A stretch of 47,213 nt of DNA from Acidobacteriota bacterium (GTDB lineage: Bacteria; Acidobacteriota; G020349885), in assembly GCA_020349885.1 (NCBI GenBank), contig CP070701.1:413397-460609 (forward strand). The letters run 5' to 3'. Positions 1 through 47,213 of the stretch are shown piece after piece. Both the position numbers and the translations under genes were made by a program. Numbering within the stretch: position 1 is the first letter of the stretch; each line of letters starts with the position of its first letter. The notes beneath the pieces are model-generated. The model made no database searches, had not been told where the DNA came from, and was given only the letters and a program-made list of their open reading frames with translations.

Positions 1-1
1 A

Positions 2-943
2 ACCCCCGACCCGGTGAACGCCCCCGAGAGCAGCGTGCTCGTGGGGCTCAACTACCTCTGGAACCCCGACTTCGCCAAGCTGGGGCCCGGCGCGGTGTGG
101 CTCGCCGCCGCGGGACAGGTCTTCTTCACGCTGAGCATCGGCACCGGCTGCATCGAGACCTACGCCTCCTACCTCCGCTCCAAGAACGACGTGCTTCTCA
201 CGGGGCTCACGACCTCGATGACGAACGAATTTTCGGAAGTAATTCTGGGCGGCTCCATCGCCATTCCCGTCGCCGTTGCGTACTTCGGCCTTCCGGGGAC
301 GCAGGCCATCGCCGAGGGCGGCTCGTTCAACCTGGGCTTCATGGCGATGCCCATCATCTTCCAGAAGCTTCCGCTCGGAGATTTCTTCGGCTTCATGTGG
401 TTCGCGCTCCTGTTTTTCGCGGGCATCACCTCGTCCGTGGCGCTCTCGCAGCCCACCATGGCGTTCCTCCAGGAGGAGTTCGGCCTCTCGCGCAGGAAGG
501 CGGCGTTTCTCCTCGGGTTCATCATCCTGCTCGCGAGCCAGCCCATCATCCTCTTCCTCGGGCACGGCTACCTGGACGAGATAGACTTCTGGATAGGAAC
601 GTTCGGGCTGGTGGCCTTCGCGCTCATCGAGGTGGTGATCTTCATCCTGTTCTTCGGGATGGACAACGCCTGGGAGGAGATGCACCGCGGCGCGCAGATT
701 CGCCTCCCCCGCGTCTACTACTACATCATCAAGTACGTCACCCCGCTCTATCTCGTTGTCATCTTCGCCGCCTGGGGCTGGCAGAAAGGCATTCCCACCC
801 TCCTGATGGAAGGCCAATCTTCCGAGAACGTGCCTTACCTGTGGCTTGCGCGCGCCTTCATCCTGGGCACCGTAGGCGCCTCGATGCTCCTGGTCTGGCT
901 TTCGTGGAAGCGCAGGCGTGCGCGCGGGGAGGAAGCGCCGTGA
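2..943 (+). CDS. Sodium-dependent NSS/SNF-family transporter, 3' part
   Basis: The frame is open to the left edge, so the N-terminus is missing. The visible ~313 residues are C-terminal transmembrane segments of a neurotransmitter:sodium symporter: a segment with GQVFFTLSIGTG, the stretch SYLRSKNDVLLTGL, a helix with FAGITSSVALSQP, and several later hydrophobic helices ending in a basic tail. The GQxFFSLSxGxG and S-S-V-A-L-x-Q-P signatures typify prokaryotic SNF transporters, which import amino acids with Na+ across the inner membrane. The stop codon overlaps the start of a 37-residue single-helix protein, an arrangement known for the methionine/alanine importer MetP-MetS. Substrate assignment to methionine or alanine is inference from that neighbour only. 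Confidence 0.9.
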   Translation, partial: TPDPVNAPESSVLVGLNYLWNPDFAKLGPGAVWLAAAGQVFFTLSIGTGCIETYASYLRSKNDVLLTGLTTSMTNEFSEVILGGSIAIPVAVAYFGLPGTQAIAEGGSFNLGFMAMPIIFQKLPLGDFFGFMWFALLFFAGITSSVALSQPTMAFLQEEFGLSRRKAAFLLGFIILLASQPIILFLGHGYLDEIDFWIGTFGLVAFALIEVVIFILFFGMDNAWEEMHRGAQIRLPRVYYYIIKYVTPLYLVVIFAAWGWQKGIPTLLMEGQSSENVPYLWLARAFILGTVGASMLLVWLSWKRRRARGEEAP

Positions 944-1053
944 CCGTGCTGGGCTGGCTCTTCATGCTGGGCGCCTGGGCCGCCATCGCGGGCGCGACGG
1001 CGTACTGCTTCTGGCGCGTTCTCTCGTCGGAGGGCCGGCGGGGCGACTCCTGA
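940..1053 (+). CDS. MetS-like small subunit of NSS transporter (37 aa)
   Basis: A GTG start overlaps the transporter's last codon and TGA stop by 4 bases (GTGA), giving a 37-residue protein with a single hydrophobic helix (about residues 3-27) and a short charged tail ending in EGRRGDS. Size, one-helix topology and coupling to an NSS transporter match the MetS class of small subunits, which in the family are needed for activity of the large MetP subunit. Sequence alone cannot prove homology at this length; the call rests on context and topology. There is no separate ribosome-binding site, as expected for translational coupling. Confidence 0.6.
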   Translation: MTVLGWLFMLGAWAAIAGATAYCFWRVLSSEGRRGDS

Positions 1054-1069
1054 CCTTCAGTCCCGGCCC

Positions 1070-1381
1070 TCACCAGAGCCCGAGGAGGTCCTTCACCTCG
1101 TCCGAGGCCATGGTCTTGGGGTCCCACAGGGGCTCCCACACGACGTACACCGTCGCCGTCTCGACGCCCTCCATGCCCTGCGCGATCTCCCGCACCTGGT
1201 TTATGAGCACCTGCCCGTAGGGGCACATGGGCGAGGTGAGAGTCATCTTGATGGTGACTTCTTTGCCGTCCTCGGAAATATCCACGTCGTAGATAAGTCC
1301 CAGATCCACGATCCCGAGCCGGATTTCCGGGTCCTTGACCACCTTGAGCGCTTCGAGAACCGATTCCTTGGTGAGGGGCAT
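1070..1381 (-). CDS. sufT: SufT-like MIP18/DUF59 Fe-S assembly protein
   Basis: A 103-residue protein of the DUF59/MIP18 family (SufT, PaaD N-terminal, CIA2-like). It begins with a helical segment followed by the hallmark KDPEIRLGIVDLGLIYDV, then a strand-rich part with LTSPMCPYGQVL containing the conserved cysteine, and ends in VVWEPLWDPKTM, all typical. Family members aid maturation or transfer of Fe-S clusters in the cytoplasm. It is the last gene of the suf operon, 13 bases after sufU, which strongly supports the role. It converges with the transporter pair on the other strand, and I see no clear terminator in the short gap. Confidence 0.9.
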   Translation of the reverse strand: MPLTKESVLEALKVVKDPEIRLGIVDLGLIYDVDISEDGKEVTIKMTLTSPMCPYGQVLINQVREIAQGMEGVETATVYVVWEPLWDPKTMASDEVKDLLGLW

Positions 1382-1394
1382 TTTTTTCTTTTTT

Positions 1395-1880
1395 TTACTC
1401 CTCCTCCGTCGTGGAGGCGGCCTCGGGCCGCGAGCCTCCGGCTTTCCACGCCTTCAGGGCGTCGGCCAGCGTAATCCACGCAAGGAGCGCGCACTTGACG
1501 CGCACCGGGAATTTCCGCACGCCCTCCAATGCGTCCAGGTCGCCGATGTCCAGCCCCTCCGGAATCGCCTCGCCGTGCATCATTCCCTTGAACGCCGCCA
1601 TGAGTTTCTCCACCTCCTCGACGCTCCTGTCCTTCAAAAGCTCCGCGAGCATGGAGCCCGAGGCCACGCTGATGGAGCAGCCGCGGCATTGCACCGCGAC
1701 GTCGGCCACGTTGCCGTTCTGCAATTTCAAGGCCAGCGACGCGGAGTCGCCGCAGAGGGGGTTGAACCCCTCGTTCCGGACGTCGCAGTCGTGCAGCTCC
1801 TTGTTTCCGCGCGGACTCCGGTAATGGTCGAGGACGATGTCGCGGTACAGCTCGCTCAGCTCAGGAAACCGGGTGTCCAA
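1395..1880 (-). CDS. sufU: SufU-type Fe-S scaffold / sulfur-transfer protein
   Basis: This 161-residue member of the IscU/SufU family has the N-terminal LYRDIVLDHYRSPRG signature and three conserved cysteines, in NPLCGD (with the conserved Asp), CRGCSIS and VKCALLAW. SufU proteins bind zinc and accept persulfide sulfur from SufS, or act as scaffold for SufBCD. The best start is TTG at 1880, preceded by GAGG seven bases away. This overlaps the end of sufS by 20 bases, indicating translational coupling. The C-terminus is Glu-rich. There is no sufE or sufA in the operon, consistent with a SufU-type system. Confidence 0.92.
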   Translation of the reverse strand: MDTRFPELSELYRDIVLDHYRSPRGNKELHDCDVRNEGFNPLCGDSASLALKLQNGNVADVAVQCRGCSISVASGSMLAELLKDRSVEEVEKLMAAFKGMMHGEAIPEGLDIGDLDALEGVRKFPVRVKCALLAWITLADALKAWKAGGSRPEAASTTEEE

Positions 1881-3165
1881 AGTATTTCCTCGCTCCTTTG
1901 AGCGCTTCGACGAGCATGTCCACGTCGTCGCGGTCGTTGTAGACGTAAAGGCTCGCGCGCGCCGTGGCCACGACGCCCAGGCGCCGCATCAGCGGCTGGG
2001 CGCAGTGGTGGCCCGCGCGGATCGCCACGCCGTACCGGTCGAGCACGGTGCCGAGGTCGTGCGGATGAATTTTCTCGTCATGCATCGAGAGAACGCCCAG
2101 GCGGTTTTCCACGCCCTCGGGGCCGAACAATTTCAGGAAGCCGAGCTCTCTCAAACGCTCCAGCGCGTACCGCGTCAGCTCCCGCTCGCGCGCAAGTACA
2201 TTCGCCATCCCGAGCGCGTCGAGGTAGTCGAGCGCCGCCTCGAAGGCCGCCACGTCGGCGATGTTCGGCGTGCCCGCCTCGAACCGCCAGGGAATCTCCG
2301 CCCACGTGGCGTGGTCGGGGTGCACTTCCCGTATCATGCCGCCCCCGGTCTGGTAGGGCTCCATGCGCTCCAGCAGGTCGGGCTTCGCGCACAGCACGCC
2401 CACGCCCGTCGGCCCGAGCATCTTGTGGGCCGAGAACGCGAAGAAGTCGCACCCGAGCGCTTTCACGTCCACGGGGAAGTGCGGGACGGCCTGCACGCCG
2501 TCCACGACCACCACGGCGCCGCGCTTGTGGGCTTCCTCCGTAATTTCCGCGACGGGGTTGACGGTGCCGAGCACGTTCGATGCGAGCGTCACCGCCGCGA
2601 CGCGCGTGCGGTTCGTGAGAAGGCGCGGGAGCGCGGCCATGTCGAGCGTTCCGTCGTCCAGGACGGGAACGTATTTCAGCGCGGCGCCGGTCTCGCGCGC
2701 CGCCACGATCCACGGCACGAGGTTGCTGTGGTGCTCCATCTCGGTGAGAAGCACCTCGTCGCCCGGCTTGAGGTTTTTTCGCCCCCATGCGCTCGCGACG
2801 AGGTTGAGCCCCTCGGTGGCGTTGCGCGTGAAGACGACGCCCCGCGGGTCGACGCCGCCCACGAATTCCGCGACCCGGCGGCGGACGCCCTCGTAGCGCT
2901 CCGTCGCCTCCTCGGAGAGGGCGAAGAGGCCGCGGTGGACGTGGGCGTTCGTCGTTTCGTAGTACCGGGTGAGCGCGTCCAGCACCGCCTTCGGCTTCTG
3001 GGTCGTGGCCGCGTTGTCCAGGTAGACGAGGCGCCTGCCGTGGACGCGGCGCTTCAAAATTGGGAAGTCTTTCCGGATGGCCCGCCCGCAGGCAGGGCCC
3101 GCCGGAGCGTTCATGCCTATCTCGGGCCTCGCGGCCTCCGCTCGCCTCAACGCCGCTTCTTTCAT
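1861..3165 (-). CDS. sufS: SufS cysteine desulfurase
   Basis: A class V aminotransferase-fold PLP enzyme of 434 residues that mobilises sulfur from cysteine as persulfide. Visible motifs: YLDNAATTQKP near residue 48, TEMEHHSNLVPW near 141, the PLP lysine K248 in FSAHKMLGPTG, and the persulfide-forming C388 in RAGHHCAQPLM. The frame is open further upstream, but the extra residues would lie inside the Rieske gene. ATG at 3165 begins 2 bases after the Rieske stop; a later ATG (codon 18) just before the conserved region is the alternative. Its 3' end overlaps sufU, its likely sulfur acceptor. Confidence 0.95.
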   Translation of the reverse strand: MKEAALRRAEAARPEIGMNAPAGPACGRAIRKDFPILKRRVHGRRLVYLDNAATTQKPKAVLDALTRYYETTNAHVHRGLFALSEEATERYEGVRRRVAEFVGGVDPRGVVFTRNATEGLNLVASAWGRKNLKPGDEVLLTEMEHHSNLVPWIVAARETGAALKYVPVLDDGTLDMAALPRLLTNRTRVAAVTLASNVLGTVNPVAEITEEAHKRGAVVVVDGVQAVPHFPVDVKALGCDFFAFSAHKMLGPTGVGVLCAKPDLLERMEPYQTGGGMIREVHPDHATWAEIPWRFEAGTPNIADVAAFEAALDYLDALGMANVLARERELTRYALERLRELGFLKLFGPEGVENRLGVLSMHDEKIHPHDLGTVLDRYGVAIRAGHHCAQPLMRRLGVVATARASLYVYNDRDDVDMLVEALKGARKYFGHPVS

Positions 3166-3167
3166 GG

Positions 3168-3494
3168 CTATTGCGTTTCCTCGCTCAAGGCGACGCACAC
3201 CTGGCCGTCCTCGACGCGGACGGGGAATGTGCGGATGGGAGCCGAGGCCGGCATCCTTCGCACCCGGCCGTCCCGCACGTCGAAGCGCGCGCCGTGCCAG
3301 GGGCACTCTATCTCCGTGCCGTCGAGCGTCCCTTCTCCGAGCGGCCTGTCGTCGTGGCTGCAGACGTTTTCGACGGCGTAAACTTCACCATCGACATTAC
3401 AGAGGGCGATCTCGACGTCGCCGGCTTTGAAGACGCGAACCTTGCCCTCTTCGAGCCCGCTCAGGGGAGTCAGCGCAATCCATTTCTCCGGCAT
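3168..3494 (-). CDS. Rieske [2Fe-2S] ferredoxin in suf operon
   Basis: A 108-residue Rieske-fold protein with the two cluster motifs CSHDDRPLGEG (C-x-H) and CPWHGARFD (C-x2-H), sufficient to bind a [2Fe-2S] cluster with two Cys and two His ligands. It resembles ferredoxin subunits of non-haem oxygenases (NirD/BphF-like). The start at 3494 (MPEKWIALTPL) lies 4 bases after the sufD stop; a longer reading would overlap sufD. Similar Rieske genes occur between sufD and sufS in several phyla, where an electron-transfer role in assembly is assumed but not established. It could equally be a client of the SUF machinery. Confidence 0.88.
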   Translation of the reverse strand: MPEKWIALTPLSGLEEGKVRVFKAGDVEIALCNVDGEVYAVENVCSHDDRPLGEGTLDGTEIECPWHGARFDVRDGRVRRMPASAPIRTFPVRVEDGQVCVALSEETQ

Positions 3495-3498
3495 CGAA

Positions 3499-4806
3499 TT
3501 ACCCCAGGCGCTCGCGGACGCAGCCGCGAAGCTCTTCACGAATGTTTTCCGGCACACGGCGCAGGGCCGGCTCGACGAAGCCTTCGACGATTATGCGCGC
3601 GGCCTCGGGCCGGGGGATCCCGCGGCTCAGGCAGTAGAAAATTTGTTCCGGGTCGAGGGAGCTCACCGTGGCGCCGTGCTTGCATCGAACGTCCTCCGTG
3701 AGAATCTCGAGCTCGGGTATCGACTCGGCCCGCGCCCCCTCGCTCAAGAGCAGGTTGCGGTTTTCCTGGTAGGCCTCGCTCCCCCGCGCCTCGTCCGCGA
3801 TCCGGATGAGCCCCGTGTAGGCCGAGCGGGCGCGGTCCGTCAGAACGGTTTTGAAATCGATGTTGCTGCGCGTGTTGTGCTCCCGGTGGTCATGGAGCGT
3901 GTGGTGGTCGAAGTGCTGGCGCCCCTCGCCCAGAAGCACGCCGACCATCTCGCTCTCCGCGCCCGGACCCGACAAGACCGTGCCGATGTCGGCCTTCATC
4001 GCGGCGGCTCCCAGCGACGCCGTGACCGTGAGCACGCTGGCGTCGCGCGCCGCCCGGACGCGCTGCGTCACGTAGAAGCGCGCCTCGCGCCCAAGGCGCT
4101 GCACCGCGACGTAGCGCACCCTCGAGGACGCGCCGGCGAAAATCTCGACGCCCGCGTTAACATAACCTTCCTTGCGTCCCGCGGCGTACTCGTCCACCAG
4201 CGTGACGTCGGAGCCTTCGCCCGCGACCACCAGAAGCCGCGAGGCGAAAAATTTCTTTCGCTTCCCCGCCGCGTGCAGGAGGCGGACGGGCATCTCGAGC
4301 GCCGTGCCGCCCGGCACGTACAGAAAGACGCCGCCGCCCCAGACGGCCCCGTTGAGCGCCTCGAACTTTCCATGCCCGGCCCCGACCAGTTTTTCGAGAT
4401 GCGCCTGCACGATGTCCCCGTGCCTGAACGCGGCCTCACGAAGGTCGCCCAGAATAATTTCGGACTTCGCGAGCGCCGGCGCCAGCTCGGAGCGGACGAA
4501 CTGGCCTTCCCGCGAGAGCGCCGCCCCGCTCAGCTGCCCCGCGTCGAGGGATTTTCGAATCACGCCGGGCCAATCGGTGCTTTTCGGGGACGGCACCGGG
4601 GAGGCGAGCGCCTCCTCGTCCGGGAGCGCGAAGCGCCCGGCGGGGGTGTAGCGCCAGAGGTGCCCCGCCCGCGCGGGGAGAGGCGCCCCCTGGTAAGCGT
4701 CCCACGCCTTCCGCCGTGCCTTGACGAGCCACGCCGGCTCGTCGTAGACCGGGCGGAAGGGCAGCCGCCGCGAAGAGTCCGTTTGCGCCGCGCCTGTTTG
4801 AATCAT
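3499..4806 (-). CDS. sufD: SufD, Fe-S scaffold complex subunit
   Basis: A 435-residue SufBD-family protein. The N-terminus has the W-x-x-A-R-x-x-A-W-x-x-Y pattern typical of SufD, followed by the right-handed beta-helix core and the conserved C-terminal region (ARSAYTGLIRIADEARGSEAYQENRNLLL, then CKHGATVSSLDPEQIFYCLSRGI, which includes the conserved C-K-H-G). SufD forms the SufBC2D complex, where clusters are built and iron entry is assisted. The gene sits 39 bases downstream of sufB and 4 bases upstream of the Rieske gene, in the usual C-B-D order. Confidence 0.95.
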   Translation of the reverse strand: MIQTGAAQTDSSRRLPFRPVYDEPAWLVKARRKAWDAYQGAPLPARAGHLWRYTPAGRFALPDEEALASPVPSPKSTDWPGVIRKSLDAGQLSGAALSREGQFVRSELAPALAKSEIILGDLREAAFRHGDIVQAHLEKLVGAGHGKFEALNGAVWGGGVFLYVPGGTALEMPVRLLHAAGKRKKFFASRLLVVAGEGSDVTLVDEYAAGRKEGYVNAGVEIFAGASSRVRYVAVQRLGREARFYVTQRVRAARDASVLTVTASLGAAAMKADIGTVLSGPGAESEMVGVLLGEGRQHFDHHTLHDHREHNTRSNIDFKTVLTDRARSAYTGLIRIADEARGSEAYQENRNLLLSEGARAESIPELEILTEDVRCKHGATVSSLDPEQIFYCLSRGIPRPEAARIIVEGFVEPALRRVPENIREELRGCVRERLG

Positions 4807-4845
4807 TTACTTTCCCGCTTCATAGAAATCGACGTTAACATGCAC

Positions 4846-6285
4846 TCACCCCACGGAGCCTTCCATCTCGAGCTCGATGAGGCGGTTGAGCTCAACGGCG
4901 TATTCCATGGGAAGCTCCTTCGTGAACGGCTCGATGAAGCCGTTGACGATGAGAAGCCGCGCCTCGTCCTCGCTGAGCCCGCGGCTCTGGAGGTAGAAAA
5001 TCTGCTCCTCCGACACCTTGCTCACGCGCGCCTCGTGCTCGACGTGCGTGTCCCGCTCCTTTATCTCCATCGTCGGGTAGGTGTCGGAGCGCGAGTCCCT
5101 CGTGAGAAGGAGCGCGTCGCACACGACGCTCACCTTGCAGTTTTTCGCGTCCGGCTCCACCCTCACCAGCCCCCTGTAGGAGGCGCGGCCGCCCCTGTTC
5201 GAGACCGATTTCGACGTGATGCGCGAGCTCGTGTTGGGCGCCGCGTGAAAAATCTTCGCGCCCGCGTCCTGGTGCTGCCCCTCGCCGGCGAAGGCGACGG
5301 AGAGGATCTCCGCCTTGGCGCCCTCGCCCATAAGGTAGACGCACGGATACTTCATGGTGAGCTTCGAGCCGAGGTTGCCGTCCACCCACTCGACGGTCGA
5401 GTTCCGGTGCGCGACGGCGCGCTTCGTGACGAGGTTGAAAATATTGTTCGCCCAGTTCTGGATGGTGGTGTAGCGGATGTAGGCGCCCTCGAGGGCGACG
5501 AGCTCGACGACCGCCGAGTGGAGCGAGTTCGTGCTGTACTGCGGCGCCGTGCAGCCCTCGATGTAGTGGACGCGCGAGCCCTTGTCGGCGATGATGAGCG
5601 TGCGCTCGAATTGCCCCATGTTCTCGGCGTTGATGCGGAAGTACGCCTGGAGCGGGATGCCCACGTCCACGCCGGGGGGCACGTAGATGAAGGAGCCGCC
5701 CGACCAGACGGCGCTGTTCAGCGCCGCGAACTTGTTGTCCGCGGGTGGAATGACGGTCGCGAAATATTTCTTCACGATGTCCGGGTGCTCCCGCAGGCCG
5801 CTGTCCATATCGAGGAAGACGACGCCCTTCCTGGAAAGCTCTTCCTTCATGGAGTGGTAGACGACCTCGGACTCGTACTGGGCCGAGACGCCCGCCAGGA
5901 ATTTCCGCTCCGCCTCGGGAATCCCCAGCCGCTCGAATGTTTTCTTGATGTTCTCCGGCACCTCGTCCCATGATTTTTCCTGGTTCTCGATGGGCTTGAT
6001 GTAGTAGTAGATGTCGTCGAAGTCGATGGAGTCGAGGAGTCCGGTGTTGCCCCACCGGGGCATGGGCTTCGCGAGGAAGATGTCCAGCGCGTCGTGCCGG
6101 AATTTTTTCATCCACTCCGGCTCGCGCTTCATGCGACTCATCATCTCGACCACCTCGTGGTCGATCCCCTTGCGGCCCTTGTGGAAATATTCCTCCGGAT
6201 CGCGGAACCCGTACCGCTCGGCGTAGTCCCTTCCGAGCTCCAGCCGGGTTTTTTCCCTGTTTAATGCTGCGGCGGGCCGGCTCAT
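4846..6285 (-). CDS. sufB: SufB, Fe-S scaffold complex subunit
   Basis: A 479-residue SufB, at family length. Recognisable parts: an N-terminal region with [17 protein letters not shown], the APRWGNTGL-like [26 protein letters not shown], the cysteine-bearing [11 protein letters not shown] that takes part in sulfur transfer in the family, the C-terminal [17 protein letters not shown], and [19 protein letters not shown]. With SufC and SufD it forms the cytosolic scaffold for de novo Fe-S cluster assembly. Its start overlaps the sufC stop by 4 bases (ATGA), so translation is coupled. Confidence 0.96.
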
Positions 6286-7103
6286 GATGCAGTCGCCTCC
6301 GCGTTGCCGTCCGTCCGCTTCTGGACCCAGTCGTAGCCCTTCTCCTCCAGCTTCAGGGCGAGCTCCGGGCCGCCCGATTCGGCGATGCGGCCCTCGATCA
6401 GCACGTGGACGCGGTCGGGCTTGACGTGGTTGAGGATCCGCTGGTAGTGCGTCACGAGGAGAACGCCAGCGTCGGGGCCGCAGAGCTTGTTGATGCCGTT
6501 TGCGACCACTTTCAGGGCGTCGATGTCGAGCCCCGAGTCCGTCTCGTCGAGCAGGGCCACGCTCGGGCGGAGCACCGCCATCTGGAGGATTTCGAGGCGC
6601 TTCTTCTCGCCGCCGGAGAACCCGTCGTTCACGTAGCGGGTCGCGAACGTCTCGTCCATGGCGAGGAGCTTCAAATTTTCCCTGAGGGTCTTGCGGAACG
6701 TCTTGAGGGAAGCGCCGCCGCCTCCGTTGCCCGCGTCGCCTTTGGGCAGGCGCGCCTTGACGGCGGAGCGCAGGAAATTGGCGACCGTCACGCCGGGGAC
6801 GGCCACGGGATACTGGAAGCCCAGGAAGAGCCCCTTGCGGGCGCGCTCGTCGGGCGGCATCTCGGTAATGTCCTCGCCGCGAAAAAGAACCCTTCCCCTC
6901 GTGACGCGGTAGCCGGGATGCCCCGCGAGGGCGTTCGCCAGGCTGCTCTTTCCGGAGCCGTTCGGGCCCATGAGGGCGTGTTTCTCCCCCGGGCGAATCT
7001 CGAACCGCACGCCCCTGACGACCTCTCTGCCCCCGGCCTCAACGTGGACGTCCAGGCACGAGAAGAGGGTATCGCTTCGTCTCACCTTGTCTTGCCTTGC
7101 CAT
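6282..7103 (-). CDS. sufC: SufC, Fe-S assembly ATPase
   Basis: A 273-residue ABC-type ATPase without membrane partner, first gene of the suf operon. Walker [10 protein letters not shown] at residues 46-54, Q-loop in [13 protein letters not shown], signature FSGGEKKR, Walker [13 protein letters not shown] and the switch histidine in LLVTHYQ are all intact and characteristic of SufC. A short Gly-rich insertion (NGGGGAS) sits in the helical domain, slightly longer than usual. ATP hydrolysis drives conformational change of SufBC2D. ATG at 7103 is preceded by GAGAGG and, farther upstream, a near-consensus promoter (7127-7155). Confidence 0.96.
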
Positions 7104-7126
7104 GTTTTGTTGCCTCTCATTAAGCC

Positions 7127-7155
7127 ATTATACGTAATCTATACAAAAAAGTCAA
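7127..7155 (-). promoter_or_regulatory. suf operon promoter
   Basis: Reading the minus strand, TTGACT (7155-7150), a 17-base spacer and a perfect TATAAT (7132-7127) lie 24 bases upstream of the sufC start. The 15 bases from the -35 box into the spacer (plus-strand ATACAAAAAAGTCAA, 7141-7155) recur with one change at the promoter of the neighbouring Rrf2-type gene. A shared operator for that regulator is inferred. Confidence 0.8.
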
Positions 7156-7267
7156 CATTAAAATTTACTGAAAAAATTCGAGGGAGCTGCTCCTACCGAA
7201 AAATCCCTAAATGGCGTCATTGCGGAGGAATTCTCTCCACATCATGACGGGCTCCGGGGCCGGGGAA

Positions 7268-7750
7268 TCACGGCTTGCCCCCCGCGGCTTCGGACGCCGC
7301 GTCCGAGCGGCTCTGAAGCAGGTAGCCCATCAAGCGCTCGGTCCGGGACATGTCGGCCAATGAGGTCTTTCTTAGAATTTCCCTGATCACCGCGTCCAGC
7401 CGGGCCCAGAGCGAGCGGATGGAGCACTCGGTCGTGTGAACGCAGAGGTTCTCCTGGCCGTGATAGCGCTCGCAGTAGTCCGGCTCGAAGAAGTGCCCGT
7501 CCAGGGCGGAGAAAATCTCGTCGAGAGAAATGTCCTTCGCCGGCCGCGCGAGATGGTAGCCGCCCTTCTGCCCGCGGATGCTCTTCACCAGGCCGCCCTG
7601 CCGCAGGGCGTGCATCAGCTTTCCCACGTACGGCGCCGTCAGCCCTTCGAGCTCGGCGATGCTCGTGATCGTGAGCGGCTTGTCGCCCTCGTGGCGGGCC
7701 ATCTGTAGCATGCATCGGAGACCGTATTCTTCCTGTGCCGTAAACCGCAT
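7268..7750 (-). CDS. Rrf2/IscR-family Fe-S-responsive regulator
   Basis: A 160-residue Rrf2-family transcription factor. The winged helix-turn-helix spans about residues 5-80 (YGLRCMLQMARHE, APYVGKLMHALRQGGLV, RGQKGGYHLARP). Three cysteines, C93, C103 and C109, lie in the loop that carries the Fe-S ligands of IscR and SufR-like members, so a labile cluster is probable. It precedes the suf operon on the same strand, and its own promoter shares a 15-bp element with the suf promoter. Together this points to feedback control of cluster assembly, most likely repression when clusters are plentiful. The ATG is preceded by GGAGGT with a 6-base gap. Confidence 0.9.
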   Translation of the reverse strand: MRFTAQEEYGLRCMLQMARHEGDKPLTITSIAELEGLTAPYVGKLMHALRQGGLVKSIRGQKGGYHLARPAKDISLDEIFSALDGHFFEPDYCERYHGQENLCVHTTECSIRSLWARLDAVIREILRKTSLADMSRTERLMGYLLQSRSDAASEAAGGKP

Positions 7751-7770
7751 TGTTTTACCTCCAGGGTCTC

Positions 7771-7799
7771 AGCATAACAAAAGAATACGAAAAAGTCAA
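7771..7799 (-). promoter_or_regulatory. Promoter of the Rrf2-type regulator gene
   Basis: On the minus strand, TTGACT (7799-7794), a 17-base spacer and TATGCT (7776-7771) lie 20 bases before the ATG. Positions 7785-7799 (plus strand ATACGAAAAAGTCAA) match the suf promoter in 14 of 15 bases, suggesting autoregulation. Confidence 0.75.
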
Positions 7800-7859
7800 G
7801 TTTCAAAACAGTGGAATTATACCACCTGCCTCACCTTCAAGACCGGGCGATTGCCGGCT

Positions 7860-9164
7860 TTATTCCTCTTTTTTCTCTTCTTCTTTTTCTTTGGCCCTCT
7901 TGATCGCGCGAAGCAGCTTCCCGGCCAGTACTTCGTCCAGCCCCTTCAAAGTCTTGTGCTCCTTCGAGGCGTCGTCGGGCCGGTCGAGCGCGAGGTACGC
8001 CGTCCCCAGCAGGTAATGCGCCCTGGCGTAACCCGGCTTCAGCCGTGCCGCCCGCTTGCAGGCTTCGACGGCTTCCTCGGGGCGGGCCGTATTGAGGTAG
8101 CTAGCGCCCAGCTTGACGTGCGCTTCGGCGAAATCCGGGTCCAGCCGAAGCGCCTCCTTGTAGGCATTGATTGCATTCTCCGGACGGCGCAGCTGGGAGA
8201 AGACGATGCCCATGTAGTAATGCGCCCTGACGAAATCCGGCTTCAGCCGTACCGCCTCCTTGAAGGCTCTAATGGAATCCCAGGAGCTGTTGCGCACATG
8301 GACGTGACAGACGCCGCGGTTGAAATAGTTCTCGGCCTCCGGAGCCAGCTCGAACGCCTTTTCGACGTAGGGGTTCGCCTCGTCGTATCGCTTGCTTCCT
8401 ATGAGATATTCCGCGACGAACCGGTTCCCCTCCGCCGTGTCGAGGTATTCTTCCGCCTCGCCGGACCGGAGCTTGCCTTGCAGCAGCCAAGGGTCCGCGA
8501 GCGCCCGCGCCTCGCTTTTCCCCTCAAGAAGCTCGCGCACTTTCTCGACGGGGACGGCGAACGTCAGGGTTCCGCCCTCCACCGGAAGGGCGGTGGCCAC
8601 CCCGACGACGTTGCCCCGGTCGTCGACGACCGGGCCTCCGCTCGAGTCTTCCTGAATGGCGGCGGTTATATCGAGGAAACGCTCGCCCGACTCCGCCTCA
8701 TGAACGGCGCTCACCGCGCCCTCGGAAACCGGGCTTTCAAAAGAAATTCCAACGGTGAAGACGCGCGCGCCGGCCTCGAGTTTCCTCGAATCGCCCAGGG
8801 CGAGCGAGGGCGAGTCCCTGCCCCCGAGCTTGAGGACCGCCAGGTCCGCCGCCTTGTCCGCCGCCGCCACGCCCGCCACTTCGAAGCTGCCTCCGTCCGC
8901 GGCCTTGGCGGTCGCGGCGGAGGCGTTGTGGACGACGTGGTAGCTCGTCACGAGAAGGCCGTCGCCGCCCGCGAGAAAGCCCGCGCCGGTAAGGAAGGCT
9001 TTGCCTTCGGCGTCGCGGGCCTCGACTTGCATGACGGCGGAAGCGGCCGTCTCGACGGGCGCGGGCGCGTCAGCCTGCGCTCCCCGCGGCGCGGCAAGCA
9101 GCACAGCCGCCGCCGTCAGGAACGCCGCCGGCCATCGACCGCCTCGTGTGACATGGTTCGTCAT
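7860..9164 (-). CDS. Exported trypsin-like (S1C) protease with TPR repeats
   Basis: A 434-residue protein. A signal peptide occupies about residues 1-31 (basic start, AAFLTAAAVLLAA, cleavage after AQA). A trypsin-like domain follows, with candidate catalytic triad H76 (TSYHVVHN), D107 (AADLAVL) and S175 in EDSSGGPVV; the usual GNSGGP is altered to DSSGGP, yet the serine remains. There is no PDZ domain. Instead about residues 245-415 form four or five TPR units (AxxxYKEALRLDPDFAEAH-like), then a Lys/Glu-rich tail. Location is probably periplasmic; substrate recognition by TPRs is inference. The start at 9164 is chosen because it begins the signal peptide; an upstream in-frame extension lacks support. 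Confidence 0.85.
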   Translation of the reverse strand: MTNHVTRGGRWPAAFLTAAAVLLAAPRGAQADAPAPVETAASAVMQVEARDAEGKAFLTGAGFLAGGDGLLVTSYHVVHNASAATAKAADGGSFEVAGVAAADKAADLAVLKLGGRDSPSLALGDSRKLEAGARVFTVGISFESPVSEGAVSAVHEAESGERFLDITAAIQEDSSGGPVVDDRGNVVGVATALPVEGGTLTFAVPVEKVRELLEGKSEARALADPWLLQGKLRSGEAEEYLDTAEGNRFVAEYLIGSKRYDEANPYVEKAFELAPEAENYFNRGVCHVHVRNSSWDSIRAFKEAVRLKPDFVRAHYYMGIVFSQLRRPENAINAYKEALRLDPDFAEAHVKLGASYLNTARPEEAVEACKRAARLKPGYARAHYLLGTAYLALDRPDDASKEHKTLKGLDEVLAGKLLRAIKRAKEKEEEKKEE

Positions 9165-9257
9165 TTCGTTTACGCCTCGGCCCCAAGTATAGCATGTGCC
9201 GGAAATCACCCGCACCTCCGGAAGAGAACGCGGCAGGGCGGCGTTTTGTTCTGGAAC

Positions 9258-10190
9258 CTATCCCTTTACGACGGGAGCGATGGCCTTGATATGGTCGGGC
9301 GTGGACGCGCAGCACCCGCCGATGACCTGTGCGCCCATCTTCTTCCACTCGCGGGCGAATTCGGCGTATTTCTCAGGAGGGCAATCCTCCGCATCGATCG
9401 TGAAGAACTCTTCCTTGGGAGAGCTGCCGAACTTGGGGTTCTCATCGTACCCGATCTCAGCGTAGGCGCCGACGAATCCGCCGAAGGCCTTGCGAAGCAC
9501 GGGCAGGCCGGCCGAGACCGCTTCGGGAGGGCTGCACATCAGAAAAATGCCGTCCACCTTGTGTCCCTTGAGCGCCGCGACGAGGTCGGTGAGGGACTCG
9601 CCGTTAAACATCGTTCCGTCTTCTCTCAGACAGCACACCCCGAGGAACAACGGCAGGCCCGCCTTGGCGCAGGCGTCCACCGCCGTCACGCAGTCCGCTA
9701 TAGGACTCTCGTGAACGATATCCCCTCCGAAGTATTCGGCGATCAGGAAGTCCACGCCGGCCCCGGCGAGGATGCGGGACGTGTCTTCGAGCTCCTCGCG
9801 AAGGTCGCAGTCGCATTCGCTCGGGGCAAAGCCGCCCGCAACGTACGCCTCGGGGTTGAGGGCGTTCCGCACCTCGACGGCCAGCTCACCGCCCCGCCGC
9901 GTGTACTCCTCCCATCGGTCCTCCTTGCCTATCATCGCCATCATGGACTTACTCGTATAGAAGTTGTTGCTGATGATGATCTCGGCCCCGAGCTTGAGGT
10001 AATCCTCGTGGATGGCTCGAACGACGTCCGGGGCCTCGAGGTTCGCGGCGGCCGACCACACGCCGATTTGTCCGGCGTACGCGCCTTTGCTTATGGTAAC
10101 TCCGCGCCTGTGCAGCTCGGTGCCCGTTCCCCCGTCCATGAGCAGAACTTCACCGGCCTTGAGCCGGTCGAGAATGTTTCGTGAAGGCAT
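9258..10190 (-). CDS. Homocysteine S-methyltransferase family protein, copy 1
   Basis: A 310-residue protein with the pterin/homocysteine methyltransferase TIM-barrel fold: LLMDGGTGTELHRRG at the N-terminus, ISNNFYTSKSMM, then the expected zinc-ligand positions FLGVCC and GGCCASTPDHIKAI near the C-terminus. Family enzymes methylate homocysteine to methionine using S-methylmethionine, betaine or other donors; the donor here is unknown. It follows its paralogue by 2 bases on the same strand, so the pair is probably one transcript. It lacks the insertion seen in copy 2. The same frame stays open far upstream, but those residues overlap copy 2 and are not conserved. Confidence 0.88.
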   Translation of the reverse strand: MPSRNILDRLKAGEVLLMDGGTGTELHRRGVTISKGAYAGQIGVWSAAANLEAPDVVRAIHEDYLKLGAEIIISNNFYTSKSMMAMIGKEDRWEEYTRRGGELAVEVRNALNPEAYVAGGFAPSECDCDLREELEDTSRILAGAGVDFLIAEYFGGDIVHESPIADCVTAVDACAKAGLPLFLGVCCLREDGTMFNGESLTDLVAALKGHKVDGIFLMCSPPEAVSAGLPVLRKAFGGFVGAYAEIGYDENPKFGSSPKEEFFTIDAEDCPPEKYAEFAREWKKMGAQVIGGCCASTPDHIKAIAPVVKG

Positions 10191-10192
10191 GG

Positions 10193-11173
10193 CTATTTTC
10201 CCTTTACGATGGGCGCGATGGCCTTGATGTGCTCGGGCGTGGACGCGCAGCACGCGCCGATTATCTGCGCGCCTATCTTCTTCCATTCCCGGGCGTATTC
10301 GGCGTACTTTTCCGGAGGGCAGAACTTCGTGTCTATCGTGAAAAATTCTTCCTCGGGCGAGCTGCCGAACTTGGGGTTCTCCTCGTACCCGATTTCCGCG
10401 TATGCGCCGACGAATCCGCCGAAGGCCTTGCGGAGCTCGGGCAGGCCGGCCGAGATCGCGTCGGGACGGCTGCACATCAGGAAAATGCCGTCCACCGGGT
10501 GTCCCTTGAGCGCCGCGACGAGCTCGGTGAGGGACTCGCCGCGATACATCGACCCGTCCTCGTTCAGACAGCACACCCCGAGAAACACCGGCAGGTTCTC
10601 CTTCGCGAGGGCGTCCACCGCCGTCACGCAGTCCTTGATGGGAGTATCGTGTGTGGTATCCCCTCCGAAGTATTCGGCGATCAGGAAGTCCACGCCGGTC
10701 GCGGCGAGGATGCGGGCCGTGTCTTCGAGCTCCTCGCGGTGGTCGCCGTCGTATTCGGTCGGGGCGAAGCCCCCGGCCACGTACGCCTCGGGGTTGAGGG
10801 CGTTCCGCACCTCGACGGCCAGCTCCCCGCCCCGCCGCGTGTACTCCTCCCATTGGTCCTGCTTGCCTATCGTCGCCATCATGGACTTGCTCGTGTAGAA
10901 GTTGTTGCTGATGATGATGTCGGATCCGAGCTTGAGGTAATCCTCGTGGATTTGCTTGACGACGTCCGGGGCCTCGAGGTTCGCTGCGGCCGACCACACG
11001 CCGAGGCTTCCGGCGATGGCAGGCTGGATGGGCGAGCGCGCCGTGGTCCGTTGTTTGCTGACCGCGCCCTTGCTTATGGTGACTCCGCGCCTGTGCAGCT
11101 CGGTGCCCGTGGCCCCGTCCAGGAGTAGAATTTCACCGGCCTTGAGCCGGTCAAGAATGCTTCGTGACGGCAT
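10193..11173 (-). CDS. Homocysteine S-methyltransferase family protein, copy 2
   Basis: A 326-residue paralogue of the downstream gene; most positions are identical by eye, including the CC-containing zinc motifs (FLGVCCL and GACCASTPEHI). Just after TISKGA it carries about 15 extra residues, rich in basic and polar amino acids, replacing the short YAGQI of copy 1. The insertion lies in the early barrel loops and could alter substrate access. The gene is transcribed from a strong-looking promoter at 11281-11309 with a roughly 100-base structured leader. With metE at 39280 the window has three possible methionine-forming enzymes. The methyl donor cannot be told from sequence. Confidence 0.88.
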   Translation of the reverse strand: MPSRSILDRLKAGEILLLDGATGTELHRRGVTISKGAVSKQRTTARSPIQPAIAGSLGVWSAAANLEAPDVVKQIHEDYLKLGSDIIISNNFYTSKSMMATIGKQDQWEEYTRRGGELAVEVRNALNPEAYVAGGFAPTEYDGDHREELEDTARILAATGVDFLIAEYFGGDTTHDTPIKDCVTAVDALAKENLPVFLGVCCLNEDGSMYRGESLTELVAALKGHPVDGIFLMCSRPDAISAGLPELRKAFGGFVGAYAEIGYEENPKFGSSPEEEFFTIDTKFCPPEKYAEYAREWKKIGAQIIGACCASTPEHIKAIAPIVKGK

Positions 11174-11228
11174 AGCTTATTTTCCTTTCTGTTTTTTTCC
11201 GAGTTTTCCGTGATAACCGCAACCCCCC

Positions 11229-11271
11229 TGCGGCTGTGGGAGTGCCCGTGCCGGGCACGAGGCACGCCGCA
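11229..11271 (-). promoter_or_regulatory. Structured 5' leader of the methyltransferase pair
   Basis: Between promoter and start, an outer stem (TGCGGC 11229-11234 with GCCGCA 11266-11271) encloses a 7-bp hairpin (GTGCCCG 11242-11248 with CGGGCAC 11252-11258). A further GGCAC at 11261-11265 could pair in an alternative way. This could be an attenuator or simply a stable leader; it does not match a SAM riboswitch that I can recognise. Confidence 0.35.
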
Positions 11272-11280
11272 AGCAATACG

Positions 11281-11309
11281 AATTTAGCCGCACGGCCCGC
11301 TCATGTCAA
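11281..11309 (-). promoter_or_regulatory. Promoter of the homocysteine methyltransferase pair
   Basis: On the minus strand, TTGACA (11309-11304), exactly 17 bases, then TAAATT (11286-11281). It is 107 bases upstream of the ATG at 11173, leaving a leader of roughly 100 bases. The remaining sequence to 11417 holds no gene that I can support. Confidence 0.7.
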
Positions 11310-11417
11310 GCCAGTTCGGATTTTATAGAAGCTTTCCGCATTGGGAAAAGCGTATCCAGCGCTTTGCCTGCGCTCCCGGCCCCCTGCTTCGCCGTCTCGT
11401 CACAAGAAGCGGCCTGA

Positions 11418-13235
11418 TTAGAATTTTCCTTTCTCGAATTCCTCCACCGTTGTGGTGCCCTCGTGGACGAGCTCGAGGCAGCGCCGCCGAAGGGGCGTCA
11501 TGCCCTTCCCGACGGCCACGCGCGCGAGCTCCACGCCGCTTGCGCCCTGCTCGACGAACTGCGTCAGCTCGTCGTTCCACTCGAGCGCCTCGGAAACGGG
11601 GACGCGCCCCGCGTAGCCCGTGTTATGGCATTTCTCGCAGCCCTCGCCGGCGAACGTTTTAATCTTTTCCATCTCTTCCGGTGCGAATCCGGCGCGCTGG
11701 AGTCTCGCGGGAAGCACCCGGGTCGGCTTTCGGCATGCCGGGCAGATGCGACGCACGAGGCGCTGGTTCAGGATGAGCGAAAGCGAGCTCGAAATATCGC
11801 GGAGCGAAACGCCCAACCGCAGAATTTCGTCCAGCGCCTCGGCTGTGCTCGAGGTCTCCAGAACCGCCGCCACGAGCACCTTTGTCCCCGCCTTGAACGC
11901 AAGCGACGCCGTCTTGTTGTCGGGCAGGTCGGAAAGCACGATGGCCTGCGGATCGGCTTTAAGAAGCGACTGCAGCGCCTTCGCGAACTTTTCGTCCGTA
12001 ACATGCACCTGCTCGACGCCTTTGATCGGCGTGAGCGCGTGGGACTCGATAGTGGCGACCCTGCGCCCGCTGGCGCTCAGGTACTTGACCACGGAGTACG
12101 CCGTGGTGGTCCTGCCGCTCATGACGGGGCCCGTGATGAGCATCGTCCGCCGGGTGCCCGCGAGCGCCTTGCGCATGCGGCGGAGGTCGTCCGGCGCGAA
12201 GCCCAGCTCGTCGAGGTTCTTGAAGAATCTCTCCCGGTCTACGAACTTGACGCTCAAGTTCTCGCCGGAGGGCGAAGGGTAGCACCGGACGTTGACGTCG
12301 TACTCCTTGGCGCCGTGCTTGATGATGGCCCGGCCGTTTTCGGTCTCGCCGCTGCCCTCGGGCGCAAGCCCCACCATGCGGCGGAATTCCGCCGCGAGGT
12401 CTTTCCGCAGGCCCGCCGCGAGGGGCTTGTGGCGAAAAAGAATTCCGTCGATGCGGTAACTGACCTGAATGGAATCCTCCTTGGGCTCGAGGTAGAGGTT
12501 GGACGCCCTGCTCTTGACGCCGCCGAGGAGCAGGTTCTGGACGAGCTTCTTGACGTCGGCCACGGCCTCCTCCCTGGGCTTGAGCTCCTGCCGGCTGAAG
12601 CACGCTTCGAGCAGGGAGCGTATCTTTTCGGGCGGCGCCTGAAGAGGAATGATCTTGGCGTCGGTCTTCGTCTGGATGAGATCGATGAGACCCACGTCCT
12701 TCGGGTCGGCCATGGCGACCGTGAGGACGGCCTCGTCCGTAAGGCTTTCCTCGTCGAGCGGGAGGATAAGCTTTTCGTAGCAAAACGGCGGCGACAATTT
12801 TTTAAATTGCGCCGGATCGAAAGTGTAGTTGTCGAGCGAGGCCGTGGAGACGCGCTCCTGGCGCTCGACGAAATAGTCGATGTCCTTCTGCGCGACGAAG
12901 CCGAGCTCGACGAGTGCCTCGCCCAGCTTGCAGCCGCGCATCTTCTGGTATTCGAGCGCTTTCAGCAACTGGTCGGTCGTGAGGAGGTTCGAGCGGATGA
13001 GCGATTCGCCCAGCTTCCCCTTGGCCTCGGCGAGAAGGCGGAGTTCTTTTTTGAGGACATCGGTCGCGCCTTTCCAGAACTCGGCTTTGTAGTCGTCGGA
13101 GGCGCGGCAGAAGCACTGAAGGCAGAACTGGCACAGGCGCGTAGGGTTGCGCGGGTCACAGCTGCACCACACGGAGTCGGCGGCGTCGAACTCCCCAAGG
13201 CACGTCCAGCACTGCACCACGTAGGGTTCGGACAT
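11418..13235 (-). CDS. GspE/PilB-like protein with degenerate ATPase motifs and Cys-rich N-terminus
   Basis: A 605-residue protein. Residues 1-45 contain eight cysteines (9, 12, 24, 26, 35, 38, 41, 43) in CxxC-like spacing, probably binding zinc. About 72-126 is an MshEN/GspE N-terminal-type repeat (KLGESLIRSNLL, KLGEALVELGFV). The C-terminal half is a type II/IV secretion ATPase domain, but the Walker A reads GPVMSGRTTT at 369-378 (the catalytic Lys is Arg), the Walker B region reads AIVLSDL where GEIRD is expected, the Asp box is ASNLYLEP and the HTN motif is ETS. The zinc tetracysteine (C498, C501, C533, C536) is kept. It is probably a regulatory or structural homologue. ATG 13235 is favoured over a longer frame entering the promoter of the divergent lysS. 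Confidence 0.85.
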   Translation of the reverse strand: MSEPYVVQCWTCLGEFDAADSVWCSCDPRNPTRLCQFCLQCFCRASDDYKAEFWKGATDVLKKELRLLAEAKGKLGESLIRSNLLTTDQLLKALEYQKMRGCKLGEALVELGFVAQKDIDYFVERQERVSTASLDNYTFDPAQFKKLSPPFCYEKLILPLDEESLTDEAVLTVAMADPKDVGLIDLIQTKTDAKIIPLQAPPEKIRSLLEACFSRQELKPREEAVADVKKLVQNLLLGGVKSRASNLYLEPKEDSIQVSYRIDGILFRHKPLAAGLRKDLAAEFRRMVGLAPEGSGETENGRAIIKHGAKEYDVNVRCYPSPSGENLSVKFVDRERFFKNLDELGFAPDDLRRMRKALAGTRRTMLITGPVMSGRTTTAYSVVKYLSASGRRVATIESHALTPIKGVEQVHVTDEKFAKALQSLLKADPQAIVLSDLPDNKTASLAFKAGTKVLVAAVLETSSTAEALDEILRLGVSLRDISSSLSLILNQRLVRRICPACRKPTRVLPARLQRAGFAPEEMEKIKTFAGEGCEKCHNTGYAGRVPVSEALEWNDELTQFVEQGASGVELARVAVGKGMTPLRRRCLELVHEGTTTVEEFEKGKF

Positions 13236-13325
13236 GAATTCGTTCTCTTCCTCTTTTTCCTCCTTAATGAAAATATCACAATTGGTGCTAATCTTCAACG
13301 ATTCCGCTGTAACGACTTTCCTCAA

Positions 13326-13355
13326 TTGACCGCTTCCGAGGCGTTGGGGTAGGAT
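13326..13355 (+). promoter_or_regulatory. lysS promoter (predicted leaderless)
   Basis: TTGACC (13326-13331), an 18-base spacer and TAGGAT (13350-13355) precede ATG 13363 by 7 bases. A start site 7-8 bases after the -10 box would fall at the ATG itself. The upstream in-frame ATG at 13354 lies inside the -10 box, which argues for 13363 as the true start. Confidence 0.6.
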
Positions 13356-13362
13356 GGCACGC

Positions 13363-14838
13363 ATGGCCGACTCATCCAAGCCCGCGGAAGACCGCCGCCG
13401 CCACCTCGAGCGCCTGCGCGCCCTCGGCGTTCATCCCTATCCGGCGCGCTACCTGGCCACGCACACCGTGTCGCGGGCCGTGGAGGGCTATCGGGAGCTG
13501 GGCGCGGACGCGCTCGAAGACAAGCGCGTCGAGGTCGCCGTGGCGGGCCGCATCGTGGCGCTCCGGCGGCACGGCAAGGCCGGATTCGCCGACCTGAGCG
13601 ACGGGCGGGAGCGTCTTCAAATCTACGTCAAAAAGGACGTTGCGGGTGAGCGCGGTTTCGAGATTTTTTCAAACTGCGACCTGGGCGATTTCGCGGGCGC
13701 GCGGGGGCCGCTTTTTCGAACGCGCGCGGGCGAGCTCACCGTGCGCGTGGAGGAGTTGACGTTTCTATCCAAGGCCCTGCGGCCGCTTCCCGAAAAGTGG
13801 CACGGCCTCGCCGACGTCGAGCTGCGCTACCGCCGGCGCTACCTCGACCTCATCGCGAACCCGGAGGTGCGAAAAATTTTCGAGACCCGCACGCGCCTCG
13901 TGACCGCCATGCGCGGGTTTCTCGACGCCAAGGGGTTTCTCGAAGTCGAGACACCCGTGCTTCAGCCCCTCTACGGCGGGGCGCTCGCCACGCCCTTCAA
14001 GACGCACCACCATGCGCTCGACATGCCCCTCTACCTCCGCATCGCCGACGAGCTCTACCTGAAGCGCCTCGTCGTGGGAGGCATGGAAAAAGTCTATGAG
14101 ATTTGCACGGACTTTCGGAACGAGGGCATCTCGAACGTCCACAACCCCGAGTTCACGATGGTGGAGACCTACGAGGCTTACGCCAGCTTCGAGGAGGTCA
14201 TGTTGCTCACCGAGGAAATGCTCGCGCACTGCGTCGAGCGCGCGACGGGAAGCCTCGACGTGGAGTTCCGGGAAAAGAGAATTTCCCTCGCCCGCCCCTG
14301 GAAGCGCATGCGCTACGACGAGGCGCTCTGCGAGCACATCAAGGGATTCTCGCCGGGGGATCTGGAAAACGAGGAACGCCTGCGAGCCGTCGCCGCCGAG
14401 CATCAGGTAAATCTCGCCACGGCGGAGACGCCGTGGGACATCGTGAGCGAGTTATTCGAGCACCTCGTGGAACCCGGCCTCGTGCAGCCCACGTTCGTCA
14501 CGCACCTGCCGCGCGCGCTCTCGCCGCTTGCGAAGGCCGAGGAGGAAAACTCTCCCTGGGCGGGGCGCTTCGAGCTTTTCGCGGGCGGCATTGAGCTCGC
14601 AAACGGCTACAGCGAGCAGAACGATCCCGACGAGCAGCGCGCGCGCTTCGAGGAAATTCAAGCGGCCAATCCCGAGTGCAAGGTGGACGAGGATTACCTT
14701 CTCGCGCTCTCGCACGGCATGCCCCCCACTGGGGGCCTGGGCGTGGGGATCGACCGCCTCACCATGCTGGCCACGGGCGCCCCGAACATCCGCGAGGTGA
14801 TTCTCTTCCCGCTCCTTCGGCCCCAGGAGAAGCCATGA
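13363..14838 (+). CDS. lysS: Lysyl-tRNA synthetase, class II
   Basis: A 491-residue class IIb synthetase that charges tRNA-Lys. The N-terminal OB-fold anticodon-binding domain (about 50-140; VAVAGRIVALRRHGKAGFADL) is followed by motif 1 (FLEVETPVLQP), GGALATPFKTHHHALD, motif 2 (FRNEGISNVHNPEFTMVETYEAY) and motif 3 (GLGVGIDRLTML). Length and motifs are normal. It is divergent from the GspE-like gene and heads a cluster with lolC, lolD and bamA, an order frequent in diderm bacteria. A tRNA-Lys(UUU) lies at 31770. The promoter-derived start removes three residues from the longest reading; no Shine-Dalgarno sequence is visible. Confidence 0.95.
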   Translation: MADSSKPAEDRRRHLERLRALGVHPYPARYLATHTVSRAVEGYRELGADALEDKRVEVAVAGRIVALRRHGKAGFADLSDGRERLQIYVKKDVAGERGFEIFSNCDLGDFAGARGPLFRTRAGELTVRVEELTFLSKALRPLPEKWHGLADVELRYRRRYLDLIANPEVRKIFETRTRLVTAMRGFLDAKGFLEVETPVLQPLYGGALATPFKTHHHALDMPLYLRIADELYLKRLVVGGMEKVYEICTDFRNEGISNVHNPEFTMVETYEAYASFEEVMLLTEEMLAHCVERATGSLDVEFREKRISLARPWKRMRYDEALCEHIKGFSPGDLENEERLRAVAAEHQVNLATAETPWDIVSELFEHLVEPGLVQPTFVTHLPRALSPLAKAEEENSPWAGRFELFAGGIELANGYSEQNDPDEQRARFEEIQAANPECKVDEDYLLALSHGMPPTGGLGVGIDRLTMLATGAPNIREVILFPLLRPQEKP

Positions 14839-14902
14839 CCAGCGCGCAGCGCAGACGGCGAACCGGGAAACCGAGTAACTGACGAACGGCGAACGGCTGC
14901 CC

Positions 14903-16141
14903 ATGCGCTACGAAACCTTCATCGCCCTGCGCTACCTGCGGGCACGCCGCAAGCAGGCGCTCGTCTCCGTCATCTCGCTCGTATCGACGCTCGGGTTCAT
15001 GGTCGGCGTGGCCGCCCTCATCATCGCCCTCGCCCTCATGACCGGCTTCCGCGAAGACATCCAGCAGAGGATTCTTTCCACGAGCGCCCACCTCGTCGTC
15101 CAGCCCTTCGCGAGCGGCGGCGTCTTGGAAGACTACCGCGAAACACTCGCCTCCCTGGAAGCGGCGGAGGGCGTGGTCGCCGCCTCGCCCGTGATCCTCG
15201 ACAAGGGCCTTCTTCTCTCCGCCGCCAGCTCGAAGGGCGAGGCCGTGATCCTCAAGGCCGTCCTCCCGGAGCGCGAGGCGCGCGTGACGAGTCTTTCGGA
15301 ATCGATGGAAGAGGGTTTTTCTTTGAAGGCCCTGGAAGGCGGGGGATCCTCCCCCGGCATCGTGCTCGGCCACGAGCTTGCCCTCTCGCTGGGCGTCGTC
15401 GCGGGCGACCGCGTGCGCCTAGTCTCTCCCAACGTGACGCTCTCCCCGATGGGCGTCGTGCCGCGCACGCACAGCTTCGAGGTCGTGGGAACGTTCCGCT
15501 CGGGCTTCTACATCTACGACACCTCGTGGGCGTACGTCCATTTTGAAACGGGGCAGGCGCTGTGGGGGCAGGGCGACGCCGCGCAGATGATCGAGGCGCG
15601 CGTGGTGCGGCCCGAGCGGGTCGAGGAGGTGCAGGAGCGCCTCGCGGGGGCGCTCGAGCCCTTCCACACCCTCACGAACTGGAAGGAAATGAACCGCCCG
15701 CTGTTCTCGGCGTTTAAAGTAGAAAAACTCTTGATGTTCTTCGCCATCGGGTTGATTGTCGTGGTGGCGTCATTTAATATCATTACTACTCTCGTTTTGA
15801 TGGTCATGGAGAAACACCGTGATATTGGCATCCTCAAGGCCATGGGGGCACGACCGCAGAGCATTTCGCGCATCTTCACGTCGCAGGGCTTCTCCGTCGG
15901 GGCGTTGGGGACGGCCCTGGGCGTGGCGCTCGGCGTCGGCCTCTGCTACGTTCTACATGCGTACAAACTCATTCCCCTTTCTCCCGAAGTCTACTTCATT
16001 CCCTACGTACCGTTTCATGTGAAGGCGCTCGACGTGGTCGTCGTGGCGCTCGCGGCGCTTGGCGTCTCGCTTCTTGCGACCGTGTATCCCGCGCATCAGG
16101 CCGCCCGCCTCGAAGTCACCGAAGCCTTAAAGCATGAATGA
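14903..16141 (+). CDS. lolC: LolC/LolE-type lipoprotein-releasing permease
   Basis: A 412-residue FtsX-family permease of the lipoprotein-releasing system. The N-terminus MRYETFIALRYLRARRKQ and following helix (about 25-48), a long periplasmic MacB-like domain (about 50-270), and three C-terminal helices (IGLIVVVASFNIITTLVLMV; the segment after SRIFTSQGFSVGALG; VVVVALAALGVSLLATVYPA) ending in PAHQAARLEVTEAL are hallmarks. It acts with LolD in the inner membrane to release outer-membrane lipoproteins. Only one permease gene is present, so a LolF-like homodimer is likely. It overlaps lolD by 8 bases. The 64 bases before it contain a short degenerate repeat with ACCGAGTAACTGA. Confidence 0.92.
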   Translation: MRYETFIALRYLRARRKQALVSVISLVSTLGFMVGVAALIIALALMTGFREDIQQRILSTSAHLVVQPFASGGVLEDYRETLASLEAAEGVVAASPVILDKGLLLSAASSKGEAVILKAVLPEREARVTSLSESMEEGFSLKALEGGGSSPGIVLGHELALSLGVVAGDRVRLVSPNVTLSPMGVVPRTHSFEVVGTFRSGFYIYDTSWAYVHFETGQALWGQGDAAQMIEARVVRPERVEEVQERLAGALEPFHTLTNWKEMNRPLFSAFKVEKLLMFFAIGLIVVVASFNIITTLVLMVMEKHRDIGILKAMGARPQSISRIFTSQGFSVGALGTALGVALGVGLCYVLHAYKLIPLSPEVYFIPYVPFHVKALDVVVVALAALGVSLLATVYPAHQAARLEVTEALKHE

Positions 16142-16961
16142 GACCCTCTTGTCCTCCACGGAGGGCGATTCAAGCAGGCTTCGTCTTTCGGTGCGCGGCC
16201 TTTCAAAAAGCTACGCCGCCGTCGAGCGGGCCGACTCTCATCAGGCGGAAGCGAAAGGGCGAATCGAGGTGTTGCGCGGCCTGTCCTTCGATCTTCGGGA
16301 AGGCGAGAGCCTCGCCGTGGTCGGCGTCTCCGGTGTGGGCAAAAGCACGCTCCTTTACCAGTTGGGCGCTCTCGACACGCCCGACGAGGGAGAGATTCTC
16401 TTCCATGAGCCGGCCCCCGGTGGCCCCGCGGAGGGTGGACCCGTTCTCCGTAGCACTGCGGAGGGTGGACGCGACGTGGCCCGCATGTCCCCGGAGGAGC
16501 GGACGGCGTTTCGGGCGAAGCACGTGGGGTTCGTCTTTCAGCACCACCATCTCCTTCCCGAATTTACGGCGCTTGAGAACGCCGCGATGCCGCTTCTCAT
16601 TCAAGGCGAGGATTTTTCCGCAGCGGCGGAGGCGGCGCGGGCGCGGCTCGAGGAACTTTCCTTGGAGCAGCGCCTGCACCATCACCCGGCGGAGCTTTCG
16701 GCTGGCGAGGCGCAGCGCGCGGCCATCGCGCGGGCGCTCGTCGCACGCCCCACTCTCCTTCTCGCGGACGAGCCCACCGGGAACCTTGACGAAGAAACCG
16801 CCCATGAGGTGTTTTCGCAATTGTTGACACTGGCCTCGGAGCATGCGGCCAGCCTCGTTTTGGTGACGCACAACGCCGCCCTCGCGCGCCGCTGCGGGCG
16901 ATGCATGCGCCTGCACCGAGGCACGCTCCATGCGGAAGAGCTTCCCGATGCCCCCGCCTGA
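16134..16961 (+). CDS. lolD: LolD ATPase with an in-frame insertion
   Basis: A 275-residue ABC ATPase of the MacB/LolD type; usual length is about 225-235. Walker A GVSGVGKST, Q-loop FVFQHHHLLPEFTALEN, signature LSAGEAQR (normally LSGGE), Walker B LLLADEPTGNLD and switch VLVTHN are present. Extra residues occur in two places: a short stretch near 30-42 (SHQAEAKGR), and about 25 residues between Walker A and the Q-loop (around 97-121) encoded by an imperfect repeat of GCGGAGGGTGGAC at 16428-16470. The latter resembles the palindromic element found between genes elsewhere in this window. It energises lipoprotein release and is coupled to lolC and bamA by overlaps. Confidence 0.92.
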   Translation: MNETLLSSTEGDSSRLRLSVRGLSKSYAAVERADSHQAEAKGRIEVLRGLSFDLREGESLAVVGVSGVGKSTLLYQLGALDTPDEGEILFHEPAPGGPAEGGPVLRSTAEGGRDVARMSPEERTAFRAKHVGFVFQHHHLLPEFTALENAAMPLLIQGEDFSAAAEAARARLEELSLEQRLHHHPAELSAGEAQRAAIARALVARPTLLLADEPTGNLDEETAHEVFSQLLTLASEHAASLVLVTHNAALARRCGRCMRLHRGTLHAEELPDAPA

Positions 16962-19347
16962 ATCGCCGAAACCGCTCAAGTCGCCTAAATCGCTCAAGGC
17001 GTTAAGCATTCGGCGTTTGGCGTTTAACATCCTCCTCGCCGCCCTTCTTCTGTTCGCCTTCCCGTCGGTTCTCCTAGCTCAGGAAGGCGCGGTCATCCGG
17101 AAAATCACCGTCACGGGCACCATCACCATGACGCCCGAATCGGTGCTCTTCTACACCGACCTCAGGGAGGGCGAGCGCTTCGACGAAGAGCAGGCGCGCA
17201 AAGAATACCGGCGCCTTTGGCAAAGCGGCCTCTTCCGTAGCCTCTCGATGGAGGTGCATGAAGTCGAGGACGGCGTCGAGCTGGTCATCGCCGTGCAGGA
17301 AAAACCCGTTCTGCGCAGCGTGACCTACAAAGGCGCCAAGCGGCTCAGCGAAACCCGAATCAAGGAAGGCCTCAAGCAGAACGGCGTCGAGTTCAAGGAA
17401 GGCGAGCCGCTTGACCGGGCAGCGGTGCGCAGGGCCGAGGTCATCCTGACGGCACTCCTCGAGTCCCGCGGCTACAAATACGCGGAGGTCACGTCCGAAA
17501 TCGACGACGTCGGAGACGCCGAGGTTACGCTGACGTTCCACATGGACCAGGGGGCGCGCGTCAAGGTCAAACGCATCGCGTTTAAGGGCAACAAGGCGTA
17601 CTCCAATCGGAGGCTCAAGCGCCAGATGAAAAAGTTCAAGGAGGCGGGGCTGTACAACTCTCTCCGGCGGCGCCACATTTTCTCGGAAGCCAAATTTTAC
17701 GAGAACCTCCAAGGCATCGTTGACTTCTACAAGGACCGCGGCTACGTCACCATGACGCTCGACGAGCCCGTGGTCGACGTGCGCAACCTCGCCCCGGAGG
17801 GGAAAAAGCCCAAGCAGCGCGCCTTCGTGACCATCGTTGTCAAGGAGGGCTTGCGCTACCGGGTCGGCGAGATTTCTTTCAAGGGCAACACCGTGTTCTC
17901 GACCGGGGAGTTGCGGCCGCTCGTGAACCTCAAGAGGGGCGCTCTTTACCGCCACAAGGAGGTTCAAAGCGCGCGCAAAGAGGTGGACAGCAGGTACGGC
18001 GAGAAGGGCTACATCTTTTCGCAGTCCGGCGTCATCCCGAAAACGAACGATGAAACCCGGATCGTGGACTTGGTGTTCGATATCGAGGAAGGAAAGCCGT
18101 ACTATCTCCGCCGTTTGGAATTCCGTGGCAATATAAGCACCCACGACAGGGTGCTTCGCCGCGAGTTTCTGCTGAGTGAGGGCGATCTGTTCAACATGCG
18201 CTCCTTCGACCGGAGCATGCGCAAGGTCAGCCAGTTGGGCTTTTTTAAGATTACCGAGCCGCCCGCCATCACGCGCGTGGAGGACACCGAGGGCCAGGTG
18301 AACACGCTCGTGGCGGGCGAGGAGGATAAGCGTAACATGTTCGAGTTCGGCGGGGGCTACAGCGGCCTCGAGGGGGGCTTCGTTCAAAGTTCCTACTCGA
18401 CGCGCAATTTCCTGGGGCGCGGCGAGGTGCTTGAGTTCATGGTCCGCATGGGCGGTCGCACGGACAGCTATTCCATTTCCTTCACGGAGCCCTGGCTTTT
18501 CGACCGCCCCTACACGGGTGGCATCTCCCTCTTTCGCCTCGATCAGCGGTACATCCAGTTTGACCAGCGCTCCACGGGCGGCAGCTTGGTGTTCGGCGTG
18601 CCCGTCACGTACTTTTCGCGGGCCTATATCCGTTACTCCTACCAAGAAACGACCCTCAAGATCCGCGAAGGGTCCATAGTCCCGCTCCTTTCCGACTTGG
18701 ACAAAACGCGGATTGTGCAGGTGTCACCCTCGTTCATCTACGACTCGCGCAACCATTTCTACGCTCCGAGCAAGGGAACACGGTTCACGATGTCATTTCC
18801 CGTTTCTCACTGGCGGTTTGGAAGCGACGTTTCCTACTACAAATTTGTCACGCAGTACACCCACTATTTCCCGGCGTTCCGACGCACGTACTTTGCCGCG
18901 AACATCGAGTTTGGTTTCACCCGCCCCTTTACCAATCACCGCATCCCCACCAACGAGCGCTTCTTCCTGGGCGGAGCCAGCTCGATTCGCGGCTACGAAG
19001 TCCGCTCCGTGGGCCCGGCCTTCCAGGGGCTCATCTACGGAGGCGACACCTACCTTCAGGCGAACGCCGAGTACGTCATCCCGGTGGGAGGCACGTTCCA
19101 GCTTGCACTGTTTGCCGACGCGGGCGACGCGTATACGCTCCGGCCCATCCGAACCCTCATCGACGGAAACATCGAAACGCTCAAGAAAGACTTCGACCTC
19201 TCCCTGCAGTCCTCAGCGGGGCTCGAGGTGCGTTTCTTCATGCCGACGTTTCCGTTCCCGGTCCGCCTCATCTGGAGCCGCGCCCTCAACCCGGAGCCCT
19301 GGCAGCGCACGCGGACGTTCGAGTTCAACATCGGGGCGGGGTTTTAA
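16930..19347 (+). CDS. bamA: BamA, outer-membrane protein assembly factor
   Basis: An 805-residue Omp85 protein. A signal peptide (about 25-50, FNILLAALLLFAFPSVLLAQ) is preceded by an unusually long basic N-terminal stretch. Five POTRA domains follow (from IRKITVTG at ~54; GAKRLSETRIKEGL; IAFKGNKAYSNRRLK; ISFKGNTVFSTGEL; LEFRGNISTHDRVLRREF), then a 16-strand barrel from about 430, with NERFFLGGASSIRGYE (the conserved lid-loop RGY motif) and a C-terminal aromatic F. It inserts beta-barrel proteins into the outer membrane. ATG 16930 has GAGG eight bases upstream and overlaps lolD by 32 bases; ATG 16948 is an alternative. Confidence 0.95.
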   Translation: MRKSFPMPPPESPKPLKSPKSLKALSIRRLAFNILLAALLLFAFPSVLLAQEGAVIRKITVTGTITMTPESVLFYTDLREGERFDEEQARKEYRRLWQSGLFRSLSMEVHEVEDGVELVIAVQEKPVLRSVTYKGAKRLSETRIKEGLKQNGVEFKEGEPLDRAAVRRAEVILTALLESRGYKYAEVTSEIDDVGDAEVTLTFHMDQGARVKVKRIAFKGNKAYSNRRLKRQMKKFKEAGLYNSLRRRHIFSEAKFYENLQGIVDFYKDRGYVTMTLDEPVVDVRNLAPEGKKPKQRAFVTIVVKEGLRYRVGEISFKGNTVFSTGELRPLVNLKRGALYRHKEVQSARKEVDSRYGEKGYIFSQSGVIPKTNDETRIVDLVFDIEEGKPYYLRRLEFRGNISTHDRVLRREFLLSEGDLFNMRSFDRSMRKVSQLGFFKITEPPAITRVEDTEGQVNTLVAGEEDKRNMFEFGGGYSGLEGGFVQSSYSTRNFLGRGEVLEFMVRMGGRTDSYSISFTEPWLFDRPYTGGISLFRLDQRYIQFDQRSTGGSLVFGVPVTYFSRAYIRYSYQETTLKIREGSIVPLLSDLDKTRIVQVSPSFIYDSRNHFYAPSKGTRFTMSFPVSHWRFGSDVSYYKFVTQYTHYFPAFRRTYFAANIEFGFTRPFTNHRIPTNERFFLGGASSIRGYEVRSVGPAFQGLIYGGDTYLQANAEYVIPVGGTFQLALFADAGDAYTLRPIRTLIDGNIETLKKDFDLSLQSSAGLEVRFFMPTFPFPVRLIWSRALNPEPWQRTRTFEFNIGAGF

Positions 19348-19419
19348 CGAATTTTACCTTTTTGGGGGATACATTCCGCTTGACAGACGTTTACGTATCA
19401 TGGCACGCTATCCCCGTTC

Positions 19420-19439
19420 TTCCTTCCCGCGGGAAGGAA
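19420..19439 (+). promoter_or_regulatory. Perfect 20-bp palindrome in the leader of secreted protein 1
   Basis: The 20 bases TTCCTTCCCGCGGGAAGGAA are perfectly self-complementary and lie about 50 bases before the start codon. At the equivalent place in unit 2 (20303-20323) the bases differ but a 7-bp stem with two G-U pairs is still possible, which suggests an RNA hairpin. Confidence 0.5.
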
Positions 19440-19488
19440 CGGTATGCGTAAATACGAAACACTAAGAAACCTGACGGAGGTTTGAGAC

Positions 19489-20097
19489 ATGAAAAAAATC
19501 CTGGCTCTGTGTAGTGTTTTGGCACTCGTCGCCGTGGTGTTCGCGCCGTCGGCTGAGGCCTGTGGAAGGAAAGCCGTGCAGGCGGCTTCCGCACAGAAGG
19601 CTTCCGAAAGGGCAGCCAGCTGCCCCTTGGCGGCCAAGAAGTCGGCGAGGAAGAAAGGCTGCTGCGTCGCGAAGACCGCCAAATATATCAAGAAATGCTT
19701 CGATAAGGCCGACGATGGAAGCCTCACCTGCACGGAGACCGGCGCGACCTACGCACGGACCGTGAAGGACGGAGACGAAGTCGTCTACGCCGCAGGCGAT
19801 AGCGAAAAAACCTATTCCTGCAAGTACGATGCGGCTTCCGCGACCTGGGACAAGACCTATCCGGACGAGGCCAATCCGTTCCACAAAATTTGCTTTGACG
19901 ACGACGGGAACATCGTCTGCGGCCCCTCCTGCGAGACGGTGATCGTAAAAGCCAAGAGAAACGAGACCGAGACCGTCTACGTCGCCGACGGAAATGACTA
20001 CGACTGCGCCTACGAAGCGCTCTTCGCCATAGCGCCCAAGTGCAAGAAACTCTACCACAAAAAGGAAACCGCCTCCGACGAAGGCGCGAGCTCATAG
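19489..20097 (+). CDS. Small Cys-rich secreted protein, paralogue 1
   Basis: A 202-residue protein with a clear signal peptide (MKKILALCSVLALVAVVFAPSAEA, cleavage before CGRKA). The mature part is basic at first (AAKKSARKKGCC), then a region alternating acidic and aromatic residues with about a dozen cysteines (TYSCKYDAASATWDKTYPDEANPF, CFDDDGNIVCGPSCE, YDCAYEALF). I do not recognise a family. Export and paired cysteines suggest an envelope or extracellular protein stabilised by disulfides. A close paralogue follows. A GGAGG ribosome-binding site lies 8 bases before ATG. It may be transcribed alone, since a perfect terminator follows. Confidence 0.8.
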   Translation: MKKILALCSVLALVAVVFAPSAEACGRKAVQAASAQKASERAASCPLAAKKSARKKGCCVAKTAKYIKKCFDKADDGSLTCTETGATYARTVKDGDEVVYAAGDSEKTYSCKYDAASATWDKTYPDEANPFHKICFDDDGNIVCGPSCETVIVKAKRNETETVYVADGNDYDCAYEALFAIAPKCKKLYHKKETASDEGASS

Positions 20098-20131
20098 ATT
20101 GAAGAAACGCTAATTCCGCACCTCCACGGTG

Positions 20132-20161
20132 AAAGGCCTCCCTCGCGGAGGCCTTTCTTTT
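20132..20161 (+). terminator. Rho-independent terminator after secreted protein 1
   Basis: A 10-bp perfect stem, AAAGGCCTCC (20132-20141) with GGAGGCCTTT (20147-20156), a 5-base loop and a downstream CTTTT. Equivalent to the terminator at 20983. Confidence 0.9.
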
Positions 20162-20370
20162 ACGGCGCTTTTTCTGAAAATCCGCCGTGTCCGAAGGTCG
20201 AATCCGTTCAGAATAAAATTGGAGCGGGGTTTTAGCGAAACTTGCTTTGGGTGGGATATATTCCGCATGCCAGACGTTTAAGTACCATGGCACGTTATAC
20301 TCGTTCTTTCCGCCGAGAGGAACGGGATGCGTAATTACGAAACACTAAGAAACTTGACGGAGGTTTGAGC

Positions 20371-20952
20371 ATGAAAAAAATCCCGGCTCTTTGTGGCGTT
20401 TTGGTGCTCGTCGCCGTGGTGTTCGCGCCGTCGGCGGAGGCCTGCGGAAGGATAGCCGTGCAGGCGGCTTCAGGAAATGTGCGCGGCTGCCCCATGATGG
20501 GCATGAAGGCTAGAGGGAAAGGTTGCTACGTTTCGAACACCGCCAAACACATCAAGAAAAGCTTCAATAAGGACGAGGCGGGCAATCTTGTATACAACGA
20601 GACTGGCGACATCTACGCACGGGTCCAGAAGAAAGGCGACGAAGTCGTCTACGTCGCGGGCGATGAGACCTATACCTGCATGTACGAAGCGGCGTCCGCG
20701 ACCTGGGACAAGACTTATCCGGACGAGGCCAATCCGTTCCTTAAAATCTACTTTGACGACGACGGAAACATCGTCTGCGGCCCCTGCGAGATTGTGATCG
20801 CAAAAGCCAAGAGAAACGACGTCGAGACCATCTACGTCGTCAACGGAAAGGACTACGACTGCGCCTACGAAGCGTTCATCGACGCCGCGTCCGTGTGCGA
20901 TAAATGCCGCCGCGGAAGGAAAGCCTGCCTCAGACGAAGGGGGCGCTTCTAG
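20371..20952 (+). CDS. Small Cys-rich secreted protein, paralogue 2, frameshifted tail
   Basis: A 193-residue paralogue of the preceding gene with the same signal peptide type (VLVLVAVVFAPSAEA before CGR), and the shared core TWDKTYPDEANPF, FDDDGNIVCGP, VETIYVVNGKDYDCAYEAF. Two or more cysteines of copy 1 are replaced (for example the KKCFDK cysteine is Ser here). After VCDKC the tail reads RRGRKACLRRRGRF, whereas the shifted frame would encode GKPASDEGGAS, matching KETASDEGASS of copy 1; the C-terminus therefore arose by a frameshift. GGAGG precedes ATG 20371 by 7 bases. The family is unrecognised. Confidence 0.78.
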   Translation: MKKIPALCGVLVLVAVVFAPSAEACGRIAVQAASGNVRGCPMMGMKARGKGCYVSNTAKHIKKSFNKDEAGNLVYNETGDIYARVQKKGDEVVYVAGDETYTCMYEAASATWDKTYPDEANPFLKIYFDDDGNIVCGPCEIVIAKAKRNDVETIYVVNGKDYDCAYEAFIDAASVCDKCRRGRKACLRRRGRF

Positions 20953-20982
20953 ATCGAAGAGATGTTTCCGCACCTGCATAGT

Positions 20983-21013
20983 AAAGGCCTCCTCCTCTGA
21001 GGCCTTTCTTTTA
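20983..21013 (+). terminator. Rho-independent terminator after secreted protein 2
   Basis: The stem AAAGGCCTC (20983-20991) pairs with GAGGCCTTT (20999-21007), a 7-base loop and a CTTTT tail. It is the duplicate of the terminator at 20132. Confidence 0.88.
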
Positions 21014-21097
21014 TGGCGCTTTTTCTGAAAATCCGCCGTGTCCGAAGGCCGGATTCGGAAGTAAGCATGAAAATTTCCCGCCGCGGCGCGCCCGTGC

Positions 21098-21103
21098 TAT
21101 AAT
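21098..21103 (+). promoter_or_regulatory. Candidate fumC -10 box
   Basis: A perfect TATAAT 52 bases before the fumC ATG. A convincing -35 hexamer is missing 17 bases upstream, so this is only a candidate. Confidence 0.4.
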
Positions 21104-21155
21104 ACGGCCTATCTGAGTAAAACATCTGCCGAATCACTCCCAGGAGAACTCCCAC

Positions 21156-22598
21156 ATGAAACGGCGTAAAATTTCCTCCCCAAAGACCCGCATCGAAAAG
21201 GACGCGCTGGGGCCGGTCAAGGTTCCGGCGCATGCCTACCACGGAGCGCAGACCCAGCGCGCCGCGGAGAATTTTCCAATCAGCGGCTGGCGGCTCAGCG
21301 GAGGTTTCGTCCGCGCGCTCGGCCTTATCAAGAAAGCCGCCGCCGAAACGAACCTCTCGCTCGGCCTTCTTGACCGGAGGCGCGCGGCCGCCATCATCGC
21401 ATCGGCGCGGGAAGTGGCCGAGGGGCGCTTCGACGACGAGTTCGTGGTGGACGTGTTCCAAACGGGCTCGGGCACCTCGACGAACATGAACGCCAACGAG
21501 GTCATAGCCAACCGCGCCATTGAGCGCCTTGGCGGAAAGCGCGGCTCGAAGAAACCCGTCCACCCGAACGACCACGTCAACAAGGGACAAAGCTCGAACG
21601 ACGTGATCCCCACGGCGCTCCACCTCGCGGCACTCGTGGACCTGGAAAAATTCCTCTACCCCTCTTTGAAGATCTTAAGAAAATCTCTCGAGCGCAAGGC
21701 GAAGAAATTTGATTCCGTCGTCAAGCTCGGGCGCACGCACCTTCAGGACGCGGTGCCCGTTCGGCTGGGGCAGGAGTTTTCGGGCTACGCGGCTCAGATT
21801 GAGCTCGCGGAAGAGGGCGTGCGCAAGGCGAGCGACCGCCTGCGGGGGCTTCCCATCGGGGGCACGGCCGTAGGCACCGGCGTGAACACCCATCCCGCGT
21901 TTGCCAAGGGCGTCTGCGCGCGGCTCTCGAAGGCGACCAAGTTGAAGCTCCACGAGGCGCGCAACCACTTCGAGGCGCAGGCGGCGCGCGACGGGGCGGT
22001 GGAGCTGAGCGGGGCGCTCAAGGTGCTCGCCTGCGCGCTCATGAAGGTGGCGAACGACATACGCTGGATGGCGAGCGGCCCGCACGGCGGCCTGGGCGAG
22101 ATTACGCTTCCCGACCTGCAGCCGGGCTCCTCCATCATGCCCGGCAAGGTGAATCCCGTCATGTGCGAGGCCGTGACCCAGGTCGCGGCTCAGGTCGTGG
22201 GGGCGGACACGGCGGTTACGGTGGGCGGCGCGACGGGCAACTTCGAGCTGAACGTAATGATCCCCGTCATGGCCCACAACCTTCTCGAGTCCATACGCAT
22301 CTCGGGAAATGTTTCCAAAATCTTCGCCGAGCGCTGCGTGGACGGCATCAAGGTAAGGCCCGCCCGCTGCCGCGCGCTCGCGGAGCGCTCGGGCGCGCTT
22401 GTGACGGCGCTCGTGCCGCACCTTGGATACGACCTCGCCGCGCAGATCGGCCTCGAATCGGGCCGCACGGGACGCACCGTCCGCGAGATTGTGAAGGAAA
22501 GGGGGCTCCTCTCCGACCGCGAGCTCGACAAGGCGCTCGAGTTAAGGAAGATGACGGAGCCGACACGTCCGCGCAGCAAGCGCCGCGTCAAACGTTAG
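21156..22598 (+). CDS. fumC: Class II fumarate hydratase
   Basis: A 480-residue cofactor-free fumarase of the aspartase/fumarase superfamily, converting fumarate and malate in the citric acid cycle. Motifs: FQTGSGTSTNMNANEV, HPNDHVNKGQSSNDV, KLGRTHLQDAVPV (catalytic His-bearing region), the superfamily signature GSSIMPGKVNP, and GNFELNVMIPV. Length is slightly above the usual 460 because of a basic N-terminal leader and an Arg/Lys-rich tail. The aspartase alternative is less likely given the fumarase-like active-site strings, though sequence reading cannot exclude it. AGGAG lies nine bases before ATG. Confidence 0.93.
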   Translation: MKRRKISSPKTRIEKDALGPVKVPAHAYHGAQTQRAAENFPISGWRLSGGFVRALGLIKKAAAETNLSLGLLDRRRAAAIIASAREVAEGRFDDEFVVDVFQTGSGTSTNMNANEVIANRAIERLGGKRGSKKPVHPNDHVNKGQSSNDVIPTALHLAALVDLEKFLYPSLKILRKSLERKAKKFDSVVKLGRTHLQDAVPVRLGQEFSGYAAQIELAEEGVRKASDRLRGLPIGGTAVGTGVNTHPAFAKGVCARLSKATKLKLHEARNHFEAQAARDGAVELSGALKVLACALMKVANDIRWMASGPHGGLGEITLPDLQPGSSIMPGKVNPVMCEAVTQVAAQVVGADTAVTVGGATGNFELNVMIPVMAHNLLESIRISGNVSKIFAERCVDGIKVRPARCRALAERSGALVTALVPHLGYDLAAQIGLESGRTGRTVREIVKERGLLSDRELDKALELRKMTEPTRPRSKRRVKR

Positions 22599-22640
22599 CG
22601 GCTGGCAAACGCCACTCATCCATGCTATCTTGACACCCTG

Positions 22641-23285
22641 ATGCGCAAGGAAATTCCCGTATTTCCGCTGCCGAGCGCCCTATTGCTTCCGGGCGTGATG
22701 CTTCCCCTGCACGTCTTCGAGCCGCGCTACAAGAAGATGGTCGAGGCGGTCCAGGCGCGGGGGAAGCACTTGGCCGTCGCGTGGGCGCGCGTGGAGGAAG
22801 GGGTGCTTGAACCCTGCGAGGTGGCCTGCGCGGGAAGCGTGCAGATTCTCCGCGAATACGAAGGCGGGCGCAAGGACATTCTCGTTTCGGGCCGGACGCG
22901 GGTGCGCCTAATCGAATACGTTCAGGAGGTGCCCTATCGCGTGGCGCGGTGCGAGCCGCTGCCTATGGTCGGGATGCCGCAGGCGCCCTACGCGAGGCGC
23001 TTGCGCGAGCTCAAGAAGGCCTTTGCGCGCTGGGTTTTCCTGGGCTTTCGCGACGCAGACCGCGTCATCCACTACCTGAACGCGCTCCACGATCTGGACA
23101 GCCTCGCCAACTTCATCGTCTATCACTTTGTCGGCGACCTGGCCTCGAAGCAGTCATACCTCGAAATGGACGGCCTGGAAGAGAAGACCGGGCGCCTGCT
23201 CGATTTCGTGCGCAACGAGACGCGCGCCCTCGAGAGCCACATCAACCTTTTGCGTCCTTCGCGAGAAGACGAAACGACTAACTGA
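22641..23285 (+). CDS. Lon N-terminal (substrate-binding) domain protein
   Basis: A 214-residue stand-alone protein with the LON N-domain fold: IPVFPLPSALLLPGVMLPLHVFEPRYKKMV at the start is diagnostic, followed by the beta-rich part and a helical C-terminal half (YLNALHDLDSLANFIVYHFV, QSYLEMDGLEEKTGRLLDFV). There is no ATPase or protease domain, so it is not Lon itself. Such proteins are widespread, and their role (peptide or partner binding) is not settled. It follows fumC by 42 bases. A TATCTT box at 22626 sits about 9 bases before the start without a Shine-Dalgarno sequence, so a leaderless transcript is possible. Confidence 0.85.
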   Translation: MRKEIPVFPLPSALLLPGVMLPLHVFEPRYKKMVEAVQARGKHLAVAWARVEEGVLEPCEVACAGSVQILREYEGGRKDILVSGRTRVRLIEYVQEVPYRVARCEPLPMVGMPQAPYARRLRELKKAFARWVFLGFRDADRVIHYLNALHDLDSLANFIVYHFVGDLASKQSYLEMDGLEEKTGRLLDFVRNETRALESHINLLRPSREDETTN

Positions 23286-23424
23286 GCCGGCACGCGCCCG
23301 GAGCCGGGCGACGCCTCCGGGAAGTGCGATCCCGTCGATAGCGCAAGCGAGCTTGTCCACCCAAGGTGGGAGTGTGTAAATTTATCCGGGCTTTTTTGCT
23401 CTCGTCCCCGCCTTTGCCGTTTTC

Positions 23425-24090
23425 CTATCTCCAAGACTCGGCGAACCGAGCCCGGTGGCGGCGGACGATCGTGCGGGCGCCGTAGAGGAATCCGAAAATT
23501 CCGAGGCCCTCGCCCGCCCAGAAGAGGCCGGCGGCGAAATTTTCCGGAACGCCGCCCCGGATCACCTCGGGTGCGTCCTTCGTGAAGGACAGAATGACGA
23601 GAAGCCCCGCCGCGATCTCGACCGCCCACAGCCATTTCGGAAATGAAAAGGCGTAGCGTTTTTCGACGAGCCAGTCCATGAACAGGGCGCCGCCGATGAG
23701 CGAGAGGGACACGACGATCGGCGCCCAAACGGGGCCCGTCCAAACCGTGGGGAGGAGAAAGAGCACGTCCCACGTGCCGAGCGACGGGGGCCAGTCGAGC
23801 GTCGCCTTGAGGAAGACGTAGTAGAAGATGTCCCACACGCCGAAGAGGAAGCAGAAGTGCGCGAAACGTTCCCATGCGCTTCTTCCCGCAATCCACGCCA
23901 CCGATAAAAGCATGAGGAGCGAAACGAACTCGCGCCCGAGCTCCACGAGCGCCACGGTGCCGGAAATCAGGACGAGCGGAAATTGAAAACCGTCCGGATA
24001 ATATAGGGCGCGCAGATAGACGACGACGGCCGCCTCGAAATAGCCCATCGTGACGCCGAAGAGGGTGAGCCAGAGGATTCTTTTCCGCAT
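23425..24090 (-). CDS. Polytopic inner-membrane protein of unknown function
   Basis: A 221-residue hydrophobic protein. From the N-terminus MRKRILWLTLFGVTMGYFEAAVVVYLRALYY, I count six or seven membrane segments (for example VLISGTVALVELGREFVSLLMLLSVAWIA, FCFLFGVWDIFYYVFL, WAPIVVSLSLIGGALFMDWLV, WAVEIAAGLLVILSF, FAAGLFWAGEGLGIFGFLYG), ending in a basic tail. The conserved-looking acidic residues GYFEAAVVVYLR and WDIFYY lie within helices. I do not recognise the family. It is 25 bases downstream of a DUF2065 gene on the same strand, probably one transcript. The start is taken at the ATG opening the first helix rather than the longer reading. Confidence 0.7.
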   Translation of the reverse strand: MRKRILWLTLFGVTMGYFEAAVVVYLRALYYPDGFQFPLVLISGTVALVELGREFVSLLMLLSVAWIAGRSAWERFAHFCFLFGVWDIFYYVFLKATLDWPPSLGTWDVLFLLPTVWTGPVWAPIVVSLSLIGGALFMDWLVEKRYAFSFPKWLWAVEIAAGLLVILSFTKDAPEVIRGGVPENFAAGLFWAGEGLGIFGFLYGARTIVRRHRARFAESWR

Positions 24091-24115
24091 GTTTTGCCGC
24101 CGCGACGGAGCCGCT

Positions 24116-24313
24116 TCAGGCCGCGAGAATGCGGCGCGCAAGGTAGAGAACCGCCGCGCCCGCCGCCATGGCGAGCAGCCCTATCATGCGAAGCACGTTC
24201 GGCGACGCTTCGGATACCTGCCCCATGAGGGCCTTCATGCGGTCCGGCGCGGCAAAATACGGAGCCCCTTCCAGGATGAGCAAAAGCCCGACGGCGGATA
24301 GGAAGAGTTTCAC
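24116..24313 (-). CDS. DUF2065 family small membrane protein
   Basis: A 65-residue protein with two hydrophobic helices separated by a polar linker: KLFLSAVGLLLILEGAPYFAAPDRMKALM then the RMIGLLAMAAGAAVLYLAR helix. This is the typical DUF2065 pattern (LxLILEGxPYxxxPxRM, then RxxGLxxMxxGxxLLYLxR). The start is a GTG at 24313; a longer open frame exists but its residues are not family-like. Function is unknown. In proteobacteria, members sit near hflK/hflC or purA, which is not the case here. Confidence 0.75.
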   Translation of the reverse strand: MKLFLSAVGLLLILEGAPYFAAPDRMKALMGQVSEASPNVLRMIGLLAMAAGAAVLYLARRILAA

Positions 24314-24702
24314 GCGCGCAGTGTAGCATGCGGGCCGCAAGGAGACAATCGCAAGAGAGCCCATGCCGCTGGGGTCATCCGCGTTCCGCTTTTTGAGGTA
24401 AAGACGGCAGGAATGGCTGGCCTCTGCGGAGCGACAAGGATCGGGGCCCTCGCGGCTCGCGCGTGGAGAGGGCGTCGCGGTCGGAGTATAATAGGTGGAG
24501 ACCGCGCGGCGCACCGGGCGTGATGCAAAGGAAAAGACCGTCATCCCCTCCAATCTCGATGTCCGCCGAAAGCCCGTCCTCCGCACGGCTTCGGAGGATG
24601 GACGCTTTAGCGGAGCAGGGCGCCAAGCGCTTGCGCGGCGTGTAGCCGGCGAATCAAGGAATAGTTCTTTCTGGTCCCTGGTGACTGGAAACTGGCTACT
24701 GG
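24314..24702. other. Intergenic region with one dispersed palindromic element
   Basis: This gap of about 390 bases separates the divergent-looking ends of the DUF2065 and mglA genes. It holds one copy of the dispersed element (24574-24624: a CGTCCTCC arm, then GGAGGATGGACGC and TTTAGCGGAGCAGGGCGC) and a degenerate short repeat near 24678-24709 (CTGGTGACTGGAAACTGG). I see no convincing gene. Confidence 0.5.
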
Positions 24703-25287
24703 CTAACCGCCCTTGAGCTTCAGAAGCACCTGCTTGACCACGGCCTTCAGGGTTTCGAACACGCCGGGGCCCTTTACGGCCGAGGCGGAGAAGTAGGGCT
24801 CGCCCTTGTAGTGGAGCTTCTGGAGCATTTCCTCCTCGGAGGAAATGTTCGGCAGGTCGCGCTTGTTGAACTGCAGGACGTAGGGCATGGTCTTGAGGTC
24901 GTAGCCGTATTCCCGCAGGTGTTTGACCAGGTCGCGCAGGCTCTCCACGTTGGCGTCCATGCGCTCCGTCTGCGAGTCCGCCACGAACACCACGCCGTCG
25001 GCTCCCTTGAGGATGAGCTTGCGGCTCGCCTCGTAGAAGACCTGTCCCGGCACGGTGTAGAGGTGGAAGCGCGTAGAGAAGCCGCGAATCTTTCCGAGCT
25101 CTAGGGGGAGAAAGTCGAAGAAGAGCGTGCGCTCGGTCTCGGTCGCGAGTGTGATGAGCTTCCCCTTGGCGTCGGGGTTGGTTTTTTCGTAAATGTACTG
25201 GATGTTGGTGGTCTTGCCCCCGAGGCCGGGGCCGTAATAGACAATTTTACAATTGATCTCGCGCGCCGCGTAGTTGACAAAGGTCAT
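24703..25287 (-). CDS. mglA: MglA-type Ras-like polarity GTPase
   Basis: A 194-residue small GTPase of the MglA family. The P-loop GPGLGGKT (19-26), switch II region TVPGQ (78-82, the family-typical replacement of DTPGQ), T54 in ATETERTLFFDF, and NKRD (141-144) are visible. MglA-GTP marks the leading cell pole and controls pili, gliding motility or cell polarity; MglB is its GTPase-activating partner. The gene lies 18 bases after an MglB-like gene, the canonical order. No motility genes are visible nearby, so its output here is unknown. Confidence 0.93.
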   Translation of the reverse strand: MTFVNYAAREINCKIVYYGPGLGGKTTNIQYIYEKTNPDAKGKLITLATETERTLFFDFLPLELGKIRGFSTRFHLYTVPGQVFYEASRKLILKGADGVVFVADSQTERMDANVESLRDLVKHLREYGYDLKTMPYVLQFNKRDLPNISSEEEMLQKLHYKGEPYFSASAVKGPGVFETLKAVVKQVLLKLKGG

Positions 25288-25305
25288 GAAAGACTGGGAA
25301 GGCGG

Positions 25306-25803
25306 TCAATCCCCAAAGAGGCTGTCGATATCGTCGTCGGTGATTTCCGCGAAGGGCGACTCGGCCTGGGTGAGCGTAGTGCGCTCCTGCTCCACCTTCT
25401 GCATGATGGTGTCGAACACCTGTTCCAGCTCCACGGTGGAGCGTTTCACGCGCAGCCGCACCAGGCCGAGGGAGGAACGCTCGTCGAAAATCACGACGAG
25501 GATGACACGCCGGCCCACGATGGAAATGTGCACGTTGTCGTGCCGTCCCTCATGAAAGAGGATGTTGAATTCCTCCTGGCCCATCAGCCGCGCGAGGCCG
25601 TCGGTCGCCGCCACGTTGCCGGCCGTGAGCGAGGCAAGGGACGTCGTATCGATGTCCGTGATGTCGCCGACCTGTGCAATCTGCTGGCCGTTGCGGTCCA
25701 CGACGAACACGAGCTTGGCGTTCGCATCGGCCTTCAGCTTGGCGATGATGGACTTAATCTTTTGGAACTCTTCTTCGTAGAGTATCAGTTCCGATGTCGA
25801 CAT
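25306..25803 (-). CDS. mglB: MglB-type Roadblock/LC7 GAP
   Basis: A 165-residue Roadblock/LC7-domain protein: the alpha-beta core from LILYEEEFQKIKSIIAKL through LVFVVDRNGQQIAQVGDI, ASLTAGNVAATDGLARLMG and FNILFHEGRHDNVHISIVGRRVILVVIF, then a long C-terminal helix and acidic tail. In this family it stimulates GTP hydrolysis by MglA and occupies the opposite pole. ATG 25803 is preceded by GAGAGGT with 8 bases spacing; a GTG two codons upstream is too close to that site. The promoter at 25841-25869 probably serves both genes. Confidence 0.92.
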   Translation of the reverse strand: MSTSELILYEEEFQKIKSIIAKLKADANAKLVFVVDRNGQQIAQVGDITDIDTTSLASLTAGNVAATDGLARLMGQEEFNILFHEGRHDNVHISIVGRRVILVVIFDERSSLGLVRLRVKRSTVELEQVFDTIMQKVEQERTTLTQAESPFAEITDDDIDSLFGD

Positions 25804-25840
25804 CGGCACATACCTCTCTTTGTGTGCTTGACAAGCTCAT

Positions 25841-25869
25841 TGTATAGCATACCCGGAGTCAAATCGCAA
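25841..25869 (-). promoter_or_regulatory. mglBA promoter
   Basis: On the minus strand, TTGCGA (25869-25864), 17 bases, TATACA (25846-25841), 38 bases before the mglB start. Both boxes match consensus in four or five positions. Confidence 0.55.
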
Positions 25870-26015
25870 CCGCCTGCGCCACTGGCGAGTCCCCAGTTTT
25901 GAATTGAGGAAAAATCCTTTAAGTCCATGGCATTATGAAACGTCTCCATTTCGCCCTCCCGACCCGTCGGGGCAAGCAGTTAGCAGTCGGCAGTTCGCAG
26001 TTAGCGACGGGACGC

Positions 26016-26420
26016 CGCTCGCCGCCGCGGAGCGCTTTGGCGGAGCAGGGCGCAGAGGCTTTGTCCTCGCGGGCTGGAAATTAGAAGAATTGAATTCCGC
26101 TCGCCAACGGCCAAAGGCTAACGGCCCTCTCGGACAAGTCCGGCAGATCCGGCAAAAGCGGCAAGTCCGGCAGATCCGGCAAAAGCGGCAAGTCCGGCAG
26201 ATCCGGCAAAAGCGGCAAAAACGGCAAATCCGGCAAAAGCGGCAAATCCGGCAAAATCCTTGAAGAATCGCTGGGGAGGCATAACGTATGAAGCGATGAC
26301 CAAATTTCCGAATCTCCAAATGACCAGATATAAGAAATTACATCGTCCTATTCGGTCATATGGTCATTCGGTCATATGGTCATTTCGAAGAACGTAGAGT
26401 GAAAAAGGAGTTTCATTGCC
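26016..26420. other. Repeat-rich intergenic region
   Basis: From the mglB promoter to the next gene there is no gene I can support. The stretch holds a fragment of the dispersed element (26016-26055), a 27-bp tandem array (26135-26258), and a 16-bp direct repeat, TTCGGTCATATGGTCA at 26351-26366 and 26367-26382. A cysteine-rich reading on the minus strand through the array is a by-product of the repeat. Confidence 0.6.
26135..26258. repeat. Minisatellite: 27-bp unit in three exact copies plus 9-bp variants
   Basis: Three consecutive exact 27-base units occupy 26135-26161, 26162-26188 and 26189-26215. Each is built of three 9-base subunits of the form CAAGTCCGG, CAGATCCGG, CAAAAGCGG. Degenerate 9-base subunits continue to about 26258. 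The period is a multiple of three, but there is no start signal or conserved partner frame. Confidence 0.9.
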
Positions 26421-27104
26421 ATGGATGAAAAGATTCCCTCAAACGGGACGCCCGGGCGGGCGGAGCCCGCCGAGCCTTGGCCAGCGCCAGACGAGCCTTC
26501 GGCGCCCCGCCTGGTGCGCCGCACGCCCACGAAAGCCATTCGTAGCGCGAACCGCCGGAACGCTAGGCGCTCGACCGGCCCCCGCTCCGAGCGCGGCAAG
26601 GCGACCGCTTCGGCGAACGCCATCCGCCACGGCGTCCTTGCGCGCCCCGTTTTAACGCAGGGCTTCCTCGCGCGCGACGGCGTCCTCCGCAGCGCCCTCG
26701 CGGACGAAAGCGCCGACGAATTCCGCGCCCTCCTCGACCGCCTCAACGAGGCGCTCGCCCCGCGCGACGCCCTGGACGCCATGCTCGTCGAGAAAATGGC
26801 CCTCGCGCTCTGGCGCTACCGCCGCCTGCGGCGCTTCGAGCGGAGCAAGGTGGACTGGGAAATCTCCTTCAGGGAGCTGTGCGTGGCGAAAGAGGGATTC
26901 TCCGAGGCCCGGAAGCCCGGGATGGCCGAGGGCCGCGCGGAGCGGCGCCTTCTGCCCGACGAGGAAACCCTCCAGAGAATTCTGCGCTACGAAGCGGCGC
27001 TGGAGCGGGAGTGGATGCGGTGCTACGCCCTCCTGGAGCAGCGACGGCAGCAACGGGAAAGCGACGATCCCCCGCCGCTCCACAGCATCCTGCGCATAGG
27101 GTGA
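26421..27104 (+). CDS. Conserved protein of unknown function, STGPR/NAxRHG type
   Basis: A 227-residue protein with a disordered Pro-rich N-terminus (about 1-35), then the distinctive string NRRNARRSTGPRSERGKATA followed by NAIRHGVLAR, and a helical C-terminal region rich in Arg, Glu and Leu (LLDRLNEALAPRDALDAMLVEKMALALWRYRRLRR; ILRYEAALEREWMRCYALLEQRR). I know this STGPRT-GK-NAxRHG signature from uncharacterised proteins of many environmental bacteria, often in repeat-rich surroundings, but not a function. AAGGAG lies 10 bases before ATG. It is flanked on both sides by repeats. A helix-mediated nucleic-acid role would be speculation. Confidence 0.7.
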   Translation: MDEKIPSNGTPGRAEPAEPWPAPDEPSAPRLVRRTPTKAIRSANRRNARRSTGPRSERGKATASANAIRHGVLARPVLTQGFLARDGVLRSALADESADEFRALLDRLNEALAPRDALDAMLVEKMALALWRYRRLRRFERSKVDWEISFRELCVAKEGFSEARKPGMAEGRAERRLLPDEETLQRILRYEAALEREWMRCYALLEQRRQQRESDDPPPLHSILRIG

Positions 27105-27133
27105 ATCCCGGAAAAAAGGGCGATTCTACGAAA

Positions 27134-27271
27134 CGAAGCCACTAAGTGGCGTCAACAAAGGGTTTTTTAATTGGCCCTAGGAACAAAGCCACTAAGTCGC
27201 GTGGATAAAGGGTTTTTTTGAGACTCGAACAAAGCCGCTATGTGCTTATGAATAAAGGATTTTTTGAGTAC
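27134..27271. repeat. Three ~46-bp tandem units ending in T-runs
   Basis: Units start near 27134, 27181 and 27227, each with AAGCCACTAAGT-like sequence (or AAGCCGCTATGT), then AAAGGGTTTTTT (or AAAGGATTTTTT). The first contains the inverted repeat GCCACTAAGTGGC. The arrangement looks terminator-like but lacks strong stems in units 2 and 3. Confidence 0.7.
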
Positions 27272-27281
27272 CTCGCTACGC

Positions 27282-27328
27282 CCCGTCCTCCGGTGCTCTT
27301 CGAGCTAAGGAGGGCTACGGAGGACGGG
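27282..27328. repeat. Dispersed palindromic element (perfect 11-bp arms)
   Basis: CCCGTCCTCCG (27282-27292) is exactly complementary to CGGAGGACGGG (27318-27328). The intervening CTCTTCGAGCTAAGGAGGGCTA resembles parts of the copies at 16428, 24574 and 41656. Confidence 0.75.
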
Positions 27329-27543
27329 CGCTATGGTTCGAAAGCCGCGCTGTCGCTCTTGAGGAGACGGTTGTAGTTTTATGTCGTTTAAAAGAAAGCA
27401 AGGGCAGGGCAGGGAGGAGAGACGCGAATCATCCTAACATCTTGAAAAGAATACCTTTTTCCCAATACGCCACGGGCGCACAAGAATGAACTTGCTCGTG
27501 CAAGCGAGTTTCCCACTACGTTACGGATGGCCGCGGGAACTTC

Positions 27544-27573
27544 TTGACAATTTTGCGGCCCCTGTGTTACGGT
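27544..27573 (+). promoter_or_regulatory. Candidate atpF promoter
   Basis: TTGACA at 27544-27549 matches consensus perfectly. The -10 region (TTACGGT, 27567-27573) is weak. The ATG at 27582 follows by only 8 bases and lacks a Shine-Dalgarno sequence. Confidence 0.4.
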
Positions 27574-27581
27574 TTTCTGCC

Positions 27582-28058
27582 ATGGAAGCCCTTCAGCGCC
27601 TGGTTCTTGAGAATTGGGACACGGTTAGCCAGTGGCGCGTTGAGATTCCCGCCGTCATCGTTCTCGTTGCGATTCTATACGTTGTCCTCAAGAAAAACCT
27701 CTTCGACCCGCTCGGCAAGATTATCGAGGAGCGGGCGCGGATTCTCGACTCCGCCGCCGAGTCGGAAAAAACAGCTCTCGCCCGCCACGAGGGGGCGGCG
27801 CGAGCGGTTGAAGAGGCGATCCGCAAGGCCCGTGCCGAAGCCGCGCGGGTGCGGGAGGAAGCGCGCGCGCGGGCTCAGAAGGAGTGCGACGCCCTCTTGG
27901 CCGACGCGCGCGCCCGGGCCGAGCAGGAGTTGCGCGAAAACCTCGTCCAGCTCGAAAGCGAGGTGGAGCGCGGCCGGGCCGCCCTGGAGCCCGAAAGCCA
28001 GGTTCTGGCGAAGAGGCTGGTCGCGCGGCTGCTCGAAGCCGAGGGAGGGAGCGCCTGA
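27582..28058 (+). CDS. atpF: ATP synthase F0 subunit b (first copy)
   Basis: A 158-residue b-type stator subunit: one N-terminal membrane helix (about 18-38, IPAVIVLVAILYVVLKKNLFDPLG), the typical FDPLGKIIEERARIL junction, then a long charged coiled coil rich in Ala, Arg and Glu. It links F1 to the membrane sector. It heads the five-gene cluster atpF-atpF-atpH-atpA-atpG. The start at 27582 fits the family length and leaves only a few bases after the candidate promoter; ATG 27486 would add 32 residues without support. Two different b genes imply a b/b' heterodimeric stalk. Confidence 0.88.
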   Translation: MEALQRLVLENWDTVSQWRVEIPAVIVLVAILYVVLKKNLFDPLGKIIEERARILDSAAESEKTALARHEGAARAVEEAIRKARAEAARVREEARARAQKECDALLADARARAEQELRENLVQLESEVERGRAALEPESQVLAKRLVARLLEAEGGSA

Positions 28059-28060
28059 GC

Positions 28061-28627
28061 ATGAAAGTGCTCCTCGTCGTTCTCGTGGCCGTGGCGGCAC
28101 TGGTTCTCCTGAATCTGGCCGCCTACGGGATCGGCGTCGAGTCCGCATGGGTGCATTGGAGCGGTCGGATTTTTAATTTCGTCGTGTTCGTTGGAATTTT
28201 GACGTGGGCGGCCGTCCGCGCCGATGTCGCCGGGCGTTTTCGCGAGCAGCGCCGAAGCGTTCAAAAACGCCTGGCCGATGCCGAGGTCAAGCAGCGCGAG
28301 GCCGAAGAGCGCCTCAAGGCCGTGCAGGAGCGCCTTTCGAGCCTTGAGGGGGAGACGGAGCGCATCGCGGAGCAGGCGCGCCGGGACGCCGAAGCCGACG
28401 CGCAGCGTCTCCGAAGCGAGGCGGACCGCCAGGCCGGGCTCGTCCTGGCCCGGTCGCGGCGGGAATTGGAGCTTCGCGTCGAGGCCGCTAAGCGGGAGTT
28501 GCGGCGCTACGCGGCGGAGCGCATCGCCGAGACGGCGGCGCGCGAGGCCCGCGCCCGGCTCGACGATAGGGTGCAGGGCATGGCGTTCGAGCGCGCGCTC
28601 CGGAGCTTCGAGGAAAAAGCGCCGTGA
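28061..28627 (+). CDS. atpF: ATP synthase F0 subunit b (second copy, b-prime type)
   Basis: A 188-residue b-type subunit that differs from its neighbour by two hydrophobic N-terminal segments: residues 3-25 (VLLVVLVAVAALVLLNLAAYGIG), likely a signal-like first helix, and about 35-52 (IFNFVVFVGILTWAAV), the usual b-subunit membrane helix. A long coiled coil follows (QRRSVQKRLADAEVKQREAEERLKAVQERL). Two-helix b subunits with a cleavable-looking leader are known from several non-proteobacterial ATP synthases. It starts 2 bases after the first b gene and overlaps atpH by 4 bases. Confidence 0.88.
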   Translation: MKVLLVVLVAVAALVLLNLAAYGIGVESAWVHWSGRIFNFVVFVGILTWAAVRADVAGRFREQRRSVQKRLADAEVKQREAEERLKAVQERLSSLEGETERIAEQARRDAEADAQRLRSEADRQAGLVLARSRRELELRVEAAKRELRRYAAERIAETAAREARARLDDRVQGMAFERALRSFEEKAP

Positions 28628-29163
28628 GCGATCTGACCGTCGCCCGCCGCTACGCGCGCGCCCTCGCGGACGCCGTCACGGAATCGAAGGATCAGGAACT
28701 CGTCCGAAGCGAGCTGGAGGAATTTGCGGCGCTTTTTCGCGCCGAGAAAATGCTCCGCGCCTACCTTCTCGACGTGCGCGCCAAGGCGGAGCTTCGGGAG
28801 CGGGTGGTGAACGCCGTTTCGGAAAAGGCAAAATTTTCACCGTGGACCCGCAACGTTCTTGCGCTGGTGGCCCGGCACGGCCGCTTCGAGCATCTCGAAG
28901 AGATCGTTCGTCTCTACGGAGAGGAGCTCGACCGGCGGCACGGCGTCGTCCGCGCCCGCGTTTCGGCGAGCACGCCCCTCAGCGGCGAGCAGACGGACCG
29001 CCTCGCGCAGGCGCTCTCCCGGGTCACGGGCGGGCGGGCGGAGCTTGAGGTCCGGGTGGACGAAGACCTTCTGGCGGGCGCGGTCGTGCGGATCGGCAGC
29101 CGCGTGTACGACGCGAGCCTGCGCACGCAGATTGCGCGCCTCGCGGAGCGGATGACGGCATGA
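28624..29163 (+). CDS. atpH: ATP synthase F1 subunit delta
   Basis: A 179-residue delta subunit (OSCP homologue): the N-terminal helical bundle starts VARRYARALADAV, and the C-terminal part has the typical ASTPLSGEQTDRLAQALSRVTGGRAELEVRVDEDLLAGAVVRIGSRVYDASLRTQIARL. It caps the alpha3-beta3 hexamer and joins it to the b stalk. The start is GTG at 28624, overlapping the preceding stop as GTGA, so translation is coupled. The 106 bases before atpA hold a fragment of the dispersed element. Confidence 0.92.
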   Translation: MSDLTVARRYARALADAVTESKDQELVRSELEEFAALFRAEKMLRAYLLDVRAKAELRERVVNAVSEKAKFSPWTRNVLALVARHGRFEHLEEIVRLYGEELDRRHGVVRARVSASTPLSGEQTDRLAQALSRVTGGRAELEVRVDEDLLAGAVVRIGSRVYDASLRTQIARLAERMTA

Positions 29164-29186
29164 AGCCTCTTATCGAAGACCGGCCG

Positions 29187-29224
29187 CTCGCCTTCGCGCA
29201 GCCGTGCTACGGCGGAGCAAGGTC
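29187..29224. repeat. Dispersed element fragment before atpA
   Basis: CGCTCGCCTTCGCGCAGCC followed by TACGGCGGAGCAAGG resembles the arms of the copy at 41656-41764 (CTCGCCTTCGCGAAGCC and GGCGGAGCGAGG). The arms are shorter and the middle is deleted. Confidence 0.5.
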
Positions 29225-29269
29225 GGTCGTCGGCATTGATAGCCGACCATGGAAAAGGAGTTTTTAAAC

Positions 29270-30799
29270 ATGGCGTTGAACATTGAGGAAATCAGCAAAT
29301 ATCTGCGTAACGAGATTGCCCAGTCCCAGTGGGATGTGGACGTGAGCGAGGTGGGCACCATTGTTTCCGTGGGCGACGGCATAGGACGCGTCTACGGCCT
29401 CGACCACGTCATGGCCGGCGAGATCGTCGCGTTTCCGCGTGACATACGCGGCCTGGCCCTCAACCTCGAGGAGGACAGCGTCGGCATCGTCGTCATGGGC
29501 GACACGAGCTTTCTCAAGGAAGGCGATACGGTGAAGCGCACGGGGCAGATCATGAGCGTTCCCGTGGGCGAGTCACTCGTGGGGCGAGTCGTGGACCCCC
29601 TCGGCGGTCCGCTGGACGGGAAAGGTCCCGTCGAGGCGGCGCAGCGCAACCCCATTGAGCGCATCGCGCCCGGCATCGTGGATCGGAAATCCGTTCATGA
29701 ACCCCTGCAGACGGGCCTCAAGGCCATCGACGCAATGATTCCCATCGGGCGCGGGCAGCGGGAGCTCATCATCGGGGACAAACAGACGGGCAAGACGGCC
29801 ATCATACTCGACACCATCCTGAATCAGAAGGGCGGCGACGCCATCTGCGTCTACGTTGCCATCGGCCAGAAGCAGTCCACGATTGCGCGCGTCGTGCGCA
29901 TTCTCGAGGAAGGGGGCGCGATGGAGCACACCATCGTCGTGGCGGCGGCGGCCTCCGAGCCGGCGCCCCTGCAGTACCTGGGGCCCTATGCGGGGTGCGC
30001 GATGGGCGAGTATTTTCGAGATAACGGGCGCCACGCCGTCTGTTTTTATGATGATCTTTCAAAACACGCCGTCGCCTACCGCGAAATTTCGCTCCTCCTG
30101 CGCCGGCCTCCCGGCCGCGAAGCCTACCCCGGCGACGTCTTCTACCTCCATTCGCGGCTCCTCGAGCGCGCCGCCAAGCTGAACGAAGCGAAAGGCGGCG
30201 GGTCGCTTACGGCGCTTCCCGTGATCGAGACCAAGCTGGGCGACGTCTCGGCCTACATTCCGACGAACGTCATCTCCATCACGGACGGGCAGATTTACCT
30301 CAAGAGCGACCTCTTCTACCGCGGCGTGCGCCCCGCCGTGGACGTGGGCATATCGGTCTCGCGCGTGGGCGGGGCGGCCCAGATCAAGGCCATGAAGAAA
30401 GTCGCCGGCATGTTGCGCCTCGACCTGGCGCAGTACCGCGAGCTCGAAGCGTTCGCCCAGTTCGGAAGCGACCTCGACGAGACGACGCAGCGGCAGCTCA
30501 ACCGCGGCGCCCGCATGGTCGAGATCCTCAAGCAGGACCAGTACGAGCCGCTCCCCGTCGAGAGGCAGGTGGCGGCCATCTTCGCCGGCACGCGAGGCTT
30601 CCTGGACGGCATTCCTGTCGAGAAGGTGCGCGCGTTCGAAAAAGCGCTCTACACGCACCTCGAGACGGCGCACCGGGAATTGCTCGAGGCCCTGCGCACC
30701 AAGAAACAGATTGACGATGAGCTGGAAAAGGCGCTCCGCGCCGCCGTGCAGGAAGCGCTAGACGCCTTCAAGGCGGAGCTCGGCGAGGAGGCGGCGTAG
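29270..30799 (+). CDS. atpA: ATP synthase F1 subunit alpha
   Basis: A 509-residue alpha subunit. The N-terminal beta-barrel begins [24 protein letters not shown]; the nucleotide-binding domain has Walker [70 protein letters not shown] and [10 protein letters not shown]; the C-terminal domain ends with coiled helices. ATG 29270 is favoured: AAGGAG lies 11 bases upstream, while the earlier in-frame ATG 29249 would place that site within the coding region. It is catalytic together with the beta subunit, whose gene is not in this cluster. Confidence 0.96.
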
Positions 30800-30866
30800 G
30801 GTTCTGGAGATCAGTTTTCACAGGCGAACCGAGTAACTGAGAAACCGAGTGACCGAATAACTAGCC

Positions 30867-31742
30867 ATGGCCCAAGCCGTTCGAGCCCTGACGAAGCGCA
30901 TCGAGAGCATCGACAAGACGCGCAAAATCACGCGCGCGATGAAGCTCGTTGCGGCCTCGAAGCTCCGGCGCGCCGAGGAGCGCATCACCCGGGCGCGCGT
31001 CTACGGCGAGCGCATCCGCGCGATGGCGGAAAACCTGGCGGCGTACGCGCCGGCGGAGCATCCCCTCTTCGCCGTGCGCGATTCCGTTCGGCGCGTCAAG
31101 CTCGTGCTCGTGACGAGCGACCGCGGCCTCTGCGGCTCTTTCAACCACAACGCCGTCCGCGCCGCGCAGGATTTTCTCAAAGAGCGCGCGTCCGAGGGGC
31201 AGGGGGCGCGCCTCGACCTGGTCGGCAAAAAGGGCTGGGAGTTTTTAAAAAAACGCTTCAAGGGAATCGACGAGCACCTGGAGGACGCCGTTGGAAGAAA
31301 CATTCCGCGCATCGCGCGGGAGCTGGCCCGGCGCTTGATGCGGGAATACACGGACGGGGAGGTGGACGAGGTGCACCTTTTGTTCAACCGCTTCGTGTCG
31401 ATGGCCGTGCAAAGGGTGGCGCGGGAGCGCCTCCTTCCGGCCTCGCCCCCGGCCCTGCGCGCCCTGCCCACGCAGCCGCCCATTTTCGAGCCTTCGGCCG
31501 AGGTGCTTTTTTCGGAAATCGTGCCGCGGGCCGTCACCGTGCAGGTTCAGAACGCGCTCGCCGATTCCGAGGCCGCGGAGCACGCGGCGCGCATGGCGGC
31601 CATGGAGAACGCCACGCGCAACGCCACCGACATTATTCATAACCTGACGCTCGTGCGGAACAAGATGCGCCAGGCCGCCATCACGAGCGAGATCGTCGAG
31701 ATTGTGGGCGCAGCCGAGGCGCTGCGAACCACCGGCGGATAA
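30867..31742 (+). CDS. atpG: ATP synthase F1 subunit gamma
   Basis: A 291-residue gamma subunit: N-terminal helix ALTKRIESIDKTRKITRAMKLVAASKLRRAE, central Rossmann-like part with VLVTSDRGLCGSFNHNA, and the C-terminal helix MENATRNATDIIHNLTLVRNKMRQAAITSEIVEIVGAAEAL. It forms the rotating central shaft. It is the last atp gene here; the expected atpD and atpC do not follow, and a tRNA on the opposite strand comes next. The 67 bases before it contain a degenerate repeat (ACCGAGTAACTGAG) and no good Shine-Dalgarno sequence. Confidence 0.95.
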   Translation: MAQAVRALTKRIESIDKTRKITRAMKLVAASKLRRAEERITRARVYGERIRAMAENLAAYAPAEHPLFAVRDSVRRVKLVLVTSDRGLCGSFNHNAVRAAQDFLKERASEGQGARLDLVGKKGWEFLKKRFKGIDEHLEDAVGRNIPRIARELARRLMREYTDGEVDEVHLLFNRFVSMAVQRVARERLLPASPPALRALPTQPPIFEPSAEVLFSEIVPRAVTVQVQNALADSEAAEHAARMAAMENATRNATDIIHNLTLVRNKMRQAAITSEIVEIVGAAEALRTTGG

Positions 31743-31769
31743 TGGGCGCGCGCGGCGGTCATGAAAAAG

Positions 31770-31842
31770 TGAGCCCTGCTGGAATCGAACCAGCGACCCC
31801 CTGCTTAAAAGGCAGGTGCTCTGCCGACTGAGCTAAGGGCTC
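31770..31842 (-). tRNA. tRNA-Lys(UUU)
   Basis: A 73-base cloverleaf on the minus strand: acceptor arms GAGCCCT (5', plus 31836-31842) and AGGGCTC (3', plus 31771-31777), D arm GCTCAGTCGGCAGAGC, anticodon stem CCTGC/GCAGG with loop CTTTTAA (anticodon TTT at 31807-31809), and T arm GCTGGTTCGATTCCAGC. Discriminator A, no encoded CCA. It is followed by a short T-run. The U33, purine-37 and T-loop TTCGATT features are intact. It is not flanked by integrase genes. Confidence 0.96.
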
Positions 31843-32067
31843 ACGAATCCCGCTCCCTGATCTTCTTTCCTCCGGCAGCGCAGTGTTTTCCACCCGTGCC
31901 CCCATCGTGAAATCATACACGCCGTTCGGGCCAAACGCAAAGCGTTTGGTGGAGGCGCGCGACGCGGAAAAACCTCATTCTGTCGTGGAGAGAAGCTCCT
32001 CTCCTGCGTCCAAGCCCGCCGGCGCGGCAGGGGAAGGCATCCGGCGATCCGGTGGCGGGGCCGTTTT

Positions 32068-32925
32068 CTACAGCCCGTACTGTTCGAGGAGCAGGTCGTA
32101 GGTCGACTTCCCCGTGCCCTCTGGGTTGTCGTTCTTTATGGTGTTGAGGAAGGCGTTCAGGCGCTCGAGAAAGTCCGGGCTGCCCTTGCGTGCGGCCATG
32201 CAGATTTGGCTCGCCGTCAGGGGAGTGTCGAGGGCCGCCGTGGTGTCCGGATACTCCTCGGTCAGCGCCTTGACGAACAGGGTATCTCCCACGTACGCCG
32301 CGGCTTTCCCCGCGACCACCTCCTGGACGGCGTCATCCTCTTGCTGGAACGGCTTTTTTTGGGCTTTGGGAAAATACTGCGTCGCCGTCGTGGCGTACAG
32401 GGTGTTGATTCGGAACGTTACGACGTACTCGCTGCTGTCGAGATCCTTGTAGCTCTCGATCTTGTCGGCGACGCTCCTGCTCAGCAGAAGAGACACTTTT
32501 TCGGTGTGGTAGGGATCGGAAAAGTCCACCAGCTTCGCGCGGTCGGGGGTGTTCGACAGCGTCGAGACGATCACGTGGTACTTTCCGTTGAGGAGCTCCG
32601 TGATGATTTTGTCCCACGGGGTGTGAACGAACTCCACGGAGACTCCCCACGCCTCGGCCAATTTCTGCACCAGGGCGACTTCGAAGCCGTCCAGAGTGCC
32701 GTCTTCCTTGTGGAAGTGATAGGGGGTGTAGTCTTCCGCCTCGACACCCACCCTGAGAACGCCGGATCCGAGGACGTCCTCAAGGGCGGAGGGCCCAGAC
32801 TCCGCCTGGGTCGCCGGGGACGGCTGCTGTGCTTGCGGGGCCTCGGCGGGACGGCCGCACGCCACGCTCAACACGGCAAACAGCCCGGCCCACAGTAGAC
32901 AGGTAAGCGATTTCGTATGCATCAT
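32068..32925 (-). CDS. ABC transporter solute-binding lipoprotein (SBP family 3)
   Basis: A 285-residue protein of the amino-acid-type periplasmic-binding family. Residues 1-23 form a lipoprotein signal (LLWAGLFAVLSVAC, lipid-anchored C23; the -3 residue is Ser rather than Leu). A Pro/Gln-rich linker leads to GVLRVGVEAEDYTPYHFHKEDGTLDGFEVALVQKLAEAWGV, the family signature, and VIVSTLSNTPDRAKLVDFSDPYH. No permease or ATPase gene is adjacent, so it may be an orphan binding protein or sensor input. The double ATG (32925, 32922) follows a strong -10 box by about 7 bases, predicting a leaderless mRNA. Confidence 0.88.
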   Translation of the reverse strand: MMHTKSLTCLLWAGLFAVLSVACGRPAEAPQAQQPSPATQAESGPSALEDVLGSGVLRVGVEAEDYTPYHFHKEDGTLDGFEVALVQKLAEAWGVSVEFVHTPWDKIITELLNGKYHVIVSTLSNTPDRAKLVDFSDPYHTEKVSLLLSRSVADKIESYKDLDSSEYVVTFRINTLYATTATQYFPKAQKKPFQQEDDAVQEVVAGKAAAYVGDTLFVKALTEEYPDTTAALDTPLTASQICMAARKGSPDFLERLNAFLNTIKNDNPEGTGKSTYDLLLEQYGL

Positions 32926-32932
32926 GATTGGT

Positions 32933-32961
32933 ATTATATGACCTAATAGTAAAAAGCGCAA
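32933..32961 (-). promoter_or_regulatory. Promoter of the solute-binding lipoprotein (leaderless)
   Basis: On the minus strand, TTGCGC (32961-32956), a 17-base spacer, perfect TATAAT (32938-32933), then 7 bases to the ATG at 32925. A normal start distance puts the first transcribed base at or next to the ATG. The rest of the divergent gap to yebC (32962-33214) shows nothing that I can name. Confidence 0.65.
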
Positions 32962-33214
32962 TAAAAAAATACATTTTTTCGGCCCGCCCCCCGCTGTCGG
33001 GAAGGCGGCACCGGAATCGTAGGCGGCGCCTGGTGCGGCGGACGGGAGCCTTGCGGAGGGAGGACGTCCCCGTTCCGCTTTCGCCTCCGCCAGGGCGGGG
33101 CGGTGGCGTACGTGCGTGACGAGACGATGCTTCCTTCGGCAGGATTCTATATGACGCGGTTCGGTGCGTTGCGCGCCCCGAGAGTTCTGTGATACTCTGG
33201 ACGAGAGGCATTCT

Positions 33215-33982
33215 ATGTCGGGTCATTCGAAATGGTCGAAGATCAAGCGCCACAAGGGCGCGCAGGACCAGAAGCGCGCCAAGATTTTCCAAAAATTGGC
33301 GCGGGAGGTCAGCGTCGCCGTACGCGTGGGCGGCTCTGGGGATCCGCAATTCAATGCCCGCCTGCGGGCGGCCGTTGAGGCGGCGCGAGCCGCGGAGATG
33401 CCCAAAGACAGCATCGAGGCCGCGATTCGCCGCGGCCTCGGCGAGGATGGCGGCACGCGATACGAAGAGGTGGTGTATGAGGCCTACGCTCCTGGAAACA
33501 TCGCCCTCTACATCGAAGCCCTCACGGACAACCGCACGCGCACCGTGGCGGAGCTTCGGAATCTTTTCGAAAATCGCGGCGGCAGCATGGGCAGCGCCGG
33601 GTGCGTGGCGTGGATGTTCAAGAAGAAGGGCTACCTCGTCGTCCTCAAGCGCGCGGCGCCGGAGGAGAAGATTCTCGAGGCCATCGTCGAGGGCGGCGCC
33701 GAGGACTTCGAGGACCGCGGCGACCATTTCGAGATTTACACCGCGCTTGAGGACTTCCTGCCCCTCCGTGAGACGCTCGAGCGCTCCAAGATCCCCGTTG
33801 AATACGCGCGCCTCGTCTTCGTGCCCACGAACACCGTCGCGCTTTCTCCCGCGTCGAACGAGGGGCGCAAGGTGCAGACGCTTATCGAGGCGCTCGAAGA
33901 CCATGACGACGTTCAGAGCGTCTGGACGAATGCTGACTTTGGCGATGAAGCCTCCGTCGAAGAAGACTCCACGGCGGCGTAG
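33215..33982 (+). CDS. yebC: YebC/PmpR family protein
   Basis: A 255-residue YebC-family protein: MSGHSKWSKIKRHKGAQDQKRAKIFQKLAREV, then NARLRAAVEAARAAEMPKDSIEAAIRRG, YEEVVYEAYAPGNIALYIEALTDNRTRTVAELR and GSMGSAGCVAWMF are diagnostic. Long annotated as a transcriptional regulator; recent work on the family links it to resolving ribosome stalls at proline-rich stretches. It precedes ruvC-ruvA, a classical neighbourhood. GAGAGG is 7 bases before ATG 33215. Confidence 0.95.
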   Translation: MSGHSKWSKIKRHKGAQDQKRAKIFQKLAREVSVAVRVGGSGDPQFNARLRAAVEAARAAEMPKDSIEAAIRRGLGEDGGTRYEEVVYEAYAPGNIALYIEALTDNRTRTVAELRNLFENRGGSMGSAGCVAWMFKKKGYLVVLKRAAPEEKILEAIVEGGAEDFEDRGDHFEIYTALEDFLPLRETLERSKIPVEYARLVFVPTNTVALSPASNEGRKVQTLIEALEDHDDVQSVWTNADFGDEASVEEDSTAA

Positions 33983-34070
33983 CCGCCTCCCGAAGGACGG
34001 GGTCGCGGCGACAAAACGGGGGACGGGGCATTCTTCTCGAACGGGGAAAACGGCGGGCAAAACCGTACTG

Positions 34071-34571
34071 ATGGGCATCGACCCGGGGAGCCGCGCCACC
34101 GGGTACGCCTTTCTCGAAATTAATGCGGCCCCCGCCGAGCCGCGCCTTGTCGAGTGTGGTGCGGTTCGCGTCCCGCCGGGCCGGAGCCACGCGCTTCGCC
34201 TGCGCGCCATTTTCGAAAAGATCCAGGCGTTGCTCCGGAAACATCGGCCCGCGGAAGTCGCGGTCGAAGCGGTGTTTCACGCAAAGGACGCGCGCGCGGC
34301 GCTTCTTTTGGGCCAGGCGCGCGGGGCGGCGCTCGCCGCCGTGGGCGAGCGCGGCGTGAGCGTGTTCGAATATTCCCCTTTGTCCATAAAGAAAACCGTC
34401 GCGGGCTACGGCCGCGCCCCGAAAGAGCAGGTGCAGCGCATGGTGCTGGCCCTCCTGAATCTTCATGACGCTCCCTCCGCGCGGATGTCCGCCGACGCCT
34501 CGGACGCCGCGGCCGTCGCGCTCTGCCACGCCGCGCACCGTGCCGCGCGCGCACGGGGGCTTGTTTCATGA
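34071..34571 (+). CDS. ruvC: RuvC Holliday-junction endonuclease
   Basis: At least 166 residues of RuvC. Catalytic acids are visible: Asp in GIDPGSRATGYA, Glu in EVAVEAVF, and two Asp in ADASDAAAVALCH. It resolves Holliday junctions with RuvAB. The start is uncertain: ATG 34071 leaves only one residue before GIDPG, while the frame runs upstream to ATG 33945 and 33930 inside yebC, adding about 42-47 basic residues that include the KTVL part of the first strand. No Shine-Dalgarno sequence marks any of them. It overlaps ruvA by 4 bases. Confidence 0.9.
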   Translation: MGIDPGSRATGYAFLEINAAPAEPRLVECGAVRVPPGRSHALRLRAIFEKIQALLRKHRPAEVAVEAVFHAKDARAALLLGQARGAALAAVGERGVSVFEYSPLSIKKTVAGYGRAPKEQVQRMVLALLNLHDAPSARMSADASDAAAVALCHAAHRAARARGLVS

Positions 34572-35212
34572 TCGCCTATTTGAAGGGTCGGGTCGTCTCG
34601 CTCGAGAGCGGAACGAGCGCGGCGTCGGGCCAGACGGCGGTGCTTGATGTGCACGGCGTTGGCTACCGTGTGCGCATTACGACCGGCCTCTACGCCTCGC
34701 TCAAGGGACGCGCCGACGGACCCGGAGAGGCGGGCGGCGGCGAGGTGGCGCTCCATGTCTATTCCCACGCGACGGACGGCGACGTGGCGCTTTTCGGGTT
34801 CGCGTCGGCGTTCGAGCGGCGCGTCTTCGAGCGCCTGCTGCGCGTTTCGGGCGTCGGCCCCTCGCTCGCGCTCGCGGCGCTCTCCGCGCACCGCGCCGAG
34901 GACCTGATCGCCGCCCTCGCATCGGGCGACGGAAGCCTCCTTGAGCGCGTGCCCCGCGTCGGAAAGAAACTCGCAAGCCGCATTCTTCTCGAACTCCGTG
35001 ACAAGCTCGACGACCTTCTTCCCGAGGCCGCCGGCGCGGGGGAGGTGGCGGGCGCGGGCGCCGTCTGGCGCGACGTGGCATCGGCGCTCGTCAACATGGG
35101 CTATCGCGCCTCGGACGCCGAGGCCGCCTGCCGCGCCGCGCGCGAGCGCGCGGGCGAGTGCACATTCGAGGACGCTTTCCGCGCCGCGCTCAAGAAGGCG
35201 CAGGGGAAATAG
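34568..35212 (+). CDS. ruvA: RuvA Holliday-junction-binding subunit
   Basis: A 214-residue RuvA: OB-fold domain I (MIAYLKGRVVSLE, VLDVHGVGYRVRIT), the two HhH motifs in FERLLRVSGVGPSLALAALS and LLERVPRVGKKLASRILLEL, and the mobile C-terminal UBA-like domain III (ASALVNMGYRASDAEAA). A slightly long loop (GRADGPGEAGGGE) sits in domain I. RuvA holds the junction for the RuvB motor. ruvB does not follow as it often does; an HD-domain gene lies 233 bases downstream instead. The gap contains no supported gene. Confidence 0.95.
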   Translation: MIAYLKGRVVSLESGTSAASGQTAVLDVHGVGYRVRITTGLYASLKGRADGPGEAGGGEVALHVYSHATDGDVALFGFASAFERRVFERLLRVSGVGPSLALAALSAHRAEDLIAALASGDGSLLERVPRVGKKLASRILLELRDKLDDLLPEAAGAGEVAGAGAVWRDVASALVNMGYRASDAEAACRAARERAGECTFEDAFRAALKKAQGK

Positions 35213-35404
35213 AGGAAACCGGGAGGGCAGGCGAGAGGCTCTCTGGAATAGAGCTCCGGCGCACGGCGGCGATGGGCTTGCCCAATTTGCCGCTTTTTCA
35301 GTAGCCAGCTTCCAGGGGCCGGAGCGTCAAGGATCGAAGGCTGGATGCCGGCTTACGCCGCCTTCTCGACGGCTTTCTGAACCTTAACCTTAACATGCCG
35401 CGCC

Positions 35405-35433
35405 TTGACAGGCCGTGCGGAGTTTCCTACACT
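35405..35433 (+). promoter_or_regulatory. Promoter of the OB-fold/HD gene
   Basis: TTGACA (35405-35410), a 17-base spacer, TACACT (35428-35433). The ATG at 35446 is 12 bases further on, giving a predicted leader of only about 6 bases, and no Shine-Dalgarno sequence is present. Confidence 0.65.
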
Positions 35434-35445
35434 ACGCGTAGCGTT

Positions 35446-36507
35446 ATGTCCCGCGTTCAACTGGCCGAAATTCAGGAAGGCGAGAGTTTTCGAGGCTTCT
35501 TTTTGGTTAAGAAGAAGGCCGTGCGGACGGCCTCATCCGGCGCGCCGTACTGGGATCTTACACTGCAGGACGCCACGGGGCAGTGCCACGCCAAGGTGTG
35601 GAGCGAGGTGCTTGCGTCCCACGAGGGCGTTGCGGTGGAGGAGGGCACGGTTCTCAAGGTGGAGGCCGTGGCGGAGAGCTACGACGGGCGTCTACAATTG
35701 CGCGTCCTGCGCTTCCGCCTTTCCCGCCCCGAGGACGGGATAGACGCGGCGGAGCTTATGCCGCGCACGCCGCACGACGTCGACGCGATGTATGAAGAGC
35801 TCCTGGGTTTCGTGGATCGTGTCGAGGATCCTCATCTCAAGCGCCTGCTCGAGTCCTTCTTCCGCGAGGACGAGGCGTTCGTTCGCCGCTTCAAGTACAG
35901 CTCCGCGAGCCGCGCCATTCACCATCCCTACGTGGGCGGCTTGCTGGAACACGTGGTTTCGCTTCTTAAAATTTGCGAGTTTCTCGCCTCGCACTATCCG
36001 GACGTGGACCGCGACATTCTTTTCGCGGGCGCGATCTTCCATGACGTCGGGAAGGTGAGCGAGCTCGACGGCTTCAGCTACTCCACCGAGGGCGAGCTCC
36101 TCGGGCACGTGGCCATCGGGTTCGAGATGGTGCGCGAGCGGATGCGCTTGATCGAAGGATTCCCGGAGCCGCTCAGCCTGAGTCTCTCGCACATGGTGCT
36201 CTGCCACCAGGGCGAGCTCGACTGGGGCGCGCCCGTCGTGCCGAAGACGAGAGAAGCCATGATTCTCCACTTCGCCGACAACATGGACGCCAAGCTTTTC
36301 CAATGCTACCAGTCGCTTCAGGACACGGCGGACTCGGTGAAGGAATGGTCCGAGAACAACTGGCTCCTGCGACGGCGTTTCTGGCGCGGCGCCGAAACTT
36401 CGCAAGAGACAGAATCGTTAACCCCAAAGGCGTCCGGAAACGGAGGCCTGCACGAAGATGTGTTCCCTATTACCAAGGCTCGCCTGGCGCCGGCCAAGGC
36501 TCGATAG
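35446..36507 (+). CDS. OB-fold/HD-domain protein, YhaM-like 3'-5' exoribonuclease
   Basis: A 353-residue protein. An N-terminal OB-fold of the tRNA-anticodon type (about 5-92: GESFRGFFLVKKKAVRTASSGAPYWDLTLQDATGQCHAKVW) precedes an HD metal-dependent phosphohydrolase domain (about 150-290), with H160/H169 in IHHPYVGGLLEHV and H199-D200 in GAIFHDVGK, plus a later HMVLCHQG and HFADNMDAKL. This domain order and length match YhaM-type 3'-5' exoribonucleases. A tail of about 45 residues is not conserved-looking. It probably trims RNA in the cytoplasm; DNA as a substrate is possible. Confidence 0.85.
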   Translation: MSRVQLAEIQEGESFRGFFLVKKKAVRTASSGAPYWDLTLQDATGQCHAKVWSEVLASHEGVAVEEGTVLKVEAVAESYDGRLQLRVLRFRLSRPEDGIDAAELMPRTPHDVDAMYEELLGFVDRVEDPHLKRLLESFFREDEAFVRRFKYSSASRAIHHPYVGGLLEHVVSLLKICEFLASHYPDVDRDILFAGAIFHDVGKVSELDGFSYSTEGELLGHVAIGFEMVRERMRLIEGFPEPLSLSLSHMVLCHQGELDWGAPVVPKTREAMILHFADNMDAKLFQCYQSLQDTADSVKEWSENNWLLRRRFWRGAETSQETESLTPKASGNGGLHEDVFPITKARLAPAKAR

Positions 36508-36519
36508 ACAAGGTTCGCC

Positions 36520-38052
36520 ATGAAGAAAGGACTCAGCCTTCTCGTAATCGTCTTGCTTGCGAGCCTGTCGCTGTTGTTCGGCGTCCTGGTGGCACAGCTT
36601 CCCTCGCTTGGAGGCAAGGAAAAGGCGAAGGAGGACTTGCCCCGGCAGAGCGGGGAACGGCAGCACCCCCTGTACGTTGAAGCCCCGGCCGACCAGCCGC
36701 CCCTGCCGCCGCTGTCGGGGCCGGACTTCACGCCGATCGTGGAGCAGGTGAAGCCGGCGGTGGTGAGCGTCTCCTCGACGGAAGTCGTCGAGATGTACCG
36801 CCAGCACCCGCAAGAGTTTTTCGACCTGTTCGACTGGTTTTTCGGCCGCAGGCCGCGCCGCAACGAGAAGGAGATGCCTCGGCAGCACCGCAGCGTGAAC
36901 TCTGGCTCCGGCTTTATCATCAGTCCCGAAGGCTACGTCCTTACGAATTACCATGTGGTCGCCGACGCCACGGAGGTTATGGTCATGCTTTCCGACGACA
37001 GCGAATTCGAGGCGGAGGTCACGGGAAGCGACCGCGAAATAGACATCGCGCTCCTCAAGTTCGACCCCGAGGACAAGTCCCTCGTCACGGCGGTCCTGGG
37101 CGATTCCAGTCAGCTTCACGTCGGCGAGTGGGTGATGGCCATCGGCAACCCCTTGCGCCTCCAGCATACGGTCACCGTGGGCGTCGTGAGCGCCCTCGGA
37201 CGCAATCTGGGGAGCGGAAGCTTCGATGATTTCATCCAGACCGACGCCGCCATCAACCGCGGCAACAGCGGCGGCCCCTTGGTGAACCTGCGCGGAGAGG
37301 TCGTGGGCATCAATACCCTCATGAGCCCCTACGGCGAGAACATCGGTTTTGCCGTTCCCGTCAACCTCGTCAAGGAAATCCTGAACGATCTCATGGAGGT
37401 GGGGCGTGCGTCGCGCGGCTATCTGGGGACCCAGATCATGAGCATTACCCCCGAGCTTCAAGAGGCGTTCGGCCTCGAGTCCTCCGAGGGCGCGTTCGTG
37501 CAGTCGGTCGAGCCGGGGCTTCCCGGAGACGAGGCGGGGCTGCGCCGCGGCGACGTCATCGTCGAGGTGGACGGCACGCCCATTAAGGATTCCTATCACC
37601 TCGTGCGCGAGATTTCTCAGAAGAGGCCGGGCCAAAAAGTGGCCTTGAAAATCATCCGCGACGGGCGCACGCGCACCCTGAAGGCCACGCTTGCGGACCG
37701 GGGCGCCGAGCTGTGGAAAGAGGAGCCCGTGGAAGAAGAGGCGGAGGCGCCGCGCGGCGCAAGCGAGCTTCTCGGCTTTCACGTCGAGGAGGTCACCCGC
37801 GAGACGCGGGAGCAATTCGGCCTTTCGGACGACGCGCGCGGCGTGGTCGTGGTGCACGTCGATTCGATGAGCGAGGCCGCCGAAAAGGGACTGCGTTCGG
37901 GTATGGTCATCGTCGAAGTGAACCGGGAAGAAATTTCCGACATGCGGGAATTTACGGAAGCCCTGAAGGATGTCGAAACGGGTGATTTGGTCCTGCTGTA
38001 CGTGACGGGGCGCGGGTTCCGCGGCTACATTCCCATCCGCGCCAAGGAATAG
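36520..38052 (+). CDS. htrA: Do/HtrA (DegP-DegQ-like) periplasmic protease
   Basis: A 510-residue trypsin-like protease-chaperone. An N-terminal hydrophobic segment (5-26, LSLLVIVLLASLSLLFGVLVA) acts as signal or anchor. The protease domain has the triad H145 (TNYHVVADA), D175 (REIDIALLK) and S250 (INRGNSGGPLVN). Two PDZ domains follow (about 285-390, RGYLGTQIMSITPELQEAFGL, and 405-505, LGFHVEEVTRETREQFGL), with a Glu-rich linker between them. An LA-loop-like stretch with FFDLFDWFFGRRPRR is present. It degrades or refolds damaged envelope proteins. It is 12 bases downstream of the HD gene, possibly co-transcribed. Confidence 0.94.
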   Translation: MKKGLSLLVIVLLASLSLLFGVLVAQLPSLGGKEKAKEDLPRQSGERQHPLYVEAPADQPPLPPLSGPDFTPIVEQVKPAVVSVSSTEVVEMYRQHPQEFFDLFDWFFGRRPRRNEKEMPRQHRSVNSGSGFIISPEGYVLTNYHVVADATEVMVMLSDDSEFEAEVTGSDREIDIALLKFDPEDKSLVTAVLGDSSQLHVGEWVMAIGNPLRLQHTVTVGVVSALGRNLGSGSFDDFIQTDAAINRGNSGGPLVNLRGEVVGINTLMSPYGENIGFAVPVNLVKEILNDLMEVGRASRGYLGTQIMSITPELQEAFGLESSEGAFVQSVEPGLPGDEAGLRRGDVIVEVDGTPIKDSYHLVREISQKRPGQKVALKIIRDGRTRTLKATLADRGAELWKEEPVEEEAEAPRGASELLGFHVEEVTRETREQFGLSDDARGVVVVHVDSMSEAAEKGLRSGMVIVEVNREEISDMREFTEALKDVETGDLVLLYVTGRGFRGYIPIRAKE

Positions 38053-38085
38053 GTTTTCCCACAAGCAAGGCACCAAGGAACCCTT

Positions 38086-38802
38086 ATGCCGGAGAAGGCC
38101 GCCCCTCCCCAAAAAAAGAAAGCCATCCTGCTCGTTGATGATTCAAAGCTCATCCTTCAGATGGAGGAGGCGATCTTGGGCCGGGAGCAATTTGACCTCT
38201 TCAGGGCGACCTCCGGCCAGCAGGCGCTGGATCTTGTCAAGCGCCACAAGCCTTTGCTGGTCCTCCTGGATTTCTTTCTCCCTGACGTAAACGGCGACGA
38301 GGTCACGAAGCGCATCCGCGAGGACCCCGAAACCACCCATGTGTCCATCATCATTGTCACGATGAAGGGCTCGGATGAGCAGAAGGAGAAGTGCTTCAAA
38401 GCGGGGTGCAACGATTTTATAACGAAACCCATCAACTCGGGGCTCCTCAAGCTCAAAGTCGACCGACTCGTCAACATCGCCCCGAGGACGCCCTACCGGA
38501 TTCTCGTGAAGATGTCGCAGGCCGGGAGCGAGCAGCGCGACTTCGTCTTCAGCTCGAGCGTCAACATCAGCGAGACGGGCATGCTTGTGGAGACGGACAA
38601 GAAGTTCGACCTCGGCACGGAGGTTGACCTTCAGTTCTACGTCACCTCCTCGCGCGAGCCCATCGCGGTGCGCGGCTTGCTGGTGCGCTACCAGAAGAAA
38701 GGCTTCCGCCGCGCGAACGCCTACGGCATCACCTTTAGCGAGCTCTCCGAAGAGAACAGGAAGAAAATCCGGGCGCTCATCGAGCAGAAGGCCCGGCCGT
38801 AA
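38086..38802 (+). CDS. Response regulator: receiver plus PilZ domain
   Basis: A 238-residue two-domain protein. The receiver domain (about 12-130) has D18-D19, phospho-acceptor D62 (LLDFFLP), T92 and K114 (FITKPIN). The PilZ domain (about 134-232) keeps both c-di-GMP-binding motifs: R134-x3-R138 (RTPYR) and N160-x-S162-x2-G165 (NISETG). It could thus combine phosphorylation and c-di-GMP signals, as in motility or exopolysaccharide control. No histidine kinase is adjacent. AAGGA is 8 bases before ATG. Confidence 0.92.
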   Translation: MPEKAAPPQKKKAILLVDDSKLILQMEEAILGREQFDLFRATSGQQALDLVKRHKPLLVLLDFFLPDVNGDEVTKRIREDPETTHVSIIIVTMKGSDEQKEKCFKAGCNDFITKPINSGLLKLKVDRLVNIAPRTPYRILVKMSQAGSEQRDFVFSSSVNISETGMLVETDKKFDLGTEVDLQFYVTSSREPIAVRGLLVRYQKKGFRRANAYGITFSELSEENRKKIRALIEQKARP

Positions 38803-38814
38803 CCGTTCGGATTC

Positions 38815-39273
38815 ATGTCCCGCTCCGCACCGAAACGCCGCGCTAAGGATTCTTTTCCGTTCGGGCAAAAGTGCGAGGCGCGCATGGTGCATGTGGTGTT
38901 CCCGGAGGATACGAACCACTATGGAACGCTCTTTGGAGGCACGGCGCTTGCGTGGATGGACCATGCGGCGTTCGTGGCCGCCACCCGGTGCTGCCGCAAA
39001 AGCGTGGTCACGGCCGCCTCGGAGCGGATGAGTTTCAAGGTGCCGGTGCGCGTGGGGAGCATTGTGGAGGTGGTGGCCAACGTCCTGGAAATAGGACGCT
39101 CGTCTTTGAAGGTTCTCGTCGAGCTCTTCGTCGAGGACGCTTTCCGCGGGACGCGAAAGCTCTGCGCCCGCGGCCGTTTTACCATGGTGGCCGTCAACAA
39201 GCGGGGAAGACCCATCGCTGCACTGCCCAAGCGCGGGCGCGCGAAAACAAGGAAAACAAAAAAAGCGAGGTAA
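38815..39273 (+). CDS. Hotdog-fold acyl-CoA thioesterase
   Basis: A 152-residue YciA/BFIT-type thioesterase. The hallmark HYGTLFGGTALAWMDHAAFVAATRCCRKSVVTAA (with the catalytic Asp region) is followed by FKVPVRVGSIVEVVANVLEIGRSSLKVLVELFVED and GRFTMVAVN, typical of acyl-CoA hydrolases. The ends are basic (KRRAKD, KRGRAKTRKTKKAR). It probably hydrolyses acyl-CoA in the cytoplasm; chain-length preference is unknown. It is 12 bases after the PilZ gene and 6 before metE. Confidence 0.88.
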   Translation: MSRSAPKRRAKDSFPFGQKCEARMVHVVFPEDTNHYGTLFGGTALAWMDHAAFVAATRCCRKSVVTAASERMSFKVPVRVGSIVEVVANVLEIGRSSLKVLVELFVEDAFRGTRKLCARGRFTMVAVNKRGRPIAALPKRGRAKTRKTKKAR

Positions 39274-39279
39274 ACGATT

Positions 39280-41568
39280 GTGACGTTTGTGTTTAATTTA
39301 GGATTTCCGCGAATCGGCCGGCGCCGCGAGCTCAAAAAAGCCACGGAAGGCTATTGGAAGGGCGCGGTTTCGGAAAAGGGGCTTCGGGAGGCGGCGCGGG
39401 AAATTCGCCGCGCGAACTGGATTTTTCAAAAAGACGCCGGCCTCGACTCCATCCCCTGCAACGATTTCTCGTTCTACGACCACGTGCTCGACGCCGTGGC
39501 GCTTCTCGGGGCCGTGCCGCCCCGCTACGGCTGGAAAGGCGGCACGGTGGACCTCGATACGTATTTCGCCATGGCGCGCGGCGCGCAGCGCGAGGGCCTC
39601 GACGTGACGGCCATGGAGATGACCAAGTGGTTTGACACGAACTACCACTACATCGTGCCGGAGTTCTACCAGAACCAGGAATTTCGTCTTTCTTCGGAAA
39701 AGCCGTTCGAGGAGTTCGAGGAGGCCAAGGCCGTCGTGGGCGGGCGCGCAAGGCCCGTGCTCGTGGGGCCCTTGAGCTTTGTCCTTCTCGGAAAGGCCAA
39801 GGACGAGGGGGTGAGTCCGCTGCGGGATGTCCTTCCCAAGGTGCTCGACGTCTACAAGGAGGCGCTTGGGCGCCTGAGCGCCGCCGGCGCCGAATGGGTG
39901 CAGTTCGACGAGCCCTGCCTTGTCCAGGACCGCTCGAGCGAGGAACTCGAGGCGCTGAAGCGCACCTATCAGGCCTTGGCCGAAGCCAAGGGCGGCGTGA
40001 AAATTCTCGTCGCCACCTATTTCGGCCACGTGGGCGACGCCTACGATGCGCTTGCGGTGCTGCCGGTGGACGGCGTGGCGTTCGACCTGGTGCGCGGCAG
40101 GCGCAACCTGGATTTCCTGCGCGAGAAGGGATTCCCCCGCGAGAAGACGTTCGTGGCGGGCGTCGTGGACGGCCGGAATGTCTGGCTCAACGACCTCGAA
40201 GCGTCACTCGGCCTTCTTCAGGACGCGCGCAAGCACGGGGTGGCGGGCGAGCGCCTGGCCGTTGCGCCCTCGTGCTCGCTTCTCCACGTGCCCGTCGATG
40301 CCGACCAGGAGTCGGCGCTCGACGCGGAGCTCCGCTCCTGGCTCGCGTTTGCGAAGCAGAAGGTTCGTGAGGCGGTCGCGCTCGCGCGAGCGCTCGACGG
40401 CCGGCGCGACGAGGCTTTCTTTGATGCGAATCGGAAAGCGCTCGAAAGCCGCCGCACCTCGAAGCGCACGCGGAACCCGCAGGTGCGCGAGCGCGTCGAG
40501 AAAATCCTCGCCTCCAGCCCCGGGCGCTCGACGCCGGCGGGGGAGCGCTTCAAAATTCAGCGCGAGCGGCTTCCGCTGCCTTCGTTTCCGACCACGACCA
40601 TCGGCTCATTCCCCCAGACGCAGGAGGTGCGCAAGGCCCGCCTGCGCTTCCGCAAAAAGGAGATGAGCGAAACGGACTACAAGGCCTTCCTCAAGGAGAA
40701 GACCCGCGACGTCGTGGAGCTTCAGGAGGAAATCGGCCTCGACGTGCTCGTCCACGGAGAGTTCGAGCGCAACGACATGGTGGAATATTTCGGAGAGCTC
40801 CTCGACGGGTTCGCGTTCACGCAGTACGGCTGGGTGCAGTCGTACGGCTCGCGCTGCGTGAAGCCGCCCGTCATCTTCGGCGACGTCGCGCGGCCCCGCC
40901 CCATGACCACGGAGTGGATCGGCTACGCGCAGTCGCTGACGAAGAAACCTCTCAAGGGCATGCTCACGGGGCCGGTGACCATCCTGACCTGGTCGTTCGT
41001 GCGCGACGACCAGCCCCGCTCCGAGACCTGCGCGCAGATCGCCGTGGCCCTTCGGGACGAGGTCCTCGACCTCGAGTCTGAAGGCATCCGCATCGTGCAG
41101 ATTGACGAGCCGACCCTGCGCGAGGGCATGCCGCTCCGGAAGGAGGAGCGGCCGGAGTACCTCGACTGGGCCGTGCGCTCGTTTCTCATTTCTTCCTCGG
41201 GCGTCCGCGACGAGACCCAGATCCACACCCACATGTGCTACTGCGAGTTCGGGGACATCATGGAGAGCATCTCCGCGCTCGACGCCGACGTCCTCTACAT
41301 AGAAAACTCGCGCTCGGACCAGGAGCTCCTGGACGTGTTCAAAAAATTCCGCTACGACAAGGGCGTCGGCCCGGGCGTCTACGACATCCACTCCCCCCGC
41401 GTGCCGGGCGTCGAGGAAATGGAAGAAAACCTGCGCGCCTCGGCCAAGGTGCTCGACCCCGGGCATCTCTGGGTCAATCCGGACTGCGGCCTGAAGACCC
41501 GCGGCTTCGAGGAGACGACGCCTACGCTCAAGAACATGGTCGCCGCGGCGAAGCGCATGCGCGCGTAG
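39280..41568 (+). CDS. metE: Cobalamin-independent methionine synthase
   Basis: A 762-residue MetE: the N-terminal barrel starts NLGFPRIGRRRELKKATEGYWKG, the linker carries FPTTTIGSFPQTQEVRKARL, and the C-terminal catalytic barrel has DVLVHGEFERNDMVEYFGE, LTGPVTILTWSFVRDDQ, QIDEPTLREGMPL, and zinc ligands in HTHMCYCEF and NPDCGLKTR. It transfers methyl from methyl-tetrahydrofolate to homocysteine. The start is GTG 39280, with GAGG nine bases upstream inside the thioesterase end. No SAM or B12 riboswitch is visible, as there is only a 6-base gap. Confidence 0.96.
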   Translation: MTFVFNLGFPRIGRRRELKKATEGYWKGAVSEKGLREAAREIRRANWIFQKDAGLDSIPCNDFSFYDHVLDAVALLGAVPPRYGWKGGTVDLDTYFAMARGAQREGLDVTAMEMTKWFDTNYHYIVPEFYQNQEFRLSSEKPFEEFEEAKAVVGGRARPVLVGPLSFVLLGKAKDEGVSPLRDVLPKVLDVYKEALGRLSAAGAEWVQFDEPCLVQDRSSEELEALKRTYQALAEAKGGVKILVATYFGHVGDAYDALAVLPVDGVAFDLVRGRRNLDFLREKGFPREKTFVAGVVDGRNVWLNDLEASLGLLQDARKHGVAGERLAVAPSCSLLHVPVDADQESALDAELRSWLAFAKQKVREAVALARALDGRRDEAFFDANRKALESRRTSKRTRNPQVRERVEKILASSPGRSTPAGERFKIQRERLPLPSFPTTTIGSFPQTQEVRKARLRFRKKEMSETDYKAFLKEKTRDVVELQEEIGLDVLVHGEFERNDMVEYFGELLDGFAFTQYGWVQSYGSRCVKPPVIFGDVARPRPMTTEWIGYAQSLTKKPLKGMLTGPVTILTWSFVRDDQPRSETCAQIAVALRDEVLDLESEGIRIVQIDEPTLREGMPLRKEERPEYLDWAVRSFLISSSGVRDETQIHTHMCYCEFGDIMESISALDADVLYIENSRSDQELLDVFKKFRYDKGVGPGVYDIHSPRVPGVEEMEENLRASAKVLDPGHLWVNPDCGLKTRGFEETTPTLKNMVAAAKRMRA

Positions 41569-41655
41569 CCTGGAAGGGGAGCGTAGCGGCGATAAAGAAG
41601 AGAGTCGTTTCAGGGCCTTTCTTACTCTGTTGAAAAGGCCGCATCTCCCCCTTTC

Positions 41656-41764
41656 CTACTCGCCTTCGCGAAGCCTATCCTCCGCACTATGATGCTCTGC
41701 CGAAGCGTTCCGCAACGACAAGCGGCTTCTTCCGGAAGATGGACGCTTCGGCGGAGCGAGGAAG
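41656..41764. repeat. Long copy of the dispersed palindromic element
   Basis: It begins CTCGCCTTCGCGAAGCCTAT, CCTCCGC, and ends GGAAGATGGACGCTTCGGCG, GAGCGAGGAAGG. The central part has further partially self-complementary stretches (GCCGAAGCG with CGCTTCGGC). Shorter relatives occur at 16428, 24574, 26016, 27282 and 29187. Confidence 0.7.
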
Positions 41765-41874
41765 GGGGATATAGGGGGATTACCGTGGGTGAATTCCTTG
41801 TCTTGCAACGCGCTTTTCTGTTTCATAAGGTAACAGATTTGGCTGGCGGGCCTTTCTAGGTGAAATTTGGCCGG

Positions 41875-41912
41875 AAAAACAAGGTGTTGGAAGCAAAGAA
41901 ATCCTTGTTTTT
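41875..41912. promoter_or_regulatory. Perfect inverted repeat upstream of the sigma-54 promoter
   Basis: AAAAACAAGG (41875-41884) is exactly complementary to CCTTGTTTTT (41903-41912), separated by 18 bases. It lies at about -63 to -100 relative to the predicted start, where enhancer-binding activators often act. Alternatively it is a terminator for metE, since it ends in a T-run. Confidence 0.5.
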
Positions 41913-41949
41913 CGCGCAGTTATGAGCTATTCTGGGGTGACGGCGAACC

Positions 41950-41965
41950 TGGCACGGCAATTGCT
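41950..41965 (+). promoter_or_regulatory. Sigma-54 (RpoN) promoter
   Basis: TGGCACG (41950-41956), four bases, TTGCT (41961-41965) matches the -24/-12 consensus TGGCACG-N4-TTGCW exactly, with correct GG-to-GC spacing. The predicted start is near 41975, about 180 bases before the giant gene's ATG. Confidence 0.8.
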
Positions 41966-42154
41966 TGTTTTTCCTTATAATGCGTCTGCAAAAGGACGGC
42001 CGGACTGCGTTTAATGGAGCAGGATATCTGAGTCTCTCTGCAGGGTGGCGGCATGCTTTGACAACGGGATGCCGCCAGAGGAGACTGTTTTCGGGTGAAG
42101 GGCGCACAACTTGCGCAAGGGGCTCATTTTTACAACGTCAATGAGGGGAAAATC

Positions 42155-45100
42155 ATGAAAAATTCAATGCCACGATACACACGATACAAATGGTCGACTC
42201 TTGTTTTCGGGAGCGCGCTGCTTTGGTGTCTTTCGGGCAGCGCGTTCGCGCAGGTCATCTTCTTCGACGACATGGAGGGCGGTCCCGGCGGCTGGACGAA
42301 CTATCTCATAACCGGCGATCCGGGACCTCCCGTAACAAACGACTGGCAGCAGTCAGTGGCGCGCTCCTACAGCGGTGCCACGAGCTGGTGGAGCGGAGAC
42401 TGGGCACCATCGTGGGGCGATACAGCACTTGAATCACCTGATATTGACTTGACGTTGGTTGCCGGCCCCCCGCAGCTTGAGTTCTGGCATTGGTACGAGT
42501 TTGATGAGTGTGCCCCCCCCCCTGACCCAACGTTTGAGCCCGACGGCGGTATCGTGGAAGTGTTCGTCATGCCGTTGGGGCCGTGGACCCAGATTTTCCC
42601 CAGCGGTGGATATCCCTACAACATTAATGATGATCCTTGTGGGGTAGGTTCGCAGAATCCCCTGCTTGGACTCGACGCCTATTCGCACACCACTGGAGGC
42701 GTTTGGGTGCAGGAGACCTACGACCTGAGCGCCTTTGCGGGAAGCGTCATTCGCATCCGCTTCCACGTGGGCTGGGACTGCGGCAACTGCGCGCCAGTAG
42801 GAGACGAGGGTTGGCACATTGACGACGTTCTGGTCCACGTTCCCACTTTGGAATACGACAGCCACAATGTCCTTTTCGACTGCGGGAACTTCGATGGCAT
42901 CGTGGACCCGGGAGAGACGATTGACCTGGAAGTTACCCTGGAAAACGTCGGCACCTTTGATACCTGCAATATAAACGGAACGCTCTCGACGGGCACGCCG
43001 GGGATAACGATTCCCGTGAACACGGCGTTCTTCGGAAACATCGCCATGGGCGGATTCGGAACGTCGTTTCCCCCGCCGTTCCAGTTCGTCGTGGCCCCGG
43101 GCGTGCCCTGCGGCACGACGATTGACTTCACGCTCGACCTTGCGTTCGACGATTGCTTCGCCACTCCCTATACTGCCACCTCTACGTTCCAGGTGCAGGT
43201 CGGCTTTGTTGCGCCGTCCGTGCCGCTCCTTTCAACGGACTTTAACCCCCTCCCCCTCGGATGGACGGTGATAAACGGTGGGAGCTCTATCGACACTTGG
43301 GACAACTTCGACCCATGCGGGCGGGGGTCGTTCCCTCCCCTTTACATGATTTGCGATAACAACTGCCCGTTGGGCGGGTATACTATGGATGAGGAGCTTA
43401 TCACGCCGCTCATTAACGCAGTTGGCATGGGGACGGTCACGCTCCGCTTCGACCACGACTTGTTATATGCCTTTATGGGAGAGATGGTGGAGGTGGACGT
43501 CATGAGCGCGAAGACGGGATGGGTGTGGGTGAACGTGGCGCAGTATACGAACAGCACCGGCGGTCCTGTGTCCGAATTTATAGACATCACGGCGCAGGCG
43601 GCCGGAGCGCCGGATGTCCAGATCCGCTGGCACTACTACAACGCGCTCAATGCCGGATACTGGGGCGTGGACAACGTTTTCGTGGCAGGAACGCCTCCCG
43701 CGGTATGCAATCCCATCGCGTGCGGGCCCCACCTGCTATACGAGGGCCACCAAATACTCATGGATTGCGGGAACTTCAACGGCGTCGTGGATCCGGGTGA
43801 GACGATTGACCTCGATGTCACGGTGTTTAACTTCGGCAACAACGACGCTTTCAATGTAAACGGGACGCTTTCGACGACGACGCCCGGCGTAACAATCCCG
43901 ATGAACGTGGCATGGGTTCCGAACATTCCGACAGGCAGCTCTGCCTCGCTCGCACCGTTCCAGTTCGTCGTGGACCCGAGCGTGCCCTGCGGAACGTTCA
44001 TCAATTTTACGCTTGACCTGACCTACGACGACGGGTTCACGCCGTACTCCAATTCCGTATCGTTTGTGGTGCAGGTGGGGAACGGGGCGCTGGTTTTTGC
44101 CGACGACATGGAGGGCGGCGACAACGGCTGGACGCACTATCTAATAAGCAGCGACCCGTTTGCCATCCCGCCCGTAACCGACGGGTGGGAGCAGAGCACC
44201 ATGCGCTCCTCGAGCAACTCGACGAGCTGGTGGAGCGGCACACTGGACGGCCCGTGGCACACCTCCGCGCTCGAGACGCCGGATATTGATTTAACGAAAG
44301 TGGGAGGCGCGGTCCTCTCGTTCAACCACTGGTACGATTTCGGAGAATGCGGTGTGATAGGAGACGAGTACGACGGTGCACTCGTAGAGGTGAGCGTCGG
44401 GGGAGGCCCGTGGAACCAGATTTTCCCGTTGGGAGGTTATCCGTATACCCTGGTCTTCTGCGGCAACCCGCTGGATGGCTTTGCTGCTTACGCGCACGAC
44501 AGCGCCTGCGTGTTCGAACCCCAAGCGTTCGACCTGACCCCGTTTGCAGGAAACGTCATCCGCATCCGCTTTCGTGTGGGAGCGAGCGCCTGGTGCAATT
44601 GTAATTACCCCTTAGAGGGGTGGTACCTCGACGACGTGGTGATAGGTACCGTTCCCCCGGCGTGCGCGCCCGCGGCGTGTGGGCCGTACCTCCAGTACGA
44701 CTCGGAAGTGATTACCGACTGCGGGAACTCCGACGGCGTCGTTGATCCAGGGGAAACCGTGACCGTCAGCCTGACGGTTCTGAACACAGGGAGCGAGGGA
44801 GCCTTCAATGTGAGCGGCACGCTCTCGACCTTGACGCCGGGAGTGACGATAACCGTTCCGACCGCTTCCTTCCCGGACATCCCCGTGGGTTTGACGGGCA
44901 CGTCGCTTACGCCGTTCGAGTTCATCGTGGACGGGGCCGTCGTGTGCGGCACGGTGATTGATTTCACGCTTGACCTTACCTACACGGACGTTGCGCTCAA
45001 TCCCTTCTCGAACACCATTACAGGTCCCGCACAGGTGGGCTCGGACGGGCCGTCCGTGCCGATTTTCTCGGAGAACTTTAACCTTGGTCTTCCGGGAACG

Positions 45101-47213
45101 TGGACCGTCGTGGACAACGGGGACAATTCATTCTGCGCTCCCAACTGCACGTGGGTGAATAACGATCCTTGCGGTCGTGGGTTCTTCTTCGACCCCTATA
45201 TGATTGCCGATGAGAGCTGTTTCTGGGTCGACATGGACGAGGAGCTTATCACGCCGCTCATTGACGCCTCCGGCGTGACCAAGGTCGGCATTATCTTCGA
45301 GCACAACTTCGATAACGGCGCGAACTGCGCCATCGCAAACGTGGACGTCCGGAGCGCCAATACGGGCGGCGCGTGGGTCAACGTGGCGACGTTCACGGCG
45401 AACGTCATCGGCCTCGAAATAATTGACATCACGACGCAGGCGGCCGGCGCGGCGGACGTGCAAGTTCGCTGGCATTACGTTTCCCAGCCGAGCCCCGGCT
45501 GGTGGGCCATTGACAACGTCTCCGTGCAAACCCCCACGCCCGTCTGCAATCCCGGATGTTGTCCACTGGATCCGGCGGTGATATCCAGTATTGCGCCCGA
45601 CCCGGTATGCCAGGGCACTTTCCAGGTGTTCACCGCCGCGGCGGCGACCGGCGGCGTGGCACCGTATACCTATTCGTGGGACTTCACGGACGATAGCACC
45701 TTCGACGCAGTTGGCCAGATTGTGGGCTACACCTACCCGGCGGACGGCAGCTACACGGTGCGGCTGCGCGTTACCGACTCCTGCAGCTTAGGGTCGCAGG
45801 TGCAGGAGACTACGGCCAGCGTGACGGTGTACGAAAACCCGACGGCGGCACCGGTGGTGGCCCCGGAGCCGGTGTGCCTGGGGACTGTGCAGACGTTCAC
45901 GGCGAACGCGGCGCTGGGACTGGCGCCGTACACGTATTTGTGGAATTTCGGAAACGGGGACACGTCGACGGCTGCGAACCCCGTGTACATGTATCCGGCG
46001 GACGGAAGCTACGTGGTGACGGTGACGGTGACGGATTCGCTTGGGTGTTCGTCCGGGCTGGTTGGGGTAGCTACCAATCCTGTGGAGGTGTACGGGCCGG
46101 AGGCTGCGCCGGTGGTGGACGCGGAGCCTGTGTGCCTTGGGACGGCGCAGACGTTCGTGGCTAACGCGTCGAGAGGCAGTCCCTTTGGGTTCATTCCCAT
46201 TTTTACGGACGACATGGAGAGCGGCATAAACGGTTGGACAGTTTCGGGGTTGTGGGCTCAAATCAGTGACCCGGCGACCTGCTCGCCGGTTTCTAACTCC
46301 GCCACGACAAGCTGGTATTTCGGTCAGGATACGGGCTTGGCCTGTGACTATAACGTAGCTTCAAATTGTACGTCTCCCAGTACCGGGTTTCTTGCGGTCT
46401 GCGGGGAGCTGGTGTCACCCTCCATCGGGCCTTTGCCGGCGGGAGCCGTTTTGAATTTCTGGTATCGGCGCCAAACCGAGGATTTTTGTGCGACATACGA
46501 TCGCACATATGTAGAGATTTCTGATGACGGAGGCTTTTCGTGGGCCGTATTGTGGGAGCTGTGCGACGAGAGCAACTCGTGGGTGAACTCGGGAAACATT
46601 GACCTCAGCGCGTACGCCGGGGCGACGGTGAACATCCGGTTTCGCGTTGACACGGGAGATTTAGCTTTAAATGCCTTCTTGGGCTGGATGGTGGACGACG
46701 TGCTCGTGGGCGAGCCGATCTACAATTACCTGTGGAGTTTCGGGAACGGGGACACGTCGACGGCTGAGAACCCCGTGTACACGTATCCTGCGGACGGGAG
46801 CTACACGGTAACGGTGACGGTGACGGATTCGTTCGGGTGTTCGTTCGGGCCGGTTGGGGTAGCTACCAATCCTGTGGAAGTGTACGGGCCGGAGGCTGCG
46901 CCGACGGTGGACGTGGAGCCTGTGTGCATCGGTACTGTGCAGACGTTCACGGCGAACGCGTCGTTGGGGCTGGTGCCGTACACGTATATGTGGAGTTTCG
47001 GGAACGGAGACACGTCGACGGCGGCGAGCCCCGTGTACACGTATCCTGCGGACGGTAGCTACACGGTGACGTTGACGGTGACGGACTCGTTCGGGTGTTC
47101 GTCCGGACCTATTGGTGTAGCTACCAATCCTGTGGAGGTGTACGGGCCGACGGCTGCGCCGGTGGTGGACGCGGAGCCTGTGTGCATAGGCACTGTGCAG
47201 CAGTTCACGGCGA
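42155..47213 (+). CDS. Giant secreted PKD-repeat protein, 5' part (open at window end)
   Basis: The frame is open from ATG 42155 (GAGGGG upstream) to the right edge: 1,686 codons and no stop. A signal peptide (about 1-32, ending SAFA) precedes a modular ectodomain. Type A jelly-roll/MAM-like domains (DDMEGG..GW, LESPDIDL, WHIDDVLV) lie at about 35-230 and 648-833. Type B domains (DCGN-DG-VDPGET, GTLST-TPG, VPCGT-I-FTLDL) lie at about 240-350, 535-640 and 853-960. Type C domains (GWTV, DEELITPLI, WGVDNV) lie at about 355-512 and 968-1125. PKD repeats (NFGNGDTSTA, YPADGSYTVTVTVTD) run from about 1148 on. A further jelly-roll domain is embedded in PKD3 (about 1340-1525). It is likely a surface adhesin or extracellular-matrix protein; any enzyme domain or anchor would be beyond the window. 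Confidence 0.88.
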   Translation, partial: MKNSMPRYTRYKWSTLVFGSALLWCLSGSAFAQVIFFDDMEGGPGGWTNYLITGDPGPPVTNDWQQSVARSYSGATSWWSGDWAPSWGDTALESPDIDLTLVAGPPQLEFWHWYEFDECAPPPDPTFEPDGGIVEVFVMPLGPWTQIFPSGGYPYNINDDPCGVGSQNPLLGLDAYSHTTGGVWVQETYDLSAFAGSVIRIRFHVGWDCGNCAPVGDEGWHIDDVLVHVPTLEYDSHNVLFDCGNFDGIVDPGETIDLEVTLENVGTFDTCNINGTLSTGTPGITIPVNTAFFGNIAMGGFGTSFPPPFQFVVAPGVPCGTTIDFTLDLAFDDCFATPYTATSTFQVQVGFVAPSVPLLSTDFNPLPLGWTVINGGSSIDTWDNFDPCGRGSFPPLYMICDNNCPLGGYTMDEELITPLINAVGMGTVTLRFDHDLLYAFMGEMVEVDVMSAKTGWVWVNVAQYTNSTGGPVSEFIDITAQAAGAPDVQIRWHYYNALNAGYWGVDNVFVAGTPPAVCNPIACGPHLLYEGHQILMDCGNFNGVVDPGETIDLDVTVFNFGNNDAFNVNGTLSTTTPGVTIPMNVAWVPNIPTGSSASLAPFQFVVDPSVPCGTFINFTLDLTYDDGFTPYSNSVSFVVQVGNGALVFADDMEGGDNGWTHYLISSDPFAIPPVTDGWEQSTMRSSSNSTSWWSGTLDGPWHTSALETPDIDLTKVGGAVLSFNHWYDFGECGVIGDEYDGALVEVSVGGGPWNQIFPLGGYPYTLVFCGNPLDGFAAYAHDSACVFEPQAFDLTPFAGNVIRIRFRVGASAWCNCNYPLEGWYLDDVVIGTVPPACAPAACGPYLQYDSEVITDCGNSDGVVDPGETVTVSLTVLNTGSEGAFNVSGTLSTLTPGVTITVPTASFPDIPVGLTGTSLTPFEFIVDGAVVCGTVIDFTLDLTYTDVALNPFSNTITGPAQVGSDGPSVPIFSENFNLGLPGTWTVVDNGDNSFCAPNCTWVNNDPCGRGFFFDPYMIADESCFWVDMDEELITPLIDASGVTKVGIIFEHNFDNGANCAIANVDVRSANTGGAWVNVATFTANVIGLEIIDITTQAAGAADVQVRWHYVSQPSPGWWAIDNVSVQTPTPVCNPGCCPLDPAVISSIAPDPVCQGTFQVFTAAAATGGVAPYTYSWDFTDDSTFDAVGQIVGYTYPADGSYTVRLRVTDSCSLGSQVQETTASVTVYENPTAAPVVAPEPVCLGTVQTFTANAALGLAPYTYLWNFGNGDTSTAANPVYMYPADGSYVVTVTVTDSLGCSSGLVGVATNPVEVYGPEAAPVVDAEPVCLGTAQTFVANASRGSPFGFIPIFTDDMESGINGWTVSGLWAQISDPATCSPVSNSATTSWYFGQDTGLACDYNVASNCTSPSTGFLAVCGELVSPSIGPLPAGAVLNFWYRRQTEDFCATYDRTYVEISDDGGFSWAVLWELCDESNSWVNSGNIDLSAYAGATVNIRFRVDTGDLALNAFLGWMVDDVLVGEPIYNYLWSFGNGDTSTAENPVYTYPADGSYTVTVTVTDSFGCSFGPVGVATNPVEVYGPEAAPTVDVEPVCIGTVQTFTANASLGLVPYTYMWSFGNGDTSTAASPVYTYPADGSYTVTLTVTDSFGCSSGPIGVATNPVEVYGPTAAPVVDAEPVCIGTVQQFTA
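45872..47213 (+). repeat. 258-bp PKD-encoding tandem repeats
   Basis: GTGTGC at the repeat start recurs at 45872, 46130, 46922 and 47180: spacings of 258, 792 and 258 bases. The 792-base interval is one 258-base unit plus 534 bases (178 codons) of inserted coding sequence. Nucleotide identity between units is high, for example GTAGCTACCAATCCTGTGGA near 46068, 46859 and 47117, indicating recent duplication or gene conversion. Confidence 0.88.

Follow-up and report, generated by a model that had tools for sequence, protein, structure and literature searches.

A conserved, catalytically degenerate PilB/GspE homologue with an N-terminal cysteine module in Acidobacteriota: a possible signalling scaffold

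Traffic ATPases are usually regarded as motors. PilB (TIGR02538; PDB 5tsh and 3jc8) is arranged in the order MshEN, N2D and ATPase fold and carries a zinc tetracysteine, while GspE (TIGR02533; PDB 4ksr) has the T2SSE fold with a zinc Cys4 site. The MshEN c-di-GMP receptor domain of MshE (PF05157; PDB 5htl) and the GSPII-B domain of Thermus PilF contain two 24-residue motifs separated by 5 residues. In M. xanthus, PMC5544727 describes an ATPase-deficient Walker A variant of PilB (K327A) that signals exopolysaccharide production.

Here we describe a PilB/GspE homologue from an Acidobacteriota bacterium, encoded in a window of 47,213 nucleotides (the whole stretch of DNA analysed) that belongs to a single 2.4-Mb contig. 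The protein has the fold order and the zinc tetracysteine of PilB, but it has lost the catalytic motifs, carries an extra module of eight cysteines and is encoded outside a pilus operon. With GspE it shares the T2SSE fold and the zinc Cys4 site; it differs in lacking the active site and in having no gsp genes nearby. Two 24-residue motifs, 5 residues apart, are present as in MshE and PilF, but with N for G in motif I and I and V for L in motif II, and with an apparently dead ATPase attached. Like the K327A variant, which acts in signalling, it would be a PilB that does not hydrolyse ATP; K327A was engineered into a functioning motor, whereas the loss described here arose naturally and has become fixed across a family.

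A PilB-like protein and its genomic setting

The query protein is encoded by an ORF of 605 codons plus a stop, with its ATG at position 13235. The initial annotation had placed it at 11418-13235; re-reading the frame gave the same coordinates, on the minus strand, and the start codon is backed by a homologue (L041) that begins at the same point (MSEEYLIQCW). Its features are as follows.

11418..13235 (-): coding sequence, 605 aa; module, MshEN and degenerate T2SSE (PilB/GspE-like pseudo-ATPase), from frame, Pfam and Foldseek
13098..13223 (-): eight-Cys N-terminal module, residues 5-46; presumed two-metal zinc module, common to response regulators
12945..13016 (-): c-di-GMP-type motif I, residues 74-97, KLGESLIRSNLLTTDQLLKALEYQ; 10/11 key positions
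12858..12929 (-): c-di-GMP-type motif II, residues 103-126, KLGEALVELGFVAQKDIDYFVERQ; 9/11 key positions, 5 residues past motif I
12588..12842 (-): MshEN C-terminal subdomain, residues 132-216; Pfam PF05157, 2.3e-11
11436..12563 (-): T2SSE (N2D and ATPase-fold) domain, residues 225-600, catalytically degenerate; Pfam PF00437, 1.3e-58
12105..12134 (-): degenerate P-loop TGPVMSGRTT, residues 368-377, Arg for Lys; from sequence
12027..12050 (-): degenerate Asp box IESHALTP, residues 396-403 (canonical TAEDPVEF); from sequence
11916..11942 (-): degenerate Walker B IVLSDLPDN, residues 432-440 (canonical ..GE[IV]RD); from sequence
11847..11870 (-): degenerate His box AAVLETSS, residues 456-463 (canonical STLHTND); from sequence
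11733..11744 (-): zinc tetracysteine pair 1, C498-x2-C501; kept in 35/35 members
11628..11639 (-): zinc tetracysteine pair 2, C533-x2-C536; kept in 35/35 members

Membership of the T2SSE fold is clear from PF00437 (198.9 bits against a cut-off of 24.9). The nearest solved chains are those of PilB: the AlphaFold2 model (pLDDT 81.7, pTM 0.59) matches 5tsh in Foldseek with an E-value of 1.7e-41, a TM-score of 0.91 by target length and 31% identity. The protein falls below the NCBIfam equivalog cut-offs for both PilB (TIGR02538, 295.2 against 675.65 bits) and GspE (TIGR02533, 248 against 630.25 bits). The four cysteines that form the zinc tetracysteine of the PilB/GspE clade are present (C498, C501, C533 and C536). 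The view that fold, MshEN repeat and tetracysteine had all been kept is thus confirmed by Pfam, Foldseek, the motif scan and the cysteine pairs.

Eight T2SSE matches were found in the genome, seven above the cut-off and one weak; the seven comprise two full canonical PilB/GspE types, four partial-profile matches and the query, which is the sole T2SSE match within the window. The genome's own active PilB is at C1:1687529-1688698. The genome also carries seven GGDEF matches, six PilZ domains, three MshEN domains and one PilM. No pilus or secretion gene adjoins the query among the 10 neighbouring ORFs scanned by Pfam (3.5-20.1 kb), nine of which had a match: two SufB/D, an ABC ATPase, a protease-TPR protein, a homocysteine methyltransferase, a LysS-type synthetase, an FtsX-type permease, an ABC ATPase and an Omp85. 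Together with the T2SSE scan of the window, this bears out the earlier statement that no other pilus or secretion genes are adjacent. The Suf genes lie 4-10 kb from the query gene. Around the pseudo-ATPase family as a whole, flanks differ beyond close relatives, and no shared set of neighbours suggests a partner; flanking genes are partly common to families f17, f38 and f53, and likewise to f3 and f30, a pattern that resembles synteny kept by descent, not a functional link.

Three other features of the window were recorded. Two adjacent and very similar homocysteine S-methyltransferase-like frames (9258-11173, minus strand) look like a tandem duplication; a trypsin-like peptidase fused to TPR repeats (7863-9215, minus strand) lies beside the methyltransferase genes; and a PilZ domain protein (about 38482-38787, plus strand) is encoded 25 kb from the pseudo-ATPase.

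Loss of the ATPase active site in one clade

Among 60 relatives in the phylum, the best matches to the query carry the N-terminal module as well, and the P-loop Lys is missing from them too. To avoid selecting members by their P-loop, we surveyed 396 genomes of the host phylum using only the eight-Cys module, as a profile of 50 positions. The module was found in 47 of them (36 of the 338 genomes of good quality, 28 of 210 genera). Classified by profile, the 80 module ORFs comprise 38 with module, MshEN and T2SSE (MshEN whole in 33, first half only in 5), 32 with module and receiver, 6 with module and MshEN only and 4 with the module alone. One of the six MshEN-only rows is a gene split over two frames (L115), leaving five candidates for loss of the ATPase domain; in family f26 some members stop after MshEN, which suggests that the ATPase domain is dispensable there.

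We compared the active-site positions of the query with those of active motors, taking residue roles and PilB numbering from PMC5424180. The Walker A Lys is replaced by R in TGPVMSGRTT, as the initial annotation had stated, the catalytic Glu by D, the Mg-binding Glu of the Asp box by L and the His box residue by E. Both arginine fingers, absent from that annotation's list, are replaced as well (R271 by N, R286 by K). The query therefore has none of the residues looked for in an active motor, namely Walker A Lys, Walker B Glu, Asp-box Mg Glu, arginine fingers and His box. The further claim that Asp box, Walker B and HTN motifs are all altered holds in that each has changed, but two acidic residues are retained, the Asp-box first Glu and the Asp in the 'RD' of Walker B.

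These losses are common to the family. Thirty-five members from 12 taxonomic families could be aligned over the T2SSE domain; the split gene enters with its ATPase part only, and the very degenerate L088 is aligned with some uncertainty within these 35 rows. The P-loop Lys is present in 0/35. Three further members (L150, L151 and L153) have no GK[ST] by pattern, so that Lys is absent from 38/38 readable P-loops, a count that includes the ATPase half of L115; L152 ends at a contig edge before the P-loop. The first arginine finger (R271) and the Mg-binding Glu of the Asp box are likewise found in 0/35. Of the His-box residues, T411 and H413 survive in one member each and H420 in none. The catalytic Glu is kept in 5/35, with Asp instead in 22, and the second arginine finger (R286) is R in 8/35 and K in 25/35. 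Other positions are retained: the first Glu of the Asp box is E or D in 35/35, the Walker B Asp is kept in 18/35, the zinc cysteines occupy all four places in 35/35, and the RIDG motif of N2D is conserved. Canonical paralogues of the phylum have the canonical residue at all these catalytic positions in 21/21; they were chosen by a P-loop GK[ST], so that the count for Lys, and for no other position, follows from selection. The Arg of the query P-loop occurs in 1/35, the other members having T, C, A, L, S, V, M or I at this place, and we dropped it as a key feature.

The second P-loop glycine is replaced by a bulky residue (F, H, M, Y or L) in 35/35, and the old P-loop has given way to a conserved loop, P-x-x-[NH]-G, with N or H in 32/35. 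Conservation of a new loop in this place suggests re-use, not decay. A catalytically dead motor of PilB/GspE type, conserved across the family, is thus well supported by the sequences; given the retained Asp-box Glu and Walker B Asp, some residual nucleotide binding may persist.

In a FastTree phylogeny of 56 T2SSE domains, all 35 members fall on one side of a branch with SH-like support of 1.0 and a length of 0.63. In six close pairs dN/dS over the whole gene is 0.12-0.23; the module by itself gives 0-0.11 and the T2SSE part 0.04-0.25. The gene is thus being preserved, and its module is the most tightly constrained. The pseudo-ATPase family is one clade under purifying selection. A phylogeny had been proposed as the check on whether the substitutions are conserved, and homologues with canonical motifs, revealing an isolated mutation, as the finding that would speak against a pseudo-ATPase: the substitutions are conserved in 12 families of a single clade, and the P-loop Lys occurs in 0 of the 38 readable module-bearing homologues.

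Outside the phylum, the module was looked for in plasmids and had no match there. The 40 plasmid relatives of the whole query protein that were listed, of 697 records, begin at query residue 77 or later, that is, without the module, and a single-protein search of genome contigs gave one distant match, in Nomurabacteria, to the ATPase domain only. Two genera of one family carry tandem pairs of module-bearing pseudo-ATPases (L045:4149-7787, plus strand; L049:8255-11884, minus strand), and one copy in each pair is without the second half of MshEN. Two more degenerate T2SSE proteins, L181:1344-3008 (minus strand) and L182:1715-2929 (plus strand), from genomes G090 and G214, have no Cys module; both keep the zinc Cys pairs, one has an intact-looking MshEN and the P-loop TGPMGPAVSS, and the other is without MshEN. 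Pseudo-traffic-ATPases may therefore be commoner than the module-bearing family.

The cysteine module and the c-di-GMP-type motifs

The eight cysteines that the initial annotation had noticed at the N-terminus are confirmed, at residues 9, 12, 24, 26, 35, 38, 41 and 43. An alignment of 54 module sequences shows no variation at seven of the Cys, and C, H or D at the fourth ligand position, a pattern that would be expected of zinc ligands. AlphaFold2 predicts a compact fold (pLDDT 86.4). The module profile finds a single copy in the query's own genome (2.7e-28; next best 0.137). Pfam and NCBIfam hold no convincing family for the module: matches are scattered, mostly zinc-ribbon-like and confined to 1-3 of the 54 members, with best E-values of 0.004 and 0.005, respectively, and none for the query's own module. 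Against the PDB, the best E-values are 0.079 by sequence profile and 3.9 by Foldseek, and VIA-align gave no Z of 2 or above among 31 chains; RING, FYVE, IBR and the Nup153 zinc finger, all with E-values of 3.9 or worse, were set aside as relatives. No description of the family or the module was found in the parts of the open-access (PMC) literature consulted, which is weak evidence. Three short ORFs (L100:4317-4502, L168 and L173) contain little beyond the module and are possible stand-alone module proteins.

The 32 module-receiver ORFs (L083-L101, L154-L172), of which one genome has up to four, carry an N-terminal Cys module homologous to that of the query, but have a C-terminal receiver domain instead of MshEN and T2SSE. 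The phospho-acceptor Asp of the receiver is present in 32/32 and the conserved Lys in 30/32. When loci were read with wider flanks, an ORF of the histidine kinase cluster lay near the module-receiver gene in 10/15 (confirmed by Pfam in 6/6 scanned), against 0/38 for those loci of this cluster analysis that lack a receiver domain, a comparison that is rough because locus lengths differ between the two sets. These response regulators are often near PAS histidine kinases.

The MshEN region of the query satisfies the receptor motif test at 19/22 key positions over two motifs spaced by the usual 5 residues; at position 11, F, Y and W were accepted, which is wider than the published consensus. NCBIfam NF053729 matches residues 74-126 (3.7e-14; 52.3 bits against a cut-off of 38). 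Family members score 14-20/22 in 38 of the 39 proteins scored (40 rows, less the ATPase half of the split gene, L115c, which has no MshEN), L088 failing at 9/22, and those of family f17 are weaker (14-16/22). Canonical paralogues score 15-20/22 in 19/21, with L002 and L021 failing. The first motif position is P or S in 18/40 rows, among many relatives; the query has Lys at this position, in line with an extended consensus given in PMC11731258. GGDEF proteins occur in 47/47 module-bearing genomes; co-occurrence of the module with GGDEF and pilus genes is thus found, and is not discriminating. With motifs kept in 38/39 proteins and GGDEF in every module genome, a c-di-GMP link of the family is plausible.

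A scaffold for signalling and its alternatives

We consider that the evidence stands at about an even balance for a conserved PilB/GspE pseudo-ATPase, a former motor that now serves as a signalling scaffold. The MshEN four-helix bundle would bind c-di-GMP, the T2SSE part would still oligomerise, probably as a ring, and c-di-GMP binding would alter the presentation of the N-terminal two-zinc module to a partner. Since the module is fused to phosphorylatable receivers elsewhere in the phylum, it would most simply be a shared docking or output domain; it is also the only constant element across architectures whose inputs differ (MshEN or receiver), which again points to the docking or output part. 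c-di-GMP would then drive the pseudo-ATPase, and a histidine-kinase phosphorelay the receiver protein. The downstream process would likely be a surface behaviour, type IV pili or exopolysaccharide. The query's own genome has no module-receiver protein, so such a two-input circuit cannot operate there as such; for the query we infer, from its sequence, a scaffold role and control by c-di-GMP. The initial annotation had proposed a pseudo-ATPase used as a sensor or adaptor. The pseudo-ATPase stands, with 0/38 P-loop Lys, 12 families and purifying selection, while the sensor or adaptor role would fit the occurrence of the same module on response regulators and the absence of an ATPase domain from some members.

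The main rival, which we judge rather unlikely, is a dead subunit or antagonist that enters mixed hexamers with the genome's active PilB or GspE. It would in this way modulate secretion or the extension of pili, under the control of c-di-GMP and the Cys module. In its favour, the PilB fold, the zinc site and the N2D RIDG motif are all kept, and PilM is strong (E < 1e-60) in 45/47 module genomes; PilM_2 exceeds its cut-off in 47/47, the remaining two (G214 and G247) by weak partial-profile matches only, and both of these still have a canonical T2SSE, with a PilC-type T2SSF in G247. However, pilus co-occurrence does not discriminate, T2SSE homologues being present in 58/60 relatives, and some module proteins have no T2SSE domain at all. 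Moreover, His-box T411 and the arginine fingers, which PMC5424180 places at packing-unit interfaces, are lost or changed, and no canonical T2SSE was seen in the loci read around the family, the nearest one seen lying about 12 kb away (G002). An unorthodox site that still supports ATPase or NTPase activity is very improbable: the Asp-box first Glu (E/D 35/35), the Walker B Asp (18/35) and a K or R at R286 (33/35) would leave it something to work with, but P-loop Lys, first arginine finger, Mg-binding Glu and H420 are missing from 35/35 and a bulky residue fills the place of the second P-loop glycine in all of them.

A sensor role for the eight-Cys module, in which zinc or oxidation would be perceived and the signal passed on via the remainder of the protein, is improbable in our estimation. 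Seven invariant Cys and the C/H/D ligand in 54 sequences agree with a metal site, but interchange of C, H and D would suit a structural zinc better than a redox pair, and the neighbours of the pseudo-ATPases are not consistently metal or redox genes. A last reading is that the gene is a decaying pseudogene or carries an isolated mutation. In one relative, L115 (family f17), it runs over two frames within a fragmented assembly, and one module match (G025:C247) has an internal stop; against this, frames are open in nearly all members, dN/dS is well below 1, and the same losses recur in 12 families of a single old clade. The active-site census, the tree and dN/dS refute it as a general account, and we give it a negligible chance for the query.

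Extended to the phylum, the scaffold reading becomes a proposal that we regard as possible rather than probable: a two-zinc docking domain not described before would serve Acidobacteriota as a common output, carried either on a receiver (fed by PAS histidine kinases) or on a dead PilB ring (fed by c-di-GMP), so that the two signals either compete for a single target or meet there; the traffic ATPase would act as a display platform, with its ATPase domain shed in some lineages. The idea of PilB-type signalling without ATP hydrolysis rests so far on engineered PilB mutants, and a fixed, widespread dead branch with a c-di-GMP-type site would be a natural test of it. Through the shared Cys module, the target of pseudo-ATPases and response regulators alike could be sought.

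Follow-up and report, generated by a model that had tools for sequence, protein, structure and literature searches.

One unit in a PKD array of a giant secreted-type protein is interrupted by a complete extra domain: within PKD unit 3, the N-terminal part of the host, the extra domain and the C-terminal part of the host follow each other in this order in one reading frame. The gene lies at the right-hand end of the window, meaning the whole stretch of 47,213 nucleotides that was analysed. With a probability of roughly 0.7, we consider its product to be a secreted, surface or matrix protein in which a jelly roll of the MAM type sits in a loop of PKD unit 3, with the two PKD halves folding together and the inserted domain standing out sideways. 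PKD repeats in bacterial surface and secreted proteins are usually regarded as passive spacers. If their loops can take up whole domains, sequence-based annotation will split or overlook the host, and the fibre will carry side branches. Units 2 and 4, near-identical and uninterrupted, offer a built-in control for the tolerance of PKD to insertion.

According to the list of open reading frames, a single open frame runs from a GTG at 42095 to beyond the end of the window; the ATG at 42155 is the likely start codon (Table 1). Across the protein, Pfam detects four PKD_4 and three InhA-like_MAM matches. Two copies of a super-repeat of about 1836-1848 bp make up the part from 42251 to 45532, each consisting of a type A domain, a spacer, a type B domain and a second spacer. 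The second type A domain, which the first-pass annotation had placed at 44092-44655, is indeed present, with limits that had to be corrected.

Table 1. Layout of the giant protein gene and its PKD array (positions in the window)
Feature	Position	Strand	Evidence
Giant secreted-type protein gene, truncated at contig end	42155..47213	+	ORF lists; 100-N gap follows
Likely signal peptide, MKNSMPRYTRYKWSTLVFGSALLWCLSGSAFA	42155..42250	+	Sequence reading by eye
Type A MAM-like domain 1	42251..42844	+	Pfam, domain comparison
Type B choice-of-anchor-J-like domain 1	43220..43690	+	Domain comparison; clade apart from type A and insert
Type A MAM-like domain 2	44087..44653	+	Pfam, domain comparison
Type B domain 2	45056..45532	+	Domain comparison
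PKD unit 1	45557..45838	+	Pfam
PKD unit 2, uninterrupted, 258 bp	45839..46096	+	Direct repeats, unit alignment
PKD unit 3 (host), N-terminal part, ends TFVANAS	46097..46171	+	Unit alignment, HMM
534-bp in-frame insertion, boundary +/- several bp; domain proper about 46190-46717	46172..46705	+	
PKD unit 3 (host), C-terminal part, begins about IYNYLWSFGNGDTSTA	46706..46888	+	Pfam, alignment, HMM
PKD unit 4, uninterrupted, 258 bp	46889..47146	+	Direct repeats, unit alignment
PKD unit 5, cut at contig end, 67 bp left	47147..47213	+	Unit alignment; gap

The direct-repeat search found PKD copies at spacings of 792 and 258 bp in one repeat family (D1) and of 258, 792 and 258 bp in another (D4), and units 2 to 5 have lengths of 258, 792, 258 and 67 bp, the last being cut. 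Unit 3 (46097-46888) amounts to 258 bp plus exactly 534 bp, in frame. This search and the alignment of the units bear out the earlier observation of a 258-bp recurrence in which one unit is 534 bp longer. The best excision removes 534 bp at about 46172-46705 and leaves a 258-bp unit that aligns without any indel, matching unit 4 at 220 and unit 2 at 218 of the 258 positions (84-85% DNA identity); the N-terminal half is 80-84% and the C-terminal half about 86% identical to both neighbours. Because cuts placed anywhere from 73 to 86 bp into the unit score near-equally, the boundary of the insertion is uncertain by several bp.

A home-made PKD HMM, trained on PKD units with the hosts left out, gives 31 bits to the N-terminal part, 86 to the C-terminal part and 124.7 to the excised host, which is recognized as a whole domain (HMM positions 1-84); in the protein, Pfam also matches PKD_4. 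On the genome, the C-terminal part of the host matches positions 34-75 of PKD_4 only. Since excision restores a 258-bp unit and raises the HMM score, the assembled sequence does contain a nest, whose host has kept its full length. The proposal that the frame is interrupted in a PKD loop stands, but not the idea that the insertion replaces a few residues of that loop: there is no net loss from the host, only a few diverged loop residues.

It could be imagined that a tandem PKD-MAM-PKD arrangement has lost the adjoining halves of its two PKD domains, the stubs no longer forming one domain. Tandem arrays of a MAM domain followed by a whole PKD do occur, both in the genome itself (L021) and in a relative (L091). 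Such a degenerate concatenation is nevertheless rather improbable, as the stubs sum to exactly one 258-bp unit with neither gap nor overlap, and the excised host scores higher than its parts combined. Excision arithmetic and HMM scores hence favour a nested domain over a concatenation, as had been claimed from a first reading.

In the nested arrangement, the gene product would be a string of beta-sandwich domains, secreted or located at the surface or in a matrix, and the insert would occupy the loop of PKD unit 3 ahead of the strand YLWSFGNG. The two halves of the host most likely cofold into one PKD domain, and the insert may project sideways off the fibre, much as split Ig-like domains carry ligand-binding domains. 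By this analogy, the product is most likely an adhesin-type fibre, in which the split PKD probably acts as a bracket for a laterally placed extra domain. Judged from its fold only, the insert might bind a ligand, be it a sugar, a protein or a polymer. A structure model of the whole nest is of low confidence (pLDDT 59, pTM 0.42), with pLDDT values of 61-74 in the N-terminal PKD half, up to 91 in the C-terminal half and below 50 in part of the insert.

A short-read assembly that wrongly joined PKD repeats around a MAM domain would give rise to the same order. The scaffold consists of pieces linked through 100-N gaps, the window being one of them, with gaps at both its ends; the right-hand gap lies inside PKD unit 5, where the C-terminus of the protein is lost, and the sequence past it appears unrelated. 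Six more 100-N gaps, at five loci, break other big repeat genes of this genome. An artefact of this kind is, however, very improbable. Units 2-5, compared in pairs, have exact matches of 34 bp at most, the 151-mers spanning each junction occur once each in the genome, and other genomic copies match up to the junction only (left, 84% over about 60 bp; right, 92-94% over 51 bp). Unique junctions and short exact repeats together make a chimera at both junctions unlikely, the reading frame is intact and excision gives exactly 258 bp. From the sequence, misassembly of the nest thus appears unlikely. Big repeat-rich genes for secreted proteins (L020, L021, L022, L023, L024 and L069) are repeatedly broken by 100-N gaps, mostly within repeats.

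The jelly-roll-type fold that had been suggested for the inserted domain is supported by an AlphaFold2 model and by Foldseek. Modelled alone, from an alignment of only 4 sequences, the insert reaches a pLDDT of 73.7 and a pTM of 0.78; strands lie close to either end, at residues 5-11 and 167-180 of 184. Against the PDB, this model matches the neuropilin MAM domain (TM 0.61/0.64), Kgp K1 (0.58/0.63) and meprin (0.62-0.65 by query). Reelin, the cleaved-adhesin domains of gingipain K1/K3 and carbohydrate-binding modules are matched as well, mostly at TM 0.5-0.65; a jelly roll of the MAM/cleaved-adhesin kind is what this four-sequence model predicts. Sequence profiles point the same way: InhA-like_MAM is found in three stretches of the protein, and the best stretch for choice_anch_J (NCBIfam/Pfam) covers protein residues 1433-1538, within the insert. 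Searched by itself on the genome, the insert scores 17.8 bits, which is under the Pfam cut-off, and a comparison of its sequence with the PDB yielded chance matches only. On the basis of the predicted fold, the roughly 175 residues of the insert make up an autonomous jelly roll of the MAM/cleaved-adhesin type.

Identity to the insert is 53% for a domain in another gene of the same genome (C1:2367917-2368474), 47% for a domain from a Phycisphaerae MAG, a planctomycete and thus of another phylum (L057), and 42% for a domain at C1:2228794-2229261. In a tree, the insert groups with these three, with a support of 88/93 that is not strong; the type B domains form a clade separate from type A and the insert. 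One alignment (A4) was left out because of a poorly matching row, with 16% identity and probably on the wrong strand. That a type A domain of the same protein was copied into the PKD unit is scarcely credible: the resemblance noticed in the first-pass annotation does exist, since insert and type A have the motifs DDMExG..GW and GW..DDV in common and domains A1 and A2 are 34-36% identical to the insert, but the insert is nearer to domains from other genes and another phylum, and a clade uniting it with A1 and A2 fails the AU test (p-AU 0.0068). The GC3 of the insert (67%) differs from that of the neighbouring PKD units (78-80%), which is weak evidence because A1 has 69% as well. A transposition scar was also considered and rejected: direct matches shared by the two junctions reach no more than 6 bp, the same as in shuffles.

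The same nest was found in none of 60 relatives, 396 genomes of the phylum, GTDB contigs, viral contigs and plasmids, so conservation gives it no support. Across the 396 phylum genomes, both junctions are crossed by the window sequence only. Relatives of the insert itself are present in 45 of these genomes, its own included. They align at most over query residues about 5-195 of 201, the best ones over 16-187, and thus match the insert and nothing beyond. In the best nine new loci, the insert-like domain stands between whole domains, and likewise in 13 others that were readable. Three candidates were discarded: the apparent match upstream of the insert in L057 is not PKD, and L075 and L077 are not nested.

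A second, independent split PKD exists in the same genome. In a subtilase gene (L071, C1:1125325-1123498, minus strand), a PKD domain breaks off after FYEWDFGE and resumes at NGIEDPSYLYDDPGTYIVTLTV; the intervening 533 residues hold three lamin tail domains (LTD), all recognized by Pfam. The PKD HMM gives 13.4 and 18.3 bits to the two parts and 45 to the excised host; of PKD_4, Pfam matches positions 50-85 only. The loop that carries the insertion differs from the one used in PKD unit 3. As a possible but doubtful generalization, PKD could serve as a reusable bracket in this lineage, taking up unrelated domains in different loops and in separate genes and giving surface fibres with side branches.

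Some other arrangements came to light. In another genome of the same phylum (L055, G033:C28), an S8 subtilase contains a MAM/reelin-like domain, with DLGAPGVAILST before and GTSMATPHVTGAVAYL after it, and Pfam matches S8 in two stretches. A MAM-like domain near the N-terminus of a PilY1-like protein (L025, C1 about 2341000-2342300, minus strand) is flanked by IYLFLDTSKT and SRISTVKNVLGD and is perhaps inside a vWA domain; a Pfam search of the excised host found no vWA. Furthermore, the C-termini of L068, L069 and L071 have a common tail, approximately E(S/G)S..G.DSAAVER followed by a C-containing end, and a similar tail, EGSYGTDSSGTQRP, is seen in L122 from another genome of the same phylum. 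This common tail of giant secreted proteins is possibly a sorting signal.

The architecture is reminiscent of the RTX adhesins FrhA and MpIBP, in which split Ig-like domains are interrupted by sugar- or peptide-binding domains and are proposed to point the ligand-binding domain away from the fibre (PMC10865825). In both cases a beta-sandwich host is interrupted by a whole domain, as is found in PKD unit 3, and an outward holding is proposed. Here, in contrast, a single PKD unit out of a near-identical array serves as the host and a MAM-like domain as the insert; RTX features such as C-terminal repeats and type 1 secretion are not visible, the C-terminus being missing at the contig end. With MAM, InhA-like MAM and cleaved-adhesin domains (PF20773, NF038128, gingipain K1/K3), the insert has motifs and the predicted fold in common, but the relatives that were inspected are arranged end to end between whole domains, whereas the insert lies inside a PKD. 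The host without its insert is an ordinary PKD domain (Pfam PF18911 PKD_4, PF00801) and differs by the sequence interruption. No paper in the literature searched, the coverage of which was incomplete, describes a PKD that carries a nested domain of the MAM-like or LTD kind. More generally, about 20% of multidomain proteins show domain insertion, and inserted domains tend toward close termini (PMC13114784). The nest belongs to the same A1-B-A2 class of architecture, although PKD is absent from the main text of that paper. It is a fresh instance of a known building trick rather than a new kind of system.
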